NCBI RefSeq assembly: GCF_003671765.1
Contig: NZ_QPIB01000043.1
Span: 124,001-188,000 of the forward strand
Length of the DNA stretch: 64,000 nt
From: Xenophilus sp. E41
GTDB taxonomy: Bacteria; Pseudomonadota; Gammaproteobacteria; Burkholderiales; Burkholderiaceae_C
Reading direction: 5' to 3'
The position numbers and the translations under genes are program-made. Under the pieces are notes generated by a model, which saw only the letters and a program-made list of their open reading frames with translations, ran no database searches and was not told the origin of the DNA. Below are positions 1-64,000 of the stretch, piece by piece; the stretch's first letter is position 1; every line of letters starts with the position of its first letter.

Positions 1-2
1 CC

Positions 3-815
3 GACCTCAAGCGCGAGGGCTTCGCCCGCTGTTTCATCGCACTGCACGGCCGGCATGGCGAAGACGGCACGGTGCAGGGCGCATTGGAGCTGCTCGGCGT
101 GCCCTACACCGGCTCCGGCGTCATGGCGTCCAGCGTGGCGATGGACAAGGTCATGACCAAGCGCCTCTGGCAGGCCGACGGCCTGCCCACGCCCAAGTAC
201 GTGCGCCTGGCCTTCGACCAGCAAAGCCGTGAGCAGGTGCGCGCGGTGCCCGACGTGCTGGGCCTGCCGCTGATCGTCAAGCCGCCGCGCGAGGGCTCGT
301 CGATCGGCGTGACCAAGGTGCGCGGCTATTCGGACATGCAGGACGCCGTCGCCCTGTCGGCCAAGTACGACCCCGACGTGCTGTGCGAGGAGTTCATCGA
401 GGGCGACGAGGTCACCTGCGCCGTGCTGGGCAGCGGCCTGGACGCGGTGGCGCTGCCGGTGGTGCGCATCGCGGCCCCGGAGGGTGCCTACGACTACCAG
501 AACAAGTACTTCACCGACGACGTGAAGTACCACTGCCCGGCCGGCCTGCCCGATGCGCTCGAAGAGGAGATCCGCCACCTGGCGCTCGCCGCTTACCGCA
601 CGCTCGGCTGCCGCGGCTGGGGCCGCGCCGACCTGATGATCCGCGCCAGCGACCGCAAGCCCTTCCTGCTGGAGATGAACACCTCGCCGGGCATGACCAG
701 CCATTCGCTGGTGCCCATGTCTGCGCGCGCGGCAGGCATCGCCTACGAGGACCTGTGCCTGCGCGTGCTGGCCAGCGCGACCCTCGATTCGGCGCCGCCG
801 AACCACGCCGCCTGA
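3..815 (+). CDS. ddl: D-alanine--D-alanine ligase, 5' end outside window
   Basis: ATP-dependent ligase that makes the D-Ala-D-Ala dipeptide for peptidoglycan precursors in the cytoplasm. The frame is open from base 3, so the N-terminus lies upstream; about 270 residues are visible against about 305 usual. Visible ligase features are the N-terminal HGRHGEDG block, the ATP-grasp lysine region ([14 protein letters not shown]), and the C-terminal metal/ATP segment ending in [13 protein letters not shown]. It is followed by ftsQ, ftsA and ftsZ, the standard division and cell-wall order. A palindromic repeat fills much of the gap to ftsQ. Confidence 0.95.
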
Positions 816-824
816 CATGATGCA

Positions 825-871
825 GCCCCCACGCTCATCGCTACGCGTATCGCTGCCCCCCGAGGGGGCGC
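825..871 (+). repeat. Palindromic repeat family 2, copy A (intergenic)
   Basis: A 47-bp element beginning GCCCCCACGCTC and ending GGGGGCGC, with a six-pair hairpin (855-860 with 864-869, triloop CGA). Two further near-identical copies lie inside the coding regions of mpl (22383-22431) and an M61 peptidase gene (57211-57259). This copy sits between ddl and ftsQ. Confidence 0.8.
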
Positions 872-904
872 GTCAATGCCTTCGGGCGGCCGGGCGGCAT
901 TGAC

Positions 905-1696
905 ATGGCCGACTCCATCCCCACCCCCTTCGATGTCAAGCTCATGAACATCCTCGCCACGCTCATGTTCGCGGCCTGCGGTGTGCTGCTGCTGGCCGCG
1001 GCGGCCTGGTGGGTGCTGCGCCAGCCCTTCTTCCCGATCGCCGGGCTGAAGGTGGACGGCGACGTGACGCACAACAACGCGATCACCCTGCGCGCCAACG
1101 TGGCGCCGCAGCTCGCCGGCAACTTCTTCACCGTCGACCTGGCCAAGGCGCGCACCGCCTTCGAGTCGGTGCCCTGGGTGCGCAAGGCGGTGGTGCGACG
1201 CGAGTTCCCGAACAAGCTGCGCGCGACCCTGGTCGAGCACGTACCCGTCGCGCACTGGGGCACCGAGGCCGAGTCGCGCATGGTCAACAGCTACGGCGAG
1301 GTCTTCGAGGCCAACACCGCCGAGGCCGACGACGACCTGCCGCGCCTGTCGGGCCCGGACGACCAGGCCGGCCACGTGCTGGGCATGTACCGCGAGCTGG
1401 TGCCGGTGTTCAAGTCCAGGGACCTGGAGCTCGACGAGCTGGACCTGTCCAGCCGCGGCAGCTGGCAGGCCACGCTGTCGACGGGCGCCGTCATCGAACT
1501 CGGCCGCGGCAGCAGCGACGAGGTGAAGGCGCGCACCGAGCGCTTCCTGCGCAGTGTGCGGCAGGTGGCGGCGCAGTACGGCCGCAGCGTCGACTCGGTC
1601 GAGAGCGCCGACCTGCGCCATGCCGATGCCTATGCGCTGCGCCTGCGTGGCGTGACGGTGGCCGCCGAGGGCGCCCCCGCGCCCAAGAAGAAATAG
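905..1696 (+). CDS. ftsQ: Cell division protein FtsQ
   Basis: Bitopic inner-membrane divisome protein that links FtsB/FtsL to the early ring. The 263-residue protein has a short cytoplasmic tail, one hydrophobic segment at about residues 16-38, then a POTRA-like region beginning FFPIAGLKVDGDV with the typical VPWVRKAVVRREFPNKL stretch, then the FtsQ beta domain. The length is usual for betaproteobacteria. The start is the ATG at 905; no good Shine-Dalgarno precedes it because a repeat fills the upstream gap, so translation may depend partly on ddl read-through. It lies 25 bases before ftsA. Confidence 0.95.
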   Translation: MADSIPTPFDVKLMNILATLMFAACGVLLLAAAAWWVLRQPFFPIAGLKVDGDVTHNNAITLRANVAPQLAGNFFTVDLAKARTAFESVPWVRKAVVRREFPNKLRATLVEHVPVAHWGTEAESRMVNSYGEVFEANTAEADDDLPRLSGPDDQAGHVLGMYRELVPVFKSRDLELDELDLSSRGSWQATLSTGAVIELGRGSSDEVKARTERFLRSVRQVAAQYGRSVDSVESADLRHADAYALRLRGVTVAAEGAPAPKKK

Positions 1697-1721
1697 AGAA
1701 GAGTGACCTGAGGACACATCG

Positions 1722-2951
1722 ATGCCCAAAGAATACAAAGACCTGGTTGTCGGACTCGACATCGGCACCGCCAAGGTGATGGCCGTGGTGGCCGAGGTGC
1801 TGCCCAACGGCGAGCTGAAGCTGGCCGGCCTGGGCGTGGCGCCCTCCAACGGCCTCAAGCGCGGCGTGGTGGTGAACATCGACGCCACGGTGCAGAGCAT
1901 CCAGCAGGCCCTCAAGGAGGCCGAGTTCATGGCCGACTGCAAGATCGGCCGCGTCTACACCGGCATCACCGGCAGCCACATCCGCGGCATCAACTCCAGC
2001 GGCATGGTCGCGGTGAAGGACAAGGAAGTCACCACCGCCGACGTGGCCCGCGTGGTGGAGACGGCGCGCGCCATCAACATCTCCAGCGACCAGCGCCTGC
2101 TGCTGGTGGAGCCCCAGGAGTTCGTGATCGACGGCCAGGACGTCAAGGAGCCGATCGGCATGAGCGGCATGCGCCTGGAAGCCAAGGTGCACATCGTCAC
2201 CGGCGCGCAGAGCGCGGCCGAGAACATCATCAAGTGCGTGCGCCGCTGCGGGCTGGAGGTGGACCAGCTCATGCTCAACCCGCTCGCTTCCAGCCAGGCG
2301 GTGCTGACCGAGGACGAGCGCGAGCTGGGCGTGGTGCTGGTGGACATCGGCGCCGGCACCACCGACGTGGCCATCTTCACCAACGGCGCGATCCGCCACA
2401 CGGCGGTGATCCCGATCGCCGGCGACCTGATCACCAGCGACATTGCCATGGCGCTGCGCACGCCGACCAAGGACGCCGAGGACATCAAGGTCGAGAACGG
2501 CTACGCCAAGCAGCTGCTGGCCGATCCCGACACGCAGGTCGAGGTGCCCGGCCTGGGCGACCGCGGCCCACGCATGCTGAGCAAGCAGGCCCTGGCGGGC
2601 GTGATCGAGCCGCGCATCGAGGAGATCTTCTCGCTGGTGCAGCAGGTCGTGCGCGAGTCGGGCTACGAAGAGGTGCTCTCGTCGGGCGTGGTGCTCACGG
2701 GCGGGAGTGCCGTCATGCCGGGCATGGTCGAGCTGGGCGAGGACATCTTCCTCAAGCCCGTGCGCCGGGGCATCCCGAAGTATTCGAGCGCCTTGTCCGA
2801 CATGGTGGCCCAGCCCCGAGCGGCGACAGTCATGGGTCTGCTCGAGGAAGCACGCTTTGCGCGCATGCGCGGCTACAAGGTGGCGCAGAAGAACGGTTCG
2901 GTGAAGACGGCCTTCGGCCGCTTCAAGGACTTCATCGTAGGAAATTTCTAA
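1722..2951 (+). CDS. ftsA: Cell division protein FtsA
   Basis: Actin-like ATPase that tethers FtsZ to the inner membrane and recruits late divisome proteins. The 409-residue protein opens with the phosphate-1 motif VVGLDIGTAKV, carries the 1C-domain region (GITGSHIRGINSSGMV), the phosphate-2 motif VLVDIGAGTTD and the adenosine motif VLTGGSAVMPGM. It ends in an amphipathic tail (GRFKDFIVGNF) expected to bind the membrane. A purine-rich ribosome site (CTGAGGA) lies upstream of the ATG. It sits between ftsQ and ftsZ as usual. Confidence 0.97.
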   Translation: MPKEYKDLVVGLDIGTAKVMAVVAEVLPNGELKLAGLGVAPSNGLKRGVVVNIDATVQSIQQALKEAEFMADCKIGRVYTGITGSHIRGINSSGMVAVKDKEVTTADVARVVETARAINISSDQRLLLVEPQEFVIDGQDVKEPIGMSGMRLEAKVHIVTGAQSAAENIIKCVRRCGLEVDQLMLNPLASSQAVLTEDERELGVVLVDIGAGTTDVAIFTNGAIRHTAVIPIAGDLITSDIAMALRTPTKDAEDIKVENGYAKQLLADPDTQVEVPGLGDRGPRMLSKQALAGVIEPRIEEIFSLVQQVVRESGYEEVLSSGVVLTGGSAVMPGMVELGEDIFLKPVRRGIPKYSSALSDMVAQPRAATVMGLLEEARFARMRGYKVAQKNGSVKTAFGRFKDFIVGNF

Positions 2952-3127
2952 AAATGAAAGCCTACGCCCACCTGCACACCGGCCCACCTCGACATTTCAA
3001 CGAGCGATGGCGGCGAACCGGTCCACCACGCTGACGCCCGCGGCGTTCACACCCGGTCAGACATCAGCGAAGCAATAGAACAGTTCTCTCTCAAACACGG
3101 CAACTGCAAGGATTCAAGGAGTTAAAG

Positions 3128-4345
3128 ATGGCCATCGAAATGATCGAAGTCGAAGAATTCAACCAGGGCACGCAGATCAAGGTGATCGGTGTCGGCGGCG
3201 GCGGCGGCAATGCCGTCGCTCACATGATGCAGCGCGGTGTCCAGGGCGTGGAATTCATCTGCGCCAACACCGACGCGCAGGCGCTCAACCGCGGCCACTC
3301 GCACAAGACGATCCAGCTCGGCCTCACCGGCCGCGGCGCAGGCAGCAAGCCGCAGATCGGCCGTGAATCGGCCGAGGTGGCGGTGGACGACATTCGCCAA
3401 GCGATCGAAGGCGCGCACATGCTCTTCATCACCGCCGGCATGGGCGGCGGCACCGGCACCGGCGCGGCCCCCGTGATCGCGCGCGTGGCCAAGGAAATGG
3501 GCATCCTGACCGTCGGCGTGGTGACCAAGCCCTTCGACTGGGAAGGCGGCAAGCGCATGACCAATGCCGAGCAGGGCCTGTCCGAGCTCGAGGCGAACGT
3601 CGATTCGCTGATCGTCATCCTCAACGAGAAGCTGCTCGACGTGCTGGGCGACGACGTGACGCAGGAAGAGGCTTTCGGTCACGCCAACGACGTGCTGAAG
3701 AACGCCGTCGGCGGCATCGCCGAGATCATCAACGAGTACGGCCACGTCAACGTCGACTTCGAGGACGTGCGCACCGTGATGGGCGAGCCCGGCAAGGCCA
3801 TGATGGGGACGGCCTCGGCCAGCGGCCCGGACCGTGCACGCATCGCCTCGGAACAGGCCGTCGCCTGCCCGCTGCTCGAAGGCATCGACCTGTCGGGCGC
3901 CAAGGGCGTGCTGGTGCTGGTCACGGCGTCGAAGGGCTCGCTCAAGCTGTCGGAATCGAAGCTGGCGATGAACACCATCCGCGCCTACGCCTCGCCCGAC
4001 GCGCACGTGATCTACGGCGCCGCCTACGATGAGTCGCTGGGCGACGAGATGCGCGTGACCGTGGTCGCCACCGGCCTGTCGCGCCCCAAGTCCAACCTCA
4101 CGGTGGTGCCGACCTACGAGCCGGCCATGGCCACGGGCACCCACGGCTACGTGCCGAACATCGGCGGCGTGGGCGTGAACATGGTCGACCCGGCCTCGAT
4201 CCCGACCTACCAGCGCGTGGGCAAGCCGGACGTGTGGTCCTCGCACCCCAACCGCGTCAACGCATCGGCCAAGGTCAATGCGCTGTCGTCGGGCGGGATG
4301 GACGATTTCGAGATCCCCGCGTTCCTGCGTAGGCAGGCAGACTGA
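3128..4345 (+). CDS. ftsZ: Cell division protein FtsZ
   Basis: Tubulin-like GTPase that forms the cytokinetic Z ring. The 405-residue protein has the tubulin signature GGGTGTG at residues 106-112, an early glycine-rich GVGGGGGNAV loop, the T7-loop region NVDFEDV, a variable linker, and the conserved C-terminal peptide DDFEIPAFLRR that binds FtsA and ZipA-type partners. A strong AAGGAG at 3116-3121, six bases before the ATG, fixes the start. The 176-base gap after ftsA could hold a separate promoter; none is clear by eye. Confidence 0.98.
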   Translation: MAIEMIEVEEFNQGTQIKVIGVGGGGGNAVAHMMQRGVQGVEFICANTDAQALNRGHSHKTIQLGLTGRGAGSKPQIGRESAEVAVDDIRQAIEGAHMLFITAGMGGGTGTGAAPVIARVAKEMGILTVGVVTKPFDWEGGKRMTNAEQGLSELEANVDSLIVILNEKLLDVLGDDVTQEEAFGHANDVLKNAVGGIAEIINEYGHVNVDFEDVRTVMGEPGKAMMGTASASGPDRARIASEQAVACPLLEGIDLSGAKGVLVLVTASKGSLKLSESKLAMNTIRAYASPDAHVIYGAAYDESLGDEMRVTVVATGLSRPKSNLTVVPTYEPAMATGTHGYVPNIGGVGVNMVDPASIPTYQRVGKPDVWSSHPNRVNASAKVNALSSGGMDDFEIPAFLRRQAD

Positions 4346-4380
4346 AATCGGACAGCCGGACGCGAAAGCCGCGAAGGGTG

Positions 4381-4423
4381 CGCGAAGGACGCGAAAACAG
4401 ATGTCTTTTTCGCGTCCTTCGCG
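4381..4423. repeat. 17-bp perfect inverted repeat between ftsZ and lpxC
   Basis: The arms at 4381-4397 and 4407-4423 are exact reverse complements (CGCGAAGGACGCGAAAA and its complement) around a nine-base loop. Related CGCGAAGG/CTTCGCG strings flank it from about 4366 to 4443. The T run is in the stem rather than after it, so this could be a repeat-derived hairpin, a two-way terminator for ftsZ, or both. Confidence 0.7.
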
Positions 4424-4531
4424 GGACCTTCGCGCTCTTCGCGTACGGGAGTCCGTATTGAGCTTATGGCAATAGCGGCGATAGGCAGGGCGATGGGGCG
4501 CCGTACGGCGGGCGAACCTAAAATCGCCGGC

Positions 4532-5455
4532 GTGCTGCAACAGAGAACCCTCAAGTCGATCAGCCGCGCCGTGGGCGTGGGGCTGCACAGCGGCCAGCGG
4601 GTGGAGCTGACGCTGCGGCCGGCGCCGGCGGACACGGGCATCGTGTTCCGGCGCGTCGACCTGCCCGAGCCGGTCGAGATCCCGATGAACGCCGAGGCGG
4701 TGACGGACACGCGCCTGGCCTCGACGGTCTCCAACGGCGGCGCCAAGGTGCAGACCGTGGAGCACATCATGTCGGCCTGCGCCGGCATCGGCATCGACAA
4801 CCTGTACATCGACATCACGGCCGACGAGGTGCCCATCCTCGACGGTTCGGCCGCCTCCTTCGTGTTCCTGCTGCAGAGCGCGGGCGTCGAACTGCAGAAG
4901 GCACCGCGCCGCTTCCTGAAGGTGACCAAACCCGTCGAGGTGCGCGAAGGCGAGGGCGCCAACGAGAAGTGGGCGCGGCTGGACCCGTACCACGGCTTCA
5001 AGCTGGGCTTCCAGATCGACTTCGACCACCGCGTCGTCAACTCCACCGGCCAGCGCTTCGAATTCGACCTCGGCAGCGGCCAGTACAACCGCGACATCGC
5101 ACGCGCGCGTACCTTCGGCTTCACCAAGGAGGTCGAGTACATGCGCAGCAAGGGCCTGGCACTGGGCGGCGGGCTCGACAACGCGATCGTCATGGACGAC
5201 ACCAAGGTGCTCAATGCCGGCGGCCTGCGCTACGACGACGAGTTCGTCAAGCACAAGATCCTCGACGCGATGGGCGACCTCTACATCGTCGGCCATCCCC
5301 TGCTGGCGGCGTACAGCGCCTTCCGCTCGGGCCATGCGCTCAACAACAAGCTGCTGCGCGCGCTGCTCGCGCAGCCCGACGCCTATCAGCTCGTGACCTT
5401 CGAGAACGAGCGCGCCGCGCCGCAGGGCTTCAACGAGGTGGCGCGCGCCTGGTAG
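4532..5455 (+). CDS. lpxC: UDP-3-O-acyl-N-acetylglucosamine deacetylase
   Basis: Zinc amidase catalysing the committed step of lipid A synthesis. The GTG at 4532 is chosen as start because it gives the conserved N-terminus [21 protein letters not shown] and 307 residues, matching the family. The frame is open upstream to an ATG at 4466, but those 22 residues look unlike LpxC. Zinc-ligand segments are visible: VEHIMSA (His78) and HKILDAMGD near residue 236. FRSGHALNN near the C-terminus is also typical. The position after ftsZ is common in proteobacteria. Confidence 0.95.
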
Positions 5456-5481
5456 CGACGCGCACCGGCCGTTTTCCGCAC

Positions 5482-5658
5482 ATGCTGCTGTTTCGCTGGG
5501 CCATGCTGCTGCTCCTGCTGGTGGCGGGCGTGTGCTTCGCTTTCTATGCCGGCACCGGGCAGGTCAAGTACCGGCGCATCGGCTGGATCGTGCTCAAGTG
5601 GACCTTGCTGGCGGCGCTGGGCTTCTTCGCCGTGTTGATCGCCGAGCGGGTGGCCTGA
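5482..5658 (+). CDS. Small two-helix membrane protein downstream of lpxC
   Basis: A 58-residue open frame starting at the ATG at 5482, 26 bases after lpxC. It is predicted to hold two transmembrane helices (about residues 3-23 and 36-54) with a short basic loop (VKYRRIG) between them. I do not recognise a characterised family. High hydrophobicity, a clean start and position in the lpxC transcript argue that it is real. Function unknown. Confidence 0.65.
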   Translation: MLLFRWAMLLLLLVAGVCFAFYAGTGQVKYRRIGWIVLKWTLLAALGFFAVLIAERVA

Positions 5659-5661
5659 GCC

Positions 5662-6726
5662 TCAGGCGCGCGGCGGGCGGCCGTCGAAGGCGTCCTGCAG
5701 CAGTTGCCTGAGCGCCTGCGCTTCCAGCGGCCGCGGGTTGGGGTACTGGTTCTCCATCGCCAGCGCGCAGGCCCGGTCCAGGTCCTGCTCGCGCATCCCG
5801 ATGTCCTTGAGCGCCACCGGCGCGCCGTTGTCGCGTGCCAGCTCGTGGACCGCGCGCGGTGCGTCGTCCGCGCCCAGCGCGCGCGCGATGCGCTGCATCG
5901 CGTCGGGGGCAGCGCCGGCGTTGTAGGCCAGCGCGTGGGGCAGCACGACGGTGTGGGTCTCGGCATGCGGCAGGTTGAAGCTGCCGCCCAGCGTGTGGCA
6001 CAGCTTGTGGTGCAGCGCCATGCCGACGCCGCCCAGTACCTGCCCGCACAGCCAGGCGCCGTAGAGCGCGTCGGCCCGGGCCTGGCCATCGGCCGGATCC
6101 GCATGGATCGCCGGCAGCGCCCGACCCAGCGCCGCAATGCCTTCCTCGGCCAGCAGTCGCATGACCGGGTTGCCGTCGATCGCGTACAGGCCCTCGGCCG
6201 CATGCGCCAGGGCGTTGATGCCGCTCACCACCGACAGACCCACGGGCAGCCCGATCGTCAGGTCCGGGTCGTAGATCACGGTGCGCGGCATCACGCGCGT
6301 GTCCTTCCCGGTGTGCTTGAGGCCGTTGTGGGTCACGCCGTAGATGGGCGTCATCTCCGAGCCCGCATAGGTGGTGGGCACGGCCAGGATCGGCAGCCCC
6401 GAATCGAGCGCGATGGCCTTGCCCAGCCCGATGGTGGAGCCGCCGCCCAGGGCCACCGCGCAATCGGCGTCCAGCCGCAGCGCCACGGCGCGCGCTTCGC
6501 GGGCGACCTCCATCGGCACGTGCATCACCGCGCCGGCGAAGACGCCCGCGGCCCGCTCGCCCAGCTGCGCGGCCAGCCGCTCCGCCTGTTCGCGCTGCGG
6601 CGGGGTGCACAGGATCAGCGCCCGGCGCATGCCCAGGGCGTCGAGCTCTTCGGCGATACGGGCCAGGGCCCCGGTGCCGAAGATGACGCGCTGCGCGCGG
6701 CTCTCGAAGACGAAGGGCGTCGTCAT
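5662..6726 (-). CDS. Maleylacetate reductase (iron-alcohol-dehydrogenase family)
   Basis: Likely reduces maleylacetate to 3-oxoadipate with NAD(P)H, a late step of hydroxyquinol, resorcinol or chloroaromatic degradation. The 354-residue protein matches family length. It has the nucleotide motif GGGSTIGLGKA and VPTTYAGSEMTP, plus the histidine-rich segments GINALAHAAEG, HHKLCHTLGG and LPHAETHTVVLPH that line the active site. The ATG at 6726 overlaps the stop of the upstream binding-protein gene (ATGA), implying translational coupling. No ring-cleavage dioxygenase is nearby, so the pathway is not complete here. Confidence 0.85.
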   Translation of the reverse strand: MTTPFVFESRAQRVIFGTGALARIAEELDALGMRRALILCTPPQREQAERLAAQLGERAAGVFAGAVMHVPMEVAREARAVALRLDADCAVALGGGSTIGLGKAIALDSGLPILAVPTTYAGSEMTPIYGVTHNGLKHTGKDTRVMPRTVIYDPDLTIGLPVGLSVVSGINALAHAAEGLYAIDGNPVMRLLAEEGIAALGRALPAIHADPADGQARADALYGAWLCGQVLGGVGMALHHKLCHTLGGSFNLPHAETHTVVLPHALAYNAGAAPDAMQRIARALGADDAPRAVHELARDNGAPVALKDIGMREQDLDRACALAMENQYPNPRPLEAQALRQLLQDAFDGRPPRA

Positions 6727-7721
6727 TCGGCGACGATCCCGCGGCTCTTGATGAGGCGGCCCCAGCGCTCGCTCTCGCTTTTGATCAGGCGGTTCATTGC
6801 CTCGCGGTCGCCGGCCACGACCTCGAAACCGCCATCGCCCAGGCGCTTCGCGACCTCGGGCTGGCGCAGCACGGCGCCCATGTCGGCCGCCAGCCGGTCG
6901 AGCGCGACGGCCGGCACCTTGGCGGGCGCCACCATGCCGACCCAGGAATAGACCTCGAAGCCCTTGTAGCGCTCGGCCACCGCCGGCACCTCGGGCAGGG
7001 CGGCGTTGCGGCCCGGCGAGGTGACGGCCAGCGCGCGCAGCTTGCCGCTCTGCACCTGCGGCAGCACCAGCGGCAGGCTGGCGATCATCGAGTCGACGTG
7101 CCCGCCCATCAGGTCGGTGAGCGCCGGACCGCCGCCCTTGAAGGGCACGTGCACACCGCTCGTGCCGGCGGTCTCGTGGAAGAGTTCGGCCGCCAGGTGG
7201 TTGGAGCTGCCTGCGCCCACGGACGCGTACGACACGGCGCCCTTGCCCTTCGCAGCGGTCACGTAGTCTTGCAGCGCCCTGTACGGCGAAGTGGCCGGCA
7301 CCACCAGCACCATCGGCGAGCGGGCCACGTACGACACGCCGGTGAAGTCGCGCGCGGTGACGTAGGGCAGCTTGGGGTAGATGTGCTGCTCGGTCGCGTA
7401 GGAGTCGAACACCAGCGCGACGGTGTGGCCGTCGGGCGGGCTCTTGGCCACCAGCGCCATGCCGATGGTGCCGCCCGCGCCCCCGCGGTTGTCGACGATG
7501 ACCTGCTGGCCCAGCCGGGCGGCGAGCGGCTCCTGGATCTGGCGCGCCACCTTGTCGACGGTGCCGCCGGCCGCGAAGGGCACCACCATCGTCACGAGGC
7601 GCGACGGGTAGGTCTGGGCGAGGGCCGGTCCGGCGCCCAGTAGCGCGAAGCCGAGGGCCAGCGCGCAGTGGAGGGTGTGGCGGCGGGGCATCCCGGCCGA
7701 TGTCGTCTCTTGTTCGAACAT
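6723..7721 (-). CDS. Bug-family (tripartite tricarboxylate transporter) substrate-binding protein
   Basis: Periplasmic solute-binding protein of the TctC/Bug type, greatly expanded in Burkholderiales. It has a signal peptide (hydrophobic stretch ending ALAQ, then TYPSR), the PFAAGGTVDKVAR motif, VDNRGGAGGTIG, and the VPFKGGGPALTDLMGG segment typical of the family. The start may be the ATG at 7721 or at 7691; the shorter form begins MPRRHTL and gives a more usual signal peptide. It is the first gene of a two-gene operon with the maleylacetate reductase. The ligand cannot be read from sequence; an aromatic acid or pathway intermediate is an inference. Confidence 0.85.
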   Translation of the reverse strand: MFEQETTSAGMPRRHTLHCALALGFALLGAGPALAQTYPSRLVTMVVPFAAGGTVDKVARQIQEPLAARLGQQVIVDNRGGAGGTIGMALVAKSPPDGHTVALVFDSYATEQHIYPKLPYVTARDFTGVSYVARSPMVLVVPATSPYRALQDYVTAAKGKGAVSYASVGAGSSNHLAAELFHETAGTSGVHVPFKGGGPALTDLMGGHVDSMIASLPLVLPQVQSGKLRALAVTSPGRNAALPEVPAVAERYKGFEVYSWVGMVAPAKVPAVALDRLAADMGAVLRQPEVAKRLGDGGFEVVAGDREAMNRLIKSESERWGRLIKSRGIVAE

Positions 7722-7820
7722 GAAGAATCCTGGTGTCTCGGTGTGGGCTGGATGCTATTCTTTGCGGCGGACGAAAAGAACTCGCCCCCAACGCCAAACG
7801 CCTTTGCGGGAGCTGCACAA

Positions 7821-8753
7821 ATGGAATCCATCCGCTTTGCCGAATCGCTGGCTGTCTTCGTCGACGTCGCGCAGGCGCGCAGCTTCTCGGCCGTGGCGCG
7901 CCGGCGCGGCATGGTCGCGTCCTCCGTCGCGCGGCAGATCGATGCGCTGGAGCAGGACCTGAAGGTGCCGCTGTTCACGCGCTCCACCCGCGCGCTGGTG
8001 ATGACCGACGCCGGCGAACTGCTGCTGGAGCGGGCGCAGAAGATCCTGCGCGACATGACCGACGCGCGCGCCGAGGTGGTCTCGCTCGACCAGCGCGTGC
8101 AGGGCCTGCTGCGCGTGAGCTGCGTGCCGGCCTTCGGGCGGCGGCATGTGGTGCCGCACCTGGCGTCGCTGCTCGAGAAGCACCCGGCGCTGAGCGTCGA
8201 GCTGGAACTCACCGAGCGCCTGGTCGACCCGGTGCTCGAGCGCTTCGACATCGTGATCCGCATCGGCCCGCAACCCGACAGCAGCCTGGTCGGCCAACGC
8301 ATCGGCAGCCAGCGCTACATCATGGGCGCGGCGCCCTCGTACCTGGCGCGCCACGGCCGGCCGACGCACTTCGAGGACCTGGCCCGACACCACCTCATCG
8401 ACCGCCAGCACAGCACCAACGCCCGCGGCTGGCGCGAGCTGGACGGCTTCGACTGGAGCCAACCGCCGCACTTCGCGCTGGAGAGCGACGACTGCGACTC
8501 GCGCCGCATGTGCGCGGCGCAGGGCCTGGGCATCGCGCTGATGCCCAATTGGGCCATCGGCGAGGACCTGGCCGCCGGCCGCATCGTCGAGCTGTCGCTC
8601 GAGGGTGCGCCGAAGCAGCCGGCCACCGGCATCTTCATGCTGCGGGCCGCGCCGCACGCGAGCATCAAGGTGCGCGCCTTCACCCAGCACCTGCTGGACA
8701 GCATCGGCCGCTCGGCCAGCTGGGTCAGCGACGCGGCCACGGCGCTGCAGTAG
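7821..8753 (+). CDS. LysR-type transcriptional regulator
   Basis: A 310-residue LysR regulator. An N-terminal winged helix-turn-helix (residues about 6-65, FVDVAQARSFSAVARRRGM then PLFTRSTRALVMTDAG) is followed by a periplasmic-binding-like effector domain. It is divergent from the Bug/maleylacetate reductase operon across about 100 bases, the usual arrangement for a regulator controlling its neighbour. The start at ATG 7821 gives the standard N-terminus; a longer frame from 7668 overlaps the divergent gene and is not preferred. Confidence 0.9.
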   Translation: MESIRFAESLAVFVDVAQARSFSAVARRRGMVASSVARQIDALEQDLKVPLFTRSTRALVMTDAGELLLERAQKILRDMTDARAEVVSLDQRVQGLLRVSCVPAFGRRHVVPHLASLLEKHPALSVELELTERLVDPVLERFDIVIRIGPQPDSSLVGQRIGSQRYIMGAAPSYLARHGRPTHFEDLARHHLIDRQHSTNARGWRELDGFDWSQPPHFALESDDCDSRRMCAAQGLGIALMPNWAIGEDLAAGRIVELSLEGAPKQPATGIFMLRAAPHASIKVRAFTQHLLDSIGRSASWVSDAATALQ

Positions 8754-8771
8754 CGCCCCGGCGTTGCGCGC

Positions 8772-9320
8772 TCAGCGCATCCGGCCCTGGCGGTAGGCGC
8801 CCGTGGTGCGGCGCTCCAGCGTGGCGGCATGGCCGAGGCGCGCGAGCGTGCGCCCGACCTGTGCATGGGTGATCGCCAGGCCCAGCGCGTCGGCCGCGTC
8901 GGCGCCGGGCACCCCCGGCAGGTCGAGCAGGCGGCGCACCATCTCCTGCACCTGCGCCTTGGCGGCGCTGCCGTGGCCGGCCACGGCCTGCTTCATCTGC
9001 AGGGCGGTGTATTCGGCCACGCTCAGGTCGTTGACCACCAGCGCCGTCAGGCAGGCGCCGCGCGCCTGGCCCAGCAGCAGCGTCGACTGCGGATTGACGT
9101 TGACGAACACGATCTCCACCGCTGCCGCATCGGGCTGGTAGCGCTGCGCCAGCTCGCCGATGCCGTCGAACAGCACCTTCAGCCGCGATGCCAGTTCGCC
9201 CTTGGCCATGTGCTTCGTGCTGATGGTGCCGCTGGCCACGTAACGCAGCGCGTGGCCGTCCACGTCCACCACGCCGAAGCCGGTGGTCTGCAGGCCGGGA
9301 TCGATGCCGAGGATGCGCAT
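8772..9320 (-). CDS. ruvC: Crossover junction endodeoxyribonuclease RuvC
   Basis: Holliday-junction resolvase acting with RuvAB. The 182-residue protein begins [16 protein letters not shown], containing the first catalytic Asp, with Glu in AAVEIVFVN and the C-terminal Asp pair in [14 protein letters not shown]. It is not next to ruvA; ruvB lies separately at 47.7 kb. The frame is open upstream, but MRILGIDPG is the conserved N-terminus. It converges closely with the LysR gene (18 bases between stops). Confidence 0.95.
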
Positions 9321-9365
9321 GCTATGAGAGCAATAGCTGCATGCGCAGGCGGGACGGGTGCTGCA
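9321..9365 (-). repeat. Repeat family 1, copy a (reverse orientation, degenerate)
   Basis: GCTAT/ATAGC arms at 9321-9325 and 9333-9337 are followed by a CG-rich stretch ending GTGCTGCA. It is the most diverged of eight copies and lies between cdsA-like and ruvC. Confidence 0.55.
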
Positions 9366-9400
9366 CGCGGATTTGCCTTGAAAGAATGCCCGGGGAGTCC

Positions 9401-10468
9401 TCACGCATCGAAGTACCAGCGGACGGAATGGAAGAAGATCGGCGCCGCGAAGCAAAGCGCATCGACACGGTCGAGCAGGCCGTTGGCGCCGGTCACGCCC
9501 ACGCCCTTGCGGCCCCAGTTGGGAATGCCGCGGTCGCGCTTGAGGGCCTTCATCACCAGGTGGCCCATCGAGCCCGCGACACAGGCCACGAGCGCCGCCG
9601 TGAAGGCCTGCCAGAAGCGGAAGGGCGTGATGAAGGACAGCAGCGCGCCGACGAAGCTCGCCACCACCATGCCCACACCCCAGCTGGCCCAGTTGAAGCT
9701 GCGGCTGATGTGGGGCGCGATCGGTGCACGCGGCCGCAGCAGCTGGCGCAGCAGGCCGCCTCGGGTGGGCGGCGCCTCGGGCCCTGCATCGGCCGGCGGT
9801 GCGGTGGCCGACAGGCGCCGGTTGATGAGGTGCTGCACCAGCATGCAGGTCTGCACCGTGGCGACGAGGAAGAAGACCAGGAACGCGTTCTTGCCCTCAT
9901 AGCCGGGGAAGGACAGCAGCAGCAGCGCCGGCACGTGCGACAGCCCGTAGACGCAGACCATGATGCCCCACTGCAGCTTGGCATTCCGCTCGAGGAATTG
10001 GCTCGGGTCGTCGGCCAGCGCGCTGGCCACCGGGATGGCGAAGAACACGTACACCGGGATGAACACGGTGAAGAAGTTGAAGCGCGCGGTCGCGACCAGC
10101 ATGAACTGGATCGGCAGCACGACGAAGAAGGCCAGCAGCAGGCTGCGGTGGTCGCCGCGCCGCGTGGGCGAGAGCGTGATGAACTCGCGCAGCGCCAGGA
10201 AGGCGATGAGCGCGAACAGCACGGTGGCCACCGTGTCGCCCAGGGCCCAGCCGATCCAGAAGATCACCACCATGAACCAGGTGGTGCGCAGCAGGCCGCG
10301 GAAGTGGCGCAGCTCCTCCTGCCAGAGCTCGCCATGCACCGGGTGGCGGCGCTCGCGCAGCGTGAGCAGGAAGGCCGCGGTGCTCACGATCGCCAGCAGG
10401 CCGAAGACGACGACGAACAGCGCCGCGACCTGCTGGGTCGCGCTGAGATTGCGCAGGAAGCTTTCCAT
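9401..10468 (-). CDS. Phosphatidate cytidylyltransferase-like membrane protein, catalytic motifs degenerate
   Basis: A 355-residue polytopic membrane protein clearly related to the CdsA-like protein at 41488-42435. Shared segments include the [16 protein letters not shown] block, the FIPVYVFF helix and the C-terminal LKRDRG/LLDRVD region. Canonical CdsA residues are changed: the signature should read KRDRGVKDWG then GHGG before the LDR, but here it is [10 protein letters not shown] then GANG. The SPSKTWEG motif is absent, and the acidic residue before it is missing. It follows a plsC-like gene, as the intact paralogue does. It may be a non-catalytic or altered-specificity member. Confidence 0.75.
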
Positions 10469-10493
10469 GTCGGGGTCGCAGCGTTAACAGGCC

Positions 10494-11453
10494 CTAGACG
10501 TCGCGCAGGGCGATGACCGCCTCGCGGGCGCGGTCGAGAAATGCGCGGCGCTCCTCGCCGGCGCCGAGCTTCACCGGCGCGCCGAAGGTGACCGAGCACA
10601 GGATGGGCACCGGCACGACCTCGCCCTTGGGCATCACGCGCTGCACGTTGTCGATCCACGCCGGCACCAGCACCACCTCCGGGAACAGGCGGGCCAGCGT
10701 GTACAGGCCGGACTTGAACTTCTGCGGCGTCCCGGTATGGCCGCGCGTGCCCTCGGGAAAGATGATGATCGAGTCGCCGCTGCGCAGCGCCTCCACCAGC
10801 GGCAGCAGCGGGTCGTCCGGGCGCAGCTCGGGCAAGGGCGCCGCGCCCGCATGGGCATCGGGGGCATCGGTGGGCGCAGTGACCGGCGAGGCCACGGGTG
10901 CAGAGGGCAGGGGCGCCGGCAGATCGAGCTCGCCCTGGACTTCGCTGCGCGAGGCCGTCGGCAGGGTCGACGCCATCGTGTCCGCCTCGACACCTGCTTC
11001 CACGGGCAGCGCCGGCGGCGGTGTCGCCGCTTCGCCGCCGGCGGAGGTGGGCAGGTTGGCCGGCGGCGTGGCCGGGGCGGTAGGCAGGTCGAAGGTGGGC
11101 TCGATGCGCTCGCCGCCGGCCGGGGCTGCCGCGACGGGCGCCGTGGGCATCGCAGGGGTTGCCGGCGCCGGGCCGCCCGCACGTTCCACGTACACGGCGT
11201 TGAACACCTCGGTCGTGATCCAGCGCTTGAGCGGCGTGTTGGCCCAGTAGTCGCGTGCCGCGATGGGCCGCGTGATGCTGCGCAGCTCTTCGGGCAGCGC
11301 GGCCCAGATCATGACCAGGTCGACGTGGCTCTGGTGGTTGGCGAAGTAGATGCGCTGCTCGGCCTTGGGCGGGCAGCCGAACCAGCGCGCCTGTGCACCG
11401 GTGAGCAGCCGCACCAGCCCGAGCAGCATCCATCCGGTCAGCTTGGCAAGCAT
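10494..11453 (-). CDS. PlsC-type 1-acylglycerol-3-phosphate acyltransferase with Pro/Ala-rich insert
   Basis: Lysophosphatidate-type acyltransferase of 319 residues. Block I (NHQSHVD, His40 and Asp45) and block III (FPEGTRG, near residue 232) are intact. Between them, roughly residues 94-210, lies a low-complexity insert rich in Pro, Ala and Thr that the paralogue at 42432-43193 does not have. The C-terminal LVPAWIDNVQRVMPKGE matches the paralogue strongly. It is probably co-transcribed with the cdsA-like gene 25 bases downstream. Substrate and acyl donor are not readable from sequence. Confidence 0.85.
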   Translation of the reverse strand: MLAKLTGWMLLGLVRLLTGAQARWFGCPPKAEQRIYFANHQSHVDLVMIWAALPEELRSITRPIAARDYWANTPLKRWITTEVFNAVYVERAGGPAPATPAMPTAPVAAAPAGGERIEPTFDLPTAPATPPANLPTSAGGEAATPPPALPVEAGVEADTMASTLPTASRSEVQGELDLPAPLPSAPVASPVTAPTDAPDAHAGAAPLPELRPDDPLLPLVEALRSGDSIIIFPEGTRGHTGTPQKFKSGLYTLARLFPEVVLVPAWIDNVQRVMPKGEVVPVPILCSVTFGAPVKLGAGEERRAFLDRAREAVIALRDV

Positions 11454-11498
11454 GCGGCGATGATACGGGCCGGCTCCGTCGGCGGCCGCGCTGGCCGC

Positions 11499-12251
11499 TC
11501 AGGGCAGCTCGACCGCGCCCATGCGCGCGACGATGGTCGCGGTGCGTCCGTTGAGGTAGGCCGAGTTGGGTCGCATCTCGTAGAACTGCGGGCTGGGCAG
11601 CATCACGGCCAGGCGCGCGGCCTCCGACGGCGACAGGCGCGCCGCACTCTTGCCGAAATAGCGCTGCGCCGCCGCTTCGGCGCCGAACACGCCGTTGCCC
11701 CATTCGACGCTGTTGAGGTAGATCTCCAGGATGCGCTGCTTGCTCAGGAAGAGCTCCAGCGCCATCGTCAGCACCAGTTCCTGGCCCTTGCGCAGCAGCG
11801 TGCGTTCGCCCGACAGCAGCAGGTTCTTCGCCAGCTGCTGGGTGACGGTGGAGCCGCCGCGCAGGCGCGTCTGCACCGGCGCGGGCGCGGGCTTGCCGCG
11901 GGCCGCCGCACGGGCGGCGCGCTTGGCCGCCAGCTCTTCGGCGCGGGCGTTGCGCTGGCGGGCGCGCTCGACCGCCTCCCACTCCACGCCGTCGTGGTTG
12001 ACGAAGTCGGCGTCCTCGCTGGCCAGCACCGCGCGCTTGAGGTTGTCGTGAATCTGTGCGTAGGGCAGCCACTGCTGGCGCCATTGCGCCCGGGCACCGT
12101 CGCGCAGGACGAGCTGCCACATCTCCGAGCGCTGGAAGGCGGTGGACTGCGGGTCGATCGCGACCATTGCCGCGATGCGGAGTACGAAGAAGAGCTCGAG
12201 GGCGATGCCGGCCAGCAGCAGGCAGCCGATCCAGCGGACGAGGGGGCGCAT
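11499..12251 (-). CDS. mtgA: Monofunctional biosynthetic peptidoglycan transglycosylase
   Basis: Class GT51 glycosyltransferase that polymerises lipid II into glycan strands at the inner membrane. The 250-residue protein begins MRPLVRWIGC with one N-terminal transmembrane helix. It has the catalytic motif LASEDADFVNHDG, GGSTVTQQLAKNLLL, the KGQELVLTMALE stretch, and ILEIYLNSVEWGNGVFGAEAAAQRYFGK. There is no transpeptidase domain. It lies eight bases after aroE. An Arg/Ala-rich loop before GGSTVTQQ is longer than usual. Confidence 0.93.
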   Translation of the reverse strand: MRPLVRWIGCLLLAGIALELFFVLRIAAMVAIDPQSTAFQRSEMWQLVLRDGARAQWRQQWLPYAQIHDNLKRAVLASEDADFVNHDGVEWEAVERARQRNARAEELAAKRAARAAARGKPAPAPVQTRLRGGSTVTQQLAKNLLLSGERTLLRKGQELVLTMALELFLSKQRILEIYLNSVEWGNGVFGAEAAAQRYFGKSAARLSPSEAARLAVMLPSPQFYEMRPNSAYLNGRTATIVARMGAVELP

Positions 12252-12259
12252 CCGGCTTC

Positions 12260-13114
12260 TCAGGCCGCGTCGACGAGGGTGCGCAGCTCGGCCAGCACCT
12301 GGGCCGAGGGCGGGCGCACGCCGCGCCACAGCGCGAAGGCCTCGGCTGCCTGTTCGACCAGCATGCCCAGTCCGTCGCGCGGCACGGCACCGTGCGCGGA
12401 CGCCCAGTCCATGAAGCCGGCCGCAGCGCGGCCGTACATCATGTCGACCGCGAGCGCACCGGGGCGCAGCACGCTCGCCGGCACCGGCACGGCGTCGCCG
12501 GCCAGGCTGGAGGCGGTGGCGTTCACCACCACGTCGAAGCTGCCGGGCACGGCGTCGAGGGCCCAGGCTTCCAGCGCCGTCGAATGGCCCAGCGCCTGCG
12601 CCGAATGGCGGCGCACCAGGGCCACGGCCTTGTCCACCGTGCGGTTGGCGACCACGAGCCGGCGCAGCCCGGTGTCGAGCAAGGGGCCGAGCACGCCGGC
12701 CGCCGCGCCGCCCGCGCCGATGAGCAGCAGGTCGCGGCCCGCCAGCGGCACGCCGGCGTTGCGCTCGATGTCGTTGACCAGGCCGACGCCGTCGGTGTTG
12801 TCGCCGTGGATGCGCCCATCGGGCTCGAAGCGCAGCGTGTTCACCGCCTGTGCCAGCCGCGCACGCCCGCTCAGCGATTGCGCCATGGCCGCGGCGTCGA
12901 ACTTGAAGGGCACCGTGACGTTGCAGCCGCCCGCGCGGTCGCCTGCGGCTGCGGCCTCGGCACGGAAGCTGTCCACGGTGGCGGCGAAACCGCCCAGGGG
13001 CGCCAGGCGCCGGCCGTATTCCAGGGCCTGGCCGGTGAGTGCGGCGAAACGGGCGTGGATCCAGGGCGATCGGCTGTGCTCGACCGGGTTGCCGATGACG
13101 CAGTAGCGGTCCAT
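12260..13114 (-). CDS. aroE: Shikimate dehydrogenase (NADP+)
   Basis: Reduces 3-dehydroshikimate to shikimate in the chorismate pathway. The 284-residue protein begins MDRYCVIGNPVEHSRSP, has the catalytic Lys motif NVTVPFK, the Asp motif GDNTDG, and the dinucleotide motif LIGAGGAAAGV with the NRT specificity loop. It is part of the minus-strand run between the TonB-like gene and mtgA. aroG, the entry enzyme of the same pathway, lies 6.6 kb away on the other strand. Confidence 0.95.
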   Translation of the reverse strand: MDRYCVIGNPVEHSRSPWIHARFAALTGQALEYGRRLAPLGGFAATVDSFRAEAAAAGDRAGGCNVTVPFKFDAAAMAQSLSGRARLAQAVNTLRFEPDGRIHGDNTDGVGLVNDIERNAGVPLAGRDLLLIGAGGAAAGVLGPLLDTGLRRLVVANRTVDKAVALVRRHSAQALGHSTALEAWALDAVPGSFDVVVNATASSLAGDAVPVPASVLRPGALAVDMMYGRAAAGFMDWASAHGAVPRDGLGMLVEQAAEAFALWRGVRPPSAQVLAELRTLVDAA

Positions 13115-13125
13115 GTCGGTCGGTG

Positions 13126-13992
13126 TCAATTGATGGGCTGGGTGGACACCTGTGTCTCCAGCGTCTCGTCGCGTGTGAACTTGAAGCGCGAGGGCATCAA
13201 CAGCTGGTCGGTCTGGCGCCGCATGGCGTCGGTGAAGCGCCCGAAATTGCCGATGCTGGCGACGATGGCCTGCGCGCGCCGGTCCAGTTCCTTGTTGCCG
13301 GAGCTCTGGACGATCTCGGTGCCCAGCAGCGAACCGTCGAAGTTGACGCTGACGATCATGGTCAGCTCGCCATAGAGCTTCTTGCCGCCGGCCTGCGGGA
13401 AGCGCTCGGTGCCGCGCGCCTCGATCTTGCGTCGCAGCGTGTCCACGTACACGGCGTAGGTCGCCTCCTTGGTGGCGGGGCTCACGAAGCGGCGCTTGGG
13501 CCGCGCATTCTCCTCGTTCACCCGGCGCTCGATCTGGGCCAGCAGCTCCAGCAGCTGGCGGCGCTTTTCTTCCTGCGCCGTGTTGTCGTTCGGCTGGCCG
13601 GCCTGGCGCGGATCCGGCATCGGCATCGCGGCGAGCTGGGCGCGCACCTGCGCCAGCAGCATCATCTGCTGCGCCTGCATGGCCTCGATCTGCTTCTGTG
13701 CCTCCTCGGCGGAATCGCCCACCGCGGTGAAGGCCGAGGGCGGCAGCGGGCTGGTGGCGCGGCCCTTGTCGAGGTCGCCGCCGCCGGCCAGCGAGGCCTG
13801 GGCCAGCGCCTGCGGCTTGTCGGGCGCTTCGCCCTTGGCCTTGGCATTGACCAGGACGATCTCCAGCGGCGTCTCCTGAAAGACGCGGTTGAAGGCCTCG
13901 GGATCGGCGAAACGGACCGCCAGCAGCGCAGCGTGGGCCAGGACCGACAGGCCCAGCGCGATCTGCAGCGTGCTGAAGTCCTTGAGGTTCAT
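13126..13992 (-). CDS. TonB-like energy transducer protein
   Basis: A 288-residue protein with one N-terminal membrane anchor (LGLSVLAHAALLAVRF) and a long periplasmic part. A Gln/Met/Glu-rich helical stretch (about residues 95-165) replaces the usual Pro-rich arm. The C-terminal region (YVDTLRRKIE, then LYGELTMIVSVNFDGSLLGTEIVQSSG) fits the TonB C-terminal fold. There are no ExbB/ExbD genes nearby, so its partners are unknown. Its start overlaps the stop of the upstream RNB gene (ATGA). TonB and TolA-like roles cannot be separated from sequence. Confidence 0.75.
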   Translation of the reverse strand: MNLKDFSTLQIALGLSVLAHAALLAVRFADPEAFNRVFQETPLEIVLVNAKAKGEAPDKPQALAQASLAGGGDLDKGRATSPLPPSAFTAVGDSAEEAQKQIEAMQAQQMMLLAQVRAQLAAMPMPDPRQAGQPNDNTAQEEKRRQLLELLAQIERRVNEENARPKRRFVSPATKEATYAVYVDTLRRKIEARGTERFPQAGGKKLYGELTMIVSVNFDGSLLGTEIVQSSGNKELDRRAQAIVASIGNFGRFTDAMRRQTDQLLMPSRFKFTRDETLETQVSTQPIN

Positions 13993-16064
13993 GCCGCGCT
14001 GGGCTCGGCGGTGGGTGCGTCGGCTGCGTCGCCGTCGGCCAGGTCGACGGCGATGGCCAGCGGCCCGGCGGCCGGCTCGTCGTCGTCACCCTCGTCGGTG
14101 GCTTCGGGGGTGGCGGCGGCACCGAGCCGATCGGTGACGGTGCCGTTGACGGCCAGCGCGATCTCGTCGATGTCGCCCAGGCGCACGCGCACGCGGCTGC
14201 CGCGCGGCAGGCCCTGCGCGCCGAGCACCGGCAGTACCAGCGGCAGGGTGTCGGCACGCACCAGCGTCTCGCCCGCGCCGCCATCCTTGATGAGCGTCGC
14301 GTCCAGCTCCTGGATGCCCTGCTGCTGCAGGTACTTGAGCGTCCAGAAACGCTCCATGCCGGCCTGGTAGGCGTTGTAGGTGCCGTAGGCGGCATCGAAG
14401 CCCGAAAGAATGGAGAACAGGCTCGCATCCTTGGGCTTGAAGGGCGCCGCGAGGGCGGCGGTCTTGCCGTGGCGGGCCGCGGCGATGATCTGCCACTGGT
14501 TCACCAGGTCGGTGTAGCGGCGCAGCGGCGAGGTGCTCCAGGCGTAGCTCTTCACGCCCAGGCCCGCGTGCGGCAGCGGCTTGGTGCCCATGCGCACCTT
14601 GATGCCGGGCGCCAGGCTGGCCTGGCTGCGGTAGAGCGCCGGCACGCCCAGCTCGCCGAGCCAGCCGCCCCAGCTGCTGTTGGCCAGGATCATGGCCTCG
14701 GAGACGATCAGGTCCAGCGGCGCGCCGCGGCGGCGGGTGCTGATCTGCACCTGCTCGTTGCCGCTCGGCTCGGCGCCGTCGTTCCCGATGAGGCGGAAGT
14801 TGTAGTCGGGCCGATTGAAGGTCTCCGGCTTGCCGCGCACGGCTTCGCGGCCGAGCTTCAGGTGGCGCGCCAGGCGGTACAGAAACGATAGCGGCTCGCG
14901 CAGGCGCCATGCGGCTTCCGGGCCCTTTTCGTTCGGAATCGCGGCGCTGTCGAGCCAGGTTTCGTCGATCACGCCGTCGAGCTGGTCGTGGCGCAGGTTG
15001 GCCACGATCGGCACGCGCTCGAGCTTCGTCTCGGTGCCCACCACGTCCAGCGTCGCCTCGTTGAAGCGGACGTAGAGCGACACCGCGGGCCGGTCGCCGC
15101 CATCGAGGAGGGTGTAGGTCTGCACGATGTCGTCCGGCAGCATCGTGATCTTGTGGCCCGGCATGTAGACCGTCGACATGCGGTTGCGCGCCACATGGTC
15201 GAGCGCGCTGTCGGGCACGATGGCCAGGCCCGGCGCGGCGATGTGGATGCCCACGGTGACGGTGCCGGAGCCCAGGCCCTGCACCGAGAGGGCGTCGTCG
15301 ATCTCGGTGGTCTGCGAGTCGTCGATCGAGAAGGCCTGCACGCCCTCGGCGCGCGGCAGTTCGTCGGCGATCGCCGGCGCCGCGAGCGCCGGAAAGCCGG
15401 TGCCCTTGGGGAAGTTCTCGAACAGGAAGCGCTTCCAGTGGAACTGGTAGGGCGAGTCGATGGCGCCCGAGGCCTCGAGCAGATCCAGGGGCGCACGCTG
15501 GCTGGCGCGCGCGGCCTCGACCACCGCCTTGTACTCGGGCGCGTTCTTGTCGGGCTTGAACAGGATCTTGTAGAGCTGCTCGCGGATCGGCGCCGGGCAG
15601 CGGCCGGCCGCCAGCTCGGCCGACCATTCGGCGATCTGCGCCTGGATGGCCTTCTTCTTCTCGATGGCCGCCAGCGCCTGCTGCACGATCTCGGCCGGGG
15701 CCTTGCGGAACCGCCCCTTGCCGGCGCGGCGGAAGTAGTGCGGCGCCTCGAAGAGCGCGAACAGCGACGCGGCCTGCTGCACCAGCGAGGGCTTGGCGGT
15801 GAAGTAATCGGCCGCGAGGTCGGAAAAGCCGAATTCCTCGGCCGGCGCGAATTCCCAGGCCAGGTCGAGGTCGACCGTGGCGGCCAGCGTGCGCGCCTCG
15901 GCGATCAGCTCCGCCGGCGCGGGCTTGTCGAAACGCAGCACGATGTTCGCGCCCTTGACCTTGACGCGCTTGCCGGTCTCCAGCTCCACCTGGGCGGAGG
16001 ATTCGGCCTCGGACAGCACGCGGCCGCCGAGGTACTTGCCGGCTTCTTCGAACAACACAAACAT
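13989..16064 (-). CDS. RNB-domain exoribonuclease (RNase II/R family)
   Basis: A 691-residue protein with a diverged N-terminal OB-like region and a full RNB catalytic domain. The active-site acidic cluster is visible in FSIDDSQTTEIDDALSV, followed by GIHIAAPG and later RRRGAPLDLIVSEAMILAN. Segments such as SYAWSTSPLRRYTDLVNQWQI mark the end of the RNB domain, and a C-terminal S1-like stretch follows. It probably degrades RNA 3' to 5'. It is the first gene of the minus-strand run and overlaps the TonB-like gene by four bases. Confidence 0.88.
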   Translation of the reverse strand: MFVLFEEAGKYLGGRVLSEAESSAQVELETGKRVKVKGANIVLRFDKPAPAELIAEARTLAATVDLDLAWEFAPAEEFGFSDLAADYFTAKPSLVQQAASLFALFEAPHYFRRAGKGRFRKAPAEIVQQALAAIEKKKAIQAQIAEWSAELAAGRCPAPIREQLYKILFKPDKNAPEYKAVVEAARASQRAPLDLLEASGAIDSPYQFHWKRFLFENFPKGTGFPALAAPAIADELPRAEGVQAFSIDDSQTTEIDDALSVQGLGSGTVTVGIHIAAPGLAIVPDSALDHVARNRMSTVYMPGHKITMLPDDIVQTYTLLDGGDRPAVSLYVRFNEATLDVVGTETKLERVPIVANLRHDQLDGVIDETWLDSAAIPNEKGPEAAWRLREPLSFLYRLARHLKLGREAVRGKPETFNRPDYNFRLIGNDGAEPSGNEQVQISTRRRGAPLDLIVSEAMILANSSWGGWLGELGVPALYRSQASLAPGIKVRMGTKPLPHAGLGVKSYAWSTSPLRRYTDLVNQWQIIAAARHGKTAALAAPFKPKDASLFSILSGFDAAYGTYNAYQAGMERFWTLKYLQQQGIQELDATLIKDGGAGETLVRADTLPLVLPVLGAQGLPRGSRVRVRLGDIDEIALAVNGTVTDRLGAAATPEATDEGDDDEPAAGPLAIAVDLADGDAADAPTAEPSAA

Positions 16065-16109
16065 CGGGCGATTTTCACACGCAGGCTGCCGCCGTCCGCC
16101 GGTTGCCGT

Positions 16110-16706
16110 TCACGCAGGCGAGAGAAAGGCCATGACCTCGGTCAGGTGGGCGCGTTCGAAGTCCGACAGCGCGTGGTCGCCGCCTTCGAGCAGGCGGATC
16201 CGGCTGCCGGGGTAGCGGGCGGACATCTCGCGCCAGTCCAGCAGCTCGTCGCCCTTGGCGATGACGGCGAACACGCGCTCCGGGTGGTCCAGCGCGCCCA
16301 CCTCGAGCGCGGCCAGCTCGCCGATGAATTCGGGCCGGAAGAAGAAGCGCTCCTCGGGGCTGTGCCAGCCGCGTTGTTCGCCGATGTGCCTGGCCAGGTC
16401 GCGCGCCGGATCGACCGCCGGGTTCAGCAGCACGGCGCGGGCGCCGGTCATCGCGGCGACGTAGGTGGCGTAGAAGCCGCCCAGCGAGGAGCCGATCACG
16501 CCCAGGCTCTCGCGCGGCCAGTCGGCGATGCCCGCCAGCACCAGGTCCATCGCTTCGCGCGGCGAGGGCGGCAGCTGCGGGCACCACCACTCCACGTCGG
16601 CGTGGTGCACGGCCATGTAGGCGGCGGTGGCCTGGGCCTTGGCGGAGCGCGGCGAGGACCGGAAGCCGTGCAGGTACAGGAGGTGGGTGATGGGCGGCAG
16701 GGGCAT
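16110..16706 (-). CDS. YqiA/YcfP-type alpha/beta-hydrolase (esterase)
   Basis: A 198-residue small hydrolase. It begins MPLPPITHLLYLHGFRSSP, with the oxyanion-type HGFRSSP motif, the nucleophile elbow GSSLGGFYAT, an Asp in AKGDELLDW and a His in EGGDHALSDF, forming a complete triad. Length and motifs fit the YqiA family. The ATG at 16706 is preferred over longer frames reaching 16853, which would run into the rodA coding region. It is divergent from rodA. Substrate unknown. Confidence 0.85.
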   Translation of the reverse strand: MPLPPITHLLYLHGFRSSPRSAKAQATAAYMAVHHADVEWWCPQLPPSPREAMDLVLAGIADWPRESLGVIGSSLGGFYATYVAAMTGARAVLLNPAVDPARDLARHIGEQRGWHSPEERFFFRPEFIGELAALEVGALDHPERVFAVIAKGDELLDWREMSARYPGSRIRLLEGGDHALSDFERAHLTEVMAFLSPA

Positions 16707-16812
16707 TCTGGGTCCGACCGGGGCGAGAGCGCGGTGCGAAAGGCGATTGTCCTGCGCCGCGCCGGCCCAAGCCAGCCATGCATGCGCGACGCGCCGATAA
16801 TCCCGGCCCATC

Positions 16813-17967
16813 ATGTCAGCGGTCTTCCAGCAGCCCTCGCTCGCGCGGCGCATCCTGCCCGTCTTCCAGGGCTTCGACGGCTTCCTGGCCTTCGCCGTCT
16901 TCCTGCTGTGCTGCGCGGGGCTGGTGACGATGTATTCGTCCGGTTACGACCACGGCACGCGCTTCCTCGACCACGGCCGCAACATGCTGCTGGCCGGCTT
17001 CATCATGTTCGTGGTGGCGCAGATCCCGCCGCAGCGCCTCATGCGCCTGGCGGTGCCGCTGTACCTGTTCGGGGTCGGGCTGCTGATCGCGGTGCTGCTG
17101 TTTGGCATCACCAAGAAAGGGGCCAAGCGCTGGATCAACGTCGGCATGGTGATCCAGCCCAGCGAGATCCTGAAGATCGCCATGCCGCTGATGCTGGCCT
17201 GGTGGTTCCAGCGACGCGAAGGGCAATTGCGCCCGCTGGACTTCATCGTGTCTTTCGTCCTGCTGGCGATCCCGGTGGGGCTGATCATGAAGCAGCCCGA
17301 TCTGGGCACCTCGCTGCTGGTGCTGGCCGCGGGGCTGGCGGTGATCTTCTTCGCCGGGCTGCCGTGGAAGCTGATCGTGCCGCCGGTGATCCTCGGCGTG
17401 GTGGCGGTGTCGCTGATCGTGGGCTTCGAGTCCAGGCTGTGCGCCGACGGCGTGGACTGGCGCGTGCTGCACGACTACCAGAAGCAGCGCGTGTGCACGC
17501 TGCTCGACCCCACCAAGGACCCGCTCGGCAAGGGCTTCCACATCATCCAGGGGATGATCGCCATCGGCTCGGGCGGCGTCGGCGGCAAGGGCTTCATGCA
17601 GGGCACCCAGACCCACCTGGAGTTCATTCCCGAGCGCACCACCGACTTCATCTTCGCCGCCTACTCCGAGGAATTCGGGCTGGCGGGCAACCTGTTCCTC
17701 ATCTTCTCCTTCCTCTTCCTCGTGTTCCGCGGGCTGATGATCGCGCTCGACGCGCCGACGCTGTTCTCGCGCCTGCTTGCCGGCGCGGTGTCGATGATCT
17801 TCTTCACCTACGCCTTCGTGAACATGGGCATGGTCAGCGGCATCCTGCCCGTGGTGGGCGTGCCGCTGCCCTTCGTCAGCTATGGCGGCACGGCCATGGT
17901 CACACTGGGGCTGGGGCTGGGCATCCTGATGTCGATCTCGCGCGCCAAGCGGCTTGTCCAGACCTGA
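16813..17967 (+). CDS. rodA: Rod-shape SEDS peptidoglycan glycosyltransferase RodA
   Basis: SEDS-family glycan polymerase of the elongasome. The 384-residue polytopic protein has typical segments: VTMYSSGYDHGT, GAKRWINVGMVIQPSEILKIAMPL, KQPDLGTSLLVLAAG, the FIPERTTDFIFAAYSEEFGLAGN loop, and the C-terminal GILPVVGVPLPFVSYGGTAM signature. mreBCD and the partner transpeptidase gene mrdA are not adjacent, although rodA often sits with them. Confidence 0.93.
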   Translation: MSAVFQQPSLARRILPVFQGFDGFLAFAVFLLCCAGLVTMYSSGYDHGTRFLDHGRNMLLAGFIMFVVAQIPPQRLMRLAVPLYLFGVGLLIAVLLFGITKKGAKRWINVGMVIQPSEILKIAMPLMLAWWFQRREGQLRPLDFIVSFVLLAIPVGLIMKQPDLGTSLLVLAAGLAVIFFAGLPWKLIVPPVILGVVAVSLIVGFESRLCADGVDWRVLHDYQKQRVCTLLDPTKDPLGKGFHIIQGMIAIGSGGVGGKGFMQGTQTHLEFIPERTTDFIFAAYSEEFGLAGNLFLIFSFLFLVFRGLMIALDAPTLFSRLLAGAVSMIFFTYAFVNMGMVSGILPVVGVPLPFVSYGGTAMVTLGLGLGILMSISRAKRLVQT

Positions 17968-18030
17968 GGGCGGCGCGCGAATTAAGCACAGCGCAGCGAA
18001 GTGAAAAGCCGGGAGGCTGATAATCTTTTC

Positions 18031-19491
<1,461 letters not shown>

Positions 19492-19537
19492 GCCGCGACG
19501 CCTGATGCGAATTGGCGACATGCGCTTCGAAAACCCT

Positions 19538-19548
19538 GTGCTAGAGTC
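19538..19548 (+). promoter_or_regulatory. Candidate extended -10 promoter for the aroG leader
   Basis: TAGAGT at 19542-19547 matches four of six -10 bases and is preceded by TGC (19539-19541), an extended -10. No good -35 stands at 17-18 bases; TTGGCG at 19512 is too far upstream. Transcription would begin near 19554, only a couple of bases before the leader ATG. Confidence 0.45.
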
Positions 19549-19555
19549 TCGCCCC

Positions 19556-19630
19556 ATGCCTGCCTCGCGCGCTTTCTACTTTGCCTACTTTTGGTTCCCG
19601 GACTCCGGCGGACGAGTGGCGCGCGCGTAA
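19556..19630 (+). CDS. Aromatic-rich leader peptide of aroG (24 residues)
   Basis: A complete short frame from ATG 19556 to TAA 19628. Residues 6-14 read AFYFAYFWF: four Phe, two Tyr and one Trp among positions 7-14. In a GC-rich genome such a run is unlikely by chance. It lies before a terminator hairpin and the DAHP synthase gene, the classic arrangement of an attenuator leader such as E. coli pheL. The initiation signal is weak: an AGAG nine bases upstream, or leaderless initiation. Confidence 0.85.
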   Translation: MPASRAFYFAYFWFPDSGGRVARA

Positions 19631-19688
19631 ACAGCAGACAAGCCGAACCCCTCGAGAACCGCCGGTGCGAAAGCCCCGGCGGTTTTTT
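19605..19688 (+). promoter_or_regulatory. Transcription attenuator (antiterminator/terminator switch) of aroG
   Basis: CCGGCGG at 19605-19611, inside the leader reading frame, is identical to the 3' arm core of the terminator. It can therefore pair with the terminator's 5' arm (19659-19665). CGAG at 19613-19616 can also pair with CTCG at 19651-19654, giving about 11 antiterminator pairs. A ribosome stalled early on the aromatic codons would leave 19605-19616 free to form it; a ribosome reaching the stop codon would hinder it. The pairing is seen; the switch is inferred from known amino-acid attenuators. Confidence 0.75.
19657..19688 (+). terminator. Rho-independent terminator in the aroG leader
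   Basis: A nine-pair perfect stem (AACCGCCGG at 19657-19665 with its complement at 19676-19684) around a ten-base loop. T residues run from 19683 to 19688, so the stem end and the U tract overlap. It lies 50 bases before the aroG start, hence an attenuator rather than an end-of-gene terminator. Confidence 0.88.
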
Positions 19689-19738
19689 CTTGGCCGTCCC
19701 GAAATCACCCACCACAACAACCCAGAGGAAGAACGAGC

Positions 19739-20863
19739 ATGAGCCCCAAAGCCACCCCCGGCACCAGCGAATCCTGGTATGCGCAACCCGTCGAGAAGAC
19801 CAGCCAGACCGACGACCAGCGCATCAAGGACATCAACGTGCTTCCTCCGCCCGAACACCTCATCCGCTTCTTCCCCATCGGCGGCACGCCAGTGGAACGG
19901 CTGATCGGCCAGACCCGCCACGCCATCCACAACATCATGGCCGGCAAGGACGACCGGCTGCTGGTGGTGATGGGGCCCTGCTCCATCCACGACCCGGCCG
20001 CCGCGCTGGACTACGCGCGGCGCCTGAAAGCCGAGCGCGAGAAGTACGCCGACACGCTGGAGATCGTGATGCGCGTGTACTTCGAGAAGCCGCGCACGAC
20101 AGTGGGCTGGAAGGGCCTGATCAACGACCCCTACCTCGACGAGAGCTACCGCATCGACGAGGGCCTGCGCATCGCGCGCCAGCTGCTGATCGACATCAAT
20201 CGCCTGGGCCTGCCGGCGGGCAGCGAGTTCCTCGACGTGATCTCGCCGCAGTACATCGGTGACCTGATCGCGTGGGGCGCCATCGGCGCGCGCACCACCG
20301 AGAGCCAGGTGCACCGCGAGCTGGCCTCGGGCCTGTCGGCGCCGATCGGCTTCAAGAACGGCACCGACGGCAACATCCGCATCGCCACCGACGCCATCCA
20401 GGCGGCCGCACGTGGCCACCACTTCCTGTCGGTGCACAAGAACGGGCAGGTCGCCATCGTGCAGACCAAGGGCAACCGGGACTGCCACGTGATCCTGCGC
20501 GGCGGCAAGGCGCCCAACTACGACGCGGCCAGCGTGGCGGCGGCCTGCGCCGACCTGGAGGCCGCCAAGCTGCCGCCCACGCTGATGGTGGACTGCAGCC
20601 ATGCCAACAGCAGCAAGCAGCACCAGAAGCAGGTCGACGTCGCCAGGGACATCGCGGGCCAGATCGCCGGCGGCAGCCGCAGCGTCTTCGGCGTGATGGT
20701 CGAGAGCCACCTGCAGGCCGGCGCCCAGAAGTTCACCCCCGGCAAGGACCGCATCGACGCGCTGACCTACGGGCAGAGCATCACCGACGCCTGCCTGGGC
20801 TGGGACGATTCGGTGGGCCTGCTGGAGACGCTGTCGCAGGCGATCAAGCAGCGCCGCGGCTGA
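19739..20863 (+). CDS. aroG: 3-deoxy-7-phosphoheptulonate (DAHP) synthase, class I
   Basis: First enzyme of aromatic amino-acid synthesis, joining phosphoenolpyruvate and erythrose 4-phosphate. The 374-residue protein has VVMGPCSIHDP with the metal-binding Cys, the MRVYFEKPRTTVGWKGLINDP substrate block, WGAIGARTTESQVHRELASG, GFKNGTDGN, and the late DCSHANSSKQ and GVMVESHLQAG motifs. Length and motifs match the AroF/G/H type. GAGGA at 19725-19729 is the ribosome site. Control by the upstream leader seems likely; which end product feeds back on the enzyme cannot be read from sequence. Confidence 0.95.
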   Translation: MSPKATPGTSESWYAQPVEKTSQTDDQRIKDINVLPPPEHLIRFFPIGGTPVERLIGQTRHAIHNIMAGKDDRLLVVMGPCSIHDPAAALDYARRLKAEREKYADTLEIVMRVYFEKPRTTVGWKGLINDPYLDESYRIDEGLRIARQLLIDINRLGLPAGSEFLDVISPQYIGDLIAWGAIGARTTESQVHRELASGLSAPIGFKNGTDGNIRIATDAIQAAARGHHFLSVHKNGQVAIVQTKGNRDCHVILRGGKAPNYDAASVAAACADLEAAKLPPTLMVDCSHANSSKQHQKQVDVARDIAGQIAGGSRSVFGVMVESHLQAGAQKFTPGKDRIDALTYGQSITDACLGWDDSVGLLETLSQAIKQRRG

Positions 20864-20879
20864 GTCTCGCGCCAAAATG

Positions 20880-20926
20880 GCTGCAGCCCCCGCCCAGCGG
20901 GCGCGAGCAGCTATGAAATCGATAGC
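20880..20926 (+). repeat. Repeat family 1, copy b
   Basis: GCTGCAG, then a CGCCC/GGGCG hairpin (20891-20903), then GCTAT/ATAGC arms (20910-20914 and 20922-20926). It sits between the convergent aroG and cupin genes. Confidence 0.75.
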
Positions 20927-20943
20927 GGCCGGGCCCGTGCCGG

Positions 20944-21444
20944 TCAGATGAAGCGGGCCAGTTCGGGCCAGTGGTGGCGCAGAGCGGCCGCCTCGTCGCC
21001 GTCCGGCGCCATGAGCGTGAAGTCGGCGAAGTCGAAGCCCGGCGCCACGGCGCAGGCCACCAGGCTGAAGTCGCCGCTCGCATGCGCCGGGACCGGTTCG
21101 GCTGCCTGCCATTGGCCGGCGGGGATCACATGCTGCGGCCGCGTGCCATGGGCATCGACCGGCCCCAGGCGCACATGGGAAGGCGCGGTGCGCAGCGCGG
21201 CGTCGCAGGCCCACAGTGTGAGCGGCACGCCTTCGACGTGCACCCACAGCTCGTCGGAGCGCACGCGGTGCCAGCGCGAGTGCTGGCCCGCCTCGAGCAG
21301 GAAGTAGATGCTGGTGAGGGCCGCGCGCGGCGGGCGGCCGTCGCTGCAGCCCACCTGGGCGCCGGAGCGGAACGTCTCGCGGAACCAGCCGCCTTCCGGA
21401 TGCGGCTGCAGTCCGAGCGTGTCGATGAGCTGGCGGGCGCGCAC
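20944..21444 (-). CDS. Cupin-fold protein of the DUF985 type
   Basis: A 166-residue protein starting MRARQLIDTLGLQPHPEGGWFRETF, typical of the cupin_5/DUF985 family. A cupin barrel with HRVRSDELWVHVEG (metal-ligand-like His and Glu) and a C-terminal LVACAVAPGFDFADFTLM follows. The family has no firm general function. It lies ten bases after mpl and is probably co-transcribed with it. Confidence 0.85.
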   Translation of the reverse strand: MRARQLIDTLGLQPHPEGGWFRETFRSGAQVGCSDGRPPRAALTSIYFLLEAGQHSRWHRVRSDELWVHVEGVPLTLWACDAALRTAPSHVRLGPVDAHGTRPQHVIPAGQWQAAEPVPAHASGDFSLVACAVAPGFDFADFTLMAPDGDEAAALRHHWPELARFI

Positions 21445-21454
21445 TGCGGCTCCC

Positions 21455-22972
21455 TCAGCGGCCGGCCCGCAGGGCGGCGAGCAGCTTGTCGTGCACGCCG
21501 CCGAAGCCGCCGTTGCTCATGCACACGATGTGGTCGCCGGGCTGGACCGCCGCGATCACCTGGGCCACCAGCGTGTCGATGTCGCCGGCGGTGCGCGCAC
21601 GCTGGCCCATCGGTGCGAGGGCGGCAGCGGCATCCCAGTCCAGCCCGGCCGTGTGGCAGAAGGCCAGTTCCGCATCGTCGAGGCTGCCGGGCAACTGGGC
21701 CGCCATGGTGCCGAGCTTCATGGTGTTGCTGCGTGGCTCGAACACGGCCAGGATGCGCTCGGCCTGCCGGCCCTGGGCATCCAGACGGCGGCGCAGGCCG
21801 TCGAGCGTGGTGCGGATGGCCGTCGGGTGGTGCGCGAAATCGTCGTAGACGGTGACGGGCGGGCCCTCCGGAGACACGACCTCGCCGCGCACTTCCATGC
21901 GCCGGCGCACGTTGCGGAAGGTGCTCAGCGCACGCGCCGCGTCGGCCGGCGCGACGCCCACGTGCTCGGCCGCCGCGATGGCAGCCAGCGCGTTGAGCTG
22001 GTTGTGCTCGCCGGTCAGCGCCCACTCGACGCGGCCCAGCACGCGGCCGTCGCGCAGCACGTCGAACGCGTGCTGGGCACCCTCGACCCGCCATTGCGCA
22101 TCGCTGCCGGCGGCGCCGAAGCTCGCCACCGGGCTCCAGCAGCCCTTGGCCAGCACGCGCGTGAGGCTGTCCTCGGCCGCATTGACGACCAGCCGGCCGC
22201 GGGCAGGCACGGTGCGCACGAGGTGGTGGAACTGCCGCTCGATGGCCGCGAGGTCGTCGAAGATGTCCGCGTGGTCGAACTCCAGGTTGTTCAGGATCGC
22301 GGTGCGCGGCCGGTAGTGGACGAACTTGCTGCGCTTGTCGAAAAAGGCAGTGTCGTATTCGTCCGCTTCGATCACGAATGGCGCCCCCACGCTCCCCGCT
22401 GCGCGTGGTTCGCTGCCCCCCGAGGGGGCGCTCGCGCCGGGCCCCGGCCCAGCCGGGGCGGGCGATCCTGCGGATCGCGCGCTCGGGTCGTTTCCCCTGC
22501 CCAGGCGCGCCGACACGCCGAAGTCCAGCGGCACCCCGCCGACCAGGAAGCCCGGCGCGAGACCGGCCTGCTCCAGCACCCAGGCGAGCATCGAGGTGGT
22601 CGTGGTCTTGCCGTGCGTACCGGCCACCGCCAGCACGTGACGGCCTTGCAGCACGTGCTCGGCCAGCCACTGCGGGCCGCTGGTGTAGGGCGCGCCGGCA
22701 TCGAGGATCGCCTCCATCAACGGGTATTTCGGCGTGCCGTCCGCCAGCCGCGCCCGCGAGACGACGTTGCCGACCACGTACATGTCGGGCGCCAGCGCCA
22801 GCTGGCCGGCGTCATAGCCTTCGATCAGTTCGATGCCGAGCGCGCGCAACTGGTCGCTCATCGGCGGGTAGACGCCGGCGTCGCAGCCGGTCACGCGGTG
22901 CCCGGCCTCGCGCGCCAGGGCGGCCAGACCGCCCATGAAGGTGCCGCAGATGCCGAGGATGTGAATGTGCAT
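21455..22972 (-). CDS. mpl: UDP-N-acetylmuramate:L-Ala-D-Glu-meso-DAP ligase, with repeat-derived insert
   Basis: Recycling ligase that joins murein tripeptide to UDP-MurNAc. The 505-residue protein begins MHIHILGICGTFMGG, has the ATP loop AGTHGKTTTTSML, FVIEADEYDTAFFDKRSKF, NNLEFDHADIF and YDDFAHHPTAI. Between VSARLG and FVIEADEYD, about residues 158-197, lies extra Gly/Ser/Ala/Pro sequence absent from the family as I know it. Its DNA contains palindromic repeat copy B (22383-22431). The frame stays open through the insert. It is divergent from the gene at 23041. Confidence 0.93.
   Translation of the reverse strand: MHIHILGICGTFMGGLAALAREAGHRVTGCDAGVYPPMSDQLRALGIELIEGYDAGQLALAPDMYVVGNVVSRARLADGTPKYPLMEAILDAGAPYTSGPQWLAEHVLQGRHVLAVAGTHGKTTTTSMLAWVLEQAGLAPGFLVGGVPLDFGVSARLGRGNDPSARSAGSPAPAGPGPGASAPSGGSEPRAAGSVGAPFVIEADEYDTAFFDKRSKFVHYRPRTAILNNLEFDHADIFDDLAAIERQFHHLVRTVPARGRLVVNAAEDSLTRVLAKGCWSPVASFGAAGSDAQWRVEGAQHAFDVLRDGRVLGRVEWALTGEHNQLNALAAIAAAEHVGVAPADAARALSTFRNVRRRMEVRGEVVSPEGPPVTVYDDFAHHPTAIRTTLDGLRRRLDAQGRQAERILAVFEPRSNTMKLGTMAAQLPGSLDDAELAFCHTAGLDWDAAAALAPMGQRARTAGDIDTLVAQVIAAVQPGDHIVCMSNGGFGGVHDKLLAALRAGR
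22383..22431 (+). repeat. Palindromic repeat family 2, copy B, inside mpl
   Basis: A 49-bp copy that differs from copy C (57211-57259) at four positions. A second GC-rich palindromic tract (22437-22490) extends the insert. It is read on the minus strand as SAPSGGSEPRAAGSVGAP without a stop. Confidence 0.85.
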
Positions 22973-23040
22973 CGGTCGATTCTAGGGACGGGCCACGGGG
23001 CCATCGGCGCGGAAAACTGCACAGCGGGCACAATCGCCCG

Positions 23041-23625
23041 ATGGACACCGGCAAGCGCGAAATCGCCGCAGCGGCCGCCCGCCTCATCGTCGAGGAAGGG
23101 CTGGAGTACGGCGCCGCCAAGCGGCGTGCGGTGCGCGATCTCGGGCTGCCTGCGCGCACCGCGCTGCCGAACAACGACGAGATCGAAGCCGAGGTGCGCG
23201 ACTACATCCAGCTGTTCTGCGCCGACACCCAGCCGGCCGAACTGCAGGCGCTGCGGGCGCTGGCGCTCGAATGGATGGAGCACATGGCCGCCTTCCGGCC
23301 GTACCTGGCGGGCGCTGTGTGGCACGGTACGGCGACGCGGCTGTCCGACATCTTCATCCAGCTCTTCTGCGACGACCCGAAATCGGCCGAGATCGCCCTC
23401 ATCGACCACCATGTGGACTACGAGCCGCGGATGGTCACGGGCTTCCATGGCGAGCAGGTCGAGGCCCTGAGCGTGCATGCGCGCAGTAGGACGCTCGGCA
23501 CCGAAGTGGGTGTGCATTTGCTGATTTACGATCTGGACGATCTGCGCGGGGCGCTGCGTCCGGACACGCAGGGCCGGGTGCCGCGCGGCGACCTGGCCGC
23601 CGTCCGGCGCCTCTTGGCAGGTTGA
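23041..23625 (+). CDS. Conserved hypothetical protein
   Basis: A 194-residue soluble protein, acidic and mostly helical at the N-terminus (KREIAAAAARLIVEEGLEYGAAKRRAVRDLG). A likely alpha/beta region follows (PYLAGAVWHGTATRLSDIFIQLFCDDPKSAEIALIDHHVDY, split by loops), with a C-terminal LLIYDLDDLRGALRPD. I do not recognise a functional family; the central GTA...SDIFIQLFCDD stretch recalls nucleotidyltransferase-like folds only loosely. It is divergent from mpl and seven bases upstream of a TlpA-like thioredoxin, so probably co-transcribed with it. Confidence 0.75.
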   Translation: MDTGKREIAAAAARLIVEEGLEYGAAKRRAVRDLGLPARTALPNNDEIEAEVRDYIQLFCADTQPAELQALRALALEWMEHMAAFRPYLAGAVWHGTATRLSDIFIQLFCDDPKSAEIALIDHHVDYEPRMVTGFHGEQVEALSVHARSRTLGTEVGVHLLIYDLDDLRGALRPDTQGRVPRGDLAAVRRLLAG

Positions 23626-23632
23626 GACGACC

Positions 23633-24175
23633 ATGAATTCTTCGCGACGAAACTGGCTGTTCGGCGGTGTCGCCGTGGCGGCGGCGGCGGCCGGTGCGGC
23701 AGGTGCCTGGTGGCGCCATGGACTGGCGGGCAACGCGGGCGGCGAGACGCTGGATGCTGCTTTCTGGGGCCAGGCATTCGATCGGCCGGAGGGCGGGCAA
23801 CTGGAACTGGCGAGCCTCAAGGGCAAACCGCTGCTGCTCAACTTCTGGGCAACGTGGTGCCCGCCCTGTGTGGAAGAGTTGCCCATGCTCGACCGCTTCT
23901 TCCGCGAACAGGCATCCAACGGCTGGCAAGTGGCGGGATTGGCCATCGACCAACCCAGTGCGGTGCGCAAGTTCCTCGAGCGGACCCCGGTCAGTTTTCC
24001 CAACGGGATGGCGGGTCTGCAAGGCACCGACCTGGTCAAGCGGCTGGGCAACACCAGCGGTGGCCTGCCTTTCACGCTGGTGCTCGACCGGGGGGGTGTG
24101 GTGCTTGCACGTAAAATGGGCAAGCTCGAGCCCGCCGACCTCGACGCTTGGCGGCGGGGACAGGTTCACGGATAG
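23633..24175 (+). CDS. TlpA-family thiol-disulfide oxidoreductase
   Basis: A 180-residue exported thioredoxin-fold protein. The N-terminus (SSRRNWLFGGVAVAAAAAG) is a hydrophobic export signal or anchor with a twin-arginine-like SRRNWLF. The active site WCPPC has Cys76 and Cys79 after LLLNFWAT, and the cis-Pro region is GGLPFTLVLDRGG. It probably reduces or relays disulfides in the periplasm, as in cytochrome c maturation, but the partner is not evident. Confidence 0.88.
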   Translation: MNSSRRNWLFGGVAVAAAAAGAAGAWWRHGLAGNAGGETLDAAFWGQAFDRPEGGQLELASLKGKPLLLNFWATWCPPCVEELPMLDRFFREQASNGWQVAGLAIDQPSAVRKFLERTPVSFPNGMAGLQGTDLVKRLGNTSGGLPFTLVLDRGGVVLARKMGKLEPADLDAWRRGQVHG

Positions 24176-24277
24176 AATCCGGCGCTCTTATCGGCGATGG
24201 CGTTAGAACGCTGCAATAAGCCGATTTTCAGGTGAGTTGAAACCGATTGACCGGCAAAGCCGGCGCGCTGGAGGACC

Positions 24278-24739
24278 ATGGATCTGCGCAAACTCAAGAC
24301 ACTGATCGACCTGGTGTCTGAATCCAATATTTCCGAACTCGAGATCACCGAAGCCGAGGGCAAGGTGCGCATCGTCAAGGGTGGCGAAGCCGCGCCCGTG
24401 CAGTATGTGCAGGCCCTGGCCGCCGCGCCCGCCGCCGCCCCTGCGACAGCGACGGCCGCAGCACCTGCTGCGCCGGCCGCCGCTGCTGCGGCCGCAGAGC
24501 CCACGGGTCATGTCGTCAAGTCGCCGATGGTCGGCACCTTCTACCGCTCGGCCAGCCCGGGCGCGCCGGCCTTCGTCGAAGTCGGCGCCCAGGTGAAGGA
24601 GGGCGACACGCTCTGCATCATCGAGGCGATGAAGATCCTCAACGAGATCGAGGCCGACAAGTCCGGCACCGTGACCAAGATCCTCGGCGAGAACGGACAG
24701 GCCGTCGAGTACGGCCAGCCGCTGTTCGTCATCGAGTGA
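24278..24739 (+). CDS. accB: Biotin carboxyl carrier protein of acetyl-CoA carboxylase
   Basis: Carries the biotin that shuttles CO2 in malonyl-CoA formation. The 153-residue protein has an N-terminal [22 protein letters not shown] domain, an Ala/Pro-rich linker (about residues 45-77), and a C-terminal biotinyl domain with the EAMKI motif (Lys119 predicted to be biotinylated). accC follows after four bases. Confidence 0.97.
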
Positions 24740-24743
24740 GTTC

Positions 24744-26096
24744 TTGATGTTTAAGAAGATCCTGGTCGCAAACCGCGGCGAGATCGCGTTGCGCATTCAG
24801 CGAGCGTGCGCCGAGCTGGGCGTCAAGGCGGTGATGGTCTATTCCGAGGCCGACCGCGAAGCCAAGTATGTGAAGCTGGCCGACGAGGCCGTGTGCATCG
24901 GACCGGCGCCTTCGGGGCAGAGCTACCTGAACATGCCGGCCATCATCTCGGCGGCCGAAGTGACCGATGCCGAGGCCATCCATCCCGGCTACGGCTTCCT
25001 GAGCGAGAACGCCAACTTCGCCGAGCGGGTGGAGCAGAGCGGGTTCCAGTTCATCGGCCCCACGCCCGAGTCGATCCGCATCATGGGCGACAAGGTGTCG
25101 GCCAAGCAGACCATGCTCAAGGCCGGCGTGCCCTGCGTGCCCGGCTCCGACGGCGAGCTGTCCGACGATGCGGCTGCGAACAAGCGCATCGCCAAGGCCA
25201 TCGGCTACCCGGTCATCATCAAGGCCGCCGGCGGTGGCGGCGGTCGCGGCATGCGTGTGGTGCACACCGAAGCCGCACTGGTCAATGCCATCCAGATGAC
25301 CAAGGCCGAGGCGGCCGCTGCCTTCAACAATCCGGCCGTGTACATGGAGAAGTTCCTCCAGAACCCGCGCCACATCGAGATCCAGGTCCTCGCGGACAAG
25401 CACAAGAATGCCGTCTACCTGGGCGAGCGCGACTGCTCCATGCAGCGGCGCCACCAGAAGGTGATCGAGGAGTCGCCGGCGCCCGGCATCCCGCGCAAGC
25501 TGATCGAGAAGATCGGCGAGCGCTGTGCAGCAGCCTGCAAGAAGATCGGCTACCGCGGCGCGGGCACCTTCGAGTTCCTGTACGAAAACGGCGAGTTCTA
25601 TTTCATCGAGATGAACACGCGCGTGCAGGTGGAGCACCCGGTGACCGAGTTCACCACCGGTATCGACATCGTGAAGACGCAGATCATGGTGGCGGCCGGC
25701 GAGCGCCTGCCCTTCACCCAGCGCCAGATCGAGATGCGCGGCCATGCGATCGAGTGCCGCATCAACGCCGAAGACCCGTACAAGTTCACGCCCTCGCCCG
25801 GCCGCATCACGATGTGGCACTCGCCGGGCGGTCCTGGCGTGCGCGTGGATTCGCATGCGTACACCAACTACTTCGTGCCGCCGAACTACGACTCGATGAT
25901 CGGCAAGATCATCGTCTACGGCGACACGCGCGAGCAGGCGATGGCGCGCATGCGCACGGCGCTCAACGAGACGGTGGTCGAGGGCATCCTGACCAACATC
26001 CCGCTGCACCGCGAGCTGATGGTCGATTCGAAGTTCATGGCCGGCGGCACCAACATCCACTACCTGGAAGAGTGGATGGCGGCGCATAAACGTTGA
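24744..26096 (+). CDS. accC: Biotin carboxylase subunit of acetyl-CoA carboxylase
   Basis: ATP-grasp enzyme that carboxylates biotin on AccB. The 450-residue protein begins [16 protein letters not shown], has the glycine loop [14 protein letters not shown], the [18 protein letters not shown] stretch, and [14 protein letters not shown] with the catalytic residues. Length equals that of E. coli AccC. It follows accB closely and precedes prmA. A family 3 repeat begins directly after its stop codon. Confidence 0.98.
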
Positions 26097-26168
26097 CCAC
26101 CCCCATGCGCCTGCGGCGCTCCCCCTGCAAGGGGGCACATGCAGCGGCCCGGCGGAGCCGGTTCCGCG
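26097..26168 (+). repeat. Repeat family 3, copy downstream of accC
   Basis: It starts with CCACCCCCATGC directly after the accC stop, has a CCCCCT/AGGGGG hairpin, and ends GGTTCCGCG. It aligns with the reverse complement of 41404-41487, which lies directly after the cdsA-like stop. Confidence 0.65.
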
Positions 26169-26240
26169 CATGTCCTCGGTTTGGGTGGCTGAGTGGCGAG
26201 GCGAGCCGATATTGCGAAGCATTGGAAGGGGCAACGGGTC

Positions 26241-27128
26241 ATGTTTGAACTGCGTCTGCTGGCACCCGAGGAGCGCGTCGAGGTGTTGGGCGAGGCACTC
26301 GAGGCGCTCGACGCGCTGAGCGTCTCGGTCGAGGATGCCGACGCACAGACCGATGCCGAGCAGGCCCTCTTCGGCGAGCCGGGCATGCCGCCGCCGCGTG
26401 AGGGCTGGCAGCGCTCGCGCGTGGTCGCGCTGTTCGCCGAAGAGGAAGCGGCGCGCCATGCGTCCGACGTGCTGGTGGCCCAGGACTTCTTCGAAGGCTG
26501 CGCAATCATCGGCACCGCCGAGGTCGCCGAGCAGGACTGGGTGCGCCTGACGCAGTCCCAGTTCGCGCCGGTGGAGATCACCCCCACCTTCTGGATCGTG
26601 CCGACCTGGCACGAACCGCCGGCTGCGGCGCGGCAGGTCATCCGCCTCGACCCCGGCCTGGCCTTCGGCACCGGCACGCATCCGACCACCCGCATGTGCC
26701 TGCGCTGGATCGCCACGCGCGGGCCTGGCGGCGCCGGCGCACGCGTGCTCGACTACGGCTGCGGCTCCGGCATCCTCGCCATCGGTGCGGCCAAGTTCGG
26801 TGCGGGCGAGATCGATGCGGTCGACATCGACCCGGCCGCCGTGCAGTCGACCGAACTGAATGCCGAGGCCAATGGCGTGCGGCTGCGCGCGGGCCTGCCC
26901 GAGGTCAGGCAAGGCGAGTACGACACGGTGCTCGCCAACATCCTCGCCACCCCGCTCAAGGTGCTGGCGCCGCTGCTGTGCGCGCATGTGCGCCCGGGCG
27001 GTGCGCTGGTGCTTGCGGGCATCCTGGAGCGTCAGGCCGACGAATTGAAGGCGGCGTATGCGCCATACCTGTCGCTGGAGGTGAGCGACACCGAGGACGG
27101 CTGGATCCTCATGACCGCGCGGCGCTGA
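26241..27128 (+). CDS. prmA: Ribosomal protein L11 methyltransferase
   Basis: SAM-dependent enzyme that methylates ribosomal protein L11. The 295-residue protein begins MFELRLLAPEERVE, with an N-terminal recognition domain, the family block RLDPGLAFGTGTHPTTRMCL, the SAM motif VLDYGCGSGILAIGAAKFG, and the NILATPL motif. ATG 26241 is chosen for the conserved N-terminus; the frame is open upstream into the repeat. The accB-accC-prmA order is common in betaproteobacteria. Confidence 0.95.
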   Translation: MFELRLLAPEERVEVLGEALEALDALSVSVEDADAQTDAEQALFGEPGMPPPREGWQRSRVVALFAEEEAARHASDVLVAQDFFEGCAIIGTAEVAEQDWVRLTQSQFAPVEITPTFWIVPTWHEPPAAARQVIRLDPGLAFGTGTHPTTRMCLRWIATRGPGGAGARVLDYGCGSGILAIGAAKFGAGEIDAVDIDPAAVQSTELNAEANGVRLRAGLPEVRQGEYDTVLANILATPLKVLAPLLCAHVRPGGALVLAGILERQADELKAAYAPYLSLEVSDTEDGWILMTARR

Positions 27129-27181
27129 AGCCTGCCGCACGGCGGTGGCGCTGGCAGGGGCGCCCCTACAATCCCTCACCC

Positions 27182-28531
27182 ATGAGCCTTGTCACTCGCT
27201 GCCCTGCATGCTCGACTGCATTCAAGGTGGTGCGTGACCAACTTCGCATCTCCGAAGGTTGGGTGCGTTGCGGCCGGTGCAGCCAGGTCTTCGATGCCAC
27301 GCTGGACCTGATGGAGTCGGACGATGGCGTGCCGCATGCACCGGCAACGCCGTCGACGGCCCCTTCATTCGAGGCTCGCTCCACCGCTTCCGATTCCACA
27401 CCCTCCGATCGGGCCGAGGCTGCGGGCACAACGCCTCCATCGCTCGATGACGATGACTTCGTCGAGCCCGATGATTTGCCGATGCCCGCTGCGCCGGCTG
27501 CAAGCTGGCCTGCGCGGGACCTGCTGGATCTCGGGCCCGTGGCTTCGCCTGCCGGTCGCCGCCTCGCCGAGTCCGAAGCGGTGCAGGAGCCGGCGCGCGC
27601 CGGCAACTGGTCGTCGTTTCCCGCCGATCTGCCGGCCATCGTGGCGGACGAGCCCTGGCCTCCGGGCGCCGCCAGCCGGCCGCCGCAGGACGACGCCGGC
27701 TCGGCCGAGGGCGTGTCTCCGTCGCCGGTGGACCAGGCGGTCGATGCGCAACTGCAGAAGGCGCTGCGGCGTGCGCGCATCCAGGCCCTGCGCGACTCCC
27801 GTGCGCGTGCACGCGCCGAGGCGGAGGTGGAAAGCGGACCCGAGACCACCACGGCCGACGCATCCCTCGTGAGCGACACCGAGGCGCCAGCGCCACCCTC
27901 CGCACCGCTCATGGACGCGTCCACGTCCGCGCACGAAGCCGCCACCCTGCGCCAAGCCTCCGAAGAGCCGCCGCCGCCCGAAGCCGCCGTGCCCGCTCCG
28001 GCGCTTCCGAGCTTCCTCGAGGCAGGACCACCCGTCCAGTTGCCGACGAAGTCACCCCATCGTGCGGCGCTGCTGACCCTTGCCGTGCTGGCCGTCCTGC
28101 TGCTGATGCTTCAGGTGCTGCGGCATGAACGCGATGCGCTCGCCGCCTCGCAGCCGGGCATGCGGCCGGCGCTCGCGGCGCTGTGCCGGTTGAGCGGTTG
28201 CGAGCTGTCGCCGGTGCGGCGCATCGACGCGATCCGCATCGACGGCTCGTCCTTCACGCCCGAGCGCGAGGGCGGGGGGTACCGGCTGCTCTTCAGCCTG
28301 CGCAATGCGTCACCGACGGCGCTGGCGATGCCCGCGATCGAACTGTCGCTGCTCGACGGCAACGAGCGTCCCGTGGTGCGGCGCGTGTTCCAGCCCGCCG
28401 AATTCGGTGCACCGGCCGTGCTCGGTCCACGGGCCGAGCATGCGGCGACTCTGGCGCTCGCGCTGAAGCTGCCCGAAAGCGGCGGCGTGCCGCCGGTGGT
28501 GGGCTACAGCCTGCTGGCCTTCTATCCCTGA
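27182..28531 (+). CDS. Zinc-ribbon (MJ0042-type) DUF3426 membrane protein
   Basis: A 449-residue protein. The N-terminus holds a CxxC pair of a zinc ribbon (CPACSTAF, then RCGRCSQVF within 35 residues). A long low-complexity region rich in Ala, Pro, Ser and Glu follows (about residues 45-295). Then comes one transmembrane helix (LLTLAVLAVLLLMLQVL) and a C-terminal periplasmic domain with IDGSSFTPEREGGGYRLLFSLRN, typical of DUF3426. Function unknown; it is conserved next to prmA in many betaproteobacteria (from memory). Confidence 0.85.
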   Translation: MSLVTRCPACSTAFKVVRDQLRISEGWVRCGRCSQVFDATLDLMESDDGVPHAPATPSTAPSFEARSTASDSTPSDRAEAAGTTPPSLDDDDFVEPDDLPMPAAPAASWPARDLLDLGPVASPAGRRLAESEAVQEPARAGNWSSFPADLPAIVADEPWPPGAASRPPQDDAGSAEGVSPSPVDQAVDAQLQKALRRARIQALRDSRARARAEAEVESGPETTTADASLVSDTEAPAPPSAPLMDASTSAHEAATLRQASEEPPPPEAAVPAPALPSFLEAGPPVQLPTKSPHRAALLTLAVLAVLLLMLQVLRHERDALAASQPGMRPALAALCRLSGCELSPVRRIDAIRIDGSSFTPEREGGGYRLLFSLRNASPTALAMPAIELSLLDGNERPVVRRVFQPAEFGAPAVLGPRAEHAATLALALKLPESGGVPPVVGYSLLAFYP

Positions 28532-28573
28532 CGCGGCCTTCCTTTCTTTCCTCCCACCTTTGCAGGACCTTCC

Positions 28574-29476
28574 ATGGCAGCAGTGATTTGCGGTTCCCTC
28601 GCCTTCGACACGATCATGAATTTCGAGGGCCGCTTCGCCGACCAGATCCTGCCGGACCAGCTGCACATCCTGAACGTGTCCTTTCTCGTGCCCGGCCTGC
28701 GGCGCGACTTCGGGGGCTGCGCCGGCAACATCGCCTACAGCCTGAACGCGCTCGGCGGCCGCGCACTGCCCATGGCCACCGTGGGCAGCGACGGCGCCGA
28801 CTACGTCGAGCGGCTGCGCACGCTGGGCATCGGCACCGAATTCATCCGTGAGGTAAGCGACAGCTACACCGCGCAGGCCATGATCATGACCGACCGCGAC
28901 AACAACCAGATCACGGCCTTCCATCCCGGGGCGATGCAGCAGGCGCACGTCACCCGCATCGAGGCCCGCAGCGACATCCGCCTGGGCATCGTCGCGCCCG
29001 ACGGCCGCGAGGCGATGGTGCAGCATGCGGCGCAGTTCAAGGCGGCCGGCATTCCCTTCGTCTTCGACCCGGGCCAGGGCCTGCCGATGTTCGACGGCAA
29101 GGAACTCGCGCACTTCATCGACCAGGCCGACTGGGTGGTGGTGAACGACTACGAGGGCAAGATGCTGTCGGACCGCACGGGCTGGGACAGCGCCGCGATC
29201 TCGCGCCGCGTGAAGGGCCTGGTGGTGACGCTCGGGGCGGACGGATGCGAGGTCTGGACCGAGGGCGCGTCGGTGCATGTCCCTGCGGTCACGCCCGCGG
29301 CCATCGTCGATCCCACGGGCTGTGGCGATGCATGGCGTGGCGGCCTTCTGTATGGCCTCGAGCAGGGCTGGGACCTGCGCCGTTGCGCCGAGCTGGGCAA
29401 CCGCGTGGGCGCGCTGAAGATCGCTTGCCGCGGCCCGCAGAACTATCACATCGATCGGAGCCAGATCGGGCTGTAG
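28574..29476 (+). CDS. PfkB-family carbohydrate/nucleoside kinase
   Basis: A 300-residue ribokinase-fold kinase. The substrate end shows VICGSLAFDTIM and DFGGCAGNIAYSLNALGG; the catalytic end has DPTGCGDAWRGG with the catalytic Asp and anion hole. The N-terminal pattern resembles adenosine-kinase-like members, but the substrate cannot be assigned. Its stop overlaps the edge of repeat family 1 copy c. Confidence 0.88.
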   Translation: MAAVICGSLAFDTIMNFEGRFADQILPDQLHILNVSFLVPGLRRDFGGCAGNIAYSLNALGGRALPMATVGSDGADYVERLRTLGIGTEFIREVSDSYTAQAMIMTDRDNNQITAFHPGAMQQAHVTRIEARSDIRLGIVAPDGREAMVQHAAQFKAAGIPFVFDPGQGLPMFDGKELAHFIDQADWVVVNDYEGKMLSDRTGWDSAAISRRVKGLVVTLGADGCEVWTEGASVHVPAVTPAAIVDPTGCGDAWRGGLLYGLEQGWDLRRCAELGNRVGALKIACRGPQNYHIDRSQIGL

Positions 29477-29516
29477 CGCCCGCCGTACTGGCGCGGGAAG
29501 CTATCAAAAACATAGC
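29476..29516 (+). repeat. Repeat family 1, copy c
   Basis: GCGCCCGCC, then GGCGCGGG, then GCTAT/ATAGC arms (29500-29504 and 29512-29516). It begins at the stop codon of the PfkB kinase gene. Confidence 0.7.
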
Positions 29517-29548
29517 AGGCCGGTCGAGCCGCAGGACCGGTGACGCAT

Positions 29549-29580
29549 GAAAAAAGCCCGGCACCTTGCGGTGCCGGGCT
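29549..29580 (-). terminator. Terminator of the histone-H1-like gene
   Basis: A perfect 11-pair stem (29555-29565 with 29570-29580) and TTGC loop. A run of A on the plus strand at 29550-29555 gives the U tract for minus-strand transcripts, placing the terminator about 30 bases after the H1-like stop. Confidence 0.88.
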
Positions 29581-29607
29581 TGGCCTGACAGGCGCTGCTG
29601 AAGCGAC

Positions 29608-30111
29608 TCAGGGCTTGCTGGCCGTGGGGAACGGCCAAGCTGCCTGCGGGTTCAGCGTGGTCTGTGCGGCAGGCGCAGGCGCAGCGGCTGCCTTGGCAGC
29701 AGGCGCAGGCTTCGCGGCCTTCTTCGCAGCGGGCTTCTTGGCAGCCTTCTTGGCAGCAGCCTTCTTGGCAGGGGCCTTTTTCGCAGCGGCCTTCTTGGCA
29801 GGCGCCTTCTTGGCAGCGGCCTTCTTCGCCGGCGCCTTCTTGGCTGCAGCCTTCTTCGCCGGTGCCTTCTTGGCGACGACCTTCTTGGCCGCAACCTTCT
29901 TGGCAGGAGCCTTCTTCGCCGCGACCTTCTTGGCCGCAACCTTCTTCGCCGGCGCCTTCTTGGCAGCGACCTTCTTGGCCGCAACCTTCTTCGCCGGTGC
30001 CTTCTTGGCGACGACCTTCTTGGCCGGTGCCTTCTTCGCTGCTGCGACCTTCTTGGCCGGAGCCTTCTTTGCGGCCGCTTTCTTCGCCGGCGCTTTCTTT
30101 GCAGTTGCCAT
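29608..30111 (-). CDS. Histone-H1-like lysine/alanine-rich DNA-binding protein
   Basis: A 167-residue, extremely basic protein built mainly of degenerate KKAPAKK/KKVAAKK units, ending in an Ala/Pro-rich tail ([15 protein letters not shown]). Such proteins resemble eukaryotic H1 tails and bacterial Hc1/AlgP-type nucleoid proteins, expected to bind DNA non-specifically. The start is the ATG at 30111 with an AAGGAG at 30118-30123; a longer frame to 30156 lacks such a site. A strong terminator follows. Confidence 0.85.
29740..30100 (-). repeat. Degenerate tandem repeat encoding KAPAKK units
   Basis: Imperfect 12- to 15-base units of CTTCTTGGC/GGCGCC composition (plus-strand view) repeat through most of the H1-like gene. 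Copy-number change by slippage is likely between strains. Confidence 0.75.
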
Positions 30112-30187
30112 TTCTTTCTCCTTGATCAAGTTGAAAACATCAACCTTTGGAAGCACTCCTCCACTCGTCTGCGAGCGAGAAGCGATT

Positions 30188-30217
30188 CATGGCGTTGGAG
30201 CAGACTCCAGCGCCATG
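30188..30217. other. 13-bp hairpin between nrdB and the H1-like gene
   Basis: Arms 30188-30200 and 30205-30217 (CATGGCG and CGCCATG at the ends) pair with one wobble around CAGA. No T run follows on either strand. It may help end the nrdB transcript or act on H1-like expression; role unclear. Confidence 0.5.
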
Positions 30218-30299
30218 AACACGGGAACCCCGGCCGCTGCACTCTCTGGTGCATGAAGCGATCGGGGTGATTCTTGGATCCATTCGATTCTTTGGAAAC

Positions 30300-31520
30300 T
30301 CAATCCCAGGAGAGCGCACCACCCGACTGGTACTCGATCACGCGGGTTTCGAAGAAGTTGCGCTCTTTCTTCAGGTCGATCATTTCGCTCATCCAGGGGA
30401 ACGGGTTTTCCTCGTTCGGGAAGAGCGCTTCGAGGCCGATCTGCGTCGCACGCCGGTTGGCGATGTAGCGCAGGTAGCCCTTGAACATGGAGGCGTTCAT
30501 GCCGAGCACACCGCGCGGCATGGTGTCTTCGGCGTAGCGGTATTCGAGCTCGACGGCCTTCTGGAACAGGCCCTTGATCTCGGCCTTGAACTCGGGCGTC
30601 CACAGGTGCGGGTTCTCGAGCTTGAGCTGGTTGATCAGGTCGATGCCGAAATTGCAGTGCATCGATTCGTCGCGCAGGATGTACTGGTACTGCTCGGCCG
30701 CACCGGTCATCTTGTTCTGGCGACCCAGCGCCAGGATCTGCGTGAAGCCGACGTAGAAGAACAGGCCTTCCATCAGGCAGGCGAAGACGATCAGGCTCTT
30801 GAGCAGCGTCTGGTCGTTCTCGGGCGTGCCGGTGTGGAAGTTGGGGTCCATGATCGCGTCGATGAACGGGATCAGGAACTCGTCCTTGTCGCGGATGGAC
30901 TGGACTTCGTTGTAGGCGTTGAAGATCTCGGCCTCGTCCAGGCCCAGCGACTCGACGATGTACTGGTAGGCGTGCGTGTGGATCGCCTCTTCGAAGGCCT
31001 GGCGCAGCAGGAACTGCCGGCATTCGGGCGCCGTGATGTGGCGGTAGGTGCCCAGCACGATGTTGTTGGCCGCCAGCGAATCGGCGGTCACGAAGAAGCC
31101 GAGGTTGCGCTTGACGATGCGGCGCTCGTCCTCGGTCAGACCGTTCGGGTCCTTCCACAGGGCGATGTCGCGGTTCATGTTCACTTCCTGCGGCATCCAG
31201 TGGTTGGCGCAGGTGGCGAGGTACTTCTCCCACGCCCACTTGTACTTGAACGGCACCAGCTGGTTGACGTCGGTCTGGCCGTTGATGATGCGCTTGTCGG
31301 CCGCGTTGACGCGGCGTGCGCTCGCCGGTGCGGCGTGCGAGGCGGAGGAAGCGGGGGCTGCAGCCGCGGCGGGCGACGCGAAGGAATGCGTGGCAAGCGA
31401 AGCGGCAGGAAGGGAAGTCGCTGCCGCCATCGAGGCTCCCGCTGCGGCGGCGTTGCTCGATGAAGTTTGCGGCTGGCTCCTCGGTGCGGAGGGCTTGACT
31501 TCTTCGTCCCAGGTCAACAT
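30300..31520 (-). CDS. nrdB: Class Ia ribonucleotide reductase, beta subunit
   Basis: Supplies the tyrosyl radical for deoxyribonucleotide synthesis. From ATG 31520 the protein has 406 residues: an N-terminal low-complexity Ala/Ser tail of about 65 residues, then the ferritin-like core. The metal/radical segment [14 protein letters not shown] keeps the iron ligands and the radical Tyr, and [17 protein letters not shown] gives the second ligand set. The tail is longer than in E. coli. An in-frame TTG lies four codons earlier. It is 158 bases downstream of nrdA with a hairpin between. Confidence 0.95.
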
Positions 31521-31642
31521 AGAAAAATCCAATGCTCAATTATCAGAGCAACGATGCGTGTTGAGAAGTTATCCGCCACGCACCGGCTCGAATTATGTTG
31601 TGCGCAGGCGTCGTGCATGTCGTCCGAAGCCGCGCGAAAAGA

Positions 31643-31671
31643 GAAGAGCGGTCCGTCGTGGACCGCTCTTC
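31643..31671 (-). terminator. Hairpin terminator between nrdA and nrdB
   Basis: A perfect 12-pair stem (31643-31654 with 31660-31671) and five-base loop, seven bases after the nrdA stop. It is followed in the minus direction by TCTTTTC. It may reduce read-through into nrdB, so subunit ratio or a separate nrdB promoter is implied. Confidence 0.7.
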
Positions 31672-31678
31672 ATCGCCA

Positions 31679-34615
31679 TCACTGGCAGGCTTCGCAGCCC
31701 GGGTCGTCGATCGCGCAGAACTTGATGTCGGTGGCGGGCACCGCAGCCATCTGCGCCTGTGCGGCAGCGGCCGCGAGTTCGAGCGCGCTCGGTGCCGCAG
31801 GCTTCGCGGCGGCGGCCGACATCTCGTGGCTGCCGCCCGAGGACACGGCGTTGAGCCGGCCCGACTGCACCGTCGACTTCTCGGCGTGCGTGGCGCTGAT
31901 GGTGCGCAGGTAGTAGGTGGTCTTCAGGCCGCGCAGCCAGGCCAGCTTGTAGGTGTCGTCCAGCTTCTTGCCCGACGCGCCGGCCATGTAGATGTTCAGC
32001 GACTGGGCCTGGTCGATCCACTTCTGGCGACGCGCGGCGGCCTCGACCAGCCACACCGGCTCGACCTCGAAAGCGGTGGCGTACAGCGCCTTGATGTCCT
32101 GCGGCACGCGGTCGATGGGACGCAGCGAGCCGTCGAAGTGCTTCAGGTCCATGACCATCACGTCGTCCCACAGGCCCAGGCGCTTGAGGTCGCGCACCAG
32201 GTAGTGGTTGATGACCGTGAACTCGCCCGACAGGTTCGACTTGACCGACAGGTTGCCGAAGCAGGGCTCGATCGAGGCGTCGACGCCGATGATGTTGGAG
32301 ATCGTCGCCGTCGGCGCGATGGCCACGCAGTTGGAGTTGCGCATGCCGTCCTGCGCGATCTTGGCGCGCAGGGCGTCCCAGTCGAGCGAGGCCGAGCGGT
32401 CCACTTCCACGTAGCCGCCGCGCGCCTTCTCGAGCAGGTCCAGCGAGTCGATCGGCAGGATGCCCTTGTCCCACAGCGAGCCCTTGAAGCTGGAGTACTT
32501 GCCGCGCTCGCGGGCCAGCTCGGTCGAGGCCCAGTAGGCGTGGTAGCAGATCGCTTCCATCGAGCGATCGGCGAATTCCACCGCCTGTTCGCTGCCGTAG
32601 GGAATGCGCAGCTCGTACAGCGCGTCCTGGAAGCCCATCAGGCCCAGGCCCACCGGGCGGTGGCGCAGGTTGGAGTCGCGTGCCTTCTTCACCGCGTAGT
32701 AGTTGATGTCGATCACGTTGTCGAGCATCCGCATGGCGGTGGAGATCGTCTTCTTGAGCTTCTCCTGGTCGACGGCGCCGTCCTTCAGGTGTTGCAGCAG
32801 GTTGACCGAGCCCAGGTTGCAGACCGCGGTCTCGGTGTCGCTGGTGTTCAGCGTGATCTCGGTGCACAGGTTGGACGAGTGCACCACGCCGGCGTGCTGC
32901 TGCGGCGAGCGCACGTTGCAGGCGTCCTTGAAGGTGATCCAGGGGTGGCCGGTCTCGAACAGCATCGAGAGCATCTTGCGCCACAGGTCGGTGGCGGGCA
33001 CCGTCTTGGCCGGCTTGATCTCGCCGCGGGCGGCCTTCTCTTCGTAGGCGACGTACGCCTTCTCGAAGTCGGCGCCGAACAGGTCGTGCAGGTCGGGCAC
33101 GGAGGAGGGCGAGAACAGCGTCCAGCTGCCCTTTTCCATCACGCGGCGCATGAACAGGTCGGGAATCCAGTTCGCGGTGTTCATGTCGTGGGTGCGGCGG
33201 CGGTCGTCACCCGTGTTCTTGCGCAGTTCCAGGAACTCCTCGATGTCCAGGTGCCAGGTCTCCAGGTACGTGCAGACCGCGCCCTTGCGCTTGCCGCCTT
33301 GGTTCACGGCCACGGCCGTGTCGTTGACCACCTTCAGGAAGGGCACGACGCCCTGCGATTCGCCGTTGGTGCCCTTGATGTGGCTGCCCAGCGCGCGCAC
33401 GCGGGTCCAGTCGTTGCCCAGGCCGCCGGCGAACTTCGACAGCAGCGCGTTCTCCTTGATCGACTCGTAGATGCCGTCCAGGTCGTCGGGCACGGTCGTC
33501 AGGTAGCAACTCGACAGCTGCGAGCGCAGCGTGCCGCTGTTGAACAGCGTGGGGGTGGACGACATGAAGTCGAAGGACGACAGCACCTCGTAGAACTCGA
33601 TGGCACGCGCCTCGCGGTCGATCTCGTTGAGGGCCAGGCCCATCGCCACGCGCATGAAGAAGGCCTGCGGCAGCTCGATGCGCTGCTTGCGCACGTGCAG
33701 GAAGTAGCGGTCGTACAGCGTCTGCAGGCCGAGGTAGTCGAACTTCAGGTCGCGCTCGGCCTTGAGCGCGGCGCCCAGGCGGGCCAGGTCGTACTGAAGC
33801 AGCTTCTCGTCCAGCAGTTCGTTGTCCACGCCCTTCTTGATGAAGTGGGGGAAGTAGTCGGCGTAGCCTTGCGCCATCTCGGCGTGCGTCACTTCGCGGC
33901 CGAGCACTTCCTTGAAGATCGTGTGCAGCAGCAGGCGCGCGGTCGCGAAGGTGTAGTCGGGGTCCTTCTCGATCAGCGTGCGGGCGGCCAGGATGGCGGC
34001 CTTGTAGACCTCGTCCAGCGGCACGCCGTCGTACAGGTTGCGCATCGTCTCGGCGACGATCGGATCGGCCTTGACGCCTTCGCCCAGGTTCGCGCAGGCC
34101 GACTCGAGCAGGCTCTGCAGGGCGCCCATGTCCAGGGCGACGCGCTCGCCGCGGTCCAGCACGTGCAGCGTGGGCAGCGCGGGCTTGGCGCTCTGCTCGC
34201 CCTGTTTCTGGCGTTCCTGGGTGCGGCGTTCGCGGTACAGCACGTAGGCACGCGCCACCTCGTGGTGGCCGCCGCGCATCAGGCCCAGTTCGACCTGGTC
34301 CTGCACGTCCTCGATGTGGAAGGTGCCGCCGCCCGGGCGCGAGCGCACCATCGCGCGCACCACCGCCTGCGTCAGGCCGTCGACCGTTTCGCGCACGCTG
34401 GCCGAGGCCGCGCCCTGCGTGCCGTGCACGGCCAGGAAGGCTTTCATCATCGCCACGGCGATCTTGTTCGGCTCGAAGGGCACGACGGCGCCGTTGCGCC
34501 GGATGATCTGGTAATGCGCGAGGGCCGGGCTGGCGGCGCTCGCCACGTCACGGCCCTGGGACGTCGCCGCGGGCACGGCGCGAGGGGTCGAGGGGGAGGT
34601 CAGGGCAGCTTGCAT
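31679..34615 (-). CDS. nrdA: Class Ia ribonucleotide reductase, alpha (catalytic) subunit
   Basis: Reduces ribonucleoside diphosphates with NrdB. The 978-residue protein has an N-terminal ATP-cone (YQIIRRNGAVVPFEPNKIAVAMMKAF), the barrel with SSCYLTTVPDDLDGIYESI and GGLGNDWTRVRALGSHIKGT, SSNLCTEITLN with an active-site Cys, and NSNCVAIAPTATISNIIG. The C-terminal DDPGCEACQ holds the redox-relay cysteines. The start MQAALTSP at 34615 fits. It is longer than E. coli NrdA (761) because of added N-terminal and internal segments, as in other betaproteobacteria. Two NrdR boxes overlap its promoter. Confidence 0.95.
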   Translation of the reverse strand: MQAALTSPSTPRAVPAATSQGRDVASAASPALAHYQIIRRNGAVVPFEPNKIAVAMMKAFLAVHGTQGAASASVRETVDGLTQAVVRAMVRSRPGGGTFHIEDVQDQVELGLMRGGHHEVARAYVLYRERRTQERQKQGEQSAKPALPTLHVLDRGERVALDMGALQSLLESACANLGEGVKADPIVAETMRNLYDGVPLDEVYKAAILAARTLIEKDPDYTFATARLLLHTIFKEVLGREVTHAEMAQGYADYFPHFIKKGVDNELLDEKLLQYDLARLGAALKAERDLKFDYLGLQTLYDRYFLHVRKQRIELPQAFFMRVAMGLALNEIDREARAIEFYEVLSSFDFMSSTPTLFNSGTLRSQLSSCYLTTVPDDLDGIYESIKENALLSKFAGGLGNDWTRVRALGSHIKGTNGESQGVVPFLKVVNDTAVAVNQGGKRKGAVCTYLETWHLDIEEFLELRKNTGDDRRRTHDMNTANWIPDLFMRRVMEKGSWTLFSPSSVPDLHDLFGADFEKAYVAYEEKAARGEIKPAKTVPATDLWRKMLSMLFETGHPWITFKDACNVRSPQQHAGVVHSSNLCTEITLNTSDTETAVCNLGSVNLLQHLKDGAVDQEKLKKTISTAMRMLDNVIDINYYAVKKARDSNLRHRPVGLGLMGFQDALYELRIPYGSEQAVEFADRSMEAICYHAYWASTELARERGKYSSFKGSLWDKGILPIDSLDLLEKARGGYVEVDRSASLDWDALRAKIAQDGMRNSNCVAIAPTATISNIIGVDASIEPCFGNLSVKSNLSGEFTVINHYLVRDLKRLGLWDDVMVMDLKHFDGSLRPIDRVPQDIKALYATAFEVEPVWLVEAAARRQKWIDQAQSLNIYMAGASGKKLDDTYKLAWLRGLKTTYYLRTISATHAEKSTVQSGRLNAVSSGGSHEMSAAAAKPAAPSALELAAAAAQAQMAAVPATDIKFCAIDDPGCEACQ

Positions 34616-34710
34616 TCGGATCCTTCGTTGACGTCTGTGGTTGTTGTGTGCCGGGCCGTTTCGGCATGTGCGATGGGTACGCAATGCCGTGTGTAGTTGG
34701 GGGCAGGCGC

Positions 34711-34726
34711 ACACTATATCTAGGGT
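34711..34726 (-). promoter_or_regulatory. NrdR box 1 (over the -10 of nrdA)
   Basis: ACACTATATCTAGGGT matches 12 of 16 bases of the palindromic NrdR consensus ACACAATATATTGTGT. It covers the predicted -10. NrdR represses nrd genes when dATP is high. Confidence 0.8.
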
Positions 34727-34741
34727 GCAGATGGGCTTCAA
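34713..34741 (-). promoter_or_regulatory. Sigma-70 promoter of nrdA
   Basis: Read on the minus strand: TTGAAG (34741-34736), a 17-base spacer, and TATAGT (34718-34713). Both hexamers match the consensus well and the spacing is ideal, about 100 bases before the nrdA ATG. Confidence 0.8.
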
Positions 34742-34742
34742 G

Positions 34743-34758
34743 CCACTACCTGTAGTGT
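34743..34758 (-). promoter_or_regulatory. NrdR box 2 (upstream of the -35)
   Basis: CCACTACCTGTAGTGT matches 10 of 16 consensus positions and lies exactly 32 bases from box 1, three helical turns, the spacing known for paired NrdR sites. Confidence 0.7.
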
Positions 34759-34978
34759 TTTTCGCGGGGGAGTCGCGGTGTTGCGCGGAGCCATCGCGCG
34801 CCCGATGCCTGCGCAAGGCGCTCCGGGGTTGCTCCACCTTAGCGCGGGCCGCGTGGCGTGGGCTTTGCAGGCGTTTTTGGGCCTGGAGGCCGCATGGTTG
34901 CTGCGTCGGCGGCACACGAGCGGATGCGCGGCCGTGCCGTCGGCCCGGGCGGCCGAAGGCGGCGCCCATAGAAAAATT
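34759..34978. other. Intergenic stretch between the nrdA promoter and ampD
   Basis: About 220 bases with no frame I can support, no clear hairpin-plus-T terminator and no repeat of the families seen elsewhere. It may simply be the ampD 3' region and upstream nrdA DNA. Confidence 0.4.
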
Positions 34979-35582
34979 TCAGGACCGCCCGGCGCGCGGT
35001 GGAAAGACCGTATCGGGCCAGCCGAGCGATCGTTGCAGGCGCGCCCAGTCGAATCCCGGGCCGGGGTCGAGCTTGCGGCCCGGCGCGATGTGCTCGTGCC
35101 CTGCCACGGCGTCGATCGGGTAGCGCTGCGCCAGCGCCGGGCAGAGCGTCGCAAGGACCTCGTACTGGGCCGTCTTGAAGCGATCCCCCTCCAGGCCCTC
35201 GAGTTCGATGCCGATCGAATGGTCGTTGCAGTTGGCGCGCCCGCGCCAGCTCGATGCGCCGGCGTGCCAGGCGCGGTCGTCGCAGCTCACGAACTGCCAC
35301 AGCTCGCCGGTGCGGCGCACGTAGAAGTGCGCCGAGACCTGCAAGCCGCGGAGCTGCCCGAAGTAGGGGTGTGCCGACCCGTCGAGGCGGTTCGTGAACA
35401 GGGCCTGCACCTCGTCGCCGCCATAGCGGCCGGGCGGAAGGCTGATCGAGTGCAGCACGATCAGGTCGATCGGCATGCCCGGGGGCCGCGGCCCGAAGTT
35501 CGGCGAGTCGAGCCGGCGTGCCGGGCGGTACCAGCCGCCGGTCCATGGCGCGTGCTCGTCGCCGGCCGACATGCGGGGCGAA

Positions 35583-35590
<8 letters not shown>
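34979..35590 (-). CDS. ampD: 1,6-anhydro-N-acetylmuramyl-L-alanine amidase AmpD
   Basis: Cytoplasmic zinc amidase of murein recycling. The 203-residue protein has LIVLHSISLPPGRYGG with the first zinc His, HFYVRRTGELWQFV, the RANCNDHSIGIELEG block, and AGHEHIAPGRKLDPGPGFDW with the remaining zinc ligands. Its ATG overlaps the end of the PilR-type regulator gene by eight bases, so the two are translationally coupled. mpl, another recycling enzyme, is at 21.5 kb. Confidence 0.93.
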
Positions 35591-37094
<1,504 letters not shown>

Positions 37095-37100
37095 GGGGCG

Positions 37101-38795
37101 CTATTGTGGTGGCAAAGGCCCCTGCGCCGGCGCGAAGTGCACGAAGAAGCTGTTGCCTTCGCGCCCGTCGCCGCCGGCGGCGCGCCGCTCGTAACCGATC
37201 ACGCCGCCATGGCGCTCGCACAGCTCGCGGCAGATGTACAGGCCCAGGCCGCTGGACCGGCTCTCGGACGAGAAGAAGGGCTCAAACAGGTGCCGTTGCA
37301 CCGCCGGGTCCAGGGGCGCACCGTCGCTCCACACGACCAGCTGGGCGCGGCGGTTGGCGCCCACCGCGGTGCTGACCTGGATCGCGCCTTCGTCCTGGCT
37401 CGCATAGCGGGCCGCGTTGTCGAGCAGGTTCACGAGGATGCGGCGCAGGTGCTCCTCCTCGAACCGGACCTGCACGCCCGCGCCCAGGGACATCCGCACG
37501 CCGGCGCGACGGGTCTGGCGCACCCATTCCTCGACCAGGCTGCGCACTGCGACGTCGAGCGGCAAGGTCTCGCCGCCCGTGGGCAGGGCCCGCTGCTGCC
37601 GGGCGCGCGACACATCCAGCACGTCGTCGACGATGCGCGCCAGCCGCTGGGCGTTCTGCTGCACCATCCCGTTGAGCTGGCGCTGGCCTTCGTCGGACAG
37701 GTCCTCCGCCAGGAGGGCGCTGGCCTGCGCGATGGCCGCCAGCGGATTGCGGATCTCGTGCGCCACGGCGGCCGACATGCGCCCCATGGCGGCCAGCTTC
37801 TCGGTGCGGATGCGGGCCTCGAGCTCGCGCAGGTCCTGCAGGAACATCACGCAGAAGCCTTCCGAGCGCTGGTCCATCGCCGGCGTCAGGCGGGTGCGGA
37901 TGCGCACCTCGCGTGCCGCGCCGCGGGCCTGGGCGATGGGCAACTCGGTCGACCTGCCCTCGCGCCGCTTGAAGGTCTGCGTCGCCAGTTGCGCCAGGGG
38001 GCGCCAGGCCGGGTAGCTGTCGAGCGCGAAGGGGACGGCCATGGCGGCGAGGCCGTGGCCCAGGATCAGGTCCGCCGCCGGGTTGACGGCATGCACGCGG
38101 CCGTCGACGTCCACCACCAGCACGCCCTCGCCCAGGGTCTCGATCACCAGTTCGTTGACCTGGGCGTGCATCTGCGCCGAGGTTCGGCTGCGGGAGGCCA
38201 GCACCTCCTCGCGGGCCAGCCGCAGTGCCAGCTGGTGTGCGAGCAGCGCCACCACGAAAAGCCCGGTACCGGTGAGGGCGGCCTGCAGGTAACGGGCCGG
38301 TGCGTCGACACCGGAACCCAGCGAGTAGTTCAGCGCGTCGGCCAGCAGCAGCAGCGTGACCGCGGCCGTGGTCGCCAGGCCCACGGGCAGCGAACCCACC
38401 ACCGCGCCCATCAGCACCGGCAGGGCGAACAGCGGGGTGAAGTTGATGCTGCCCGATTGCAGCAGCTGCAGCAGCGCGAAGGCGGCCAGGTCGACGCCGA
38501 TCGAGCCGATCCATGCCAGACCCAGGCTGCGCAGCGGCGGCTGCGGATCCAGCACGCGCGCGCCGAGCAGGACGAGGGCGAAATAGGTGACCGAGATGGC
38601 CAGCGCCACCGGCTGGAAGGGCTGCCCGAGGCTGTAGGTGACCCCCTGGAGCAGCAACAGCACCACCCCCACGAACACGCGGGCCGTCATGAAGCCGCGC
38701 CACAGGCGCGACAGGCCGGTGCTGCGCGGCGGCGGCGGGATGTCCAGGCCGGCCCAGTCGGTGGCCGGGGCGCCGCGCGACCAGAGCAGGGCCAT
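37101..38795 (-). CDS. pilS: Sensor histidine kinase, PilS type
   Basis: A 564-residue membrane kinase. About six transmembrane helices fill residues 35-215 with no large periplasmic domain, as in PilS. A PAS domain follows (IETLGEGVLVVDVDGRVHAVNPAA). The phospho-acceptor His346 is in AVAHEIRNPLAAIAQASALL. The ATPase domain has an N box (LVNLLDNAARYAS) and G box (SGLGLYICREL). It forms a pair with the sigma-54 regulator downstream. Confidence 0.88.
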   Translation of the reverse strand: MALLWSRGAPATDWAGLDIPPPPRSTGLSRLWRGFMTARVFVGVVLLLLQGVTYSLGQPFQPVALAISVTYFALVLLGARVLDPQPPLRSLGLAWIGSIGVDLAAFALLQLLQSGSINFTPLFALPVLMGAVVGSLPVGLATTAAVTLLLLADALNYSLGSGVDAPARYLQAALTGTGLFVVALLAHQLALRLAREEVLASRSRTSAQMHAQVNELVIETLGEGVLVVDVDGRVHAVNPAADLILGHGLAAMAVPFALDSYPAWRPLAQLATQTFKRREGRSTELPIAQARGAAREVRIRTRLTPAMDQRSEGFCVMFLQDLRELEARIRTEKLAAMGRMSAAVAHEIRNPLAAIAQASALLAEDLSDEGQRQLNGMVQQNAQRLARIVDDVLDVSRARQQRALPTGGETLPLDVAVRSLVEEWVRQTRRAGVRMSLGAGVQVRFEEEHLRRILVNLLDNAARYASQDEGAIQVSTAVGANRRAQLVVWSDGAPLDPAVQRHLFEPFFSSESRSSGLGLYICRELCERHGGVIGYERRAAGGDGREGNSFFVHFAPAQGPLPPQ

Positions 38796-38803
38796 GGCGG
38801 CGC

Positions 38804-39040
38804 TCAGTCCTCAGCAGCCTGGCGATGGGCCGGCGTGCAATAGCTGCCGCCGCGCCCGCTCACCGCATCGGCGGCCGGCAGATGCAACCCGCAATGCGCG
38901 CAGCGCACCATGGCTTCGGGTCCCGCGACCCGCGGCGGGCGCCGGGGCGGTGGCGCCGCGGCGCGGATCTCCTCGCGCCGGTTGTTGCGCCAGATCCAGA
39001 TCGCCACCGCGACCACCGCCAGAACGAGGATGTATTTCAT
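38804..39040 (-). CDS. PP0621-like small membrane-anchored protein
   Basis: A 78-residue protein with one N-terminal helix (MKYILVLAVVAVAIWIW), a basic Pro-rich linker, then VRCAHCGLHLPAADAV and SYCTPAHRQ, a possible metal-binding Cys/His set. Its ATG overlaps the stop of the CcsA-like gene. Family function unknown; the position beside pilS is common in betaproteobacteria (from memory). Confidence 0.75.
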   Translation of the reverse strand: MKYILVLAVVAVAIWIWRNNRREEIRAAAPPPRRPPRVAGPEAMVRCAHCGLHLPAADAVSGRGGSYCTPAHRQAAED

Positions 39041-39846
39041 GCGCCGGCGCGCCCCAGGATGACCTCGAGCACGAAGCGCGAGCCCACGTACGCCAGCAGC
39101 AGCAGCGCCGCACCGGCGTACAGCACGCGCTTGGCGGTGCGGCCACGCCAGCCGAAGCGGGCCCGCCCGACCAGCAGCACGGCGAAGCTCAGCCACGCCA
39201 GGATCGAGAACACCGTCTTGTGGTCCCACTTCCAGGCGCGCACCGTGGGTCCGTAGAGTGTTTCGCTGAACAGCAGACCCGCCAGCAGCGTCGCCGACAG
39301 CAGCACGAAACCGGCGGTGACGAAGCGGAAGGTGAGGCGCTCGAGCGTCAGCAGCGGCACGCCGGCGTGGGCCCCGGTCGCCTGGCGCATCTGCTTCTCG
39401 GCGCGGGTCATGAGCCAGGCGTGCACCACCGCCGCGCCGAAGAGGCCATAGGACGCGATGCCCAGCGCCAGGTGAAGCGGCAGCCAGGGCGATGCCGACA
39501 CATGCAGCGGCGTGCCGGGAAAGGCCACCGCCAGCAGCACCGCGAGCGCGCCCAGCACCGCGAGCACGCGCCGCACGCTGAGCTGGGGGTACAGGCGGCT
39601 CTCCACCGCATACACGGTCAACACCAGCCAGGCCGTGACGGACAGGGCGGGCGCGAAGCCGAAGCGGGGCTGCCCGCCGCCAAGGCTCCAGGCCAGGGTG
39701 AGCGCATGCAGCAGCCAGGCCAGGCCGAGCAGCGCCTGGGTGGCCGGTCGCCCGAGGCGGGAGGCGGAGGCGGCCGTCATGCCGTAGGCGGCCGCAGTGG
39801 CGATGCCCAGTGCCACGCTGAGCGGGGAGGGGCTCGCTAAAATCAT
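39037..39846 (-). CDS. CcsA/HemX-like cytochrome c assembly membrane protein
   Basis: A 269-residue protein with about eight transmembrane helices. The C-terminal part WKWDHKTVFSILAWLSFAVLL, a WxxDHK-type motif, is characteristic of the CcsA/CcmC/HemX group, and an internal PLHLALGIASYGLFGAA matches the same family. A role in haem handling is inferred. It is divergent from ffh across 92 bases; ATG 39846 is preferred over an open extension to 39891. Confidence 0.82.
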   Translation of the reverse strand: MILASPSPLSVALGIATAAAYGMTAASASRLGRPATQALLGLAWLLHALTLAWSLGGGQPRFGFAPALSVTAWLVLTVYAVESRLYPQLSVRRVLAVLGALAVLLAVAFPGTPLHVSASPWLPLHLALGIASYGLFGAAVVHAWLMTRAEKQMRQATGAHAGVPLLTLERLTFRFVTAGFVLLSATLLAGLLFSETLYGPTVRAWKWDHKTVFSILAWLSFAVLLVGRARFGWRGRTAKRVLYAGAALLLLAYVGSRFVLEVILGRAGA

Positions 39847-39938
39847 CGGCGCGAGTTTAGCGGCTCGCCCTCTCGTTTTCGGATGGCGCAACGCCGTCCC
39901 CGCCCTTCCGCTTTCCCCCTCCCGAGCAGCAATCCCCC

Positions 39939-41321
39939 ATGGCCACCGCCCTCACCGACAAGTTCTCCCGCCTCGTCAAGCAGATGAGCGGCCAGGCGCG
40001 CATCACCGACGCCAACGTGCAGGACATGATGCGCGAGGTGCGCATGGCGCTGCTCGAGGCCGACGTGGCGCTGCCCGTGGTGCGCGACTTCGTCAACCGC
40101 GTGAAAGAGAAGGCGATGGGCGAGGAGGTGCTGGGCTCGCTCAAGCCGGGCCAGGCGCTGGTGGGCATCGTCAACCGCGAGCTGGCGGCCACGATGGGCG
40201 AGGGCGTGTCGGACATCAACCTCGCCGCCCAGCCGCCCGCCGTGGTGTTGATGGCCGGTCTGCAGGGCGCGGGCAAGACCACCACCACCGCCAAGCTCGC
40301 GAAGCACCTGATCGAGAAGCGCAAGAAGAAGGTCCTCACGGTGTCGGGCGACGTGTACCGCCCCGCGGCCATCGAGCAGCTCAAGAACGTGACGAAACAG
40401 GCGGGCGCCGAATGGTTCCCCAGCACGCCCGACCAGAAGCCGCTGGACATCGCACGCGCCGCGCTCGACCACGCCCGCCGCCACTACTTCGACGTGCTGC
40501 TGGTCGACACGGCCGGGCGCCTGGCGATCGACGAGGTGCTGATGGAGGAGATCAAGACCCTCCATGCCGCGCTCAACCCGGTCGAAACGCTGTTCGTGGT
40601 TGACGCCATGCAGGGCCAGGACGCGGTAAACACCGCCAAGGCCTTCAAGGACGCGCTGCCGCTCACCGGCATCATCCTGACCAAGATGGACGGCGACTCG
40701 CGCGGCGGTGCGGCGCTGTCGGTGCGGCAGATCACCGGCGTGCCGATCAAGTTCGCCGGCACCAGCGAGAAGATCGACGGCCTGGAGGTGTTCGACGCCG
40801 AGCGCCATGCCGGCCGCATCCTGGGCATGGGCGACATCGTCGCGCTGGTCGAGCAGGTCACGGCCGCCGTCGACGTCGAGGCGGCGAAGAAGCTCGCCTC
40901 CAAGGTCAAGAGCGGGCATTTCGACCTCGACGACTTCCTGGCCCAGCTGCAGCAGATGAAGCAGATGGGTGGGCTCTCGGGCCTCATGGACAAGCTGCCC
41001 GCCCAGCTGGCCGCCAAGGCCACCGAGGCCGACATGACGCGCGCCGAACGGGACATCCGCCGCAAGGAGGGGATCATCCACAGCATGACCCCGCTGGAGC
41101 GGCGCAAGCCCGAGCTCATCAAGGCCACGCGCAAGAAGCGCATAGCCGCCGGCGCCGGCGTTCAGGTGCAGGAGGTGAACCGCCTGCTCAACGAGTTCGA
41201 GCAGATGCAGGGGATGATGAAGAAGATGAAGGGCGGCGGCCTCATGAAGATGATGAAGCGCATGGGCGGCATGAAGGGCCTGCCCGGCATGGGCGGCCCC
41301 GGCGGCATGCCCAAGTTCTGA
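39939..41321 (+). CDS. ffh: Signal recognition particle protein Ffh
   Basis: GTPase that binds 4.5S RNA and signal peptides for co-translational membrane insertion. The 460-residue protein has an N domain, G1 motif GLQGAGKTTTTAKLA near residue 107, DTAGRL, TKMDGDSRGGAA, and a methionine-rich M domain ending in Gly/Met repeats. The SRP RNA gene was not found in the window. Confidence 0.97.
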   Translation: MATALTDKFSRLVKQMSGQARITDANVQDMMREVRMALLEADVALPVVRDFVNRVKEKAMGEEVLGSLKPGQALVGIVNRELAATMGEGVSDINLAAQPPAVVLMAGLQGAGKTTTTAKLAKHLIEKRKKKVLTVSGDVYRPAAIEQLKNVTKQAGAEWFPSTPDQKPLDIARAALDHARRHYFDVLLVDTAGRLAIDEVLMEEIKTLHAALNPVETLFVVDAMQGQDAVNTAKAFKDALPLTGIILTKMDGDSRGGAALSVRQITGVPIKFAGTSEKIDGLEVFDAERHAGRILGMGDIVALVEQVTAAVDVEAAKKLASKVKSGHFDLDDFLAQLQQMKQMGGLSGLMDKLPAQLAAKATEADMTRAERDIRRKEGIIHSMTPLERRKPELIKATRKKRIAAGAGVQVQEVNRLLNEFEQMQGMMKKMKGGGLMKMMKRMGGMKGLPGMGGPGGMPKF

Positions 41322-41331
41322 GCCAAAGGGC

Positions 41332-41377
41332 CTGCAGCGCCCGCCGCGCCAGCGCAGCCGGCTATTGTTTTTGTAGC
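41332..41377 (+). repeat. Repeat family 1, copy d
   Basis: CTGCAGCGCCCGCC, then an imperfect GCGCAG side, then GCTA/TAGC arms (41361-41364 and 41374-41377) separated by T-rich sequence. It lies just after the ffh stop and may also serve as its terminator. Confidence 0.65.
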
Positions 41378-41403
41378 GCCGGCAGACTTGCGAATTCAGG
41401 GCA

Positions 41404-41487
41404 CCCGCGGAACGGGCTTCGCCCGGCCGCTGGGTGCGCCCCCTCCGCGCAGCGGAAGGGGGAGCCGCGAAGCGGCATGGGGGTTGC
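41404..41487 (-). repeat. Repeat family 3, copy downstream of cdsA-like gene
   Basis: Read on the minus strand it begins with ACCCCCATGCCGC just after the CdsA-like stop, has a CCCCCT/AGGGGG hairpin, and ends GTTCCGCG. It is the counterpart of 26097-26168. Confidence 0.65.
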
Positions 41488-42435
41488 TCAAGGAACCCAC
41501 CAGTGGTGCAGGGCGTGGAAATACAGCGGCGCGGCGAAGATCACCGAATCGAGCCGGTCGAGCATGCCGCCGTGGCCCTCGATCATGGTGCCCCAGTCCT
41601 TCACGCCGCGGTCGCGCTTGATGGCCGACATCACCAGCCCGCCGAAGAAGCCCATCACGCAGATCATGAAGGCCATGAGCGCCGCCTGCCAGGGCGTGAA
41701 GGGCGTGGCCCAGTAGAGCGCCGCGCCCAGCGCCGTGGCGCTGGCGACGCCGCCGACGAGGCCTTCCCAGGTCTTGGAGGGCGACAGCTCCGGCGCCACC
41801 TTGCGCCGGCCGAAGAGCTTGCCCCACACGTACTGCAGCACGTCGCTGCCCTGCACCACGATCACCAGGAAGGCGATCAGCAGCAGGTTGCGGCCCTCGA
41901 AGCCGGGGATCTTCAGCGTCAGCAGCGCCGGCACGTGGCTGATGCAGAAAACGCACACCATCAGCCCCCACTGGACCTTGGCCGTGCGCTCGAGGAAGCG
42001 CTTGGTGTCGCCGCCCACGGCCGAGAGGATCGGCAGGATCAGGAACACCTCGACCGGGATGAAGATCGCGAACATGCCGTACCACTCGATCCACACCAGG
42101 AAGTACTGCACCGGCAGCGCGATGTAGAAAGCCGCCGCGATGGCCAGGTGGTCGCCCCGGCGCGTGTAGGACAGGCTCATGAACTCGCGCAGCGCATAGA
42201 ACGAGATCAGGTAGAACAGCACGATCACGCCGCCCTTGCCGAGCGCGAAGGCGATGCCGATGACCGCCACCATCACCCACCAGGCGTTGACGCGCGCATT
42301 GAGGTTGTCGATGACGGAATGCGGCGCGCCGTGCGCCACGCGCCACTTGAGCAGCGCGCCGATGGCCGAGGCGAGGATGAGCACGCCGGCCACGCCGCCG
42401 AAGAGCTGCAGCGTGGTCTGGGTCGAGGCGTTCAT
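41488..42435 (-). CDS. Phosphatidate cytidylyltransferase (YnbB/CdsA family)
   Basis: A 315-residue polytopic enzyme predicted to make CDP-diacylglycerol. The CdsA signature is intact: SAIKRDRGVKDWG then EGHGGMLDRLDS near the C-terminus, and the earlier ELSPSKTWEGLVGG is present. It ends a tight operon: its ATG overlaps the stop of the plsC-like gene (ATGA). Length and neighbours resemble E. coli ynbB. A housekeeping cdsA is expected elsewhere in the genome. Confidence 0.85.
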   Translation of the reverse strand: MNASTQTTLQLFGGVAGVLILASAIGALLKWRVAHGAPHSVIDNLNARVNAWWVMVAVIGIAFALGKGGVIVLFYLISFYALREFMSLSYTRRGDHLAIAAAFYIALPVQYFLVWIEWYGMFAIFIPVEVFLILPILSAVGGDTKRFLERTAKVQWGLMVCVFCISHVPALLTLKIPGFEGRNLLLIAFLVIVVQGSDVLQYVWGKLFGRRKVAPELSPSKTWEGLVGGVASATALGAALYWATPFTPWQAALMAFMICVMGFFGGLVMSAIKRDRGVKDWGTMIEGHGGMLDRLDSVIFAAPLYFHALHHWWVP

Positions 42436-43193
42436 GGCGCGCCCTCCGTGCCGGCGGCCGCCTGTACGGCCACGGCCGGCTTCGGTGCCTCCGTGTCGTC
42501 CTCGCGGTCGTACTCGGGCCGCAGGTCGAGCATGGCCTGCCGTGCACGGGCCAGGAAGGCCGCCTTGTCCTCGCCATCGCCCAGCGCCAGCGGCGTGCCG
42601 AACCGCACCGAGCAGGCCAGCGGCACCGGCACCAGTTGGCCCTTGGGGAGCACGCGCTTGAGGTTCTCGATCCACACCGGCACCAGGCGCACCGCGAGGC
42701 CTTCCTGCTGCAGGTAGCGCGCGATGTGGAACAGGCCGCTCTTGAGCGGCAGCAGGATCTCCTCGCCGGTGTTGCGCGTGCCCTCGGGGAACATGATGAG
42801 CGAGTCGCCGGCCTTGAGCGCATCGGTCATCTGCTGCACCGGGTTGGGCCCGTCGCTGCCGCCGTCGCGGCGGATCATGAGGGCGTTGAACACGTCCTCG
42901 CCGATGAAGCGGCGCAGCTTCGAGGCCATCCAGTAGTCCTGCCCGGCGACCGGGCGCGTGATCGCGCGCAGGTCCGGCGGCAGGGTGGCCCACAGCAGCA
43001 CGAAGTCGCCGTGGCTGGTGTGGTTGGCGAAGTACAGCGTCTGCTCGGCACGCGGCGTGGTGCCCGACCAGATGGCACGCACGCCGGTGAGCAGCGCGGC
43101 GATGCCGATGATCAGCCGTGCGGCGATGAAGGCGAGCACACGGCGCAGGATCACGCGCGGGGGCGGGGCGTCGGAATCGAAGGCGTCGGTCAT
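42432..43193 (-). CDS. PlsC-type 1-acylglycerol-3-phosphate acyltransferase
   Basis: A 253-residue membrane-associated acyltransferase with block I NHTSHGD, block III FPEGTRN and a C-terminal VPVWIENLKRVLPKGQ matching the copy at 10494-11453. It lacks the Pro/Ala insert of that copy. It lies between the small membrane protein and the cytidylyltransferase, an order that would make phosphatidate and then CDP-diacylglycerol for the CDP-alcohol transferase of the operon. Confidence 0.87.
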   Translation of the reverse strand: MTDAFDSDAPPPRVILRRVLAFIAARLIIGIAALLTGVRAIWSGTTPRAEQTLYFANHTSHGDFVLLWATLPPDLRAITRPVAGQDYWMASKLRRFIGEDVFNALMIRRDGGSDGPNPVQQMTDALKAGDSLIMFPEGTRNTGEEILLPLKSGLFHIARYLQQEGLAVRLVPVWIENLKRVLPKGQLVPVPLACSVRFGTPLALGDGEDKAAFLARARQAMLDLRPEYDREDDTEAPKPAVAVQAAAGTEGAP

Positions 43194-43224
43194 GCAGGGC
43201 GTCCGCAGCGAGGGAGGGGCAAGG

Positions 43225-43659
43225 TCATCGGAGGTCTTCGGTCATCACGGCGAGCAGGAACATCGCGCTCTGGCAGGCGACCACGATCAGGTGGCGTTGC
43301 ATGAGCTGGCGCGTTCCCACGATGCGGTCGGCGAGTGCGCGCTCCGACTCGGGTGCGGCGCGCACGCCCAGCGCGGCGAGCGCCGCGTCGAGTGCGCGCA
43401 AGGACGGCACAGCGCCCGCAGCGAGCGACTCGAACAGCCGCTCGTCGAAACGCAGGCGGAAGGCGAAGTAGCGCTCCAGCACGCCCAGCACCGCGACCGC
43501 GCCGAAGCCCATGGTGGCCGTCATCGACAGCGCGCGCACCGTCAACGCCAGCACGGCGGCGGCGATCACGCTCAGCGCGAAGCCCCACCATGCGGCCAGG
43601 TGCTCGGCGCGCAGCAGCGCGGCCAGCGCGGCGCAGTGCGCGCGTTCGGTGTCGTTCAT
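43225..43659 (-). CDS. Small membrane protein of the ynb-like operon
   Basis: A 144-residue protein predicted to have two adjacent helices near residues 22-62 (WWGFALSVIAAAVLALTV and a following hydrophobic run) and a hydrophobic C-terminus (LIVVACQSAMFLLAVM). In between is a soluble Ala/Leu/Arg-rich helical segment. I do not recognise the family. Its ATG overlaps the stop of the PAP2/phosphatase gene, so it is part of the operon. Confidence 0.75.
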   Translation of the reverse strand: MNDTERAHCAALAALLRAEHLAAWWGFALSVIAAAVLALTVRALSMTATMGFGAVAVLGVLERYFAFRLRFDERLFESLAAGAVPSLRALDAALAALGVRAAPESERALADRIVGTRQLMQRHLIVVACQSAMFLLAVMTEDLR

Positions 43660-45041
43660 GCGGTGCCCTGCTCCTTCTCGTTCCCGGGCGTGGAGCTTAG
43701 TGCAGCGGCCGGCGACCCGAGCAGCGCGCGCCAGGCCGGCTTGAGCACGATCTGCGGGCGCGCGCCGCGCACCCGGGCTTCGGCGGTCGCGGCGTCGGTC
43801 GCGCCACCATGCCGGTGCAGCCAGCCCACCACCGCGGCCGCGCTGCGCGAGAAGCCCAGCGCACAGCAGACCCAGACCGCATCGCGCCCGTCGCCCGCCC
43901 GCCGCTGCGCCTCGACCAGCGCCACCGCGCGCTGCAGTTGCGTGGCGCTCGGCAACACCAGGTCGAGCAGGGGCGCACAACGCGTGCGGCCTGCGGCGGC
44001 GGCCTCGGCCGGCAGCTGCAACTCCGCGCTCAGGCCGACCAGGCGCGGCCGGCCGTCCGCGTCCCATTCGGCCGTGGTGGGCACGCGGCCCAGGCGCAGG
44101 CCGGGCGCGACCTCGGCGCTGGGCGGCAGGCGTCGCGTCCAGAGGCGTGCGTTGATCCACGCGCCGAGGCGATAGGGCGCGAGCAGCCAGCGCGCGCTCC
44201 AGCGCATGCGTCCGTCGCGGCCCATGCCGAAGCCGCGCGCACCGAAGCCAAGATAGTTGAGCGCGACGATCGCCAGCGCGGCCGCCGGCCAGGCCAGCCA
44301 CAGGGCCGCGCCGTGCAGGCCGATCGCCAGCGCCAGGCACAGCGACGCACCTGCGGCATAGAAGCCGGCGAGCTTCCAGCGCTGCGGATCGCGCGCCAGG
44401 CGCCAGGCGCGGGGCAGCGCCACCGTGCCCTCCAGCGGCCAGAGCCACACGCACACCAGGCCCAGCAGGGCGCCGGTCGGGATGTCGATGAAATGGTGCT
44501 GATAGGTGGTGAGCACCGAGCCGCAGATCGCGAGCGTCCACAGGTGCAGCACCCACCGGCCCCAGCGCGGGGTGACGAGGCGGCGGTACCAGTCCCACAG
44601 GATCACCGCCAGCGCGATGTGCAGCGACGGCGCCTGGTTGTAGGGCTGGTCGAAGCCGCGCAGCGCATTGAAGAGGAAGGCCGGCGCGCCTTCGACCGGC
44701 GGCTGGCCGAAGCTGAAATGCAGCGGCCACAGCGCGAAGCAGCTCACGGCGATGAGCTGCGCCGTGAGCAGCCGCGAGGCGTGCCGGTCGACGAGGTGCT
44801 TCGTGCGCCCGAGAAAGAGCGACAGCGCGTAGAAGGCGTTGATCGACCAGTAGGGAAAGATCGTCCACGCCCAGAAGGGCATGCCGCGTTCCCATTCGAA
44901 GACCACCGAGGGCACATGCGCCCGCGTGCCGGCCCACCAGTTGGCCAGGCCGTAGCTCAGGTAGAAGAGCGGCCCCAGCAGCGCCAGCCAGGCGGCGGCG
45001 CGCTTCCAGGGCCAGGGCCTTCGCGGGCGCGCGGCGTTCAT
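43656..45041 (-). CDS. PAP2 phosphatase fused to dual-specificity phosphatase (YnbD-like)
   Basis: A 461-residue fusion. The N-terminal half is a multi-helix PAP2-type lipid phosphatase with QAPSLHIALAVILWDWYRR and a HHFIDIPTGALLG motif. The C-terminal third is a cysteine phosphatase with VCCALGFSRSAAAVV, a C-x5-R loop. E. coli YnbD has the same fusion. It is expected to remove phosphate from a lipid intermediate. ATGA overlaps join it to both neighbours. Confidence 0.85.
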   Translation of the reverse strand: MNAARPRRPWPWKRAAAWLALLGPLFYLSYGLANWWAGTRAHVPSVVFEWERGMPFWAWTIFPYWSINAFYALSLFLGRTKHLVDRHASRLLTAQLIAVSCFALWPLHFSFGQPPVEGAPAFLFNALRGFDQPYNQAPSLHIALAVILWDWYRRLVTPRWGRWVLHLWTLAICGSVLTTYQHHFIDIPTGALLGLVCVWLWPLEGTVALPRAWRLARDPQRWKLAGFYAAGASLCLALAIGLHGAALWLAWPAAALAIVALNYLGFGARGFGMGRDGRMRWSARWLLAPYRLGAWINARLWTRRLPPSAEVAPGLRLGRVPTTAEWDADGRPRLVGLSAELQLPAEAAAAGRTRCAPLLDLVLPSATQLQRAVALVEAQRRAGDGRDAVWVCCALGFSRSAAAVVGWLHRHGGATDAATAEARVRGARPQIVLKPAWRALLGSPAAALSSTPGNEKEQGTA

Positions 45042-46801
45042 CGCTCCACGCGCTGCGCCAGCGAGACCGTGAAGATGCCCCATTCGTCGACACGCTGGGC
45101 GATCTTGCGAAAGCCCGCCTCTTCGACGAGCTGGTCCATCTCGGCCTGCGTGCGGCGGCGCATCACCCACGCCTGGCCCTGCCTGTGGCTGGTCAGCGCA
45201 CGGGCGATCATCTCCAGCTGCGGGTGCCAGGGCTGGCCGGTGTAGACCAGGTAGCCGCCGTCTTCCACCGCGTCGCCCACGCCGGCGAGCGAGCGGCGCA
45301 CCATGTCGTTGTCGGGGAAGAGCTCGTACAGGCCCGACACCACCGCCAGCGTGGGCCGCGGCATCACGGTGGCGAGGCTCAGGCGGTCGAAGGCGTCCGC
45401 CTGCACGAACTCGGCGCGGTCCTGCAGCTCGCGCTGGGCGATGAGCGCGCGGCCGTCGCGCACGTTGATGTCGCTGTAGTCGCGCAGCAGGATGGAATGC
45501 GCCTTCACCGGGCTGGCAGCCACCGCGTCGAGCACGTAGCGGCCGTGGCCGGCAGCGATGTCCATGACCCGGACCTCTCGGTGCATGTGGGCCAGGCGCT
45601 CCATCGCGTCGCGAATGAGTTCCTCGACGTGCAGCTTGCGCTGGCGGATCCCGCGCCAACCGATCGAGTCGAGGTACGTGCGGTCGATCATGCGGCCCAC
45701 CAGGGGCGCGCCCGCGGCCTCGTTGCGGTACACGTAGTCGAGCGTGCTGCCCGAGTCGAAGCCCGTCGCGTGGCCGAGCGCGATGCCGCGCGACAGCCTG
45801 CCGCCCAGCTTCAGCCCGGCGCGCGTCATCGCCCAGTAGGCACCGCGCGGCGACAGGGGCGACAGCGGCTCGGCCAGCGTGCGCGACTCGTCGGCCGTGG
45901 CGCCGGCCTTGTCGGCTTCGCGCAGGTCCACGGGCTCGGGCGGCTGGTCGAACAGGCGCAGGATGAAATCGCGCACCGCGGCCACGGCGGGGGCGCGGTC
46001 CTTTTCGCCCAGCGTGTCGTGGAAGAAGCCGGGCAGCTCGATCTTCTCCTTCACTGCGCTGCCCAGGCGCTCGAAGAATTCGTGCTGCGGCTTGTGGTGC
46101 ACCACCCAGTCGGCGCCCGAGATGAGCAGCTGCGTCGGCACGACGATCGCGTTGGCGTCCTGCACCACGCGCTCGGCCGCCGCATACAGGTCGAGCAGGA
46201 TGTTGACGGCGATCGGCCGCGTGATCAGCGGGTCGGCCTCGAAGCTGGCGATGCGCTCGGGGTCGTGCGTGAGGAACTTCGCCTTCACATAGCTGTTGAC
46301 GAAGAAGAGCCCACGCAGCTTGTGCATCAGCGCCAGGCCTGGCCGCGCGAAAGGCACGTACAGCTTGACCTTGAAGGCGGGCGAGGCGAGCGTGAGGCCG
46401 CGCACCTTGGGCGCGTAGTCGTGCGCCCAGGTCGACACCAGCACCGCGCCCACGCTCTGCGCGACGACGTGGATGTCGTGCTCGGCCACGCCGTGCTGCG
46501 TGCCGATGTGCTCGATGAAAGTCTGCACGTCGCGCACCGAGTGCGCGAAGCTGGGGCTGTGGCCGCGCTGGCCCGGCGAGCGGCCGTGGCCGCGGGCGTC
46601 CCAGGCGAAGAAGTCGAAGTCGGGCAGGTCGAGTTCGTCGACCAGGTGCGCCATGCGCGCGCCGTGCTCGTGGCCGCGGTGGAACAGCACGATGGCGCCG
46701 CGCCGGGCGCCGCCGGTGGCGGGCCAGTGGCGGTAGAACAGCGACTCGCCGTCGTGCGTGTCGAAGTGCAGTTCCTGCGCGGTGCGGGACGAGGGGGTCA
46801 T
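45038..46801 (-). CDS. Alpha/beta-hydrolase fused to class I methyltransferase (YnbC-like)
   Basis: A 587-residue fusion, almost the length of E. coli YnbC. Residues 1-290 are a lysophospholipase-like hydrolase with HRGHEHGAR, WDARGHGRSPG, nucleophile Ser116 (AQSVGAV) and a C-terminal His (GFFHDTLGE). Residues about 330-587 are a Rossmann methyltransferase with VMDIAAGHGRYVLDAV. It probably edits or modifies a phospholipid head group. It overlaps the phosphatase gene by four bases. Confidence 0.85.
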   Translation of the reverse strand: MTPSSRTAQELHFDTHDGESLFYRHWPATGGARRGAIVLFHRGHEHGARMAHLVDELDLPDFDFFAWDARGHGRSPGQRGHSPSFAHSVRDVQTFIEHIGTQHGVAEHDIHVVAQSVGAVLVSTWAHDYAPKVRGLTLASPAFKVKLYVPFARPGLALMHKLRGLFFVNSYVKAKFLTHDPERIASFEADPLITRPIAVNILLDLYAAAERVVQDANAIVVPTQLLISGADWVVHHKPQHEFFERLGSAVKEKIELPGFFHDTLGEKDRAPAVAAVRDFILRLFDQPPEPVDLREADKAGATADESRTLAEPLSPLSPRGAYWAMTRAGLKLGGRLSRGIALGHATGFDSGSTLDYVYRNEAAGAPLVGRMIDRTYLDSIGWRGIRQRKLHVEELIRDAMERLAHMHREVRVMDIAAGHGRYVLDAVAASPVKAHSILLRDYSDINVRDGRALIAQRELQDRAEFVQADAFDRLSLATVMPRPTLAVVSGLYELFPDNDMVRRSLAGVGDAVEDGGYLVYTGQPWHPQLEMIARALTSHRQGQAWVMRRRTQAEMDQLVEEAGFRKIAQRVDEWGIFTVSLAQRVER

Positions 46802-46829
46802 AAAGCTCCAGAAGACGGGGTCTTATTTT

Positions 46830-46873
46830 GCTATGAAAAAGATAGCTGCTGGCGACCGATCCACGGGCGCTGC
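46830..46873 (-). repeat. Repeat family 1, copy e (reverse orientation)
   Basis: GCTAT (46830-46834) and ATAGC (46842-46846) arms, then GGCG and a GGGCGCTGC end. It lies inside the ynb-like operon between the first two genes. Confidence 0.7.
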
Positions 46874-46898
46874 GGGCAAATTTGGCTCGAAAGGCGGT

Positions 46899-47504
46899 TC
46901 AGTGCCCCGCTTCGGCCAGCGCGCGGCGGATGCGGTTGGCGATGGTCCAGGCGACGAGCGCGGCCAGCAGCGGCATGAGCCACGCCGCCCAAGGGGCCAA
47001 GGGCCAGCCCAGTGCGACATACAGGCCCAGTGCTCCGAAGACGAAGGCGCGGTCGCTCTTGCCCATCGGCCCGTCGTAGCGGCGCGAGGCGCCGACCGTG
47101 GGCCCCAATGCGCCTGCGAATTCCGACATGGCGGCCAGCACGATCACCGCGCCGACCCAGAAGCCGGCAAAGGGTGCGACAAGCGCGAAGGGCGCGTACA
47201 GCGCCGCGTCGGAAAGCACATCGGTCAGTTCGTTGAGGAAGGCGCCCAGCGCGCTCTTCTGGCCATGCTCGCGCGCCAGCATGCCGTCGATGGCGTTGAA
47301 GGCCATGCGCAGGAACATCCACAGAGGAATCAGCGCGAAGGCCCAGCGGTCGGGCCGGCCGAAGAAGAGCCAAATGCCCAGTGCCACCGACACCGAGCAG
47401 GCCGCCACCGTGACCTGGTTGGCGGTGACGCCGGCCCGGGCGAGGCGCCCCACCAGCGGCCGCAGCAGGGCCTGGAACCGCGGCTTCAGTTCGTAGATGG
47501 ACAC
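46899..47504 (-). CDS. CDP-alcohol phosphatidyltransferase (YnbA-like)
   Basis: A 201-residue polytopic transferase, the same length as E. coli YnbA. The family signature is present as DGMLAR, eight residues, then GAFLNELTD. In the canonical form four Asp bind two metals; here the first (NAIDG) and third (LNEL) are Asn. [17 protein letters not shown] and the rest match YnbA as I recall it, so the Asn may be a subfamily trait. It opens the operon and is divergent from ruvB. The alcohol acceptor is unknown. Confidence 0.85.
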
Positions 47505-47704
47505 AGGGACTCGCTCCTCGGCTTGGTCGTTCTTCGATGGCGGCGGATTCTGCCAGTGCGATGTGGCGCCCCCGGGGCGTGTGCCTGTACCGGTATCGAG
47601 CTTGCGGCTTTCAGGTATCGCAGGGCGAGACTCCGGTGCGGAGGGCGAGGCGCGCGCGGCGGCGCATCTGTCCTAGACTCCCCGATCCCGACCCGCCCTG
47701 CCGC

Positions 47705-48769
<1,065 letters not shown>

Positions 48770-48794
48770 AGGCGCGGCGGCCGACAATGGCCGC

Positions 48795-49757
48795 ATGCAC
48801 ACCCACGACCTCAGCCCCTGGCAGCACAGCCACCAGTTCGACACCGGCAACAGCGCGGCGGAGCGCAGCACGCGCCTGGTGATGTGGATCACCGCCGTGG
48901 CGATGGTGGTGGAGATCGGCGCCGGCTGGTGGTTCAACTCGATGGCCCTGCTGGCCGACGGCTGGCACATGAGCTCGCATGCGGTGGCGATCGGCCTGAG
49001 CGCCTTCGCATATGCGGCGGCGCGGCGCTATGCGCACGACCCGCGCTTCGCCTTCGGCACCTGGAAGATCGAGGTACTGGGTGGATTCGCCAGCGCGCTC
49101 TTCCTGCTGGGCGTCGCGGCGCTGATGGTGTTCGGCTCGCTGGAGCGGCTGTGGTCGCCTTCGCCCATCCACTACCGCGAAGCGGTCGTGATCGCGGTGC
49201 TGGGGCTGGTGGTCAACCTGGTCTGCGCGCGCCTGTTGCATGCGGGGCACGGGCATGGCCACGAACACGACCACCACCACGGGCATGGCCATGCGCACGA
49301 CGAGCCGCACGACGCCCACCACCATGACCTCAACCTGCGCTCGGCCTACCTGCACGTCGTGGCCGATGCGGCCACCTCGGTGCTGGCCATCGGCGCACTG
49401 CTGGGCGGCTGGTTCTTCGGCTGGGCCTGGCTCGACCCGGTGATGGGCCTGGTTGGCGCCGTCCTTGTGGCGCTGTGGGCCAAGGGGCTGCTCAAGCAGA
49501 CCGGCAAGGTGCTGCTCGACCGCGAGATGGACCACCCGGTGACCGAGGAGATCCGCGAGGGCATCGAGACCGCGCTCGCCGATTCCGAGACCCGCGTGGC
49601 CGACCTGCACGTGTGGCGCGTGGGCCGGGCGGCGTACGCCTGCGCCGTCACGGTGGTCACGCATTCGCCGACCCTCACGGCCGACCAGGTGCGCGCCACC
49701 TTCGCGATGCACGAGGAGATCCGCCACAGCACGGTGGAAGTCCAGCACTGCGATTAG
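48795..49757 (+). CDS. Cation-diffusion-facilitator exporter (DmeF-like)
   Basis: A 320-residue CDF transporter, exporting divalent metal such as cobalt or nickel. Six membrane helices are seen, with metal-site motifs ALLADGWHMSSHAVA and HVVADAATSVLA. A His-rich cytoplasmic loop (around 49240-49330) and a C-terminal regulatory domain (VADLHVWRVG) follow. The N-terminal HTHDLSPWQHSHQF resembles the DmeF type; exact metal is not certain. Confidence 0.87.
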   Translation: MHTHDLSPWQHSHQFDTGNSAAERSTRLVMWITAVAMVVEIGAGWWFNSMALLADGWHMSSHAVAIGLSAFAYAAARRYAHDPRFAFGTWKIEVLGGFASALFLLGVAALMVFGSLERLWSPSPIHYREAVVIAVLGLVVNLVCARLLHAGHGHGHEHDHHHGHGHAHDEPHDAHHHDLNLRSAYLHVVADAATSVLAIGALLGGWFFGWAWLDPVMGLVGAVLVALWAKGLLKQTGKVLLDREMDHPVTEEIREGIETALADSETRVADLHVWRVGRAAYACAVTVVTHSPTLTADQVRATFAMHEEIRHSTVEVQHCD

Positions 49758-49851
49758 GCGCGCCCAGGCCGGCGTGGCGCCCGCGCCGCGTCATCCGCCT
49801 GTCACCGCATGGACACGCGCCGGTCACGCGCCGGCGGGATGCTGCGAGGCC

Positions 49852-50730
49852 ATGCAACGCGACGACGCTTTCCTGCGCGCATGGCGCGACACCGCGGCCC
49901 GGGCCCTGGCGCCGGAAGACGACGAGCCCGGCCGCCCGCCGCAGCGCTACCGCACGCTCTGGATCTCCGACCTGCACCTGGGCACGCCTGGCTGCCAGGC
50001 GCGGGCACTGCTCGACTTCCTCAAGCACACCGAGTGCGACACACTGTTCCTCGTGGGCGACATCATCGACGGCTGGCAGCTCAGGCGGCACTGGTACTGG
50101 CCGCAGGCGCACAACGACGTGATCCAGAAGCTGCTGCGCAAGGCGCGCAAGGGCACGCGGGTGATCTTCATCCCCGGCAACCACGACGAGTTCGCGCGCA
50201 AGTACCTGCACCACAACTTCGGCGGCATCGACGTGGCCGAGGAGTGGATTCACGAGACGGCCGACGGCCGCAAGCTGTGGGTGATGCATGGCGACCTGTT
50301 CGACGGCGTGATCCAGTGCGCCAAGTGGCTGGCCTACGTGGGCGATTCGCTCTACGAGTTCACGCTCAAGCTCAACCGGCACCTCAACAGCCTGCGCGCA
50401 CGCATGGGCCTGCCGTACTGGTCGCTGTCGAAGTACCTCAAGGGCAAAGTGAAGCGCGCCGTGAGCTACGTCGGCGACTTCGAGCATGCCGTGGCGCGCG
50501 AGGCCCACAAGCGCGGGGTGCAGGGCGTGGTCTGCGGCCACATCCACCACGCCGAGATGCGCGAGATCGACGGCATCCTCTACTGCAACGACGGCGACTG
50601 GGTCGAGAGCCTCACGGCGCTGGCCGAGCACCCCGACGGCACGCTGCAGATCCTCGACTGGTCGGCGCAGATGCGCGCGACGGCGCCGGGCGGCGTGCCC
50701 GCAGCGCCGGTCGCGGTGGCCGGATCCTGA
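49852..50730 (+). CDS. LpxH-like UDP-2,3-diacylglucosamine diphosphatase family phosphoesterase
   Basis: A 292-residue calcineurin-like phosphoesterase. Metal motifs appear in order: WISDLHLG, FLVGDIIDGW, IPGNHDE, VMHGDLFD, CGHIHHAE. This pattern and length fit the LpxH-like family. It could be the lipid A pathway diphosphatase or a paralogue; the genome's lpxH is not visible here for comparison. Start is ATG 49852; an in-frame ATG at 49774 would add an unlikely tail. Confidence 0.82.
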   Translation: MQRDDAFLRAWRDTAARALAPEDDEPGRPPQRYRTLWISDLHLGTPGCQARALLDFLKHTECDTLFLVGDIIDGWQLRRHWYWPQAHNDVIQKLLRKARKGTRVIFIPGNHDEFARKYLHHNFGGIDVAEEWIHETADGRKLWVMHGDLFDGVIQCAKWLAYVGDSLYEFTLKLNRHLNSLRARMGLPYWSLSKYLKGKVKRAVSYVGDFEHAVAREAHKRGVQGVVCGHIHHAEMREIDGILYCNDGDWVESLTALAEHPDGTLQILDWSAQMRATAPGGVPAAPVAVAGS

Positions 50731-50821
50731 TCGTCACGTTCGTGACGAATTCGGCCGCAGCGCCCGTCTGGCGGGCGGTGCAGGCCGATTGCGCTTGGCG
50801 CTTTCTTGCTCGATGAGCACG

Positions 50822-50857
50822 AAAAAACGCCGGTGCCGCACGAGTCGGGCACCGGCG
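50822..50857 (-). terminator. Terminator of the TonB-dependent receptor gene
   Basis: A perfect ten-pair stem (50828-50837 with 50848-50857) preceded on the plus strand by six A (50822-50827), giving a U tract for minus-strand transcripts about 40 bases after the receptor stop. Confidence 0.88.
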
Positions 50858-50897
50858 CTGCGGTGTGTCGAGCGAGGCGGGCGGCGCCCGCCACCGT

Positions 50898-53315
50898 TCA
50901 GAACGCGAAGTTGGCCGTCAGGCGGAAGGTGCGCGGCGCGCCGGGCGTGTAGCGATAGCCGCTCTTGTTGATCGCGGCCACGTACTCCTTGTCGGCGAGG
51001 TTGTAGACGTTGAACTGCAGGTCGACGTTCTTGTTGATGCGGTAGGCCGCCATCGCGTCGAAGACCCAGTACGAATCGACGTATGCCGGCGTGCCCACCG
51101 CGCCGTCGGTGCCGCGGTTGAGCTTGCCGTTGTAGCGGGCGCCGAAGCCCACGGTCAGCCCGACCGGCAACTGGTAGGTCGTCCAGGCGGTGAAGGCGTT
51201 CTTGGGCGTGTAGGCCAGCGCCGAGCTGCCATCTGCCAGCACCGATGGGCCGCTCAGCACCTTGGTGTCCTGGTGCGTAAAGCCGGCGCTCACGCCCCAG
51301 CGTTCGGTGATGGCACCGGCCGCGCCGAGCTCGATGCCCTGCACGCGCTTCTTGCCGGTCTGGTAGTAGTTGCCGCTCACGGCGTCCTGCACCACCTCGT
51401 TGCTCACGTCGGTGCGGAACAGGGCGGCCGTCAGCGCCAGCTTCTTGTTCAGCACGTCCCACTTCGTGCCCAGTTCCCAGGTCTTGGTCTTCTGCGGGTT
51501 GAAGTCGGTGCGGTTGGCGTTGTTCGTCGTCCCCGTGGCGGCTGCGAGCGTGAAATTGCTGCCGCCCGGCGGCTGTGCCGCGGTGCCGTAGGCCAGGTAG
51601 ACGCTGCTGTAGTCGGTGGGCTTGTAGACCACGCCGAGCTTGCCGGTCCACAGGCCGCCCGACTTGCTGAACGAGGTCGGCGTCAGCAGGCCGGCGGTGG
51701 CGCCCGTCGTGCCCAGGGTCGTCGCGTCGTAGTCGGTCGAGTAGTGGTCGTAGCGCAGGCCGCCGGTCAAGGACCATTGCTCGTTGAACTTCAGCGTGTC
51801 GAACACATAGGCGCCGACGGTGGTCGTCGTGCCGTCGGTGCTGGTGCCGTTGGGCAGTCGCAGGTAGCCCGTGACGTTGGGGTTGGGTGCATACAGGTTG
51901 GCAGCGGGCCAGAAGCCGGCCGTGCGAATTCCCGGCACGCCGTAGACGGTGGCGCCCTGGCCGTAGTAGCCGATGGACTCCTGCTCCTCGCGGATCAGTT
52001 CCACGCCAGCGTTGAGCGTGTGGCCCACGCTGCCGGTGTTGAACTTGGCGCTGAGGTTCGTCTGGTTGGTGAGGATCGTGTTCTCCTGCGTCTTGTTGGT
52101 CGGCAGGTTGCGCGTGATCGTCCAGGCCAGCGGGTTGGCCACCGTCGTCGTGCCGGGCACGATGGTGTTGATGAAGCCCGACGTGGCGGCCGGCAGCGCG
52201 CCGCGGTAGGTGCTGCTGGTGCCGACGCGGTTCGAGCTCAGGCCCGCGCCCATGAAGGCGGTGAGCATGTAGTCCTGCTCGGTCTTGCCGTAGCGGAAGG
52301 TGTTGCGCAGCGTGACGTCGGGCGTGATGTCGTGCTCGACGCGGGCCGTGAACATGTTCTGCGTCACGTTCTCGAAGTCCGAGCTCGTCCCGTAGAAGTT
52401 GCTCGAGTTCACGCGCGGCGCGAAGTCCAGGTAGCCGCGGCGCAGGATGCCGGCATTGATGGTCTTCGGGTCCGGGTTCGAATAGCCGGGCAGGCCGACG
52501 GTGGGCACGCCACCGTCGGGAATGTTGTTCTGCTTGACGTGGACGAAGTCGAAGTAGAAGCGCGTCGGGCTGTTCAGGCCGAAGGCGAAGGAAGGCGCGA
52601 TGCCCCAGCGCTTGTTCTTGACCACGTCGCGGCCGGACACGTCGGCGTCTTCGGCCACCGCGTTCAGGCGGAAGGCCGCGCCGATGCCGTTGGGCCCGCT
52701 CAGCGCCTTGTTCCAGTCGATCGACGCGCGCTTGAAGCTGTCGCTGCCGGCACCGACCGAGCCGAAGAAGCTGTCCGACAGCGTCGGCTTCTTGGTGATG
52801 AGGTTGATGTAGCCCGTGGGCGAGGTGCGGCCGGTGTCGGTGCCCGCGGGGCCCTTCACGACCTCGACCTGCTCGATGTTGAAGGTGTCGCGGGCGATCG
52901 AGCCGGTGTCACGGATGCCGTCGACGAAGATGCTGCTCGACGAGTCGAAGCCGCGCATGTAGACCGCGTCGCCGGTGCTGGTGTTGCCGTTCTCGCCCAG
53001 GTAGAAGGCCCCGGCGCCGGGGGTGTTGCGCAGCGCCTCGGTCAGCGTCGTGGCACCCTGCTCGCGCAACACCTGCTCACGGATGACCTGCACGGTCTGC
53101 GGCGTGTCGACCAGCGGGGCGGTGAACTTCGGGTTGGCCGATGTCTCGGCCTTGTAGTCCGCAGCGGGTGCCGAATCCTGCACCTGCACCGAAGGCAGCG
53201 TGCCGGCGGCCGTCTGCGCCAGGCTCGGCAGCGACAGGGCCATCAGCGTGGCGGCCGCGGTCAGCGGCGGAACGGCGCGCGCGACGGCGTGCTTGCGGGT
53301 CTTGATGTAAGCCAT
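50898..53315 (-). CDS. TonB-dependent siderophore receptor (Fiu/catecholate type)
   Basis: An 805-residue outer-membrane receptor. A signal peptide (hydrophobic run ending SLAQ) is followed by the plug domain (VDTPQTVQVIREQVLREQGATTLTEALRNTPG split by loops; VEVVKGPAGTDTGRTSPTGYINLITKKP) and a beta-barrel ending in Phe (FRLTANFAF). The N-terminus MAYIKTRKH is Fiu-like. A Fur-box-like site lies about 140 bases upstream, so iron repression is likely. Ligand, perhaps a catecholate, is inferred. Confidence 0.9.
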   Translation of the reverse strand: MAYIKTRKHAVARAVPPLTAAATLMALSLPSLAQTAAGTLPSVQVQDSAPAADYKAETSANPKFTAPLVDTPQTVQVIREQVLREQGATTLTEALRNTPGAGAFYLGENGNTSTGDAVYMRGFDSSSSIFVDGIRDTGSIARDTFNIEQVEVVKGPAGTDTGRTSPTGYINLITKKPTLSDSFFGSVGAGSDSFKRASIDWNKALSGPNGIGAAFRLNAVAEDADVSGRDVVKNKRWGIAPSFAFGLNSPTRFYFDFVHVKQNNIPDGGVPTVGLPGYSNPDPKTINAGILRRGYLDFAPRVNSSNFYGTSSDFENVTQNMFTARVEHDITPDVTLRNTFRYGKTEQDYMLTAFMGAGLSSNRVGTSSTYRGALPAATSGFINTIVPGTTTVANPLAWTITRNLPTNKTQENTILTNQTNLSAKFNTGSVGHTLNAGVELIREEQESIGYYGQGATVYGVPGIRTAGFWPAANLYAPNPNVTGYLRLPNGTSTDGTTTTVGAYVFDTLKFNEQWSLTGGLRYDHYSTDYDATTLGTTGATAGLLTPTSFSKSGGLWTGKLGVVYKPTDYSSVYLAYGTAAQPPGGSNFTLAAATGTTNNANRTDFNPQKTKTWELGTKWDVLNKKLALTAALFRTDVSNEVVQDAVSGNYYQTGKKRVQGIELGAAGAITERWGVSAGFTHQDTKVLSGPSVLADGSSALAYTPKNAFTAWTTYQLPVGLTVGFGARYNGKLNRGTDGAVGTPAYVDSYWVFDAMAAYRINKNVDLQFNVYNLADKEYVAAINKSGYRYTPGAPRTFRLTANFAF

Positions 53316-53456
53316 GGGAATCCCTCCTCCTTGAGGGCATCGGTCGAGGACCTGACATGGCTTGCTCGGAATCCCGGCGGATCACGTGGCGTGACGGGGG
53401 AGGGGCTGGCTGGTCAGCAGATAGACGAAATGCGGCGTCACGGCAACGTGAACGCG

Positions 53457-53475
53457 ACAAATGATAATCACTCTT
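53457..53475 (-). promoter_or_regulatory. Fur box upstream of the siderophore receptor
   Basis: The core ATGATAATCA matches the centre of the 19-bp Fur consensus, with 13 of 19 positions overall. It lies about 142 bases before the receptor ATG. Confidence 0.75.
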
Positions 53476-53582
53476 ACTAACTTTGTGCGCGTTGTCCTGC
53501 CGGGCGACGACGCGCGCTGTGGCGGGGCCGCCACGATGCGTCGGTCAGGGCGGCCTGGCGAAGGGTCGCGCGGCCAGCAAAA

Positions 53583-53613
53583 AAGCCTTGCAGGCGCAGG
53601 ACCTGCAAGGCTT
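53583..53613 (-). terminator. Terminator of tRNA-Met
   Basis: A perfect 12-pair stem (53583-53594 with 53602-53613), with an A run before it on the plus strand, six bases after the tRNA CCA end. Confidence 0.9.
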
Positions 53614-53618
53614 GGATC

Positions 53619-53695
53619 TGGTGGCGCTTCACGGACTCGAACCGCGGACCTGTGGATTATGATTCCATCGCTCTAACCGACTGAGCTAAAGCGCC
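53619..53695 (-). tRNA. tRNA-Met (anticodon CAT), with encoded CCA
   Basis: Read on the minus strand, a 77-base cloverleaf: acceptor GGCGCTT/AAGCGCC, D arm GCTC/GAGC, anticodon loop ATCATAA with CAT, T loop TTCGAGT, and encoded ACCA end. The acceptor begins with a paired G-C, so this looks like the elongator; Ile2 is the other CAT option. One A-C mismatch sits at the top of the anticodon stem. Confidence 0.92.
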
Positions 53696-53848
53696 GAGCC
53701 CGCCATTATAGCCAGACTCCGGGGCCCCGCCAGCGCTTCGCGTACGTTTGCATCGCAAGGCTTCGATCGGCCACCACGCCGCCCTCCGCTTTCGCACATC
53801 GACCCCGTCCCGCCATCCCGCGCGTACAACGGGGGTGACAATCCTCCG

Positions 53849-54520
53849 ATGCTCGCCCCTTCGTCCGTCGACGCGCAGCGCCATGCCATGGCCGACGATC
53901 AGCTGATGCTTGCCTACGCCGGCGGCGATGCGGCCGCGTTCGACATCCTCTATGCGCGCCACGAAGGTGCCCTGTTCCGCTTCGTGCGCCGCCTGCTCGG
54001 CGCGCGCCTGGCGTCACAGGCGGACGAGGTGTTCCAGGACACCTGGCTGCGCATCGTGACGGCGCGCGACTCCTTTTCGCCGCAGGGCGCCACGTGGCGC
54101 ACCTGGGCCTTCACCATCGCGCACAACCTGGCGATGGACCGGCTGCGAGTGAGCGGGCGCGAGCTCGCACTCGACGCCGGCGGCCACGGCGACGATGACG
54201 ACGGCATGCCGCAGCTGCCCTCGCTCGAACGCGGCGTGCGCGCCGCCGATGGAGCGGCCGACGCTGCCCATCCCTCCGCCGAGGAACTCGCCTTCTGGCG
54301 TGCCGCCGGGCGCCGCCTGCTGGCCTGCCTCGACGAACTGCCGGCCGAGCAGCGCGCGGCCTTCCTGCTGCACCACGAAGACGGCCTCACCGTCGACGCG
54401 ATGGCGACGCAGCTCGCGCTCGGCTTCGAGACCGTGAAGAGCCGGCTGCGCTACGGGCTGCAGAAGCTGCGCGCCTGCATGGCGCGCTACCTCGTCGCCC
54501 TGGAAGGGCAGGGCGCATGA
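53849..54520 (+). CDS. ECF-type RNA polymerase sigma factor
   Basis: A 223-residue sigma-70 family factor. Region 2 appears as FDILYARHEGALFRFVRRLLG, with ADEVFQDTWLRIV and WRTWAFTIAHNLAMDRLR; region 4 as LDELPAEQRAAFLLHHEDGLTVDAMATQL and VKSRLRYGLQKLR. The Asp-rich linker between is longer than usual. ATG 53849 or 53888 may start it; the later one gives a conserved-looking N-terminus. Its stop overlaps the following membrane gene (ATGA), marking a sigma/anti-sigma pair. Confidence 0.85.
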   Translation: MLAPSSVDAQRHAMADDQLMLAYAGGDAAAFDILYARHEGALFRFVRRLLGARLASQADEVFQDTWLRIVTARDSFSPQGATWRTWAFTIAHNLAMDRLRVSGRELALDAGGHGDDDDGMPQLPSLERGVRAADGAADAAHPSAEELAFWRAAGRRLLACLDELPAEQRAAFLLHHEDGLTVDAMATQLALGFETVKSRLRYGLQKLRACMARYLVALEGQGA

Positions 54521-55686
54521 CGCAGGACCCGCGCGATCTGCCCGGCGGCGCCGCCGACGGCATGCCGCCCGCCGACCCGGTGCTGCGCCGCATGCTCGAT
54601 GCCGCACCGGACCGCGACGCGGCCCCGCATCCGGCCACGCGCGAGGCCATCCTGCGCAGCGCGCACAACGCCGTCGCGCCGACGACGGCGGCCCGCCCGA
54701 CGCCACGCGAGGCGGCGCCGCCCTGGTGGAGGCGCCTGTGGGGCGGCACGCCGGGCTCGCGCATGCCCTGGAACGCCGCTTTCGCCACCGTGATGGTGGC
54801 CCTGTTCGTGACCGTGCTGTGGCATCGCGAGCCGGTGCCGGACGCGCGGCTCGACGCCGAGGCGCCCGCGGCCTCTCCTGCTGCGCCGGCGGAAGGCGAG
54901 CCCGCGCCGCGCGCCGACGCCCGCGCTGCGCGCGAGGAGCGCCGCCGCGCCGCCGAAGCCGACACCGCGGCCAAGCAGCAGGCCACCACCAAGCCCGCTG
55001 CCAAGGCGCAAGCGGAGTCCCTGGCCGAGCGGCGCGAGGCGCCGCCACCACCCGCTGTCGCCGCACCGGCGGCGCCGATCACCGTGCCGCCCGTCGCCGA
55101 GGCGGATAGCTCGCCATCGCCGTCGCCGTCGCCGGCCGGTGGCGGTGCCCCGGCGATCGCCAGCGCACCGCCTGCGGCCCCGCGTGCCGCGCCCGCGGCA
55201 CCCGCTCCTGCCGCCGCCGCGCGTGAGCGGGCTTCCGGCGATGGAACGCTGGCCGAGCCCATGGCGCCGCCGTCGGCCGAGCTGGCACCGGCGCCCGCCC
55301 GCGAAGCCGCGGCACCTCCTGCCGCGCTCGCACGCCGCTCGTTGGCGCCGGCAGCGCATCCGGGGGCCTGGCGTGGATGGACGCACCTGCGCATCGTCGA
55401 CGCGAGCGGCCAGTCGCGCCGCCTCGCGCGGGCCGAAGCGGCGCAGCTGGGCGCGCTGGTCGAGGCTGCGGTTCCTTCAGGCGGCGGCGCTGCGGCGCTC
55501 GAGTCGGCGGTGCCCGGCTGGCGCATCGTGCTGGAGGGCGCGCGCGGCGCCGCGCTGGGGGTGCTCGAGGTGCCGGCCGCGCCGGGCCGCACGCTGCGCT
55601 GGAGCGAAGGAGCGGCGCCGCCCGTGGCCGTCGAGCCGCCGCCGGCCGTGCTCGACGCGCTGCAGCGCGCGCTGGCCGAACGCTGA
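54517..55686 (+). CDS. Putative anti-sigma factor, membrane anchored
   Basis: A 389-residue protein overlapping the sigma gene by four bases. A cytoplasmic N-terminal part (about 80 residues) is followed by one transmembrane helix (AFATVMVALFVTVLW), a very Ala/Pro-rich periplasmic linker of about 200 residues, and a folded C-terminal domain (WTHLRIVDASGQSRRLARAE). There is no clear zinc-binding anti-sigma HxxxCxxC motif. The assignment rests on context. Confidence 0.65.
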   Translation: MTQDPRDLPGGAADGMPPADPVLRRMLDAAPDRDAAPHPATREAILRSAHNAVAPTTAARPTPREAAPPWWRRLWGGTPGSRMPWNAAFATVMVALFVTVLWHREPVPDARLDAEAPAASPAAPAEGEPAPRADARAAREERRRAAEADTAAKQQATTKPAAKAQAESLAERREAPPPPAVAAPAAPITVPPVAEADSSPSPSPSPAGGGAPAIASAPPAAPRAAPAAPAPAAAARERASGDGTLAEPMAPPSAELAPAPAREAAAPPAALARRSLAPAAHPGAWRGWTHLRIVDASGQSRRLARAEAAQLGALVEAAVPSGGGAAALESAVPGWRIVLEGARGAALGVLEVPAAPGRTLRWSEGAAPPVAVEPPPAVLDALQRALAER

Positions 55687-55705
55687 GCGGCAGACCCCAA
55701 AAGCA

Positions 55706-55759
55706 GCGAGCCGCTATCGCATCGATAGCGGCTCGCGCAGGCAGGGCGGGCGCTGCAGC
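55706..55759 (-). repeat. Repeat family 1, copy f (reverse orientation, long stem)
   Basis: A perfect 12-pair stem (55706-55717 with 55725-55736) containing the GCTAT/ATAGC core, then GGGCGGGCGCTGCAGCC. It lies between two convergent genes and is followed by CCCTTTTTG, so it may also terminate. Confidence 0.75.
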
Positions 55760-55808
55760 CCCTTTTTGCCTTTGACGAGGCGATGCCGAACGGCATCGCC
55801 CCGCGTGC

Positions 55809-56588
55809 TCACTGGTGCTTGAACTCGGCCTTGCGCTTGGCCACGAAGGCGTCCATGCCTTCCTTCTGGTCGGCGGTGGCGAACAGGGCGTGGAACAGTC
55901 GGCGCTCGAACATCACGCCGTCCGACAGGCCGCTCTCGAAGGCGCGGTTCACCGACTCCTTGGCCGCCATCACGGCGATCTGCGAGAAGTCGGCGATCTG
56001 CAGCGCGGCGCCCAGCGCCTCGTCCATCAGCTTGTCGTAGGGCACCACGCGGCTGACGAGGCCGGCGCGCTCGGCCTCGGCGGCGTCCATCATGCGGCCC
56101 GTGAGCGCCATGTCCATGGCCTTGCTCTTGCCCACGGCGCGCGGCAGGCGCTGCGTGCCGCCGGCGCCGGGGATCACGCCCAGCTTGATCTCGGGCTGGC
56201 CGAACTTCGCGTTGTCGGCCGCGATGATGAAGTCGCACATCATCGCCAGCTCGCAGCCGCCGCCCAGCGCGAAGCCGCTCACGGCGGCGATCACCGGCTT
56301 GCGGATGCTTCGGATCGTCTCCCAGTTGCGCGTGATGTAGTCGCCCTTGTACGCATCGACGAAGCTGTACTTGGCCATGGCGCCGATGTCTGCGCCGGCG
56401 GCGAAGGCGCGTTCGCTGCCGGTGACGATCACGCAGCCGATCGCCTCGTCGGCATCGAAGGCCTGGAGGGCCGTGCCCAGTTCGGTCATGAGCGCATCGT
56501 TCAGCGCGTTCAGTGCCTTGGGGCGGTTGAGCGTCACGATGCCGACCTTGCCGGCCTCGGTGCGCACTTCGATGTTCTCGTAGCTCAT
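55809..56588 (-). CDS. Enoyl-CoA hydratase (crotonase family)
   Basis: A 259-residue crotonase-fold enzyme. Oxyanion-hole segments [11 protein letters not shown] and [15 protein letters not shown] are present, with the catalytic Glu pair in GGGCELAM and [22 protein letters not shown]. It is likely a beta-oxidation enoyl-CoA hydratase; other crotonases cannot be fully excluded. It is alone between the repeat and the M61 gene. Confidence 0.92.
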
Positions 56589-56694
56589 GGTGTCTCCGGG
56601 GAATGGGTGGAACGAGCAGGCGCCGCGCGCCGCAGCGGGTCACTATACCCAGAGGGACCGCCTCGATGGGCAGCGGCAGGACGATGCCGTGCGC

Positions 56695-58602
56695 TCAGCG
56701 CCCGCCCAGCCAGGCCCGCAGCCGCGGCGCGTCCTGCGGCGCCAGGCGCAGCGTGGTCTCGTTCGCGGGCAGGCGCAGCGGCAGGCGCAGCAGGCGGCGG
56801 TCGCGCGCCACGATGGCGGTGCACTGCTTCGCGTCGCCCAGGTACAGCGGCAACTCGTCCAGTTTGGCGATGCGCCAGGCCGAGGCGGCGCGTCCGCGCG
56901 CGGCGGGCAGTTCCACGGCCAGCCACTCGTCGCTGGCCGAGAAGCCGGCCTGCTCGGCCGCGCTGCCGCGCAGCACGACCTTGACCTGCACGCTGCCTGC
57001 CGTCTCGGCCACGCGCAGGCCCAGGGCCTGCGCGCGCTGCGCGGGCTCGTCGAGCACGGCCACGCCGTGCGCCTCGAGCAGGGGCTTGAGCGGCAGCTCG
57101 TCGGTGCCGTGCACCCACTTCGACAGTTCAGGCGCGTAGGAACGGCGCCCCACCGTCTCCAGCGCTGCAGCGATGTCGTCCTCGGTGACGGGGCCGCCCG
57201 AGGAACGGGAGCCCCCACGCTCCTCACTGCGTGTAGTTCGCTGCCCCCCGAGGGGGCGCTCGCTTGCTTGAGGCGGCTCTGCGCTGCGCGCCCACAGCAG
57301 CCGCATCACATCGTCCAACGTGCCGTGCCCTTCGCTGCGCAGCGTGAGGTCCAGGCACAGCGCGACCAGGGCGCCCTTGGTGTAGTAGCTCACCGTGGCG
57401 TTGGGCATCTGCTCGTCGGGGCGGTAGTACTTCACCCAGGCGTCGAAGCTCGCGTCGGCCACCGACTGCACGAAGCGCCCGGGCGTCTGCAGCACCTGGT
57501 TGGCCGTCTTGTTCAGCAGCTTGACGTAGGTGGCGTCGTCGATGCCGCCGGCGCGACGCAGCAGCACGTCGTCGTAGTAGCTGGTGAAACCCTCGAAGAA
57601 CCACAGCAGCTGGGTGTAGTTCTCCTGGCGGTAGTCGTAGCGTGCGAATTCAGCGGGGCGCAGGCGCTTGACGTTCCAGGTGTGGAAGTACTCGTGGCTG
57701 ATCAGGCCCAGCAGCGTGGTGTAGCCCTCGCCGGCCTTGGCCACGCCCCGCTGGGGCAAATCGCTGCGGTTGCAGATCAGGGCAGTCGAGTGGCGGTGTT
57801 CCAGCCCGCCGTAGCTGTCGCCCACGGCATTGAGCATGAACACGTAGCGGTCGTGCGGCGGACGCAGGGCGGCGTCGCGCGCCCCGGCGCGCGCCTTGTC
57901 GCCGTGCCAGAAGCGCACCTGCGTTTCGCAGATGGCACGCGTGTCGGCCACCAGGCGCTCGCCGTCGAAGGCGGGCGTGGTGCCGGCGACCACGAAGCGG
58001 TGCGGCACGCCCAGCACGTCGAACTCGGCGCTCCAGAAGTCGCCCATCTCGACCGGGCTGTCGGCCAGCTCGTCGTAGCCGTCGGCGCGAAAGATGCCGA
58101 AGCCGCGGCGGTCGACCTTGGCCGGGCGCAGCGCGGTGGCGCAGGACCAGGGCGCGGCGGTGCCGGAAGGTGCATCGATCTGCAGCGTGCAGGCGAGCTC
58201 GGTCTGCCCGTCGACGCGCAGGCACACGCTGGTGCCGTTGAAGAAGCCGCGGTCGGCATCGAGCCAGGCGGTGCGCACCGAATGGTCGTAGGCGCACACC
58301 TGGTAGTGCAGCGTCAGCGGACGGCCGGCCTCGCAGTCGATCTGCCAGCTCGCCTTGTCCTGCTGCACCACCTGCAGCTTGCGGCGGCCCTGGGTCGCGC
58401 GCAGGCCCTGCAGGTTCTTCGCGAACTCGCGCACCAGGTAGCTGCCAGGGATCCACACCGGCAGCGACACCCGCTGCAGCGCCTGCGGCGCGTCGATCTC
58501 GAGGGTGACGTCGTAGAGGTGGGCGTGAAGGTCGGCGCAGCGCACGTGGTAGCGCAGGCCAGCCGCGGCGGGCTTCCGCGGGGCGGGGGCGCGGGCAGCC
58601 AT
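56695..58602 (-). CDS. M61-family glycyl aminopeptidase, with repeat-derived insert
   Basis: A 635-residue zinc peptidase. The N-terminal beta domain (LPVWIPGSYLVREFAKNL) is followed by the catalytic motif HEYFHTWNVKRLRP (His303 and His307) with downstream ENYTQLLWFFEGFTSYYDD holding the third ligand. A C-terminal PDZ-like region (GSAAEQAGFSASDEWLAV) follows. Around residues 448-464 is an extra segment rich in Arg, Ser and Gly encoded by palindromic repeat copy C. Its start overlaps the dsbC stop. Confidence 0.88.
   Translation of the reverse strand: MAARAPAPRKPAAAGLRYHVRCADLHAHLYDVTLEIDAPQALQRVSLPVWIPGSYLVREFAKNLQGLRATQGRRKLQVVQQDKASWQIDCEAGRPLTLHYQVCAYDHSVRTAWLDADRGFFNGTSVCLRVDGQTELACTLQIDAPSGTAAPWSCATALRPAKVDRRGFGIFRADGYDELADSPVEMGDFWSAEFDVLGVPHRFVVAGTTPAFDGERLVADTRAICETQVRFWHGDKARAGARDAALRPPHDRYVFMLNAVGDSYGGLEHRHSTALICNRSDLPQRGVAKAGEGYTTLLGLISHEYFHTWNVKRLRPAEFARYDYRQENYTQLLWFFEGFTSYYDDVLLRRAGGIDDATYVKLLNKTANQVLQTPGRFVQSVADASFDAWVKYYRPDEQMPNATVSYYTKGALVALCLDLTLRSEGHGTLDDVMRLLWARSAEPPQASERPLGGQRTTRSEERGGSRSSGGPVTEDDIAAALETVGRRSYAPELSKWVHGTDELPLKPLLEAHGVAVLDEPAQRAQALGLRVAETAGSVQVKVVLRGSAAEQAGFSASDEWLAVELPAARGRAASAWRIAKLDELPLYLGDAKQCTAIVARDRRLLRLPLRLPANETTLRLAPQDAPRLRAWLGGR
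57211..57259 (+). repeat. Palindromic repeat family 2, copy C, inside the M61 gene
   Basis: A 49-bp copy, 45 of 49 bases identical to copy B. On the minus strand it is translated in a different frame from copy B (ERPLGGQRTTRSEERGGS), also without a stop. Confidence 0.85.
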
Positions 58603-59327
58603 CAGTTCGCAGCGGCGAGCATCTTCTCGACCTGCGCGGCCGGAATCGCCCCGGGCGAGCGGCTGCCGTCGGCGAAGATCAGCGTCGGCGTGCCGGTGAT
58701 GTTGTACTTGCGGCCGAACTCGACGTTGCGCTTGAGCGCGCTCACGTCGCAGTCGCCGCTCGCGGGCTTGACGCCGCCCACCATCCAGTCGGTCCAGGTC
58801 TTGCCCTTGTCCTTGCTGCACCAGATGTCGCGCGACTTGACGACCGAATCGGGACCGAGCACCGGATACAGGAAGAGATAGACCGTCACGTTGTCGATGT
58901 TGCGCAGATCGGCCTCGAAATGCTTGCAGTAGCCGCAGTTCGGGTCTTCGAAGACGGCCAGCTTGCGCTTGCCATTGCCGCGCACGATCTTGAATGCGTC
59001 CTTCACCGGCAGCTGGTCGAAGGCCACCTGGCTGAGCTTGTCGATGCGCTCCTCGGTGAGGTTCTTCTTCGCCTTGACGTCGATGAGCTGGCCCTGCATC
59101 AGGTAACTGCCCTGCTCGTCGGTGTAGAAGAGGTCGAAGCCCACGCGCACCTCCCAGATGCCCGGCATGGGCGACTTGCGCACCTCGTCGATCTTGCCCA
59201 GCTGCGGGATCGCGGCCAGGCTCTTGCGGATCTCGGCCTCGCCGGCGTGCGCGCCGAAGGCGGCAGACAGGGCAAGGGCGGCGAGTGCGGGGGCGGCCAG
59301 GCGGCGCAGCGTGGGCAGGAAGGGCAT
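58602..59327 (-). CDS. dsbC: Thiol:disulfide interchange protein DsbC
   Basis: Periplasmic disulfide isomerase. The 241-residue protein has a signal peptide ending GAHA, an N-terminal dimerisation domain, and the active site DPNCGYCKH (Cys131 and Cys134). A second Cys pair lies at IWCSKDK and GDCDVS, and the cis-Pro region is ITGTPTLIFADG. It is followed by the M61 peptidase with a one-base overlap. Confidence 0.92.
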   Translation of the reverse strand: MPFLPTLRRLAAPALAALALSAAFGAHAGEAEIRKSLAAIPQLGKIDEVRKSPMPGIWEVRVGFDLFYTDEQGSYLMQGQLIDVKAKKNLTEERIDKLSQVAFDQLPVKDAFKIVRGNGKRKLAVFEDPNCGYCKHFEADLRNIDNVTVYLFLYPVLGPDSVVKSRDIWCSKDKGKTWTDWMVGGVKPASGDCDVSALKRNVEFGRKYNITGTPTLIFADGSRSPGAIPAAQVEKMLAAAN

Positions 59328-59378
59328 GGTGCGGGGTTCGTGTGCGCGAAGCGCCAAAGGTTCAGTTCGGGGGTGGGA

Positions 59379-60512
59379 TCAAGCCAGCCCCATGGCCTGG
59401 CGCGCGATCCAGTTCTTGATCACGCGCGTGCGGTCGAAACCGCGCATGCCCCAGTTGCGCAGCTGCGGCAGCGGGTCCATGGCGTGGGCGAAGAGTTGCT
59501 GCAAGCCGTCGGTGGCCAGGCCCATGGCCAGCACGTCGGCGCGGCGGGCGCGTTCGTAGCGGCGCAGCAGGCGCGTGTCGCCGACGCTGCGCCAGTACTC
59601 GCGCTGCTTGAGGACGCCGGCCAGCGCGGCGGCGTCGGCCAGGCCCAGGTTCAGGCCCTGGCCGGCCAGGGGGTGCACGGTGTGGGCGGCGTCGCCGGCC
59701 AGCGCCCAGGCGCCGCCGTCCTTGCCGTCCTCGGTCGTGAAGCGGCCGATCCAGCGGTCGGCCGTGGCGCGCTGCAGCGGCCAGGCGGCGCGCTCGCTGG
59801 TGAGCGTGAAAGCACCCAGTGCGTCGCCGCAGGCCTCGCGCACGCCGGCACAGAAGGTGTCGGCGTCCTGCGCCAGCAGGGCGGGGGCGCGGAACTGGTC
59901 GACCGACCACACCAGCGCCAGCGCACGGCTGCCCGGCCCGCCGAGCGGCAGCAGGGCCAGCACCTCGCCCTTGTCGTTGAACCACTGGCGCGCGGTGTCG
60001 TCGTGCGGACGCTCGGCCTCCAACCGCGCCGCGATGGCGTGCTGCGGGTAGCGCGCCACCTCGTAGTGCACGCCGAGCAGCTCTCGCGTGGTGCTGGCCT
60101 TGCCTTCGCACACCACCGTGAGCGGCGCCTTCACCGGCGCGCTCACCACCTCGACCTGCGGCGCGAAGCGCACCGCGTCGGCGAGCTGGCGTTCGAGTGC
60201 GGGCACGTCGACGATCCAGGCCAGCGCATCGACGGCATGCTGGCGCGCCTGGAAATGCACCTGCCCGCCTTCGTCACCGTGCACCCGCATCTCGCGCACC
60301 GGGGTGGCGTGGGCGGCGTCGGGCCAGGCCCGTAGCGATTCGAGCAGCGCCTTGGACGCGGCATTGAGCGCATAGGCTCGAACGTCGTCACGCGTCGCGG
60401 TATCGGCCGGCGCCACCAGCGCCACGCGCACGCGTTCGCGCGCGAGCAGCAGGGCCAGCGTGCGGCCGACGATGCCGGCGCCGCGGATGCAAACCTCGGG
60501 AGGAAGAGCCAT
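59379..60512 (-). CDS. UbiH/Coq6-family FAD monooxygenase
   Basis: A 377-residue flavoprotein. The FAD motif IRGAGIVGRTLALLLARE is at the N-terminus and the second FAD motif GDAAHTVHPLAGQGLNLGLAD near residue 280, both typical of UbiH/UbiF/VisC hydroxylases. It probably hydroxylates the ubiquinone ring. Which position cannot be assigned from sequence. The start MALPPEVC at 60512 fits. Confidence 0.88.
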   Translation of the reverse strand: MALPPEVCIRGAGIVGRTLALLLARERVRVALVAPADTATRDDVRAYALNAASKALLESLRAWPDAAHATPVREMRVHGDEGGQVHFQARQHAVDALAWIVDVPALERQLADAVRFAPQVEVVSAPVKAPLTVVCEGKASTTRELLGVHYEVARYPQHAIAARLEAERPHDDTARQWFNDKGEVLALLPLGGPGSRALALVWSVDQFRAPALLAQDADTFCAGVREACGDALGAFTLTSERAAWPLQRATADRWIGRFTTEDGKDGGAWALAGDAAHTVHPLAGQGLNLGLADAAALAGVLKQREYWRSVGDTRLLRRYERARRADVLAMGLATDGLQQLFAHAMDPLPQLRNWGMRGFDRTRVIKNWIARQAMGLA

Positions 60513-60569
60513 CGCGGCATTGTAGGGAGCGGTGCCGGAGCGGGCGTGCACCGACGAGTTGTGCGGATT

Positions 60570-60614
60570 GCTATGAAAAAGATAGCTAATGGCGCAGAAG
60601 GGGCGGGCGCTGCA
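60570..60614 (-). repeat. Repeat family 1, copy g (reverse orientation)
   Basis: GCTAT (60570-60574) and ATAGC (60582-60586) arms, then GGCGC, then GGGGCGGGCGCTGCAG. It lies between two divergent genes, not at a gene end. Confidence 0.72.
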
Positions 60615-60736
60615 GGCCCTTTTTGCTTGGAATTTGCCCAGGTGCTGCACGCGAATGCATGGCGGTCGCGTGCGCGAGAATTCGCACCCCTTCTCGCCCA
60701 CCCTGCCGACGCCCGCGCGCCGCTTGCCGCTGCCCC

Positions 60737-61630
60737 ATGACCCAGCCGTCCACCCCCGCCGACTTCGACGTCCAGGGCACCATCGCCCGCCTCTTCGTCT
60801 ACCCCGTCAAATCGTGCGCCGGCGTCGAGGTGTCCGAGGCGCTGCTCACCGAGACCGGGCTGGAGTTCGACCGCGCATGGATGGTGGTCGACGAGAATGG
60901 TGAATTCGTCACCCAGCGCGAACTGCCGCGCATGGCGCTCATTCGCCCGCAGCTCAAGCAGTTCGAGATGGTGCTGCGCGCGCCCGGCATGCTGGCGCTG
61001 CACATCGCCTACGACCGGGTCGAGGCGCCGATGCAGGCCAAGGTGTGGAAAGACACCGTCGCCGCCTACGACATGGGGGATGTCGCGGCGCAGTGGTTCA
61101 GCGATTTCCTCTCGGAAGCCGGCCGGCCTCGAAAGCTCAGGCTGGCGCGTTTCGACCCCGAGCACAAGCGCCTCTCGAGCCTGCAATGGACCGGCGGCGT
61201 CGAGGCCGAGGTGCAGTTCGCCGACGGCTACGCGCTCCTGGTGGCCAGCGAAGGCTCGATGGCCGAGCTCAACGAGCGGCTCGCCGCGGGGGGCCACGGC
61301 GCGGTGGGCATCGAGCGCTTCCGGCCCAACATCGTGCTGGCCGGCCTCGAGGCGCACGACGAGGACCGCGTCGAGATGCTGCACGTCGCCACCGCCGAAG
61401 GCCAGGCGCAGCTGCAGCCGGTCAAGCCCTGCACGCGCTGCCCCATTCCCGACATCGACCCGGCCACCGCGACGAGCAGCCCCGAGGTCGGCGACACGCT
61501 GCGCAGCTACCGCGCCGACCCGCGCGTGGGCGGCGCGATCACCTTCGGCATGAACCTGATCGTGCGCGAGGGCGTGGAACACCTGCTCAAGGTCGGCCAG
61601 GTGGTGGGGGCGAACTACCGCTTCGAGTGA
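60737..61630 (+). CDS. MOSC-domain (YcbX-like) protein
   Basis: A 297-residue protein with an N-terminal beta-barrel (ARLFVYPVKSCAGVEVSEA) and a C-terminal MOSC domain with the conserved Cys (PVKPCTRCPIPDID). MOSC proteins bind molybdenum cofactor and may reduce N-hydroxylated compounds, as YcbX does. ATG 60737 gives the conserved N-terminus. No electron-transfer domain is fused. Confidence 0.9.
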   Translation: MTQPSTPADFDVQGTIARLFVYPVKSCAGVEVSEALLTETGLEFDRAWMVVDENGEFVTQRELPRMALIRPQLKQFEMVLRAPGMLALHIAYDRVEAPMQAKVWKDTVAAYDMGDVAAQWFSDFLSEAGRPRKLRLARFDPEHKRLSSLQWTGGVEAEVQFADGYALLVASEGSMAELNERLAAGGHGAVGIERFRPNIVLAGLEAHDEDRVEMLHVATAEGQAQLQPVKPCTRCPIPDIDPATATSSPEVGDTLRSYRADPRVGGAITFGMNLIVREGVEHLLKVGQVVGANYRFE

Positions 61631-61689
61631 GTGCAGGGGCCGCCTCGTAAAATCGCGCCTTTCCCCCAGACACCCTGAAAGCCCCCGCC

Positions 61690-62781
61690 ATGAGCCTCAA
61701 GTGCGGCATCGTCGGCCTGCCCAACGTCGGCAAGTCCACCCTCTTCAACGCGCTGACCAAGGCTGGCATCGCGGCCGAGAACTACCCCTTCTGCACCATC
61801 GAGCCCAACGTGGGCGTGGTGGAGGTGCCCGATCCGCGGCTCGCGCAGCTGGCCGAGATCGTCCAGCCCGAGCGCATCGTTCCGGCCATCGTGGAGTTCG
61901 TCGACATCGCCGGCCTGGTGGCCGGCGCGAGCACGGGCGAAGGCCTGGGCAACAAGTTCCTCGCGCACATCCGCGAGACCGACGCCACGGTGAACGTGGT
62001 GCGCTGCTTCGACGACGACAACGTGATCCACGTGGCCGGCCGCGTCGACCCGATCTCGGACATCGAGGTGATCCAGACCGAGCTGTGCCTGGCCGACCTG
62101 GGCACCGTCGAGAAGGCGCTGCACCGCCACACCAAGGTGGCGCGTTCGGGCGACAAGGACGCGCAGAAGCTCGTCGGCCTGCTGGAGCGTTGCCAGAAGG
62201 CGCTGAACGACAACATCCCGGTGCGGGCGCTGGAGTTCACCAAGGAAGAGCAGCCGCTGGTCAAGAGCTTCACGCTCATCACGGCCAAGCCCGCGATGTT
62301 CGTGGGCAACGTGAGCGAAGACGGCTTCGAGAACAACCCCTACCTGGACCGGCTGCGCGAGTACGCCGCCAAGCAGAACGCGCCCGTGGTCGCCATCTGC
62401 GCCAAGATCGAGGCCGAGCTGTCGGAGATGGACGATGCCGACCGGCTCGAGTTCCTGAAGGAACTCGGCCAGGACGAGCCGGGCCTGAACCGCCTGATCC
62501 GCGCCGCCTACAAGCTGCTGGGCCTGCAGACCTACTTCACCGCCGGCGTGAAGGAGGTGCGCGCCTGGACCATCCACACCGGCGACACCGGCCCGCAGGC
62601 CGCCGGCGTGATCCACACCGATTTCGAGAAGGGCTACATCCGCGCCCAGACCATCGCCTTCGACGACTACATCGCCTTCAAGGGCGAGCAGGGCGCCAAG
62701 GACGCGGGCAAGATGCGCGCCGAGGGCAAGGACTACGTCGTCAAGGACGGCGACGTGATGAACTTCCTGTTCAGCTCCTGA
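61690..62781 (+). CDS. ychF: Redox-regulated ATPase/GTPase YchF
   Basis: A 363-residue Obg-superfamily nucleotidase that binds ribosomes and prefers ATP. It has the P-loop [17 protein letters not shown], the family [14 protein letters not shown] switch, [21 protein letters not shown], and a C-terminal TGS-like domain. Length equals that of E. coli YchF. pth, its common neighbour, is not in the window. Confidence 0.96.
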
Positions 62782-62800
62782 CGACCTCCGGCGCGCGACC

Positions 62801-63472
62801 ATGATCACCGTCCACCACCTCAACAACTCGCGCTCGCAGCGCGTGCTATGGCTGCTCGAGGAGCTCGAGCTCCCTTACGAGATCGTCCACTACCAGCGCC
62901 ACCCGCAGACGATGCTGGCACCGCCGGAACTGCGGCAGGTGCATCCGCTGGGCAAGTCGCCCGTGGTCACGGTGGATGGGCTCGTGCTGGCCGAGTCGGG
63001 CGCCATCCTGGAGACGCTGACCGAGCGCTACGGCAACGGCCGGCTGGCGCCGCCGGCCGGCTCGCCCGAGGCGGTGCGCTATCGCTACTGGCTGCATTAC
63101 GCGGAAGGCTCGGCCATGCCGCCGCTGCTGCTCAAGCTGGTGTTCGACCAGATCGAGAAGGCGAAGATGCCCTTCTTCGCCAAGCCCATCGCACGCGGCA
63201 TTGCCGCCAAGGCGAAGGCGAGCTTCATCCAGCCGCAGATCTCGAACCACCTGAACTTCATGGAAGGCGAGCTGGGCAAGAGCGAATGGTTCGCCGGCGA
63301 CGCGTTCACGGCGGCCGACATCCAGATGAGCTTCCCGATCGAGGCGGCGCAGGCGCGTGCGGGGCTCAACGAGAAGCGCCCGCGCCTGATGGCCTGGCTG
63401 GCGCGCATCCATGCGCGCCCGGCCTACCAGCGCGCGCTGGAGCGCGGCGGCCCGTACGAACTGCTGAGCTGA
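62801..63472 (+). CDS. Glutathione S-transferase
   Basis: A 223-residue GST. The thioredoxin-like N-terminus (VHHLNNSRSQRVLWLLEELELP) has a Ser-type glutathione site, with HPLGKSPVVTVDG and ESGAILETL for glutathione binding. The helical C-terminal domain has FTAADIQMSFPI, the N-capping motif. It follows ychF by 19 bases. Confidence 0.92.
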   Translation: MITVHHLNNSRSQRVLWLLEELELPYEIVHYQRHPQTMLAPPELRQVHPLGKSPVVTVDGLVLAESGAILETLTERYGNGRLAPPAGSPEAVRYRYWLHYAEGSAMPPLLLKLVFDQIEKAKMPFFAKPIARGIAAKAKASFIQPQISNHLNFMEGELGKSEWFAGDAFTAADIQMSFPIEAAQARAGLNEKRPRLMAWLARIHARPAYQRALERGGPYELLS

Positions 63473-63490
63473 CTCTTCGGGTCACATCGC

Positions 63491-63539
63491 GCTGCAGCGC
63501 CCGTCGGGCGGGCGCAGGCAGCTATGGTTTCGATAGTGC
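63491..63539 (+). repeat. Repeat family 1, copy h
   Basis: GCTGCAGCGCCCG/CGGGCGC, then GCTAT at 63521-63525 and an imperfect ATAG at 63533. It lies between the convergent GST and YqaA-like genes. Confidence 0.7.
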
Positions 63540-63553
63540 GCCGCGCGGCGTAC

Positions 63554-64000
63554 TCACTTGTCGGGCCACAGGTACAGCAGCGCCACCGTCATGCTGACGT
63601 AGCGCGCGAACTTGCCGATGGCCATGTAGACCAGGCAGGGCCAGAAGGACAGCCGCAGCCAGCCCGCCACTGCACACAGCGGGTCGCCCACCACGGGCAG
63701 CCAGCTCAGCAGGCAGGCCTTGGGGCCGAGCTTCTCCAGCCACGCGAGCACGCGCATGTGGTGCTTCGAATGGGCGTACTTGTCGGCCACCTTGTGTGCG
63801 CCGTAGCCCATCCACCAGTCGACCGCGCCGCCCAGCGTGTTGCCCGCCGTCGCGACCAGGATCGCGGGCCAGAACATGTCGGGGTTGAGCTTGAGCAGGC
63901 CGAACAGCGCGGGCTCCGAGCCCAGCGGCAGCAGCGTGGCCGAGATGAAGGCGACGATGAACAGCGTCGACAGGCCGAACTGCGGCAACGCGAGAAGCGC
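63554..64000 (-). CDS. YqaA/DedA-like membrane protein, N-terminus outside window
   Basis: At least 148 residues of a VTT-domain membrane protein, with FIVAFISATLLPLGSEPALFG, ATAGNTLGGAVDWWMG, and WLPVVGDPLCAVAGWLRL typical of the YqaA group. The frame stays open to the window edge, so the true start lies beyond. Function unknown; DedA-type proteins are implicated in lipid handling. Confidence 0.85.
   Translation of the reverse strand, partial: ALLALPQFGLSTLFIVAFISATLLPLGSEPALFGLLKLNPDMFWPAILVATAGNTLGGAVDWWMGYGAHKVADKYAHSKHHMRVLAWLEKLGPKACLLSWLPVVGDPLCAVAGWLRLSFWPCLVYMAIGKFARYVSMTVALLYLWPDK

Follow-up and report, generated by a model that had tools for sequence, protein, structure and literature searches.

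A proposed ribosome-mediated attenuator upstream of the DAHP synthase gene in Xenophilus sp. E41 and other Burkholderiales

How is the entry step of the aromatic pathway adjusted to the supply of phenylalanine, tyrosine and tryptophan in a cell with one DAHP synthase? The question is raised by a locus in the window, i.e., the whole 64,000-nucleotide stretch of Xenophilus sp. E41 DNA that was analyzed; all positions given below are window positions on the forward strand. The gene at 19739..20863 encodes a type I DAHP synthase of the AroFGH family (TIGR00034, 538 bits; PF00793, 316 bits). This is the regulated gene in our proposal and the one DAHP synthase found in the genome, since the genome search returned the self match alone. 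The type II DAHP synthase family, PF01474, has no match in this genome, and two further PF00793 matches were not counted as DAHP synthases because by eye they look like KdsA. Among the best 80 of 588 matches, the closest named relative of the gene is that of Xenophilus aerolatus (98% identical).

Upstream of the gene, the sequence-only reading had placed a 24-codon frame with the residues FYFAYFWF at positions 7-14, and this frame is present as described. The leader peptide ORF (19556..19630), MPASRAFYFAYFWFPDSGGRVARA, starts with the ATG at 19556 and ends with the TAA at 19628-19630, as judged from the sequence, its translation and its relatives. The control codons TTC TAC TTT GCC TAC TTT TGG TTC (19574..19597) are aromatic in seven of eight cases, and position 19574 marks the sole run of eight codons with 7/8 F/Y/W among 115,846 stop-free runs of that length in the six frames of the 64 kb. 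NCBIfam and Pfam searches with three leader peptides gave no match at E up to 10. Just before the ORF, the sequence and its relatives show an extended -10 promoter element, TGCTAGAGT (19539..19547), with no clear -35 by eye.

The leader is followed by an intrinsic terminator, which as a whole spans 19657-19688 and is recognized by arm complementarity, predicted folding and a T run. The arms 19657-19668/19673-19684 are 92% complementary, and the nine unbroken pairs are formed by 19657-19665/19676-19684, that is, the 5' arm AACCGCCGG (segment 3, 19657..19665) and the 3' arm CCGGCGGTT (segment 4, 19676..19684); pair counts in relatives agree with both arms. Six T residues (19683..19688) complete the structure and are kept in an alignment of 83 near relatives (A1). 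The predicted fold of 19655-19690 has an energy of -22.2 kcal/mol (z -4.95), and 0 of 200 shuffles are equally stable; for 19556-19700, z is -2.79. Within the leader ORF, the sequence CCGGCGG (segment 2, 19605..19611) carries the same letters as 19676-19682 and is the full complement of 19659-19665, so this part of segment 3 is common to the terminator and a candidate antiterminator. For the RNA 19605-19665, folding predicts the antiterminator helix; its energy of -24.7 kcal/mol, which 4 of 200 shuffles reach, compares with -20.2 kcal/mol for the terminator alone. In this fold, CGAG at 19613..19616 can pair with CTCG at 19651..19654 and extend the helix. Arm complementarity and the two folds thus bear out the earlier claims of a nine-pair terminator with a T run, of a leader copy of its 3' arm able to act as antiterminator and of a CGAG/CTCG extension. 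On the CGAG side, G79, A80, G81, A82 and G83 (numbering of the first A1 sequence) are at least 90% conserved in A1. In addition, CGCGCGC (segment 1, 19566..19572) is a candidate for a protector hairpin with 19619-19625, as predicted by pairing and folding. The whole RNA 19556-19665 is no more stable than its shuffles (z 0.30). A simple sigma-70 promoter and terminator scan listed neither the leader promoter nor the terminator. At the gathering threshold, the sole Rfam hit in the 64-kb window is a tRNA at 53622-53695, so the leader matches no family; when E values up to 10 are allowed, sroD is the best match between 19480 and 19760, with 17.5 bits against a threshold of 50.

These parts very probably make up a ribosome-mediated transcription attenuator of DAHP synthase. 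From their presence, spacing and conservation we infer the following course. With the extended -10 promoter, the RNA would begin at the leader AUG or beside it, and a ribosome would translate the leader while RNA polymerase proceeds. When one of the charged aromatic tRNAs (Phe, Tyr or Trp) is scarce, the ribosome would stall on codons 7-14 and leave the arm 19605-19611 free to pair with 19659-19665, with the help of CGAG/CTCG. Formation of the antiterminator would preclude the terminator, and DAHP synthase would be transcribed. When aromatic tRNAs are charged, the ribosome would reach the stop codon, the arm would be covered or held in a local hairpin, and the terminator 19657-19688 would form and end transcription.

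The spacing of the parts agrees with this model. We searched for the leader copy with a GGCGG-like pattern, a choice that favors its pairing; the pattern was not found in 6 of 105 near leaders, which were dropped (L007, L077, L095, L098, L101 and L103). In 96 of the 99 others, the first nucleotide of the last aromatic codon lies 9-16 nt upstream of the arm. Given the usual ribosome footprint, this spacing suggests that a ribosome stalled on most of the control codons leaves the arm free. A footprint of that size may cover the start of the arm during a stall on the very last control codon, and in Xenophilus a ribosome at the stop codon (19628) would cover the arm, which ends at 19611, only in part. 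When the RNA before the arm was omitted, to mimic cover by a stalled ribosome, folding of the remainder up to where the terminator 5' arm ends gave an antiterminator of at least five pairs in 97 of 97 cases, with median energies of -20.6 kcal/mol for the antiterminator and -16.5 for the terminator alone. With the whole ORF included and no ribosome, the antiterminator was predicted in 29 of 97, and the arm was paired within the ORF in 50 of 97.

An attenuator should be kept in relatives, and the sequence-only reading had named a lack of conserved aromatic codons or stems there as grounds for refutation. Both are kept. We compared 110 DAHP synthase loci, i.e., 30 from the window's family with the window's own locus included (the best 30 places; 198 of 200 family genomes gave a match) and 80 named loci (the best 80 of 588 matches). 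Among these loci, which are nearest relatives by design and are not all independent because some repeat each other (e.g., L026 and L062), an upstream aromatic-rich ORF (5 of 10 residues F/Y/W/H) is found at 106 of 110, the window's own included. No leader was found upstream at L106 (Cupriavidus) or at L109 and L110 (both Polynucleobacter), and the fourth locus without the ORF, L075, has hardly any upstream DNA. The ORF is followed by the terminator 3' arm, with a common GGCGG core and T run, in 105 of the 106 (L054 is the exception); at L018 and L059 the 5' arm is off by one base. The distance from the leader ATG to the end of the terminator is 121-151 nt. The terminator core hardly varies in A1, where the leader copy also shows strong conservation.

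Among 105 annotated leader peptides from the near loci, Phe is present in 105, Tyr in 104, Trp in 96 and all three in 96; their 724 F/Y/W codons comprise 457 for Phe, 168 for Tyr and 99 for Trp. Seven core columns of 97 distinct peptides hold 676 residues, of which 595 are F, Y or W; the 81 others include 26 Ala and 14 His. His occupies aromatic positions in some leaders (e.g., L095, L101 and L103). Where F is the majority residue of a core column, it is replaced 134 times, 72 of them by Y or W. Judged by these replacements, what is kept in the leader peptide is aromatic identity and not one sequence. As a separate observation, TTT encodes Phe in 64% of leader cases; the DAHP synthase genes at these 105 loci use it in 20%. 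At one locus titled Solimonas (L057), the leader is accompanied by a DAHP synthase 83% identical to that of the window and no tldD match lies nearby, which looks like transfer of gene and leader from a Comamonadaceae relative or a mislabeled record.

The element is not confined to the nearest relatives. A covariance model built from A1 was run on 399 genomes of the order (E ≤0.001, strict filters), and 104 of them gave a match. Of 108 matches, 100 stand before DAHP synthase, spread over 14 families, and 94 of these 100 have at least five F/Y/W within nine stop-free codons; the other eight matches are not linked to DAHP synthase, seven of them being partial and one full-length (L198). A DAHP synthase match was present in 119 of 150 order genomes. 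Outside the window's family (f1), 79 leaders were read, with Tyr in 70, Trp in 34 and all three aromatic residues in 30, and the aromatic order varies between families (e.g., FYFYFF, FFFFFYF and FFSFYFY). One of the families, f32, holds genomes resembling Polynucleobacter and may be Burkholderiaceae. A second covariance model matched 25 of 369 genomes of the class; in 7 of the 25, a full-length match stands before DAHP synthase, and four of these seven (L220-L223, families f63 and f68) belong to other orders. Two full-length class-level matches, L226 and L234, are not before DAHP synthase. This recurrence of ORF, terminator and DAHP synthase neighbor, together with the conserved arms, supports the full attenuation design that had been proposed.

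As a negative control, 60 DAHP synthase upstream regions were used, 59 from part of the genomes without a leader match plus that of the second DAHP synthase of one genome, G355. An aromatic leader and the common terminator occur together in none of the 60. The second model, run with filters off and E up to 0.5, gave 12 matches in these regions, the best at 27 bits; nearly all are to the 3' part of the model, and one whole-model match of 16 bits is on the opposite strand. Four control regions (L250, L266, L270 and L296) contain nine-residue stretches with 5 or 6 aromatic residues. These were rejected as leaders, the run of L250 being inside the upstream gene and those of L266, L270 and L296 adjoining or overlapping a terminator downstream of a gene taken for dksA by eye; the f22 terminators also follow a gene taken for dksA by eye. 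Another control region, L289, has the terminator but lacks an aromatic run and might represent a decayed leader. The leader is absent within 500 nt of the sampled DAHP synthases of families f2, f5, f6, f14, f18, f21, f25, f26, f33, f47 and f51. In G355 (f32), with DAHP synthases at places C15 and C170, the leader precedes the copy with 63% identity and is missing from the copy nearer to that of the window (76%); the leader does not go with a single paralogue.

Do the RNA arms vary together, as the earlier reading had expected of the stems? Within the window's family they do not: RNAalifold on A1 found the terminator alone, with a covariation term of -0.03, because the stems there hardly vary. 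Between families they tend to do so, mainly at one column, with both partners. We aligned 97 sequences to the model (A2), 14 from near loci and 83 of the 95 matches outside f1 (L197, L200, L207-L209, L211, L213-L215 and L217-L219 are omitted). For the terminator, 95.7% of cells are paired and 45 show changes on both sides compared with 16.3 in shuffles; for the antiterminator, the values are 91.1% and 34 compared with 17.3. These counts exceed all 500 shuffles for both helices, in an alignment where the covariation comes mainly from one column and related sequences are counted many times. When the partner is slid along, pairing falls to 17-61%. Counted as pairs with a change on both sides, the antiterminator has 2 (1.6 in shuffles; 302 of 500 as high) and the terminator 3 (1.9; 107 of 500 as high), and further pair types give 351 and 370 of 500 shuffles as high for the two helices. 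Since the cells exceed the shuffles and the counts of pairs and pair types do not, the covariation in this alignment is real but narrow.

The column in question lies in the terminator 5' arm and is mostly A or G, and both alternative partners tend to co-vary with it. In A2, the terminator pair at this column is AU in 53, GC in 35 and other in 9 sequences, and the antiterminator pair is UA in 36, CG in 31, UG in 1 and other in 29. Pairing is non-standard in 29 of 97 sequences at this antiterminator pair and in 24 of 96 at the neighboring pair. Read as leader/5' arm/3' arm, 31 of 97 sequences have CT/AG/CT, 19 of 97 have CC/GG/CC and 47 have other combinations; some leader copies do not follow the 5'-arm base (e.g., L145 and L206). 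The base varies within f4, f10, f20 and f32, which indicates that it has changed more than once.

These data also bear on whether the peptide itself could be the sensor. In nascent-peptide arrest, of which TnaC is an example, the leader peptide itself would halt translation on sensing a free aromatic compound or some other signal, and the RNA switch would follow. The peptide is indeed rather conserved in the window's family, where F makes up 95 of 95 residues at one core column and W 81 of 97 at another. Between families, however, neither the order of the aromatic residues nor their flanks stay constant, and the conserved GG that follows the cluster is accounted for by the RNA arm, whose other frame reads PAV (L016 and L029). 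Moreover, the leader copy is in ORF frame 1 in 84 of 99 leaders and in frame 0 in 15 of 99; an antiterminator arm in two reading frames suggests that the RNA rather than the peptide is selected there. We therefore consider arrest by the nascent peptide very improbable and retain the attenuator that reads tRNA charging.

The start of the leader RNA deserves separate attention. At 102 of 105 near loci, a TGnTAnnnT motif is followed by the leader ATG at a distance of 6-9 nt. An SD-like motif was sought 4-10 nt before the start codon and was present for 86 of 105 DAHP synthases and 0 of 105 leaders. Since the -10 element is this close to the ATG and no SD-like motif precedes it, the leader mRNA is probably leaderless, with a predicted start at or a few nucleotides from the ATG. 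Outside the family, TAnnnT 6-9 nt before the ATG is found in f4 (8/9), f10 (6/8), f13 (9/10), f23 (8/10) and f44 (3/5) and in 0 of 33 leaders of f3, f8, f11, f20 and f32; an SD-like motif precedes the leader in 4 of 9 cases in f4 and 2 of 8 in f11. These differences in -10 spacing suggest that leaderlessness depends on the lineage.

A leaderless RNA of this kind recalls trpL of Sinorhizobium meliloti, a Trp leader before trpE(G) in an alphaproteobacterium. That leader-peptide RNA, rnTrpL, is reported to have its 5' end at the ATG and to have roles in trans (PMC7298713). In Xenophilus, such a 5' end is predicted from sequence. By analogy, the terminated leader RNA or its peptide might act mainly in trans, as rnTrpL and peTrpL do, with a secondary link to DAHP synthase. 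Such an account is very unlikely for the present element, as its order-wide matches adjoin DAHP synthase in the proportion given above, as expected of a cis element. A plain intergenic terminator of tldD with a chance aromatic ORF is hardly credible: tldD does lie directly upstream in the window, and a tldD-like match is found at 89 of 110 near loci (it is absent at 21, some for want of DNA), but a promoter-like element and an ORF whose conservation contradicts chance lie in between, and the element is also present at loci with no tldD match (e.g., L023, L066 and L069). An sRNA gene was considered and rejected as well.

How does the attenuator compare with known systems? Leaders with several control amino acids are already known, as in ilvGMEDA. 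The enterobacterial trp, pheA, pheST and ilvGMEDA leaders respond to a single amino acid or, for ilv, to the branched set, and the genes they control are end-branch or synthetase genes. In the portions of the literature consulted, these leaders are described with control codons followed by antiterminator and terminator arms in the same order as here. The original study of the AroR leader of Corynebacterium glutamicum is reportedly that of Neshat et al. (2014); a comparative study is attributed to Vitreschak et al. (2004). Excerpts on AroR describe a Phe-Tyr-Phe leader before aroF, where Phe limitation raises transcription by ribosome stalling (PMC11802643, PMC4046766); the response is to Phe and not to Tyr, as Tyr supply is without effect (PMC11802643). 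Like AroR, the Xenophilus element has a short leader peptide with Phe-Tyr-Phe before a DAHP synthase gene. Unlike AroR, which belongs to an actinobacterium and for which these excerpts name no Trp, it has aromatic residues at seven of eight codons, and the two are likened by description. By this analogy, AroR is the closest functional precedent. Joint sensing of all three aromatic amino acids, as the sequence-only reading had proposed, is best regarded as a hypothesis: Phe codons predominate in the near leaders, Trp is absent from more than half of those read outside f1, and AroR is said to answer to one of the two amino acids in its Phe-Tyr-Phe. A regulon study places the E. coli DAHP synthase genes aroF and aroH under TyrR and TrpR and covers, for the aromatic pathway, the regulons of both regulators in gammaproteobacterial lineages (PMC5343134). 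The accessible part of a survey of premature terminators does not name aroG or DAHP (PMC2965389), and our literature search found no report of this leader in Burkholderiales, which is not proof of its absence from print. The type of mechanism is already known, and a leader before DAHP synthase in Burkholderiales would be a further case of it.

Other sites with a similar appearance were noted. In the genome of the window, L313 (1225-1298; G000:C22 near 771,150) has TGTTAAAGT 10 nt before an ATG, the leader MKQMSLALLLIPYGRRR and then the inverted repeat ACGGCCCGTT...AACGGGCCGT. The gene downstream is leuA-like, scoring below the leuA_bact cut-off, and is followed by a gene above that cut-off (L312). 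The sequence of L313 suggests an attenuator for leucine with a similar leaderless layout. The full-length off-target match L198 (G114:C1, reverse strand) combines the leader MSNFSISLLLDVRHGQVW, with TGTGCTACATT just before the ATG, and a terminator, and by eye the gene downstream reads as leuA. A further site in the window's own genome, L311 (1209-1292), about 130 nt before trpE, has the leader MFVHHVIQTGRGSRGAWPWRTPATLIA with TACACT 9 nt before the ATG, followed by inverted repeats with no clear T run; its sequence makes it a possible Trp leader.

A broader idea, which we put forward tentatively, is that one leaderless peptide might combine three tRNA charging states, with Phe weighing most, Tyr less and Trp least, in an OR gate on the single DAHP synthase of the cell, and that the leaderless design might represent a general class of attenuators in these bacteria (DAHP synthase, leuA and perhaps trpE). 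In this class, the -10 element would be fixed to the ATG, the ribosome would load on the first nucleotides of the RNA, and translation and transcription would start in step.

Collectively, we propose a concrete cis-acting control over entry into the aromatic pathway, one that many families in the order of Xenophilus would have in common. If the proposal is true, the output of DAHP synthase would be tunable in these hosts through changes in the leader codons. The element would also offer a natural system in which to study the weighting of three amino acids by a single leader and the coupling of leaderless translation to transcription.
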